A stretch of 32,481 bases of DNA from Candidatus Magasanikiibacteriota bacterium (GTDB taxonomy: Bacteria; Patescibacteriota; Patescibacteriia; Magasanikbacterales; UBA922), in assembly GCA_016214105.1 (NCBI GenBank), contig JACRPD010000025.1, positions 1 through 32,481 of the forward strand. The letters run 5' to 3'. Position numbers and translations under genes: made by a program. The notes below the pieces were generated by a model. That model was not told where the DNA came from and ran no database searches. It saw nothing but the letters and a program-made list of their open reading frames with translations. Position 1 is the first letter of the stretch; the number at the start of each line of letters is the position of its first letter. Shown here piece by piece: positions 1-32,481 of this stretch.

Positions 1-102
1 GTCATTGCGAGGAAGTTTACACTGAGCGAAGCGAAGTGAAGCAATCCAGGCATAAACGTTTAACGAGTGTGGATTGCTTCGCCTGGGAAGGCTCGCAATG
101 AC
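1..102. repeat. Palindromic repeat, GTCATTGCGAGGA...GAAGCAATCC / GGATTGCTTC...TCGCAATGAC
   Basis: Inverted arms 1-13 + 38-47 against 71-80 + 93-102; the GTCATTGCGAGGA and GAAGCAATC blocks recur at 20815-20853 inside mnmA. Confidence 0.85.
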
Positions 103-156
103 AGTGCATCTATTGTCGCCCGGCTAGTTTTTTGGTATAATAGTGGCTAATAAAAT

Positions 157-930
157 ATGTCTATCTTTTACTACACCGTGGTATTTTTTGCCGGTCTAGC
201 TTTTGGCAGTTTTTTGAATGCCTGGGTTTTTCGTAAGCGGGAGAACATCCGAATCGTCAGCGGACGCTCTTTGTGTATTTTTTGCCATCACCAGCTGGCG
301 TGGTATGAAAATATTCCAGTCTTCAGTTTTATTTTTTTAAAAGGCAAATGCCGGACTTGTCGAAAGCAAATTTCTTGGCAATATCCGCTGGTTGAATTGG
401 CTTTGGCCGTCGTTTTCGTTTTGACCGCGTGGTGGCACTGGACAGGGCCATTTGTCTTGACGGTGGAGCTTTTGCGCGATTGGATTTTGGTATTTAATCT
501 GGCGTTTATTTTTCTTTATGATTTAAGGTACGGCGAAATTTTAGACGGCCCGACCATCCCCACGGCGATTCTTCTGTTTTTCTTTTCTTTGCCGCTTGGC
601 TGGCACACTTGGCAAAGCATGTTGATCGGCATTGCCGTTGGCGCCGGCATTTTTTTATTTCAATATCTAATTTCTAGTGGCAAGTGGATTGGCGGTGGCG
701 ATATTCGCTTGGGGTTGTTGATGGGCGTAATTTTGGGCTGGCCGAATATTTTAGTCGCTTTGCTATTAGCATATGTTTTCGGCGGTTTTATCAGTATGAT
801 TTTGGTTTGGGGCAAGAAAACAAATTTGCAAAGCGAAACGCCGTTCGGCACCTATCTAACCGCCGCGACTTTTGTGGCGATGTTTTTCGGAGAAACAATA
901 ATTAATTGGTATTTGGGGATGTTGGGGTGA
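157..930 (+). CDS. pilD: Prepilin peptidase (A24 family, type IV)
   Basis: GSFLNAWVFR N-terminus, CxxC...CxxC (CIFCHHQL/CRTCRKQ), FIFLYDLRYGEI and GGGDIRLGLLMG aspartate motifs. Confidence 0.9.
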   Translation: MSIFYYTVVFFAGLAFGSFLNAWVFRKRENIRIVSGRSLCIFCHHQLAWYENIPVFSFIFLKGKCRTCRKQISWQYPLVELALAVVFVLTAWWHWTGPFVLTVELLRDWILVFNLAFIFLYDLRYGEILDGPTIPTAILLFFFSLPLGWHTWQSMLIGIAVGAGIFLFQYLISSGKWIGGGDIRLGLLMGVILGWPNILVALLLAYVFGGFISMILVWGKKTNLQSETPFGTYLTAATFVAMFFGETIINWYLGMLG

Positions 931-943
931 CACGATTCATTGA

Positions 944-3034
<2,091 letters not shown>

Positions 3035-3170
3035 CATACTAATATACTAATGGCACTAATGATACTAATGTTATACTAATTTTTGTTAAGCTAGTGTTTA
3101 ACAATAACAAGCTTCAGCGCGCATTTGTATAGCATTGGTATAATTAGTATATTGGTATATTTTTATTAAA
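3035..3170. repeat. ATACTAAT-type tandem repeats with an inverted counterpart
   Basis: catactaatatactaatggcactaatgatactaatgttatactaat, then ggtataattagtatattggtata in inverse orientation. Confidence 0.6.
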
Positions 3171-4652
3171 ATGTTTAAAAACCATTACGCTTCGGGACAT
3201 ATGTTAGCCAAGGAACCCAAAGACCTTCGTCTTCGGCTTATTTTTATATTTTTTACACTGTTAGCCGTGGTGATAACTGCGCGTTTGTTTTACCTAATGA
3301 TTCTCCAGCGCGATTTTTACGCGGCGTTGGCCGGCGGTTCGCGCGAAGTGTTCAGTGATCTTTTTCCCAAGCGCGGTCAAATTTTTATTCAGGACTCGCG
3401 CACCGGCGAGCAGTTTCCCGTCGCAATGAATCGCGACTATTTTATCGTCTTTGTTGAAACCAGAGAAATTAAAAATGATACGGATGCCGAAAACGCGGCG
3501 AATAAATTAGCGGAAGTTTTTGGTTATGACGAAGAAAAAAAACTGACGGTGTTTTTGCAAGTTAATAAGCGCGATGACCCGTATGAACCGATTGAAAATA
3601 AAGTTGACGAGGCGGCGGTGGATAAACTAAAGGAATTAAATTTGCCCGGATTGGGATTTGTCCGCAAAACATTCCGTTTTTATCCCGAAGGAAAACTTGC
3701 CTCGCAAGTAATCGGGTTTTTAGGCAAAGATAAAAACGGTAATGATGTCGGTCGATATGGCATTGAAGGTTATTGGCAGAAAGAACTGGCTGGTAGCGGG
3801 GGATTCATTGCCGGAGCGAGAAGCCCGGCCGGCGGTTTGATTCCTTTGGCGGGTTGGTCATTTTCTTCAGCGACAGATGGCGTTGATTTGTTGTTAACCA
3901 TTGATAGAAGTTTGCAATATAAAGCGTGCGAGAAATTAGCGCGAGCAACACAAGAATATGGCGCGGTCAGCGCGGCTTTGGTTATTATGGATCCGAAAAC
4001 CGGCGCGATTCGCGCGATGTGCAGCGTTCCGGAGTTTGATCCCAATCAATACGGCAAAGCGGATTCAGCGGGAGGATATAATAATTCCACGATTTTTACT
4101 CAATACGAACCAGGTTCTGTGTTTAAGCCGATCACCATGGCCGCGGCGCTGAATGAAGGAGCGGTAACCGCGGAGTCTGGTTTTAATGATACTGGCTCGC
4201 GTTCGGGTTTGTGTTCCAAACCGATTAAAAACGCCGCGGAAAAAGTTTATAATTATCAAAGCCTGAGCGAGATATTGGAAAATTCCGTGAATACCGGCGC
4301 GGTTTATTTGGCGGAAAAATTGGGTAAGAAAAAATTTGTTGAGTATGTGGAAAATTTTGGATTTGGAATTAAAAGCGGTGTTGAATTAGACAGCGAAGTC
4401 AGCGGCAATATTGATACTCTGTTTGAGAATAAACCTGAAAAAGTTGATTGTTACACTGCCACCGCGTCGTTCGGCCAGGGCATTACCGCGACGCCTTTGC
4501 AATTGGTTTCGGCGTTTTCCGCGATTGCCAATGGCGGAAAACTTTTTAAGCCGTTCATTATTGATGAAATTAGGCGTCCCGACGGCAGTGTGGATAAAAT
4601 CAAGCCAAAAGAAATTCGGTTGATAAAGGCCACGCGAAACAGGCTGGTGTGA
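3171..4652 (+). CDS. ftsI: Class B penicillin-binding protein (FtsI/PBP2-like), N-terminal part; frame lost before the KTG motif
   Basis: TM segment, dimerisation domain, SVFK (SxxK) and SVN (SxN) motifs; stops before KTG, which is in the next frame. Confidence 0.85.
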   Translation: MFKNHYASGHMLAKEPKDLRLRLIFIFFTLLAVVITARLFYLMILQRDFYAALAGGSREVFSDLFPKRGQIFIQDSRTGEQFPVAMNRDYFIVFVETREIKNDTDAENAANKLAEVFGYDEEKKLTVFLQVNKRDDPYEPIENKVDEAAVDKLKELNLPGLGFVRKTFRFYPEGKLASQVIGFLGKDKNGNDVGRYGIEGYWQKELAGSGGFIAGARSPAGGLIPLAGWSFSSATDGVDLLLTIDRSLQYKACEKLARATQEYGAVSAALVIMDPKTGAIRAMCSVPEFDPNQYGKADSAGGYNNSTIFTQYEPGSVFKPITMAAALNEGAVTAESGFNDTGSRSGLCSKPIKNAAEKVYNYQSLSEILENSVNTGAVYLAEKLGKKKFVEYVENFGFGIKSGVELDSEVSGNIDTLFENKPEKVDCYTATASFGQGITATPLQLVSAFSAIANGGKLFKPFIIDEIRRPDGSVDKIKPKEIRLIKATRNRLV

Positions 4653-4888
4653 AAGGTTATTATGTGGGCGGCAAAACCGGCACCGCGCAAATTTCCGGTC
4701 CGGGTGGTTATACCGCTGAAACGAATCATACTTTTGTCGGTTTCGCTCCGATTGTTGATCCGAAATTCGCGATGATTGTTAAATTTGAGAAACCTCAGCG
4801 AACTTGGGCCGATAGCACTGCCGCGCCGGTGTTTGGCGAGATCGCGGATTTTATCTTAGATTATTACCATGTGCCGCCGGAGCGATGA
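4649..4888 (+). CDS. C-terminal part of the class B PBP (KTG box) in a different frame
   Basis: ...GHAKQAGVKGYYVGGKTGTAQISGPGGY is readable upstream in this frame; GTG overlaps the upstream TGA. Confidence 0.75.
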   Translation: MKGYYVGGKTGTAQISGPGGYTAETNHTFVGFAPIVDPKFAMIVKFEKPQRTWADSTAAPVFGEIADFILDYYHVPPER

Positions 4889-4899
4889 ACAGTTTGACA

Positions 4900-4928
4900 T
4901 TGACAAACGATGTTATTTTTGGTATAAT
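4900..4928 (+). promoter_or_regulatory. Sigma70-type promoter for the tRNA pair
   Basis: TTGACA, 17 nt, TATAAT. Confidence 0.75.
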
Positions 4929-4948
4929 TTTTTCGTCTTGAAAATAAT

Positions 4949-5023
4949 GCCGCCATCGTCTAATGGTTAGGACACATGGTTCTCAACCATGTAATACGGG
5001 TCCGATTCCCGTTGGCGGTACCA
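4949..5023 (+). tRNA. tRNA-Glu (CTC)
   Basis: Cloverleaf GCCGCCA...TGGCGGTACCA, anticodon loop TTCTCAA, encoded CCA. Confidence 0.9.
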
Positions 5024-5030
5024 ACAAAAT

Positions 5031-5104
5031 GTCAGAGTAGCTCAGATGGTTAGAGCGTAGCATTCATAACGCTAAGGTCGAGAGTTCGATCCTCTCCTCT
5101 GACA
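5031..5104 (+). tRNA. tRNA with CAT anticodon (Met or Ile2)
   Basis: Acceptor GTCAGAG/CTCTGAC, T-arm GAGAGTTCGATCCTCTC, loop TTCATAA; A-C mismatch at 31-39; no encoded CCA. Confidence 0.85.
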
Positions 5105-5108
5105 CATT

Positions 5109-5864
5109 ATGATGGACACAAAAAAAGTCTATCTTTCTCTATTAAAAAAATATGGCCAACAGGGATGGTGGCCATTGTTCATAACTCAGGACACAAATAA
5201 CAAAACACATAGAGATTGGCGAGTGGAGAATGGTTTGACTTATGGTATTTCATATCTTGATTTGAAAAAGCATCAAACAGGATTTCGTGATCCGTGTTTT
5301 GAGATTGCCGTTGGCGCGATATTGACGCAGAATACGGCGTGGAAAAATGTGGCGGTGGCGATAATTAATTTATACAAAGCTAAAGCGCTGACACCGCAGA
5401 AATTATTAAAACTACCGACCGCGAAGTTACAAAAATTAATTAGACCGGCAGGATATTTTAGGCAGAAAACGAAGAAGTTGAAATTATTCGCGGAGTGGCT
5501 GATTAAAAATCATGATGGTGAAATCAAACAACTCGGTCGTAGTCCGTCGTCTGTGCTCCGTAGTCTATTATTGGCGAGGTGGGGGATTGGGAGAGAAACG
5601 GCGGATTCAATCATTCTTTACGCGTTAAATAAGCCGGTTTTTGTCATTGATGAATATACCCGCAGATTATGTCGACGGTATGGCGTTGAGTTTGAAGATT
5701 ATGATGAGTATAGACAATTTTTTGAAAAAGCGTTTTTAAAACAGAATTATTCAAAACAGAGATTGAGTAAAATTTATCAGGAGTATCATGGGTTGATTGT
5801 GAGGGCGGAAAAGATTTTCCCCTCTCCTCGTCAGAGGAGAGGGCGAAGGCCTTCGAGGCTCTGA
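5109..5864 (+). CDS. Endonuclease III-like HhH-GPD DNA repair protein
   Basis: VGAILTQNTAWKNV, GIGRETADSIILYALNKPVFVIDEYTRRL; no obvious Fe-S cluster loop. Confidence 0.85.
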   Translation: MMDTKKVYLSLLKKYGQQGWWPLFITQDTNNKTHRDWRVENGLTYGISYLDLKKHQTGFRDPCFEIAVGAILTQNTAWKNVAVAIINLYKAKALTPQKLLKLPTAKLQKLIRPAGYFRQKTKKLKLFAEWLIKNHDGEIKQLGRSPSSVLRSLLLARWGIGRETADSIILYALNKPVFVIDEYTRRLCRRYGVEFEDYDEYRQFFEKAFLKQNYSKQRLSKIYQEYHGLIVRAEKIFPSPRQRRGRRPSRL

Positions 5865-5956
5865 GGAGCCCTCAGGCTCTCGAAGAGGTGAGGTCTCGTC
5901 GCGGTTGGCGAGAGAGACCTCTCCCAACCCTCCTCTGTGCGCAGTGGAGGGAACCT
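5817..5956. repeat. GC-rich palindromic repeat cluster (CCCCTCTCCT...AGGAGAGGG type)
   Basis: ccctctcctcgtcagaggagaggg plus nested gaggctctgaggagccctcaggctctcg; supplies the last codons of the preceding ORF. Confidence 0.7.
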
Positions 5957-5964
5957 ATACCGCC

Positions 5965-5994
5965 TTGACAAATCACCCTTTTTTATGTTATAAT
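5965..5994 (+). promoter_or_regulatory. Sigma70-type promoter
   Basis: TTGACA, 18 nt, TATAAT upstream of the 52-aa Cys-rich ORF. Confidence 0.8.
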
Positions 5995-6035
5995 ATATTT
6001 ATTAAAATTTAATTTTTAATCTTAATTTAGACTCT

Positions 6036-6194
6036 ATGAAGTGCCAAAAGTGCGGCATTGAGCTGACCGACGACACTATGTGTTGCGAGGGCAGCGGCAG
6101 TTGCCAGGCATGTTGCAGCTGCAACGAACCAGCCAAGGATGAGAAATGCGACGATTGCGGGGATGACGACTCCGGTTGCGGCGATAAAGAGTAG
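6036..6194 (+). CDS. 52-aa cysteine-rich small protein
   Basis: MKCQKCGIELTDDTMCCEGSGSCQACCSCNEPAKDEKCDDCGDDDSGCGDKE, 11 Cys; flanked by strong promoter and terminator; absent from the ORF track. Confidence 0.7.
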   Translation: MKCQKCGIELTDDTMCCEGSGSCQACCSCNEPAKDEKCDDCGDDDSGCGDKE

Positions 6195-6201
6195 CGGGTT
6201 T

Positions 6202-6240
6202 AAAGCGCCCCGACGTAACGTCGGGGCGCTTTTATTTTTG
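6202..6240 (+). terminator. Rho-independent terminator
   Basis: AAAGCGCCCCGACG-taa-CGTCGGGGCGCTTT followed by T-rich sequence. Confidence 0.9.
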
Positions 6241-6263
6241 CCGAATTTATCCACAGCGCGGCC

Positions 6264-6293
6264 TTGACAGTTATCATACCAAAAAGGTATTAT
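6264..6293 (+). promoter_or_regulatory. Sigma70-type promoter
   Basis: TTGACA, 18 nt, TATTAT. Confidence 0.7.
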
Positions 6294-6326
6294 ATATTTG
6301 ACAATTAATTCTTTAATTTCAATTAT

Positions 6327-6356
6327 ATGGCAGGCGGAGGATGCGGCGGGTGCTAA
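6327..6356 (+). CDS. Candidate 9-codon ORF MAGGGCGGC
   Basis: ATG GCA GGC GGA GGA TGC GGC GGG TGC TAA between a promoter and a terminator; could instead be part of a small RNA. Confidence 0.35.
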   Translation: MAGGGCGGC

Positions 6357-6362
6357 GCGCCC

Positions 6363-6400
6363 AAAAAAATCAGGTCTATACAACCTGATTTTTTTGTTTT
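6363..6400 (+). terminator. Rho-independent terminator
   Basis: AAATCAGGT-ctatac-AACCTGATTTTTTT. Confidence 0.85.
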
Positions 6401-6410
6401 AGAATTTGTG

Positions 6411-6439
6411 TTGACAATTATTTTTTTGAGTGGTATAGT
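6411..6439 (+). promoter_or_regulatory. Promoter of the split tRNA-Asn
   Basis: TTGACA, 17 nt, TATAGT. Confidence 0.7.
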
Positions 6440-6496
6440 ATCCGCGGTTCTTAACAATTCATTCGTCGGTAGCTCAGCGGTAGAGCAGTTGGCTGT

Positions 6497-7046
6497 GAAT
6501 ACTTTATTTTGTTATAATTTTAGAGTTATGACAAAAGAAAAAAGAAAATACCGTGACCGCGCTTTATATCTCATTAAGGCTGTTAACAAAAGGCGAAAGA
6601 AATTACGGCAAATGGCAATTGAACATAAGGGCGGTAAATGCATACTTTGTGGTTACAAAAAATGCGCGCAAGCATTTGATTTTCATCATCTCAATGCTGC
6701 ACAAAAAGATTTTGGCATTTCCATGAATGGTTTGACCAGATCTTGGTTGAGGGTGGGGAAAGAATTAGACAAATGTGTAATGCTGTGCGCCAATTGTCAT
6801 CGTGAGGTTCATGTTGGTATAACGCAGCTTCCGGTTGTAAAACCGGTTGAAAATGGGGTGAATTCAGGGAAGCCTAAAATCGTAAGATGACGGTAATCCT
6901 GAGCCAAGTCCTAGAGGGAATTTGTTCTAGGAAAGGTGCAGAGACTAGTTGGTGAGTCCCAACAATAATCCAACATTAGCGCCCTATCTCCCTATTAATT
7001 GGGAGAATGAGATAGTCCACTCTATCATGAAAATGGTAGGCAAGTG
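6497..7046 (+). other. Group I self-splicing intron (550 nt)
   Basis: P element aattcagggaagcc, Q taatcctgagccaag, R ggtgcagagacta, S gatagtcc; P7 GACTA/TAGTC; IGS GCAGCT (6824-6829) pairs with exon GGCUGU giving terminal U.G; last intron base is G; P2 CCGGTT-GUAA-AACCGG and P9 CTATCAT-GAAA-ATGGTAG both capped by GNRA loops. Confidence 0.93.
6528..6890 (+). CDS. Intron-encoded HNH endonuclease
   Basis: CILCGYKKCAQAFDFHHLNAAQKDF...CVMLCANCHREVH HNH/zinc motif; inside the intron. The track's start at 6408 lies in the promoter. Confidence 0.9.
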   Translation: MTKEKRKYRDRALYLIKAVNKRRKKLRQMAIEHKGGKCILCGYKKCAQAFDFHHLNAAQKDFGISMNGLTRSWLRVGKELDKCVMLCANCHREVHVGITQLPVVKPVENGVNSGKPKIVR

Positions 7047-7111
7047 TAACCAATTGGTCGCCGGTTCGAATCCGGCCCGACGAGCGCAGTTTATTAACTA
7101 AACCAAAAAAT

Positions 7112-7597
7112 ATGGGTCATTTTAACAAATTTGACAAAGGTCGCGGCGGTTTTGACAGGGATCGCGGCAATCGAGGCGGTGGTTTTAGCGGCGGACGAGG
7201 ATTTGACAGGCGCGATGACGGCTCTAAGCAAATGCACCACGCTACTTGCAGCGAGTGCGGACAGGATTGCGAAGTGCCGTTTAGGCCGACAGGGGATCGT
7301 CCGGTTTTTTGCAGTAATTGCTTCAAAAGCAAAGGCGCTCCTGCCCGCAGTTTTGCTCCAAAAAGTTTTGATAGAGGCGATCGGCGCGGTAGTTTCAGCT
7401 CTGGCAATACCGGCGGCGGTGTTTCCAAAGCGCAGATTGACTTGTTGAATATAAAGTTAGATAAAATTTTATCTCTACTGACCGGCGCAAAAGTTGAAGC
7501 GCCAAAAGCGGATGTTTCAGAAGTGAAAGAAAAAAAAGAAATCGCGAAAAAAGCGAAAACTCCAGCGAAAAAAGCTCCAGCCAAAAAGAAAAAGTAA
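7112..7597 (+). CDS. RGG-rich zinc-ribbon protein with Lys/Ala-rich C-terminal tail
   Basis: N-terminal RGG/FDR repeats, CSECGQDCEVPFRPTGDRPVFCSNCF, tail AKKAKTPAKKAPAKKKK. Confidence 0.8.
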   Translation: MGHFNKFDKGRGGFDRDRGNRGGGFSGGRGFDRRDDGSKQMHHATCSECGQDCEVPFRPTGDRPVFCSNCFKSKGAPARSFAPKSFDRGDRRGSFSSGNTGGGVSKAQIDLLNIKLDKILSLLTGAKVEAPKADVSEVKEKKEIAKKAKTPAKKAPAKKKK

Positions 7598-7612
7598 ATT
7601 TTTACGGACACA

Positions 7613-7648
7613 ACAAAAACAGACTATATACAGTAGCCTGTTTTTAAT
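7613..7648 (+). terminator. Rho-independent terminator
   Basis: AAAAACAG...CTGTTTTT. Confidence 0.7.
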
Positions 7649-7663
7649 TGTGGATAAACTAAC

Positions 7664-7698
7664 TTGACAAAAAATTAGATGTACGTTATTATGTACAT
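7664..7698 (+). promoter_or_regulatory. TA operon promoter with embedded operator-like inverted repeat
   Basis: TTGACA, 17 nt, TATTAT; ATGTAC (7679-7684) and GTACAT (7693-7698) bracket the -10. Confidence 0.6.
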
Positions 7699-7714
7699 AT
7701 ATAACATTTTAAAT

Positions 7715-8074
7715 ATGCTTCTACATCAAACATTGTCAATTACCGATGCCCGCTCGAAAATTTTTGCTTTGGCGGAAAAGGTTCAACGGCCGGGCACATT
7801 TTTCACTCTTACGGAAAAAGGCCGCGCTAAGGCGGTCGTAATGTCCGCTGAAGAATTTGAATCATGGCGGGAAACTCTGGAGATTAGGAGAGCGTTTCCG
7901 AACTTACGCGAGGATGCGGCATTAGCTCGCCGTGATTATAAAAAAGGCAACTATATCACCTTGGAAGATCTTTTAGCCAAAGAAGGTTTTGTGTTAGCTA
8001 AAGGCGTTCATAAAAATTATGCGGTACCAAATAATAATACCAAAAAAAGTTCAAAAAGATATTGCAAAAATTGA
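7715..8074 (+). CDS. Phd/YefM-like antitoxin
   Basis: LSITDARSKIFALAEKVQRPGTFFTLTEKGRAKAVVMSAEEFESW; start moved to ATG 7715 since 7679 lies in the promoter. Confidence 0.8.
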   Translation: MLLHQTLSITDARSKIFALAEKVQRPGTFFTLTEKGRAKAVVMSAEEFESWRETLEIRRAFPNLREDAALARRDYKKGNYITLEDLLAKEGFVLAKGVHKNYAVPNNNTKKSSKRYCKN

Positions 8075-8270
8075 CGGCAGGTATAAGCAAAGAATCTTAT
8101 CCGCCCTGGCAGTACTTAGCGACAGCCCGCATATCGGAAAAAAGCTGGTTGGCGAGTACGCGAGCTTGCGTTCGTATGAGGTTTGGCCGTATCGGATTAT
8201 TTATGAAATTTATGAACGTAATTTGCTCATAAATATTATCAGGGTCGGTCATAGACAGGGAGTCTACTAA
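8019..8270 (+). CDS. RelE/ParE-family toxin
   Basis: YQIIIPKKVQKDIAKID...VGEYASLRSYEVWPYRIIYEIYERNLLINIIRVGHRQGVY; overlaps the antitoxin 3' end. Confidence 0.88.
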   Translation: MRYQIIIPKKVQKDIAKIDGRYKQRILSALAVLSDSPHIGKKLVGEYASLRSYEVWPYRIIYEIYERNLLINIIRVGHRQGVY

Positions 8271-8290
8271 TAACCGGACGTAAATTATCA

Positions 8291-8319
8291 TTGACAAAAT
8301 TTTTTATTTGTTGTATCTT
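8291..8319 (+). promoter_or_regulatory. typA promoter
   Basis: TTGACA, 17 nt, TATCTT. Confidence 0.6.
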
Positions 8320-8372
8320 GTAAACAGTCCGCCATGGGGGGCGGATTGTTTGTTTGGATTTATTCTAAATTT

Positions 8373-10202
8373 GTGGAAATAAGAAACATCGCCATTATCG
8401 CTCACGTTGACCACGGCAAGACTCGCTTGACTGATGCTTTGATGCGTCAAACCGGCATGGTAACGGATGACAGCGTCAGCATGGATTCAAACGCTCTGGA
8501 ACAAGAGCGCGGAATTACGATTTATTCAAAAAATACTTCTATCTTCTATCCTTCGGCCATTCGGCAAGCTCATGGCTCAGGACAGGCATCAACAAAAATA
8601 AACATCGTTGACACGCCCGGCCATGCGGATTTTGGCTCGGAAGTTGAGCGGGTTTTGCGTTCCATTGATTCGGTGCTGTTAGTCGTTGACGCGCAAGAAG
8701 GGCCGATGCCGCAGACTAAATTTGTTTTGAAAAAATCTCTCGCGCTTGGCATCAAGCCGATCGTGGTGATTAATAAAATTGATAAGCCGGCCGCTCGGCC
8801 GGAATGGACGCACGAAAAAGTTTTGGAATTATTTATGGACTTGGGCGCGAATGACGAGCAGTTGGATTTTGCCACGGTTTACGCGATTGCCAAACAGGGG
8901 ATAGCGAAGCTTAATTTGCAAGATGAATCAAATGATTTGACGCCGTTATTAGAGACGATTTTAGCCAAAGTTCCGCCGGCAAAAGGAGATGTTTCATTGC
9001 CGTTTGCTTTTCAACCGTTTAATCTCGCTTATGATAATTATCTCGGCCGTTTAGGCATTGGCCGTGTGTATCAAGGCACATTGAAAGTGGCGGATAAAGT
9101 TTTTTTGAAAAAATCATCCGGTGAAATTATTCCCGGCAATATAACCAAATTGTTTACCTTTGAAGGACTTAATCGCAAAGAAGTGCCGGAAGTTATTGCC
9201 GGCGATATTGTAATGATCGCGGGTTTGCCGGATATTTATATCAGCGATACGGTTTGTATTGAAAAAGAGCAGTCTCTTTTGCCGGCGATTAAAGTTGACG
9301 AACCGACCATTTCATTGAATTTTTTAGTAAACAGCTCTCCATTTGCCGGAAAAGAAGGTAAATTTGTCACCAACCGGCAGATCAGAGAAAGACTGGAAAA
9401 AGAGTTAGAAGTGAATGTGGGTCTGAAAATTGACTTTTCAGCCGTGGATTATTACAAAGTTTTTGGCCGCGGCGAGCTTCATATCGCGATTCTTTTGGAA
9501 AATATGCGGCGCGAGGGTTTTGAAGTGCAAGTTTCCCAGCCGCAGGTTATTTTGAAAGAGATTGACGGTGTTACGAATGAGCCGTATGAAGAAGTGACGA
9601 TTGACAGTCCGCAGGAATCTTGCGGAATAATTATTGAAAAAATGGCCAAGCGCAAAGGCCAGATGAAAGAAATGTGGCCGGAACAAAACCACACTCGTTT
9701 GGTTTATGAAATTCCAACTCGCGGGCTTTTGGGTTATCGCAATGAATTTGTTACTGACACGCGCGGCGAGGGGATTTTGTGCAGTGAATTTGTCGGCTTT
9801 AAACCTCATGCAGGAGAAATTATTAAACGTTCGGTCGGCTCCATGATTTCCGGCGAAATCGGCACGGTTCTTTCTTATTCTTTGGCTAATTTGCAAGAGC
9901 GCGGGGTTTTATATGTTGGGCCGAATGTTGAAGTTTATGAGGGTCAAGTAATCGGCAACACTGCCAAGGGGCAGGATATGACGGTTAATCCGATCAAAGG
10001 CAAGCATCTTACCAATATGCGGTCTTCAAATTCTGATATTGCCATTCAGCTTATTCCGCCGATGGAATTATCGTTGGAACGCGGGTTGGAAGTGATGGCC
10101 GAAGACGAATATTTGGAAATCACACCAAAGAGTGTTCGTTTGCGAAAACAAATTTTAACCGAGACCGGCAGGGTGCAGAAGGGGAGGAAGAAGAGTGTGT
10201 AA
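8373..10202 (+). CDS. typA: Ribosome-associated GTPase TypA/BipA
   Basis: NIAIIAHVDHGKTRLTDALM, DTPGHADFG, NKIDKP; GTG 8373 gives the usual start, the track starts at 8334. Confidence 0.95.
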   Translation: MEIRNIAIIAHVDHGKTRLTDALMRQTGMVTDDSVSMDSNALEQERGITIYSKNTSIFYPSAIRQAHGSGQASTKINIVDTPGHADFGSEVERVLRSIDSVLLVVDAQEGPMPQTKFVLKKSLALGIKPIVVINKIDKPAARPEWTHEKVLELFMDLGANDEQLDFATVYAIAKQGIAKLNLQDESNDLTPLLETILAKVPPAKGDVSLPFAFQPFNLAYDNYLGRLGIGRVYQGTLKVADKVFLKKSSGEIIPGNITKLFTFEGLNRKEVPEVIAGDIVMIAGLPDIYISDTVCIEKEQSLLPAIKVDEPTISLNFLVNSSPFAGKEGKFVTNRQIRERLEKELEVNVGLKIDFSAVDYYKVFGRGELHIAILLENMRREGFEVQVSQPQVILKEIDGVTNEPYEEVTIDSPQESCGIIIEKMAKRKGQMKEMWPEQNHTRLVYEIPTRGLLGYRNEFVTDTRGEGILCSEFVGFKPHAGEIIKRSVGSMISGEIGTVLSYSLANLQERGVLYVGPNVEVYEGQVIGNTAKGQDMTVNPIKGKHLTNMRSSNSDIAIQLIPPMELSLERGLEVMAEDEYLEITPKSVRLRKQILTETGRVQKGRKKSV

Positions 10203-10258
10203 GACGATTCATTGAACATGGAGAATGGGACATGGAAGAAACGAGCGGTGTTTGTTAC

Positions 10259-10292
10259 AAAAAAACAATCGACTAAATGTCGGTTGTTTTTA
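10259..10292. terminator. Bidirectional terminator
   Basis: AAAAAACAATCGAC-taaat-GTCGGTTGTTTTT with A/T tracts on both sides; lies between convergent typA and the minus-strand ORF. Confidence 0.75.
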
Positions 10293-10300
10293 TTGATGAG

Positions 10301-10358
10301 GTTCGGTCGTTGCATTCTCTATCATTTTAAAATGCCAGAGAATGTGAAGGGACCGAAC
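10301..10358. repeat. Three-tier inverted repeat / hairpin
   Basis: GTTCGGTC/GACCGAAC, CATTCTCT/AGAGAATG and the palindrome CATTTTAAAATG, nested. Confidence 0.7.
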
Positions 10359-10380
10359 GCGCATCCCTCCGATGGATTAC

Positions 10381-10602
10381 CTATTTGGCAGGAGGACCGA
10401 GATTGCGAGAAAAGTACCAGTCGTCGAAGTCCGGACAGGTGAGTGGCCGGTGATTGGGCGGTTTGTTGGCGGGCTGATGATTATCATGAAACCGTAGAAC
10501 GCCGGGCAGTTCGCAACACACACCTTGTGCGTTGCAACTCGCGATGTCGCCTGTCTCATGACACTCGCAAGAACAGTTAATTGTTGAAGTTCTCGCGCAC
10601 AT
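10381..10602 (-). CDS. Small cysteine-rich protein (73 aa)
   Basis: MCARTSTINCSCECHETGDIASCNAQGVCCELPG..., preceded on the minus strand by GAAGGAGAAAAAATG. Confidence 0.5.
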   Translation of the reverse strand: MCARTSTINCSCECHETGDIASCNAQGVCCELPGVLRFHDNHQPANKPPNHRPLTCPDFDDWYFSRNLGPPAK

Positions 10603-10730
10603 TTTTTCTCCTTCTACGGCTGTTTGCGCCGATGGTAGTAGTTAATCATATGTAACGGTCATTGTCAATACAATATTTGACTTTGAGCTAATTTTGGCGC
10701 ATTATATATGCATTAAAAGCGCGTAAAATT

Positions 10731-11486
10731 ATGTCTCACAAAATTATCGTGATTAAAATCGGCACTAATGTTATTACCAATAATCAAGGTTTGCTGGAAG
10801 AATCTGTAATAGGTAAACTGGCAACGCAAGTCGCCGCGTTGAAGCGCAAACATTATGGCGTTATTTTGGTTACCTCCGGAGCAATGGGTGCCGGACGCTC
10901 GTTGGTCAAACCAAGTTTAAAATTAAATAAAGTGGAAACACGGCAAGTGTTGGCGGCAGTCGGGCAGATAAAATTGGCCGGTATTTATTTATCGCGTTTT
11001 CAAAAACTTGGTATTTCCTGCGCGCAGGTTTTGACTTGCAAGGAAGATTTTCGCGATAAAAAGCACTATCTCAACATGAAAAGCTGTTTAACGGCTTTGC
11101 TAAAAAGCGATTTAGTTCCAATCGTGAATGAGAATGATGTGGTGGCGGTGGAAGAATTGATGTTTACTGACAATGATGAATTGGCCGGTCAGATTGCCGC
11201 GATGGTGAAAGCCGATCGTTTAATAATTTTAACTACGGTTGACGGCGTTAAAGATAATCGAGGCCAAGTTATTAAAGAAATAAAAAAGCAAAGCGATTAT
11301 CAGCATTTTGTTACAACGGAAAAATCATCGTTCGGCCGCGGCGGCATGTCAGCCAAATGCGCCACGGCAATGCGGTCAGCGAAGCTTGGCATTAAGACGC
11401 ATATTATGAACGGTAAAATTCAGAATGGTATTTTAAAAGTTGTGGCAGGAGAAAAAATCGGCACTGTTTTTACTGTTACTCGTTAG
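10731..11486 (+). CDS. proB: Glutamate 5-kinase (short form, no PUA domain)
   Basis: KIGTNVITN, TSGAMGAGR, VPIVNENDVVAVEE, FGRGGMSAKCATA. Confidence 0.93.
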   Translation: MSHKIIVIKIGTNVITNNQGLLEESVIGKLATQVAALKRKHYGVILVTSGAMGAGRSLVKPSLKLNKVETRQVLAAVGQIKLAGIYLSRFQKLGISCAQVLTCKEDFRDKKHYLNMKSCLTALLKSDLVPIVNENDVVAVEELMFTDNDELAGQIAAMVKADRLIILTTVDGVKDNRGQVIKEIKKQSDYQHFVTTEKSSFGRGGMSAKCATAMRSAKLGIKTHIMNGKIQNGILKVVAGEKIGTVFTVTR

Positions 11487-11515
11487 TTGATAGTTGTTAA
11501 TTGTTAGTTTTATCT

Positions 11516-12313
11516 ATGAAAAAAACTATTGGTATTATCGGCGCCGGCAATATGGGTGGCGCGATTTATCGGATTTTAAAACAAAGCCGTTTGGCGAAGC
11601 GAGTTTATATTTACGATAAGCACGCGAATAAAACTAACGCGTTGAAAGCGCGCGCGGATGTTCTGGGTTTGCAAGATTTATTAACACAGTCTGATATTAT
11701 AATTTTGGCCGTCAAACCCCAGTCATTTAAAGATTTAGCGGATGAGATTGGAGTAGAAATAAAAAATAAATTGATTGTTTCTGTCATGGCCGGCGTGTCA
11801 ACACAAACCATATCCGGCTTGTTAAAATCAAAAAAAATCATTCGCGCTATGCCTAATATGGCCGCCCGAATCGGACAAGGAGTGGTTGGTTGGTTCGCCA
11901 ACAAACCTGTTTTGAAATCTGAAAAAACTGATATCGCGCGGTTGTTGTCGGTTTTGGGCTTGGCTGTGGAAGTTAAAAAAGAGCCATTGTTGGATGTTGT
12001 GACAGCCGTGAGCGGTTCCGGTCCGGCTTATTTTTTCTATTTGTGCGGTTTATTGGAGGCACAAGCGGTTAGGTTAGGATTAGACAAAAAGAGCGCCAGG
12101 GTATTTGCCACGCAAACGTTTATTGGCAGCGCGACATTATTGAAAGTCAGTGAACAAGACGCCGGACAATTGTGTTTGTCCGTTATCTCCCGCAAAGGCA
12201 CGACTGCCGCGGCGATGGAGGTATTGAAAAAAAATGGCTTTGCCAAAATTTTTGAACGTGCGTTGTCGGCCGCTTTTAAACGCGCGCGGGAATTAAGCAA
12301 ACTGTATGAATAA
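11516..12313 (+). CDS. proC: Pyrroline-5-carboxylate reductase
   Basis: [39 protein letters not shown]. Confidence 0.94.
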
Positions 12314-13556
12314 AATCAACAGCCAATTAAGTAAAGCGAAATTATCAGCTGTGGCTTTAGGATTAATACCTGTTAGCAAAATTAATAAAGCATTACGCGC
12401 CGTAGCAGTAGCTATTTTGCGTGAGCAAAAAGTGATTTTGTCAGCTAACAAAAAAGATTTGCTTTCAATTAACAAAGTCGATCTCCGTTATGATCGCGCC
12501 TTATTGACACCGGCAAGAATAAGCGGAATTGCCGGCCAGTTGCGCGATGTGGCTAAATTGCCATCGCCATTAAATCAGATTTTGGAACAGCGGACAATCA
12601 AGAGCGGTTTGCGTTTATCAAAAATAACCGTGCCGCTTGGCGTGGTTGGCGTGATTTATGAATCTCGGCCGAATGTTACTGTAGAAGTTTTTTCGTTATT
12701 ATTCAAGTCCGGCAATGTTTGTGTTTTGAAAGGCGGAAAAGAAGTAAACCGCACCAATACTGCGTTTATAAAAGTTATTCAAAAAGTTTTGACAGCCAAT
12801 AAAATTAATTCCGGTTGCGTCGTTCTTCTACCAAGTAATCGGACTACTGTAAATCAGTTATTGAAATCCGATAAGTATATTGATGTTTTGATTCCGCGCG
12901 GAAGCGCTGGATTGATTAAGTACGCGCGCGAAAATTCCACAATACCGGTGATAGAAACCGGCGCCGGAGTAGTGCACACGTATTTTGATAAAAGCGGTAA
13001 CGCGAAAATCGGCGCGAGGATTATTGTTAATGCCAAAACGCGCCGGCCGAGCGTTTGTAATGCTTTGGATACATTAATTATTCATAAAGCGCGATTAAAA
13101 GATTTACCGGCATTAACAGCTCCGTTGGTAAAGTTTAAAGTTAAAATTTTTGCTGATGAATCAGCTTATAAGGCGTTGAAAGGCGATTACGATGAGGACT
13201 TGTTGAAACTGGCCAGTGCCAAAGATTTTGGCCGCGAGTTTTTATCTTTACAAATGTCCATCAAAACGGTCGTGTCAGCTGAAGAGGCGATAGATTTTAT
13301 TAATCGGCACAGTTCCAAACACAGCGAAGCGATTGTCGCGCGAGATAAAAAAATCACTGAAGAGTTTTTTAATCAAGTTGATGCCGCCGCCGTGTATAGC
13401 AACACATCCACCGCGTTCACTGACGGCGGACAGTTCGGATTGGGCGCGGAAATCGGCATTAGCACGCAAAAACTGCACGCTCGCGGGCCTCTAGGATTAA
13501 AAGAGTTGACGAGCTATAAATGGGTGGTGAGAGGGGATGGACAAGTGCGCTCTTGA
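12306..13556 (+). CDS. proA: Glutamate-5-semialdehyde dehydrogenase
   Basis: [66 protein letters not shown]. Confidence 0.95.
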
Positions 13557-13581
13557 CAAAATCTATTCTTTGTGCTATACT
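13553..13581 (+). promoter_or_regulatory. Promoter of the cold-shock gene, overlapping the proA stop codon
   Basis: TTGACA, 17 nt, TATACT; TGA 13554-13556 is inside the -35. Confidence 0.75.
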
Positions 13582-13650
13582 GTTGCCATATCAGTCAGAA
13601 ACTTAGTCGACCTCTACTTGGTATATTTAATTCATAAAAAATTTTTTCCT

Positions 13651-13851
13651 ATGAAAGGTGTTATCAAAACCGTGATTGCCGAGAAGAATTTTGGCTTTAT
13701 TACTCCGGAAGACGGAAGTAAAGACATCTTCTTTCATGCCACTTCTTTGAGTGGTGTTGAATTCTCTCAATTGAAGCAGGGTGATGCTGTCAACTTTGAC
13801 GTGGAGCAGTCTGAAAAAGGACCTCGCGCCGCCAATGTGACTCTTGCCTAA
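13651..13851 (+). CDS. Cold-shock domain protein
   Basis: MKGVIKTVIAEKNFGFITPEDGSKDIFFHATSL; start moved to 13651. Confidence 0.93.
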   Translation: MKGVIKTVIAEKNFGFITPEDGSKDIFFHATSLSGVEFSQLKQGDAVNFDVEQSEKGPRAANVTLA

Positions 13852-13868
13852 GACTTTACAAACGAACA

Positions 13869-13898
13869 GGCCGCCTAATTGGCGGTCTTTTGTTTTTT
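13869..13898 (+). terminator. Rho-independent terminator
   Basis: GGCCGCC-taatt-GGCGGTC followed by T tract. Confidence 0.8.
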
Positions 13899-13951
13899 TG
13901 ATTAATTTTGATTATTATTGTATATTATACTGGATATTTAAATTGTTTTCT

Positions 13952-14539
13952 ATGCCCGGCAAAGAAGTGGTGTTTGATATTGAGACCATCGGCGACATCA
14001 AAGATTTTAACAGCCAAAAAGTTACGGTAGTGTCTGTTTATTGTTATGAGAATGATTCTTATCGTTCTTTTGAGGAATCAGAGCTCGGCAGTCTGTGGCC
14101 GATTTTGGAAAAGGCCGAGCGGATTATCGGTTTCAACAGCGAGCATTTTGATTTGCCGATTTTGAATAAATATTACGCGGGAGATTTGTTGAAGTTTCCG
14201 CATCTGGATATTTTAAAAGTGGTGAAAGAAGTTACCGGTTCGCGCTTTAAGCTGAACGATTTAGCAAAGGCGACTTTGCAGATAGAAAAAAGCGCGGACG
14301 GTCTGCAGGCGCAGAAATGGTTTGCGGAAGGGCGGCTTGATGAAATAAAGAAATATTGCGAGCAAGACGTGAGAGTAACGAAAGAATTATATGAGTATGG
14401 ACGAAAGAATCGGATGCTGTATTACGAGACTTTAACCGGAGAATTGCGGCCTTTCGCCGTAAATTTTGATTTTCAACCGTTATTTAACGCGGCGGCCCAG
14501 TCAGGTGGGAAAAATATTAATTTAACTCTGCCGTTTTGA
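13952..14539 (+). CDS. RNase H-fold 3'-5' exonuclease-like protein
   Basis: VVFDIETIGD, IIGFNSEHFDLPIL, YCEQDVRVTKELYEYG (DEDD-type motifs). Confidence 0.8.
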   Translation: MPGKEVVFDIETIGDIKDFNSQKVTVVSVYCYENDSYRSFEESELGSLWPILEKAERIIGFNSEHFDLPILNKYYAGDLLKFPHLDILKVVKEVTGSRFKLNDLAKATLQIEKSADGLQAQKWFAEGRLDEIKKYCEQDVRVTKELYEYGRKNRMLYYETLTGELRPFAVNFDFQPLFNAAAQSGGKNINLTLPF

Positions 14540-14564
14540 CATCTTTTCAATTTTGTTATATCAT
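14536..14564 (+). promoter_or_regulatory. Promoter upstream of the Rrf2 remnant / isc genes
   Basis: TTGACA, 17 nt, TATCAT; the -35 overlaps the upstream TGA (14537-14539). Confidence 0.65.
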
Positions 14565-14627
14565 ACGAAGCAGGTATTAGTTCACCGAATAAAACATGGA
14601 AATGCGTGATCCATGTTCCATTTAACG

Positions 14628-14914
14628 AGTATGTTGCAATTCACCAAGGAAACAGACTATGGTATCCAGCTATTGCTCGCTTTGGCTAAATTAAAAGACA
14701 GGCAGGTTTTGAGTTTGCGGAAGTTTTCCGCCGCAAATAGAAAGAGGCGGTGGAAGCGATTGATGGGGAATGCGCGGTATCAAACTGTCTGCGTCCGGAG
14801 CCGGACTGTCGTTGTGTCAAAGAAAATAATTGCGGCGTAAAAAATATTTTTTGCAAAGTAAACAAACAACTTGTTAGCTATCTGCAGAGTATAAAATTGA
14901 GCGATTGCATTTAA
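14628..14914 (+). pseudogene. Rrf2/IscR-family regulator with an internal deletion and frameshift
   Basis: N-terminus MLQFTKETDYGIQLLLALAKLKDRQVLSLRKFSA in one frame; KEAVEAIDGECAVSNCLRPEPDCRCVKENNCGVKNIFCKVNKQLVSYLQSIKLSDCI in another; DNA-recognition helix and wing missing. Confidence 0.75.
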
Positions 14915-14916
14915 TT

Positions 14917-16200
14917 ATGTTTCCACGCAAGCCAATTAAAAAGCGTTTAGTATATCTTGATCACGCCGCGACTACGCCGGTTGATTTGGCGGTCAAGAAA
15001 GCAATGGATCCGTATTTTTGTGAACATTACGCGAATCCGTCCGGTTTATACGCATCAAGCCGCGAAGTCAACTACGCCTTGAATGACGCGCGCCGAAAAG
15101 TGGCGGGAATTTTACAGGCTTTGCCGGATAATATTATTTTTACCGGCGGCGGTAGCGAGTCGGACAATTTGGCGATATTCGGCGCAGCTCATAAGCAGAG
15201 TAAGCATGGTAAGCCCTTTGGCTCCGCTCAGGGTAAACACATTATCACGACAAAAATTGAACACCATGCCGTTCTTTTGCCGATGGAACAGTTACAGAAA
15301 GAAGGTTTTGAAGTAACTTTTTTGGCTGTTGATGAACAGGGGCGTGTTACCGCTGAACAAATTAAAAAAGCCTTGCGTCCGGACACAATTTTAATTTCAA
15401 TAATGTATGCTAATAATGAAATCGGCACAATTGAACCAATCGCCGAGATCGGACGAGAAATTTTAAAATGGCGCAAGCAAAATAATACTGTCTATCCGTT
15501 TTTTCATACTGACGCTTGCCAAGCGGCCGGCGCGCTGGATTTAAATGTGGAGAAGTTGCACGTGGATTTGATGACTTTGAACGGCAGTAAAATTTATGGT
15601 CCTAAAGGCGTGGGGATTTTATTTAAGCGGCGCGGAGTGGAAATCAAACCGTTGGTTCTTGGCGGTGGCCAGGAAATGCGTTTGCGTTCCGGAACGGAAA
15701 ATGTGCCTGGAATTGTCGGTACCGCGAAGGCGCTGGATAACGCGCAAAAGAATAGTAAAAAAGAAAATTTACGGTTGCGTAAATTGCGCGATTATTTTTG
15801 GCAGGAGATTCAAAATAAAATTAAAAAAGTTCGGCTGAACGGTCCGGAGTTGGGCGATGAAACGGTACGTTTGCCCAACAATCTTAATGTGTCTATTTTG
15901 GATGTGGAAGGCGAGGCTTTGCTGTTATATTTAGACGAATATGGGATAATGTGTTCAACCGGTTCAGCCTGCACTTCGCAATCGCTGGAACCATCGCATG
16001 TTTTAACCGCTTGCGGTCTGCCCTATGAATACGCGCACGGCAGTTTGCGATTTACTTTGGGAAAATCAACAATAAAACAAGACATAGATTATGTGATGAA
16101 ATATTTGCCGGGAATAGTGGAGAGGTTGCGGGAGGTTTCGCCGGTAAATTTGACTTGCGATCCAAAAAAAAATTTACATCCGAAGTATCACCAACGATAA
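14917..16200 (+). CDS. iscS: Cysteine desulfurase (IscS/NifS)
   Basis: VYLDHAATTPVD, HIITTKIEHHAVL, GSKIYGPKGVG, CSTGSACTSQSLEPSHVL. Confidence 0.95.
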   Translation: MFPRKPIKKRLVYLDHAATTPVDLAVKKAMDPYFCEHYANPSGLYASSREVNYALNDARRKVAGILQALPDNIIFTGGGSESDNLAIFGAAHKQSKHGKPFGSAQGKHIITTKIEHHAVLLPMEQLQKEGFEVTFLAVDEQGRVTAEQIKKALRPDTILISIMYANNEIGTIEPIAEIGREILKWRKQNNTVYPFFHTDACQAAGALDLNVEKLHVDLMTLNGSKIYGPKGVGILFKRRGVEIKPLVLGGGQEMRLRSGTENVPGIVGTAKALDNAQKNSKKENLRLRKLRDYFWQEIQNKIKKVRLNGPELGDETVRLPNNLNVSILDVEGEALLLYLDEYGIMCSTGSACTSQSLEPSHVLTACGLPYEYAHGSLRFTLGKSTIKQDIDYVMKYLPGIVERLREVSPVNLTCDPKKNLHPKYHQR

Positions 16201-16201
16201 T

Positions 16202-16672
16202 ATGTCAAACAACGAAGCAAAAATCAGAGACCGGGAGGGTAAAGCATGGCTTTACACTGACGTGGTTAAAGAACATTTTTTTAATCCTAAAAATTTATTA
16301 AAACACGGGGAAGAGAAAGACTATAAGGCCGACGCGTTAGGGCGGGTTGGCTCGCCGGCTTGCGGGGATGAAATGGTTTTGTGGTTGAAAATTGATAAGA
16401 AAAGTGAGAGAATAACTGAATGCAAGTGGCAGACTTTCGGGTGCGCCAGCGCGATTGCTTCCACTTCAATGTTGAGTGTGATGGTCTTGGAGAATGGCGG
16501 GATGACGATTGAGGAAGCGTTAAAAATCAGGCCGCAGGATATTTTAGCGCGATTGGGCGGTTTGCCGGCGCGGAAAATTCACTGTTCCGTGCTTGGCGAT
16601 CAGGCATTACGATCAGCTATAAACGATTGGTTTCAAAAGACGGGGCAACCTAAGCGCACTGTTACTGTTTAA
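16202..16672 (+). CDS. iscU: Fe-S scaffold IscU/NifU-N
   Basis: VGSPACGDEMVLWLKID, TFGCASAIASTSM, KIHCSVLGDQALRSAI. Confidence 0.93.
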   Translation: MSNNEAKIRDREGKAWLYTDVVKEHFFNPKNLLKHGEEKDYKADALGRVGSPACGDEMVLWLKIDKKSERITECKWQTFGCASAIASTSMLSVMVLENGGMTIEEALKIRPQDILARLGGLPARKIHCSVLGDQALRSAINDWFQKTGQPKRTVTV

Positions 16673-16688
16673 TACATTAAAAAATATT

Positions 16689-16874
16689 ATGAAAATCAAC
16701 ATTGACCAGGAGAAATGCATCGGTTGCGGAACGTGTGTGGCCATAGCGCCAAACACTTTTCGCATGAACGATGAAACGAACAAGGCTGAAGTTATCAATC
16801 CGCCTGGCGACAGCGAAGAAATTATCAAAATGGGCGTGGAAAGTTGTCCAACCGCGGCAATAGTCATTGAATAG
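16689..16874 (+). CDS. Ferredoxin, single [4Fe-4S] type
   Basis: CIGCGTCVAIAPNTF...SCPTAAI. Confidence 0.9.
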   Translation: MKINIDQEKCIGCGTCVAIAPNTFRMNDETNKAEVINPPGDSEEIIKMGVESCPTAAIVIE

Positions 16875-16877
16875 TAT

Positions 16878-17543
16878 ATGGGTAACCTGTTTGTAGTTGC
16901 TACCCCCATCGGCAATTTAGGCGACATAACTCTGCGCGCGCTTGAAACACTTAAAAGCGTTGATTTTATTTTATGCGAAGACACCAGACATACGCAAAAA
17001 TTATTGAATCATTTTGAAATTAAAACACCGACGATTAGTTATCATCAACATAGTGATGAAAAGAAAGTTAGAGAGATTAAAGAGCTGCTAAGCGCGGGTA
17101 AGAATTTGTCGCTGGTTACTGATGCCGGGACTCCTGGAATTTCCGACCCAGGCAGTTGGCTCGTTCGCCAATTAACAATAGAACAATTTAACAATTTAAC
17201 AATAATACCAATACCAGGTCCATCAGCCCTAACCGCCGCGTTATCTCTGTGTGGTTTTGATACAAGTAAGTTTCTATTCCTTGGCTTCCCGCCGCACAAA
17301 GGTAGAGCGAAGTTTTTTCAAGAAATCGCGGAAGCGAAACACACGGTCGCGTTTTATGAATCATCGCACCGAATTAAAAAATGTTTGACCGAACTGTCTG
17401 GTGTTTTAAATAAACATCAACAAATTTGCGTTGGTCGCGAATTAACCAAACAATTTGAAAGCATTTACCGCGGGACGATTGAAGAGATTTTAGAAATGAA
17501 TGTGCCGGAGAAAGGGGAGTTTGTTGTTATCGTTAATAAATAA
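16878..17543 (+). CDS. rsmI: 16S rRNA 2'-O-methyltransferase RsmI
   Basis: LFVVATPIGNLGDITLRAL, CEDTRHTQKLL, VTDAGTPGISDPG, PGPSALTAAL. Confidence 0.96.
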   Translation: MGNLFVVATPIGNLGDITLRALETLKSVDFILCEDTRHTQKLLNHFEIKTPTISYHQHSDEKKVREIKELLSAGKNLSLVTDAGTPGISDPGSWLVRQLTIEQFNNLTIIPIPGPSALTAALSLCGFDTSKFLFLGFPPHKGRAKFFQEIAEAKHTVAFYESSHRIKKCLTELSGVLNKHQQICVGRELTKQFESIYRGTIEEILEMNVPEKGEFVVIVNK

Positions 17544-17547
17544 AAAT

Positions 17548-18207
17548 ATGGGCAATCCAGAATCTTTCAATCCATTGAAAACGGAAGAATCTTACGGTTT
17601 GATTCCAAAGTTGGGTTCAGCGGAAATAAATGGAAGACCGATGGAGTCGCCGAATGTTGCCGGTAATTTAGAAGCTGTGGATGAGCTGGCAACTATTCTT
17701 GAATCCATTGAGGATAGAACGCACAGACAAAGATTGGAGGCGATATTTAAAGGATTGATAAACGGAAGATCTGATGAGGAAATATTAGATGAGCTTGAGA
17801 GGGTAGAAGGGAAAAGAATTAACCGACCAAGGCTGCGTTCCGTCTATAGGTATTGTAGAAAAAAATATTTACGTGGTAAATTTCCAAACATACCGGCCAC
17901 TTTGGGAGAACTAAGAGAGTTTGTAAGAGGTAAAGCCACAGAGAGATCAGAGGAAAAGAGAAAGAAGCATTTGGCGCAGCTGTCAGATGAGTTGATAAGA
18001 TTAGCCGGCGAAAAACAAACCGAACAAATCAAACTGGAACAATTAATCATTGAGTATTTGCTTAGCGGAGGATCAAGAGAGTATCTGGCTAATGCGGGAT
18101 TACGCACGGATGAGGAAATATTAAAAGTAAAAGAGGCGGTACTAAATCGTTTAGGAATACCATTAGGTTTTAAAAAACAGAGAATCGTTGGTCTCTCCAG
18201 AATCTAA
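17548..18207 (+). CDS. Hypothetical protein, possibly with two HTH-like segments
   Basis: Intact 219-aa ORF; LINGRSDEEILDELERV and LLSGGSREYLANAGLRTDEEILKVKEAVLNRLGI resemble HTH-type helices. Confidence 0.6.
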   Translation: MGNPESFNPLKTEESYGLIPKLGSAEINGRPMESPNVAGNLEAVDELATILESIEDRTHRQRLEAIFKGLINGRSDEEILDELERVEGKRINRPRLRSVYRYCRKKYLRGKFPNIPATLGELREFVRGKATERSEEKRKKHLAQLSDELIRLAGEKQTEQIKLEQLIIEYLLSGGSREYLANAGLRTDEEILKVKEAVLNRLGIPLGFKKQRIVGLSRI

Positions 18208-18263
18208 TCCCTCATGACAGCTTGTACTGCCCGAGCAAGCGCTACAGATTCGAGAGAGACCAA
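18188..18263 (+). repeat. Long imperfect hairpin between the hypothetical gene and metG
   Basis: TTGGTCTCTC/GAGAGACCAA, GAATCT/AGATTC, GCTTG/CAAGC nested. Confidence 0.75.
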
Positions 18264-18303
18264 ATATATTAAACAAAAAAATCTTGATTTAGTCAATTAA
18301 ATT

Positions 18304-19833
18304 ATGCCAAAAACTTTTTACCTCACCACCACGCTGCCTTATGTGAACGCCGATCCGCACATTGGTTTTGCTCTGGAAATCATCCAGGCTGACGCGCTGG
18401 CGCGTTACCACCGATTGTTAGGCGAAGAAGTGGTGTTTAATACCGGCACTGACGAGCATGGCTTAAAAATTTATCGCAAAGCGTTAGAGAATCATGAGGA
18501 TCCGCAAACGTATTGCGATCGATATGCCGCGCGGTTTGACGCGTTAAAACAGGCGTTGAATTTAAGTTATACCAATTTTATCCGCACCACAGACGATCAT
18601 CACACCAAAGCGACGCAAGAGTTTTGGCTGAGGTGTTTTAAGAACGGGGATATTTATAAAAAAAATTATAAAATAAAATACTGCGTTGGTTGCGAGCTGG
18701 AAAAGACTGATTCAGAGTTGGTTGATGATAAATGTCCGGTGCATCCAAATTTAAAAATAGAATTAATTGAAGAAGAAAATTATTTTTTTAAATTTTCTAA
18801 ATATAAAAAACCATTATTAAAGTTTTACAAAAAAAATCCGAGTTTTGTCGTCCCAGGCAATCGTCTGCAAGAAATTAAAAATTTTGTAGAAAGGGGATTG
18901 GAGGACTTTAGTATTTCCCGCTTAAAATCCAAAATGCCTTGGGGGATTCAGGTTCCAAATGATGAAGACCACGTGATGTATGTTTGGTTTGACGCGCTTA
19001 TTAATTATATATCAACACTCGGTTGGCCCAATGATGAGAAAAAATTTAAAAACTTTTGGCCGGGCGTGCAGGTAGCTGGGAAAGATAATCTGCGACAACA
19101 AAGCGCGATGTGGCAAGCGATGCTGATGTCTGCTGATCTGCCAGCTTCAAAACAAATTTTTATCCACGGTTTTATCACTTCCGACGGGCAAAAAATGAGC
19201 AAATCGCTTGGTAATGTGGTTGATCCGTTTGAATTGGTGGAAAAATATGGTTCGGCAAGCTCACCACGAGTTGGCACGGACGCGGTTCGTTATTTTTTAC
19301 TTGGCGCTTTGCCGCCGGATGATGATGGCGATTTTAGTATTGAGCGTTTTGAGAAATTCTACACCGCGCATTTGGTAAATGGCGTGGGCAATCTGACTTC
19401 GCGGATTTTGACAATGATAGAAAAGTACTGCGACAGCCGCGTGCCTGACGGAAAGGCGGAGGACATAGGACACAAGACCGAGGAATTTTGGAAAAGATTT
19501 AATGCGTATTTCAGCGAGTACAAGTTTGATGAGATTGTTAAATTGGTAAATGGTTTTGTGGCAGAACTTGATACTTTAATTTCCGAAGAAAAGCCATGGG
19601 AGAAAATAAAGAACGGCGTGAATATTCAACCGATGTTGTATCAATTGGCGGAAAGCTTGCGTCAAATCGCTTTGGCGCTTCTGCCAATAATTCCCGAAAC
19701 CGCGGAGAATATTTTGTCACAGCTGGGGATTGACGCGGATAAATTGGATATATTAGAGAAAGAGATAGAACGAGGCAAATTAAAATCCGGCGCGAAAATA
19801 AGAAAGAGCGGGATTTTGTTTCCACGGCTATGA
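18304..19833 (+). CDS. metG: Methionyl-tRNA synthetase
   Basis: LPYVNADPHIGFALE, GTDEHGLKI, KMSKSLGNVVDPFELVEKYG. Confidence 0.97.
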   Translation: MPKTFYLTTTLPYVNADPHIGFALEIIQADALARYHRLLGEEVVFNTGTDEHGLKIYRKALENHEDPQTYCDRYAARFDALKQALNLSYTNFIRTTDDHHTKATQEFWLRCFKNGDIYKKNYKIKYCVGCELEKTDSELVDDKCPVHPNLKIELIEEENYFFKFSKYKKPLLKFYKKNPSFVVPGNRLQEIKNFVERGLEDFSISRLKSKMPWGIQVPNDEDHVMYVWFDALINYISTLGWPNDEKKFKNFWPGVQVAGKDNLRQQSAMWQAMLMSADLPASKQIFIHGFITSDGQKMSKSLGNVVDPFELVEKYGSASSPRVGTDAVRYFLLGALPPDDDGDFSIERFEKFYTAHLVNGVGNLTSRILTMIEKYCDSRVPDGKAEDIGHKTEEFWKRFNAYFSEYKFDEIVKLVNGFVAELDTLISEEKPWEKIKNGVNIQPMLYQLAESLRQIALALLPIIPETAENILSQLGIDADKLDILEKEIERGKLKSGAKIRKSGILFPRL

Positions 19834-20957
19834 TAAAGAAAAAAGAAAAGGTGTTAGTGGCAATGAGTGGCGGCGTGGATTCTTCCGTGGCCGCTGCTTT
19901 ATTATTAAAGCAAGGTTATGATGTGACGGGAATGTTTGCTGTAAATTATAATGCTAATATACAAATGAATGCTAATGCTACTAATGGTGATTGCTGGTTG
20001 CCGGATTATAGAGATGCGGTGCGGGTGGCGGCGAAGCTGAGGATTAAATTGATTAAATTGGATTTTCAAAAAGAGTATAAAAAACTAGTTTTGGATTACA
20101 TGTTTCGCGAATACCGCGTCGGCCGGACACCCAATCCGGATGTGACGTGCAATAAATTTGTGAAGTTTGGGGTGTGGTTGCGAGCGGCAAAGCGGTTGGG
20201 ATATGCAAAATTAGCTACGGGGCATTATGCGAAATTGAGTCAAAAGTCTATAAAGTCAAAAGTCTATAAAGTCAGATTGCTACAGGCGAAAGATAATAAT
20301 AAAGACCAGACTTACTTCTTGCACCAATTGAATAAAAAACAATTACAGCATGTTTTGTTTCCACTCGGCAATTATTTGAAGTCGGAAGTCCGAAAGCTGG
20401 CGCGAAAATTTGATTTGTCCACAGCTGATAAGGAAGAAAGCATGGGGATTTGTTTTGTCGGCGAAGTGCCGATGAGAGAATTCTTGCAAGCATCGATTGC
20501 ACAGAAGAAAGGAAAGACTTCACTGAGCGATGGCACGATTGTGGGCGAACATGACGGATTGGCGTTTTATACGATTGGTCAACGCGAACGATTGGTAATT
20601 ATGAATTATGAGTTAGGAATTAAGCGCGACGAGCCATTGTTTGTCGTGAATAAAGATGTAAAAAATAATCGCTTAATTGTCGGCTACGAAGATGACGCTC
20701 TGTTATACAAAAAAGAGATTAAAGTCGGTAACGTTAGTTGGATTAGTGGACATTCTCCCAAGTTTCCGTTAAAATGTATGGTGAGGTTGAGGCATAGACA
20801 ACCGCTACAGGAGTGTCATTGCGAGGAGGAGCTCGCGCGACTACGAAGCAATCTCTTGGTACGATTCGCGAAACCACAACGGGCGGTAACGCCCGGACAG
20901 TTCGCGGTATTTTATAAAAATAATGAATGTTTAGGCGGCGGTGAAATTTTATTATGA
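19830..20957 (+). CDS. mnmA: tRNA-specific 2-thiouridylase MnmA
   Basis: VAMSGGVDSSVAAALL, GRTPNPDVTCNKFVKF, ATGHYAK, MGICFVGE; ATGA overlap with metG. Confidence 0.96.
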   Translation: MIKKKEKVLVAMSGGVDSSVAAALLLKQGYDVTGMFAVNYNANIQMNANATNGDCWLPDYRDAVRVAAKLRIKLIKLDFQKEYKKLVLDYMFREYRVGRTPNPDVTCNKFVKFGVWLRAAKRLGYAKLATGHYAKLSQKSIKSKVYKVRLLQAKDNNKDQTYFLHQLNKKQLQHVLFPLGNYLKSEVRKLARKFDLSTADKEESMGICFVGEVPMREFLQASIAQKKGKTSLSDGTIVGEHDGLAFYTIGQRERLVIMNYELGIKRDEPLFVVNKDVKNNRLIVGYEDDALLYKKEIKVGNVSWISGHSPKFPLKCMVRLRHRQPLQECHCEEELARLRSNLLVRFAKPQRAVTPGQFAVFYKNNECLGGGEILL

Positions 20958-22891
20958 TAATTTCAAACGAACTTCGCCAAAAATATCTAGACTTTTTCAA
21001 AAGCAAAGCCCACGCGATTATTCCGAGCGCTTCTTTGATTCCGGAAAATGATCCAACAACTTTATTTACCAGCGCGGGGATGCAGCCGATGATTCCGCAT
21101 CTTTTGGGCGAACCGCACGCGCAAGGGACGAGAATCGTTAATTCGCAAAAATGTTTTCGCACGCAAGATATTGACGAGGTGGGGGATAATCGGCATACAA
21201 CTTTTTTTGAAATGCTCGGCAACTGGTCTTTGGGCGATTATTTTAAAAAAGAACAAATTGAATGGATGTGGGAGTTTCTTATCAAGAAATTAAATTTTGA
21301 TCCGAATAAAATTTTTATCACTTGTTTTAGAGGAGATGTAAAAAACAATATCCCTCGCGATGAAGAAGCGGCAAAAATTTGGCAGGAATTATTCAAATCA
21401 GTTGGCGTCAAAGCCGAGATTGTTAATAACTCAGAAAAAGATGGAATGAAAGGCGGACGGATTTTTTATTATGCAGCTGATAAAAACTGGTGGAGTCGCG
21501 CTGGTGTGCCGGAAAAAATGCCGGAGGGCGAGCCGGGCGGGCCGGACAGCGAAATGTTTTTTGATTTTAGCCCTTCGACAAGCTCATGGCAAGCGCACCA
21601 CGATGAACAAAAATACGGTAAACACTGTCATGTAAATTGCGACTGCGGTCGTTTTGTGGAGATCGGAAACAATGTTTTCATGCAATATGTAAAAACCAAA
21701 AACGGCTTTAATGAATTAAAACAAAAAAATATAGATTTTGGCGGCGGGCTGGAGCGGATGACCGCGGCTTTGAATAATAATCCGGATATTTTCAGAATTG
21801 ATTTATTTTCCGGCGCGTTGAAAAAAATTGAAGAATTATCCGGCAAAACATACGGCGCGGATGAAAAAGAAACTTTCGCGTTCAGAGTTATTTTAGATCA
21901 TCTGCGCGCGGCCGTTTTTTTAATCGCTGACGGCGCTGTGCCGTCCAGAAAAGATCAAGGATATTTTACTCGCCGTTTGATTCGCAGAGCGGTGCGGTTT
22001 GCCGCTAATCTCGGCATCAGTCAGCTTTTTACGCCTGTTATCGCCAAAGAATATATCGAAACCTACAAAAATGTGTATGCGGATTTATTTAGCCAACAAA
22101 ATTTAATTTTATCTGAATTGGAAAAAGAAGAAAGTAAATTTAGAGAAACGCTTGAGCGAGGAATTATGAATTATGAATTAGGAATTAAGGGCTTGGCGGC
22201 CAAAGTGATTCCCGGGGATGTTGCGTTTGATCTTTATCAGTCATACGGTTTTCCGATTGAGATGACGATTGAGTTGGCCAAAGAGAAGGGAATAGATGTT
22301 GACGTGGCGGGTTTTAACGAAGAGATGAAAAAACATCAGGAGGTTTCCCGCATAGGCGCGGAACAAAAATTCAAAGGCGGATTGGCCGGGACAGGGGAGA
22401 TGGAGACAAAATATCACACGGCCACGCATTTGCTTTTGGCGGCGTTGAATCGCGTGTTGGACGGCTCTTCGGCCATTCGGCAAGCTCATGGTGGTGAGTC
22501 GTATCGAACTGCAAGCTCAGAGCGGGGCGGGATTTTTCAAAAGGGGAGTAATATTACAGTGGAAAGATTACGATTTGATTTTAATTATCCGGAGAAATTA
22601 ACTGTGGAACAAATTAAATCCGTGGAAGATTTGGTTAATGAAAAAATAAAAGAAGATAAAAAAGTTGAGATGTTGGAGATGCCGAGAGATGAAGCATTAA
22701 AAACAGTTAAAGTTTCTTTTGACCCGAGCAAGTATCCGGAGATTGTTAAAGTATATAAAATCGGAGATTTTAGTATGGAACTTTGCGGCGGTCCGCATGT
22801 TGAACACACCGGAGCTCTGGGTCAGTTTAAGATCGTTAAAGAAGAAGCCAGCAGCGCGGGAGTAAGGAGAATAAAGGCCATTCTTCTCTAA
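20954..22891 (+). CDS. alaS: Alanyl-tRNA synthetase, ends after the editing domain
   Basis: FTSAGMQPMIPHLLG, KCFRTQDIDEVGDNRHTTFFEMLGNWSLGDYFK, HTATH, CGGPHVEHTG; no C-terminal DHHA1-like region. Confidence 0.96.
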   Translation: MIISNELRQKYLDFFKSKAHAIIPSASLIPENDPTTLFTSAGMQPMIPHLLGEPHAQGTRIVNSQKCFRTQDIDEVGDNRHTTFFEMLGNWSLGDYFKKEQIEWMWEFLIKKLNFDPNKIFITCFRGDVKNNIPRDEEAAKIWQELFKSVGVKAEIVNNSEKDGMKGGRIFYYAADKNWWSRAGVPEKMPEGEPGGPDSEMFFDFSPSTSSWQAHHDEQKYGKHCHVNCDCGRFVEIGNNVFMQYVKTKNGFNELKQKNIDFGGGLERMTAALNNNPDIFRIDLFSGALKKIEELSGKTYGADEKETFAFRVILDHLRAAVFLIADGAVPSRKDQGYFTRRLIRRAVRFAANLGISQLFTPVIAKEYIETYKNVYADLFSQQNLILSELEKEESKFRETLERGIMNYELGIKGLAAKVIPGDVAFDLYQSYGFPIEMTIELAKEKGIDVDVAGFNEEMKKHQEVSRIGAEQKFKGGLAGTGEMETKYHTATHLLLAALNRVLDGSSAIRQAHGGESYRTASSERGGIFQKGSNITVERLRFDFNYPEKLTVEQIKSVEDLVNEKIKEDKKVEMLEMPRDEALKTVKVSFDPSKYPEIVKVYKIGDFSMELCGGPHVEHTGALGQFKIVKEEASSAGVRRIKAILL

Positions 22892-22970
22892 ACCTCCCCC
22901 TCGTAGGGCTTCGTCGTGAGCGCCCAGCCGAACGGGGAGGCGGGGAGGGGGTCTCAGCGAGTGTAGAAAA
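22892..22970. repeat. CCTCCCC...GGGGAGG palindromic repeat
   Basis: cctccccctcgtagggcttcgtcgtgagcgcccagccgaacggggaggcggggaggggg. Confidence 0.6.
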
Positions 22971-22980
22971 AAACAAGCCT

Positions 22981-23928
22981 ATGTTTTTCAAGTTTTTAGA
23001 AATAAAAAAATCGTCCATAGCTGGAAAAGGGATTTTTAGCAACAAGAATTTTAAAAAAGGGGAAGTAATTTTTACCGTGCATGGTCCTATTGTCAAATAT
23101 TCAAAAGATCCTGATTGGAGAATAGGGGAAGATTGGTTACAAATAAGTCAAAACGCTTGGAAAATTCCCTATCGGGATAATCCGTGGATTTTTATTAATC
23201 ATTCTTGTCAACCGAATGTCGGTCTTAAGGGAACCTCAACAGTTGTCGCCATTCGTTCAATCTATAAAAATGAAGAAATTGTTATTGATTATTCGTGGAC
23301 CGAAGCCTCTGAGAAAGGTTGGCACATGATATGTCACTGCGGAGCGCCAAACTGTAGAAAACTGATACAAAGTGTACAATTTTTGCCAGTAAATATATTT
23401 AAAAAATACAGACAGTATATACCTGCCTATCTGCGCAGTAGATATATTAAAAATAAGGTGTACGAAAAAAGAGATAAAAAAGGCGATTACAGATTGTATG
23501 CCAAAGATGTGATTAAAAAAAATGAGTTGGTATTTCAGGTAGAAGGGACGAAGATAACGTACCCGAAAAGTCCAAATTATAAAATTGGGTACAAATGGCT
23601 TGGGATTGGTAAAAGAGAGTGGATAATACCTTATCAGAATAATCCATGGTGTTTTTTCCGACATTCATGTACTCCGAATGTAGGTTTACGCGACAGAGAT
23701 AAAGTAGTCGCCATGAGGAAAATTCGTGCTAATGAAGAGATTACTATTGATGACTCTATTTCCGAAGTTGATGTCAATTGGTCGATGACATGTGCTTGTG
23801 GCGCAAAAAATTGCAGAAAGATAATTCGATCCATACAATACCTTCCATTGCGACTTTTTCAAAGGTATAAATCATATATACCTCCGCTTTTTAAAAAAGT
23901 GTACAAGGAATATAATAATTATGTTTAA
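22981..23928 (+). CDS. Tandem SET-domain protein (putative lysine methyltransferase)
   Basis: Copy 1: AGKGIF, NHSCQPNV, EEIVIDYS, post-SET CHCGAPNCRK. Copy 2: RHSCTPNV, EEITIDDS, CACGAKNCRK. Confidence 0.88.
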   Translation: MFFKFLEIKKSSIAGKGIFSNKNFKKGEVIFTVHGPIVKYSKDPDWRIGEDWLQISQNAWKIPYRDNPWIFINHSCQPNVGLKGTSTVVAIRSIYKNEEIVIDYSWTEASEKGWHMICHCGAPNCRKLIQSVQFLPVNIFKKYRQYIPAYLRSRYIKNKVYEKRDKKGDYRLYAKDVIKKNELVFQVEGTKITYPKSPNYKIGYKWLGIGKREWIIPYQNNPWCFFRHSCTPNVGLRDRDKVVAMRKIRANEEITIDDSISEVDVNWSMTCACGAKNCRKIIRSIQYLPLRLFQRYKSYIPPLFKKVYKEYNNYV

Positions 23929-24355
23929 AAAACTCATCACCAACGCCTGGTCTCTCCGCCACCAATTTTTTCGCTATTTCTGCGTCGGTTTTTCCGCGTT
24001 TATTTTAGATATGGGTTCGTTGATGCTGTTAAAAGAAGTTTTTGACTGGAAACCTATCACTGCGGTCATTGCCAATCAAGTGTTTATTATCGCCTACGTT
24101 TTTTTGTTAAACAAGTATTGGTCGTTTGACAGCAAGGAATTAGATCATCGCCAGCTTGTCCGTTTTTTGATATTGGTTGGTTTTAATTACGCCGTCTCAA
24201 TAACGACAATGTATATATTTAATCATCGTTTGGCTTTTGATTATCGGTTAGTCAGAATTGGCACAATTATTTTAGCAACTTGCTGGAATTTTTTGAGCTA
24301 CAAATACTGGGTTTATCGTTCAAAATCACCAATACTGAATAATCCGCTTAATTAA
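23921..24355 (+). CDS. GtrA-family membrane protein
   Basis: FFRYFCVGFSAFILDMGSLMLL, NKYWSF, four TM segments. Confidence 0.88.
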   Translation: MFKKLITNAWSLRHQFFRYFCVGFSAFILDMGSLMLLKEVFDWKPITAVIANQVFIIAYVFLLNKYWSFDSKELDHRQLVRFLILVGFNYAVSITTMYIFNHRLAFDYRLVRIGTIILATCWNFLSYKYWVYRSKSPILNNPLN

Positions 24356-24393
24356 GCAAAAAAACTTATTCACATCCGGCGCGGAGATTTTAC

Positions 24394-24422
24394 TTGACAG
24401 ATTTTCAGCTTTACTGTAAAAT
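24394..24422 (+). promoter_or_regulatory. infA promoter
   Basis: TTGACA, 17 nt, TAAAAT. Confidence 0.7.
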
Positions 24423-24445
24423 AGCGCCAGATTAATTTCCTACCC

Positions 24446-24664
24446 ATGACAGCCAAGAACGACGTTCTTGAAGTCCGCGGCATGATTGAAGAATTATTGC
24501 CCGGCGCGAAATTCAGGATTAAATTGGAAAATGGCCATGAGGTCATCAGCCACTTGTCAGGCAAGATGCGGATTAACCATATCCGCCTCGGTGTCGGCGA
24601 TGAGGTTAAAGTGGAAATGACGCCTTACGATTTATCCAAAGGCCGGATAATTTACAGATTCTAA
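24446..24664 (+). CDS. infA: Translation initiation factor IF-1
   Basis: [65 protein letters not shown]. Confidence 0.97.
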
Positions 24665-24673
24665 ATTAAAAAG

Positions 24674-24777
24674 TATCAACCAGTGCGGTGTAGTTTGACC
24701 TCCTTCACGCTTACGGCCATATGTCCGCGTGAAGAGACTGTCGGACGCCGATATCGCGGCAGTGGTTGGTATTTTTT
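24674..24777 (+). promoter_or_regulatory. Structured leader with terminator-like end upstream of rpmJ
   Basis: Closing stem TATCAACCAGTGC/GCAGTGGTTGGTA followed by TTTTTT; internal hairpin CTTCACGC/GCGTGAAG; competing CTGTCG/CGGCAG stem. Confidence 0.6.
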
Positions 24778-24787
24778 GTTCTAATTT

Positions 24788-24925
24788 ATGAAAGTAAGAG
24801 CAGGAGTGTCGGTTCGTTGCAAGAAATGCAAAGTCGTTCGCCGCGGCGGTGTTGTTTATATTATTTGTGAAAATCCCCGCCACAAACAGCGCCAGGGAAC
24901 TAAACAGCGCAAAAAATCCGCTTAG
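24788..24925 (+). CDS. rpmJ: Ribosomal protein bL36
   Basis: [37 protein letters not shown]...; too short for the ORF track. Confidence 0.93.
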
Positions 24926-24940
24926 TTAATATTTTGATTT

Positions 24941-25327
24941 ATGAGAATCGCAGGCGTTAATATTCCGCGTGAAAAAAAAATCGTAGTCAGCCTGCCATAT
25001 ATTTATGGTATTGGTCCGACTTTGGCTAAAAAAATATTGTCTGTTGTTAAAATAGACGAGAATATCAGAGTTAAAGATTTGACTCAAGAACAAGAAGACA
25101 AAATCCGCGCTATTGTTGAAAAACAATATAAGACCGAAGGTGATTTACGACGCGAGGTCGCTGAAAATATCAAACGGATGAAAGATATTAAATGTTATCG
25201 CGGTTCTAGGCATGCCAAGCATCTGCCGGTCAGAGGACAGCGAACACGGACCAATTCCCGCACCGTGCGCGGCAACAAGCGCAATATCGCGACAAGCGGG
25301 AGAAAACAATCCGCGCAGAAAACATAA
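24941..25327 (+). CDS. rpsM: Ribosomal protein uS13
   Basis: [25 protein letters not shown]...[14 protein letters not shown]. Confidence 0.97.
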
Positions 25328-25335
25328 TAAATACT

Positions 25336-25737
25336 ATGGCAGAGAATAAAGATACAAAAAAAAATATTAAAAAAAAGAAAGCTGTGAAGCAGGTTTCGCA
25401 TGGCCGCGCTTATATTCAGGCATCTTTTAATAATACCATCGTTACTATCACTGATCAAAATGGCGATGTGCTTGGTTGGGCGAGCGCCGGCATGACGGGT
25501 TTTAAAGGTCCGAAAAAAGCCACCCCTTACGCCGCGCAACAGGTGGTTAAAAAAGTGATTGATTCAATCGCGCCTTGCGGTTTAAGAGAAGTAAATGTTT
25601 TTATTAAAGGCATTGGCGCCGGCAGAGAAGGCGCGATCCGCGGTTTTAACGCGAATGGAGTTCAAGTTTTGTCCATCAAAGATATTACTCCGATTCCGCA
25701 CAATGGCTGTCGTCCGCCAAAAAGACGCAGAGTATAA
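25336..25737 (+). CDS. rpsK: Ribosomal protein uS11
   Basis: [24 protein letters not shown]...[10 protein letters not shown]. Confidence 0.97.
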
Positions 25738-25746
25738 CAAAAAAAT

Positions 25747-26370
25747 ATGGGAAGATATATCGGTCCAAAAAATAAAATTGCCAGACGATTCGGCATTAAT
25801 CTTGGCTTGAAGACAAATCCGACCAAAGTCGCCAAACGTTTAAGCCAGCCGCCGGGAGTTCATGGTCCGGGCAAGCGTCCGAAGGCCGCGACCGGATTCG
25901 GCAAACAGCTTTTGGAAAAACAAAAAGCCAGGATTGTTTATGGTTTGAGAGAAAGCCAATTCCGCGGTTATGTGGATAAAGCGACAACTTTGAAAGGCGA
26001 TTCCGGCGTTAATTTGCAAAGATTACTGGAAACGCGGCTGGATAATGTGGTCTATCGCCTTGGCTTTGCCGTTACCAGAGCGCAAGCCAGGCAAATGGTG
26101 TCTCATAAAATGTTTAAAGTTAACAGCAAACCACTGAACGTGCCTTCTCATATTTTGAGCGTTGGCGATGAAATCGCTTTGAAAGAAAATAAAAAGAAGA
26201 AAAAGATTTTTGACGGCATGACTGAAAAATTACTAAAAATGGACCGGCCGTCTTGGTTAAAAATGGACGCGAACACTTTGACCGGAAAAATATTAAATCA
26301 GCCGGGCGAAATTGATTTTGAGAAAGTGTTTGACGTCAAGCTGATTATTGAATACTATTCAGCAAGATAA
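25747..26370 (+). CDS. rpsD: Ribosomal protein uS4
   Basis: MGRYIGPKNKIARRFG, RLDNVVYRLGFAVTRAQARQMVSH. Confidence 0.97.
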   Translation: MGRYIGPKNKIARRFGINLGLKTNPTKVAKRLSQPPGVHGPGKRPKAATGFGKQLLEKQKARIVYGLRESQFRGYVDKATTLKGDSGVNLQRLLETRLDNVVYRLGFAVTRAQARQMVSHKMFKVNSKPLNVPSHILSVGDEIALKENKKKKKIFDGMTEKLLKMDRPSWLKMDANTLTGKILNQPGEIDFEKVFDVKLIIEYYSAR

Positions 26371-26393
26371 TTTTTCAACATAATACCTGTCAT

Positions 26394-27242
26394 ATGGAAA
26401 AAATCTTTCTGCCGTCTTCAATTGAATTTATTACCACCGATAATCCCAATATCGGCAAGGTTGTTATCACTCCTTGTCACCAGGGCTATGGCACAACTTT
26501 GGGCAACGCGTTGCGCCGTGTGCTGTTATCTTCTTTACCTGGCGCCGCGGTGGAATCAGTTAAGATAAGAGGAGTACAACATGAATTTTCAACGATTGAA
26601 GGCGTGTTGGAAGACGTGGTGGAAATAATTTTAAATTTGAAACAGCTGGCCGTCCGCAGTTTTTCCGATGAGCCGGTGACTCTAAAACTTGAGAAAAAAG
26701 GCAAAGGAGAAGTAACCGCGGCGGATTTTGACAAGAACTCCGATGTGGAAATCGCCAATCCGGATTTAAAACTTTTTACCATTACGAATGACAAAGTTAA
26801 AATAGAAATGGAAGTTGTTATTGGCAAAGGCCGAGGCTATGTGCCGGTGGAAGAAAAGAAAAACGCCAATTTGGATTTAGGCACGGTTTTGGTTGATTCG
26901 CTTTACACGCCAATCCGCGATATTGGCTACAAAGTTGAGTTGACCCGTGTTGGCGACGTTACCGACTACGAAAAATTAACGATTACTATAGAAACAAACG
27001 GGACGATCGCTCCTAAAGACGCAGTGCGCCAAGCGGTTAATGTCTTGATGGATCATTTTGCTTTAATTTTGGAAGCAAGCAACGAAGACGCCGCTGTCCC
27101 GGCGCTTGACAACGAAGTTTCGTCGGAGGAAGTTGAAACCACGGAAGAAAAAATAGAAGCGAAAGAAGAAAAAGAAACCGAGAGCGAAGATAAAAAAGAA
27201 GTTAAGAAAACAAAAAAAGCGAAGAAACCGGCTAAAAAATAA
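26394..27242 (+). CDS. rpoA: RNA polymerase alpha subunit, NTD only plus charged tail
   Basis: GYGTTLGNALRRVLLSSLPGAAV; the HhH alpha-CTD is absent, tail is E/K-rich ending KKTKKAKKPAKK. Confidence 0.95.
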   Translation: MEKIFLPSSIEFITTDNPNIGKVVITPCHQGYGTTLGNALRRVLLSSLPGAAVESVKIRGVQHEFSTIEGVLEDVVEIILNLKQLAVRSFSDEPVTLKLEKKGKGEVTAADFDKNSDVEIANPDLKLFTITNDKVKIEMEVVIGKGRGYVPVEEKKNANLDLGTVLVDSLYTPIRDIGYKVELTRVGDVTDYEKLTITIETNGTIAPKDAVRQAVNVLMDHFALILEASNEDAAVPALDNEVSSEEVETTEEKIEAKEEKETESEDKKEVKKTKKAKKPAKK

Positions 27243-27244
27243 TT

Positions 27245-27598
27245 ATGAGGCATAATAAGAAAAAAATTACTTTAGGCAGAGAAAAGAAGCCCCGCGAAGC
27301 GATGTTCCGCAATTTGGCGCAGAGTTTGGTTTTGCACGGCAACATCCGCACCACGCAAGCCAAAGCGAAAGCGCTACGCAGCGTCATTGAACCTTTGATA
27401 ACAATCGCCAAAAAAGCCAATGGACTGATCGCTCGCCGACAAATTCAAGCTTTTTTATACACAGACGAGGCAATTAATAAGTTGGTTAAAGAGATCGGGC
27501 CGAAATACAAAGACCGTCAAGGCGGTTATACCCGCGTGATTAAATTGCCTCCGCGCAAGAACGACGGCGCTCTGATGGCGCGAATTGAATTAGTTTGA
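27245..27598 (+). CDS. rplQ: Ribosomal protein bL17
   Basis: AMFRNLAQSLVLHGNIRTTQAKAKALR. Confidence 0.96.
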   Translation: MRHNKKKITLGREKKPREAMFRNLAQSLVLHGNIRTTQAKAKALRSVIEPLITIAKKANGLIARRQIQAFLYTDEAINKLVKEIGPKYKDRQGGYTRVIKLPPRKNDGALMARIELV

Positions 27599-27609
27599 TA
27601 GCTTTAAAT

Positions 27610-27966
27610 ATGACAGTCAAAAGAAACCACATTCAGATTGACGCCACCGAGCAAGCGGTCGGACGATTGGCAACGCAAATTGCTAAAATTTTACGCGGAA
27701 AAAATAAAGCCGGCTTTGATCCTTGTTGTGATGAAGGAGATTGTGTGGTGGTTTTGAACGCGGATAGAGTAAAGTTTACCGGCCGTAAGTTTGTGCAAAA
27801 AGATTATTATCATCACACTATGCATCCGGGCGGAATCAAGCGCGTGCCAATGAAAAAGATTTTTGAGAAAGACCCGACCGAGGTGATAAAGCGCGCGGTT
27901 AATGGCATGCTGCCAAAAAACAACCGACGAGTTGAGCTGATGAAGCGTTTAACTTTCAAAAAATAA
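27610..27966 (+). CDS. rplM: Ribosomal protein uL13
   Basis: DATEQAVGRLATQIAKILRGKNK, VNGMLPKNNRR. Confidence 0.95.
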   Translation: MTVKRNHIQIDATEQAVGRLATQIAKILRGKNKAGFDPCCDEGDCVVVLNADRVKFTGRKFVQKDYYHHTMHPGGIKRVPMKKIFEKDPTEVIKRAVNGMLPKNNRRVELMKRLTFKK

Positions 27967-27975
27967 TTTTGTTTT

Positions 27976-28398
27976 ATGGTTGAGAAAGCAGAAAAAAAAG
28001 AAGTAAAACAGGAAGACATTGTCAAAACTTTGGGCAGGCGTAAAACGTCAACCGCGCGTGTTCAGTTGGCTTTGGGCAAAGGAGAAATAATCGTTAATGG
28101 AAAAACATTGGTCGGTTATTTTAAGATTAAATATTGGATGGACAAAGTGCTTTCTCCATTGATAGCGGTTGGCAAGGAAAAAAGCTTTGCTATCAGTATT
28201 AAGGTGAATGGCGGCGGCATTACTTCGCAAGCGGAAGCGGTCAGACACGGAATCGCGCGCGCGTTGGAAAAGTGGAATAAAGATTTTAGAGCGATTTTGA
28301 AAGCCGAAGGATTTTTAACCAGAGATTCAAGAGCTAAAGAACGGAAGAAATTCGGTTTGCACCGCGCTCGCAGAGGACATCAGTGGAGAAAGCGTTAA
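27976..28398 (+). CDS. rpsI: Ribosomal protein uS9
   Basis: TLGRRKTSTARVQLALGKGEIIVNGK...RAKERKKFGLHRARRGHQWRKR. Confidence 0.97.
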   Translation: MVEKAEKKEVKQEDIVKTLGRRKTSTARVQLALGKGEIIVNGKTLVGYFKIKYWMDKVLSPLIAVGKEKSFAISIKVNGGGITSQAEAVRHGIARALEKWNKDFRAILKAEGFLTRDSRAKERKKFGLHRARRGHQWRKR

Positions 28399-28440
28399 GA
28401 TATGTGAACATACGAAAGGAATACGAAATTACGAACTACG

Positions 28441-28466
28441 AAAACCGCCGAAAGGCGGTTTTGTTG
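28441..28466 (+). terminator. Rho-independent terminator of the ribosomal protein operon
   Basis: AAAACCGCC-gaaa-GGCGGTTTTGTTG. Confidence 0.8.
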
Positions 28467-28502
28467 TAATTCAGTGTGTTTTCAGGTAAAATATACCAAA
28501 CT

Positions 28503-29933
28503 ATGGATAAATCAATCACTCGCAACACCGCGTGGATGACGGCGGCATCAGTCGGGCAAAAGATAATTTCTTTCGTTTATTTTACGATTCTCGCCCGGAA
28601 TATCGGCGCGGAAAATATCGGCAAATATTTTTTCGCTTTGTCTTTTACGACTATTTTTGTTGTCTTTGTTGATTTAGGGTTAAATAACGTCTTGATTCGC
28701 GAGGGGGCGAGAGAAAAGAGCAAAATACAGCAATATCTTTCCAGTGTCCTGTTTGCAAAAATTTTTCTAGGCGGCTTAAGTTATTTGGGAGTCTTCTTTG
28801 TAATTAATCTAATGGGCTATCCGATTGAAACAAAATATCTGGTCTATTTATCCGGTTTGACCATGCTGTTTGATTCTTTGCACCTTTCAATTTATGGCGT
28901 TTTGCGCGCGCTAGGAAATTTAAAATACGAAGCGCTGGCTATCACCGGCAGCCAGTTTCTGACTTTGATTTTAGGCACAACGTTTTTATATATGCGTTTA
29001 CCCCTGATTTACTTGATCCTTGCCTTTACCATCCCCAGTTTTTTCAATGTCTGTTACGTCGGCGCGGTATTATATAAAAAATATCAGATTAAATTAAAAC
29101 CGCGCTGGGACAAGGAAGTAATTAAATTTTTCGGACGGGTCGCGGTTCCATTTGCCATGGCTGCGGTTTTTGCCCGCGTTTATTCATACGCGGATTCTAT
29201 TCTGTTATCAAAATTGGCCGGCGATGTCGCGGTCGGCTGGTATAGTATTCCTTACAAAATCACTTACGCCTTTCAGTTTATTCCGCTGGCGCTGGTCGCG
29301 GCATTATATCCTAAATTCAGTGAGTATTTCGCGTCTGACAAACAAAAATTAGCTTTAATTTATGAGCGTGGGATTAAATATTTGCTGTTGATTGTCATGC
29401 CGATCGCTATTGGGATTGGAATCTTGGCCAAACCGATTATTTTATCTCTTTATACGCCGGAATATCTTAACTCAGTTTTACCTCTGCAAATACTTTTGGC
29501 CGGCTTAGTATTTTCTTATATCAGTTTTCCCATTGGCGCTTTTTTGAACGCCTGTAACCGGCAAGCGACACAAACGCTGATCGTCTTTTTTGTGATGATT
29601 TTGAATATCGCGTTGAATTTGTTTTTAATTCCTCGCTATGGCATTATCGGCGCCGCGTCCTCCGCGTTAGCGGGAAATTTTGTTTTAACAATTTGGGGTT
29701 ATGTCGTTGCCCGGAGAATGACCGCGATATCGCATCGGTTTTTATTCAAAACATCCGTTCAAATTATCATCGCCGCGCTTGTCATGGGCGCTGTCGTTTA
29801 CCAGATTAATATTTTGTCCAATTATTTCATTGCAATTTTTGCGGGCGCGATAGTTTATTCGGCGATGCTTTTTATCACCCGCGCAGTGACAGCCGGCCAG
29901 CTTAAAGATGCTCTGCAAATAATTAGGCGCTAA
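28503..29933 (+). CDS. Polysaccharide flippase (Wzx/MATE-like)
   Basis: Multi-TM; NTAWMTAASVGQKIISFVYFTILARNIGAENIGKYFFALSF. Confidence 0.88.
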   Translation: MDKSITRNTAWMTAASVGQKIISFVYFTILARNIGAENIGKYFFALSFTTIFVVFVDLGLNNVLIREGAREKSKIQQYLSSVLFAKIFLGGLSYLGVFFVINLMGYPIETKYLVYLSGLTMLFDSLHLSIYGVLRALGNLKYEALAITGSQFLTLILGTTFLYMRLPLIYLILAFTIPSFFNVCYVGAVLYKKYQIKLKPRWDKEVIKFFGRVAVPFAMAAVFARVYSYADSILLSKLAGDVAVGWYSIPYKITYAFQFIPLALVAALYPKFSEYFASDKQKLALIYERGIKYLLLIVMPIAIGIGILAKPIILSLYTPEYLNSVLPLQILLAGLVFSYISFPIGAFLNACNRQATQTLIVFFVMILNIALNLFLIPRYGIIGAASSALAGNFVLTIWGYVVARRMTAISHRFLFKTSVQIIIAALVMGAVVYQINILSNYFIAIFAGAIVYSAMLFITRAVTAGQLKDALQIIRR

Positions 29934-29943
29934 CTAATAAGCT

Positions 29944-31077
29944 ATGAAAAAACTTATAATCACAATGGAATTTCCGCCACAGATCGGCGGCATCGCGAGC
30001 TATACGCATCAATTCGCGTCCGCGCTTAAACCGGAGGAAGTCGTTATTCTCGCGTCAAAACATAAACAAGCGAAAGAATTTGACGCAAACTGCGCGTTTA
30101 AAGTCGTCCGGCATAATTTTTATTTTCCGCCGTTCATTTGGCCTCGTTGGCTGAAATTATTTTGGCACGTGTTTTGGCTGGCGCGCAAAGAAAAAATTGA
30201 CATTATTTATTTGCATCATGTCTTACCGGTCGGTTATGTCGCTCGGTTGATTAAAAAATTTCTGCATACGCCATTTTTAATTTTTTCTCATGGCACGGAT
30301 GTTCTGTTGGCTTCGCGTTCAAACTGGAAGAAAAATAGAATGCGATCAGTGGTAAATCAGGTGGAAGCGATAATTTTCAACAGCGCCAGTTTGCGGCAAA
30401 GATTTTTACGCGTTTGGCCGGAGTTCGCGGACAAAAGCTTGGTATTGTATCCTTGCCCGGACGATGATTTTTATCAAGCGCCGGCGGGAGATGTGATTGA
30501 TAAACTAAAATCTCAATACGCTTTGGAAGGTAAAAAAGTGATTTTAACCATCGCGCGCATGGATGATGGCAAAGGCTATCCGCATTTGGTTAGGATTTTG
30601 TCAAAAGTTTTGGAAAAAGTTCCTAATTTGGTTTGGCTGGTAATTGGCGATGGGCCGAAATGCGAGTCTATTTTGAAGGAGATACAGAAAAATTTCTTGC
30701 AAAATGTCGTTCGTTATATCGGCATGGTACCGCACAAAGAATTAAAACAATTTTATTATCTCGCTGATTTATTTGTGCTTTTAACGCACCCTGATGAAGG
30801 CAGAGAAGAGGGGTTGGGTTTGGTGTTTCTTGAATCAGCCGCGGCCGGTCTGCCGGTAATCGCCGGCCGGAGCGGAGGCGTGGAAGAAGCGGTTTTAAAC
30901 GGCCAGACCGGTCTGGTGGTTGATATTTATCAGGGTGATAAAATTGTGGCGGATTCAATTATTGAGCTATTAAAAAATGAAAAATATGCCAAAAATCTCG
31001 GTATGAATGCCAGAATGAGATTAGAGGCGGATTTTAAATGGGAGAACCAGTTGAAGGTGATTGGGAGGTGGGTGTGA
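29944..31077 (+). CDS. Family 4 glycosyltransferase
   Basis: FPPQIGGIASYTHQFA, HGTDVLLAS, GDGPKCESILKEI, EEGLGLVFLESAAAGLPVIAGRSGGVEEAV. Confidence 0.92.
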   Translation: MKKLIITMEFPPQIGGIASYTHQFASALKPEEVVILASKHKQAKEFDANCAFKVVRHNFYFPPFIWPRWLKLFWHVFWLARKEKIDIIYLHHVLPVGYVARLIKKFLHTPFLIFSHGTDVLLASRSNWKKNRMRSVVNQVEAIIFNSASLRQRFLRVWPEFADKSLVLYPCPDDDFYQAPAGDVIDKLKSQYALEGKKVILTIARMDDGKGYPHLVRILSKVLEKVPNLVWLVIGDGPKCESILKEIQKNFLQNVVRYIGMVPHKELKQFYYLADLFVLLTHPDEGREEGLGLVFLESAAAGLPVIAGRSGGVEEAVLNGQTGLVVDIYQGDKIVADSIIELLKNEKYAKNLGMNARMRLEADFKWENQLKVIGRWV

Positions 31078-31085
31078 ATTGGGGG

Positions 31086-31130
31086 TAATCAATTTATGTC
31101 TAGTCCCGTAGGGACGGCAGAATTTGATTA
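31086..31130. repeat. Nested inverted repeat around GTCCCGTAGGGAC
   Basis: TAATCAA...GTCCC-gta-GGGAC...TTGATTA. Confidence 0.7.
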
Positions 31131-31139
31131 ACAAAAACT

Positions 31140-32255
31140 ATGCAAAAATGGCTGAAAAAAAATTTCAAAGTCTGGTGGCTGCAAGCGCTGTTGGCTTTTG
31201 CCACTTTTGGGTTTACCTCCGTGCTGTTCGTTTACTTCGTTAAAAAAGACGTTACGTTTTTTCAAATATTCTTGGCTGATTTTTTTTCATATTCTCTAAT
31301 CGTCGCGTATTTGCTTTTCAGAAGAACTTTATTTTCTCGCGGGACTATTTTGACTGGGTATCTGTTGATAGTCGTCGGAATGTTAATTTTACTCTTGCCT
31401 TTTCCGGCGACTGCGCTTTTGTTTCCATATACAATAATATATGGCTTGGGTGTAATAATGTTTTTCGCGCCCTATAACATTCTTTATTTTAAGAGTATCC
31501 AACGAGGCAATTTGGAACACATGACAATTTATTGGTCAATTGGAATTATTACCGGATTGGTTGCGCCGCTGATTGGAAGTTTTGTGTTGGCTAAATTTCC
31601 GTTGTGGATCTTTATTTCCTGCGCTGTGCTTATTCTATTGTCTGCTGCGTATCTCACAAGGTTTGTTGAGCGCCAAAAATATTCCTACACCACTAAAGAA
31701 GTTTTGACCCATATCCGCGGCTTACGGACGTTGTCCATCATTGACGGCTCTTTGCACAAAACAAGTTTGATAGTCGTGACAGTTTTTTCATTGCAGTATA
31801 TAACCACGGAATTAAATTTCGGTCGGTTTTTGTCCATCGCGGCTTTGGCCGGAATAATTGTCGCTTTGCCGATGGCCAGAATCTCCGACCGCTGGCAAAA
31901 ACGAATGATTTTTATCTGGCCGCTTTCAATCATGTCGGCCGGCGTGGTTTTTTCTTTTATTTTTGTAAAAAGTTTTTTAGGTTTTTTTGCTTTGGCGCTT
32001 TTACTAAAAGCCATTTTGAGTTTGTTGGAGCCAATCCGCGGAAATGTGATACTGGACAAGAAAGAAACGGGCAACGCCATTACTTGGATTTCCCGCGAAC
32101 TTTATCTTAACATTGGCCGGCTGATGATGATGGGCGTAATCGCGGTGTTTATTTATTTTGGCAATTACACGGCAATTTACAGTTTCATCGCCCTACAAAT
32201 GGTTTTGTATCCGATTATTTTGTATTTTAAAAAGACCTATGCAGTCGTTGATTAG
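31140..32255 (+). CDS. MFS-type membrane transporter-like protein
   Basis: About 11-12 hydrophobic segments; ISDRWQKRMIFIWPLSIMSAG loop motif. Confidence 0.75.
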   Translation: MQKWLKKNFKVWWLQALLAFATFGFTSVLFVYFVKKDVTFFQIFLADFFSYSLIVAYLLFRRTLFSRGTILTGYLLIVVGMLILLLPFPATALLFPYTIIYGLGVIMFFAPYNILYFKSIQRGNLEHMTIYWSIGIITGLVAPLIGSFVLAKFPLWIFISCAVLILLSAAYLTRFVERQKYSYTTKEVLTHIRGLRTLSIIDGSLHKTSLIVVTVFSLQYITTELNFGRFLSIAALAGIIVALPMARISDRWQKRMIFIWPLSIMSAGVVFSFIFVKSFLGFFALALLLKAILSLLEPIRGNVILDKKETGNAITWISRELYLNIGRLMMMGVIAVFIYFGNYTAIYSFIALQMVLYPIILYFKKTYAVVD

Positions 32256-32481
32256 CATTATCATTCCGGTTTTTAATCAAGCGAGAGAACTTCGTCTGGC
32301 TTTGGATTCAATCGCCAAACAAACTTACAAAAATTTAGAAGTGATCGTCGTTGATGACGGGAGTGTTAGCGGACTACGGACTACGGACTACGGACTACGG
32401 CACGATATACGAATACACTTTGTCAGACAGGAGAACAAGGGTGCGCCGGCGGCGAGGAATAGGGGATTGGAAATGGCAAAA
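32239..32481 (+). CDS. Family 2 glycosyltransferase (5' part, runs off the window)
   Basis: SLISIIIPVFNQARELRLALDSIAKQTYKNLEVIVVDDGS...ENKGAPAARNRGLEMAK. Confidence 0.9.
   Translation, partial: MQSLISIIIPVFNQARELRLALDSIAKQTYKNLEVIVVDDGSVSGLRTTDYGLRHDIRIHFVRQENKGAPAARNRGLEMAK

Follow-up and report, generated by a model that had tools for sequence, protein, structure and literature searches.

Most known cases of a dead methyltransferase domain controlling a live one are eukaryotic. The eukaryotic enzymes PRMT7 and PRMT9 are tandem duplicates that pair an active N-terminal domain with a dead C-terminal domain, and PRMT7 needs its dead duplicate to be active, the two domains making up a pseudodimer (PMC10908127). 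Among SET-domain proteins, the eukaryotic MLL/SET1 histone-lysine methyltransferases carry one SET domain per chain, with activity set by WRAD partners. MLL5/SET3 is a lone eukaryotic pseudo-SET with no active SET fused to it, and in MLL5 the loss of XGXG and an Asn to Arg change in the NH motif accompany loss of SAM binding (PMC5094779). Two SET domains per chain are described for the green alga Chlamydomonas in the Class IV-C plant-lineage proteins, which are eukaryotic and also carry SAD_SRA and PreSET domains; the passage describing them reports no active/dead split (PMC5725981). The single-domain SET proteins of bacteria and archaea (PF00856) have all catalytic motifs intact, and BurB (9l4t), a bacterial SET methionine S-methyltransferase, is likewise a single domain, acting on a small-molecule substrate. 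A literature search that covered few subscription journals turned up no bacterial tandem SET protein with one active and one dead copy; sequence searches beyond the phylum of the organism studied here were shallow.

The stretch of DNA analysed, termed the window, spans 32,481 nucleotides from a Candidatus Magasanikiibacteriota bacterium. An ATG-initiated open reading frame at 22981..23928 (+) encodes a tandem SET protein of 315 aa, composed of two complete units of SET, post-SET, and C-terminal tail. The SET family profile (PF00856) matches two stretches of the protein (E=6.2e-22). In a search of the genome, 23023-23292 scored 44.1 bits and 23491-23751 scored 31.6 bits, both above the curated cut-off of 22.4 bits, and both copies are therefore members of the SET family. 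PF00856 has no other match in the genome (G000; 840 kb, 91% complete). The two copies share 44% identity over 151 residues, and the tail after the post-SET, S[IV]Q[YF]LP...Y...IP...Y, is present in both and belongs to the repeat unit. The sequence-only reading, which had proposed two full SET plus post-SET units, is borne out, and its list of motifs is correct.

Copy 1 (residues 4-156; 22990..23448, +) has its motifs intact. The SAM-binding GxG motif, G15-K-G17 within AGKG, lies at 23023..23031, NHSCQPN (residues 73-79) at 23197..23217, and Tyr104, at the catalytic position in IDYSW, at 23290..23292. The post-SET CxC....C (C118, C120, and C125; 23332..23355) forms a predicted zinc site with C76. 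Copy 2 (residues 157-312; 23449..23916, +) is a pseudo-SET with post-SET and tail. DYRLYAK (residues 169-175; 23485..23505) stands where GxG is lost, RHSCTPN (residues 227-233; 23659..23679) replaces the Asn of the NH motif with Arg, and IDDSI (residues 256-260; 23746..23760) replaces the Tyr of the catalytic position with Asp258, while the post-SET CxC....C (C271, C273, and C278; 23791..23814) is kept. The loss of GxG and the Asn to Arg change are also seen in MLL5/SET3, a likeness that concerns these two motifs. Each copy matches solved SET structures, with the MLL family ranking first.

Protein searches covered the genus, family, order, class, and phylum as well as the surroundings of two carriers, in total more than 1,000 distinct genomes. 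Five further full-length tandem genes were found, 45-55% identical to the window protein and spread over two classes of the phylum. Two are from the same family as the window (G014, 54%; G004, 55%), one is from a different order of the same class (G338, 50%), and two are from a single genus of another class (G625, 48%; G1002, 45%). Genome size, gene content, and named relatives, with two Wolfebacteria records among five hits, mark the group as Patescibacteria-like. At these identities the alignment is almost without gaps, so the two units are fixed along with their linker. The arrangement had been called unusual for a bacterium, and six tandem genes in more than 1,000 genomes agree with this within the sampled Patescibacteria. 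One pattern scan across GTDB genomes and scans of phage and plasmid records, all shallow, showed no tandem SET; phage records gave no match, for which phage carriage was rejected, and the plasmid-record matches were distant SET proteins of 23-34% identity.

Single-domain SET relatives are numerous. The nearest (G616, G959, and G076) are from the same phylum, are 44-50% identical to parts of the window protein, and share the SET domain, post-SET cysteines, and C-terminal tail with it; unlike the tandem protein, they have one domain with motifs intact. Homologues that are single or have both copies intact had been named as evidence against an active/pseudo pair. The single-SET relatives exist but form separate lineages, and no tandem gene with both copies intact was found in the genomes searched.

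The distribution of SET genes is patchy and sometimes expanded: the 1.2-Mb genome of G004 has six PF00856 matches in five places, the tandem gene being one of these. Other architectures were also encountered. In a Saprospiraceae contig (JADLHT010000014.1), L006:6501-7994 (+) encodes a D-Ala-D-Ala-ligase-like ATP-grasp protein with a SET domain fused at its C-terminus, and a separate single SET gene lies ~1 kb upstream at L006:4932-5444 (+). Proteins of 513-514 aa at L111:1402-2943 (+, G937) and L114:1069-2607 (+, G1040) have an N-terminal SET domain and a C-terminal region of ~300 aa without a Pfam match; these C-terminal parts look related by eye.

Motifs were scored per alignment column in the six tandem proteins and the single-SET relatives. 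In copy 1, G15, G17, N73, H74, C76, N79, D103, Y104, C118, C120, and C125 are kept in all six proteins. In copy 2, GxG is absent and Tyr is replaced by Asp in every one of the six, and the Asn of the NH motif is replaced by Arg (three), Lys (two), or Cys (one). All four cysteines and the Asn of PN (the N79 column) are kept in each copy 2, and the His in five. The motifs of a catalytically competent SET (GxG, NHxCxPN, and DY) are present in copy 1 and lost from copy 2 in 6/6, whereas the cysteine pattern of the post-SET zinc-binding subfamily (Cys of HSC with CxC....C), a predicted zinc site, is present in both copies of all six. For comparison, single-SET domains keep the Tyr in 67 of 67 distinct sequences and the Asn in 65; a 68th row (L105) is a fragment of the window's own gene and was left out. 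The five further genes show that the pattern seen in the window is not due to chance. Given the motif losses and the MLL5 precedent (PMC5094779), copy 2 is predicted not to bind SAM. Elsewhere, a 416-aa protein at L053:568-1815 (-, G040) starts like the window protein, seemingly lacks NHSC, and has no Pfam match; it is possibly another pseudo-SET.

The second copy had been described as degenerate, which holds for its motifs and fails if decay is meant. In conservation copy 2 equals copy 1, with identities between orthologues of 48-71% and 45-69%, respectively, and pN of 0.18-0.35 and 0.22-0.39, synonymous sites being saturated. That copy 2 is merely decaying after a recent duplication, without function, has its lost motifs to recommend it, but the identical losses in 6/6 proteins across two classes, the retention of the zinc cysteines in each, and a constraint equal to that of copy 1 led us to reject this reading, which is hardly credible. 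The recurrence of the same arrangement in a few distant relatives likewise indicates that the dead half is probably functional.

The phylogeny, proposed earlier as a check for a recent duplication, points the other way. Copy 2 is one clade, with support of 98/92 for five carriers and 87/87 for six, when G1002 is added. The tree, whose root is not fixed, does not demand monophyly of copy 1 and does not reject it (AU p=0.465); the grouping of all twelve copies as a single clade has an AU p of 0.319. The simplest reading is one old duplication after which copy 2 soon lost catalysis, followed by long selection. Persistence over time is also indicated by G625 and G1002, whose tandem genes are 70% identical and lie at the same locus. 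Together, the pattern in 6/6 homologues, the copy 2 clade, and the equal constraint strongly support, at the level of sequence, the proposed pairing of one intact SET with one pseudo-SET; the regulatory or substrate-binding role suggested for the latter is a hypothesis.

We propose, with a probability of about one half, that the protein is a fused pseudo-dimer methyltransferase in which the dead copy 2 is a built-in partner of copy 1. Copy 1 would bind SAM and transfer a methyl group, the likeliest target being a lysine of an intracellular protein. Copy 2 would neither bind SAM nor catalyze, and would retain the SET fold and the zinc-binding post-SET. By analogy with PRMT7, it would act as a permanent partner that stabilizes copy 1, helps to hold the substrate, or both. 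This reading is supported by the motifs being kept in copy 1 and lost in copy 2 in 6/6 proteins, by the equal constraint on the copies, and by the single clade of copy 2. The PRMT7-like arrangement, a tandem duplicate whose second domain lacks cofactor motifs, is present; PRMT7 and PRMT9 work as an analogue only, as they have a Rossmann fold and no homology to the tandem SET protein. The close single-SET relatives (G076, G616, and G959) imply that a fused partner is not needed by the fold in principle. AlphaFold models, computed without the homologues found, were too poor to show contact between the copies, both for the full-length protein (pLDDT 34) and for copy 2 (pLDDT 52); Foldseek matched the latter to MLL-type SET structures with E ~1e-5 and TM ~0.46, which adds nothing to the sequence comparison.

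The main rival to a fused partner is a reader or docking role for copy 2, in which a remodelled cleft, with Asp258 and a basic surface, would bind a peptide, a methylated product, or nucleic acid and bring copy 1 to its target, with no part as a dimer partner. The Tyr to Asp replacement in 6/6 proteins is in keeping with such a role, as are the neighbouring residues D257, D258, S259, I260, E262, D264, and W267, which are invariant in a five-sequence alignment; the sixth tandem protein has IDDSITETDPRW. However, only the Tyr to Asp change, the Ile, and the second Asp of this stretch are specific to copy 2, the invariant D, S, E, and W being common to copy 1. Both halves are basic in all six tandem proteins (pI 9.3-10), although a basic pI is common in other proteins of this genome. 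We consider the reader role rather improbable. The invariant Asp258 and the motif IDDSI[ST]E.D..W may signal a distinct binding role for copy 2, beyond a merely structural one.

The nature of the substrate bears on a further alternative, that the target of copy 1 is a small molecule, as methionine is for BurB. BurB uses free Met (PMC12542666), shows sequence similarity to both copies, and is the top non-eukaryotic solved match of the tandem protein (E=1.1e-7). The genome, 91% complete, yielded no PF00808 match and hence no histone-fold gene, which would suit a small-molecule substrate and led us to reject a histone substrate and chromatin methylation. Against this, MLL-family lysine methyltransferases score better (E=3.9e-10); the best-scoring solved relatives (7u5v and 2w5y) share the SET and post-SET CxC....C with the tandem protein. 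In addition, no biosynthetic cluster lies near any tandem gene, and a small-molecule substrate gives no reason for the second domain. As the substrate contacts of BurB are made via the main chain (PMC12542666), sequence cannot decide on an activity of this type, which we regard as unlikely.

The position of the gene was compared among relatives. In the window, alaS (alanyl-tRNA synthetase; 20954..22891, +) borders the tandem gene on the left and a gtrA-like membrane protein gene (23921..24355, +) on the right, the latter overlapping the end of the SET gene by 8 nt. In a congeneric sister species (G001), the order is alaS, gtrA, infA, without a SET gene, and homology between the two genomes restarts at the gtrA start. 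Of 29 further infA loci examined in the family, 19, G001 included, have matches to both alaS and gtrA upstream of infA, the alaS match being partial in a few. None of these 19 loci has a tandem SET match, including those of the carriers G014 and G004, in which the tandem gene is located elsewhere. The gene has a GC content of 35% versus ~42% for the window, and a GC3 of 31-32% versus 40-47% in its neighbours. The low GC and GC3 and the uninterrupted alaS-gtrA order in relatives point to an insertion by horizontal transfer, recent-looking in this genome. Between alaS and the SET gene, 22892-22980 is GC-rich intergenic DNA, unlike the low-GC gene, and the corresponding place in G001 holds different, repeat-like DNA.

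Carrier neighbourhoods have no genes in common except in G625 and G1002, of one genus. In these two (L104 and L117), the tandem gene has FtsJ/RlmE-, RsmG-, and RsmE-like genes around it in a common order; the first two calls are supported by Pfam and the RsmE-like gene is named from its sequence. No conserved gene neighbour hinting at a substrate was seen among the carriers examined. An operon with ribosomal genes was considered as a functional hint and rejected, as the loci of other carriers are unrelated and the gene is missing from this site in the sister species and in further members of the family. A defence system was also rejected, as there was no meaningful PADLOC match.

Horizontal acquisition also fits export of the protein as an effector against a host or prey cell, comparable to bacterial SET effectors that reach the nuclei of eukaryotes. 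For three of five tandem members there is a weak match to the LegAS4 NCBIfam model (best E=1.8e-4), but such matches are expected from the common SET domain, and the window protein itself does not match the LegAS4/AnkI model (NF043024) at E<=1. An N-terminal signal is not evident, the examined flanks hold no linked secretion gene, and an effector is highly improbable.

Our broader proposal, returning to the fused partner, is tentative and somewhat less probable than the pseudo-dimer itself. The six genes may represent a family of prokaryotic tandem SET enzymes, active in one copy and pseudo in the other, that has not been described before and that spreads by horizontal transfer among lineages of Patescibacteria. 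Its dead domain, with the fixed Tyr to Asp change, would have been re-purposed as a built-in activator or substrate holder, a SET-fold counterpart of the PRMT7 pseudodimer. The protein offers a compact bacterial live and dead pair of 315 residues on one chain, in six natural variants, and the role of the pseudo-SET is directly testable by splitting the protein in two. It is also a conserved predicted enzyme that has passed into bacteria whose very small genomes lack any recognisable histone gene.
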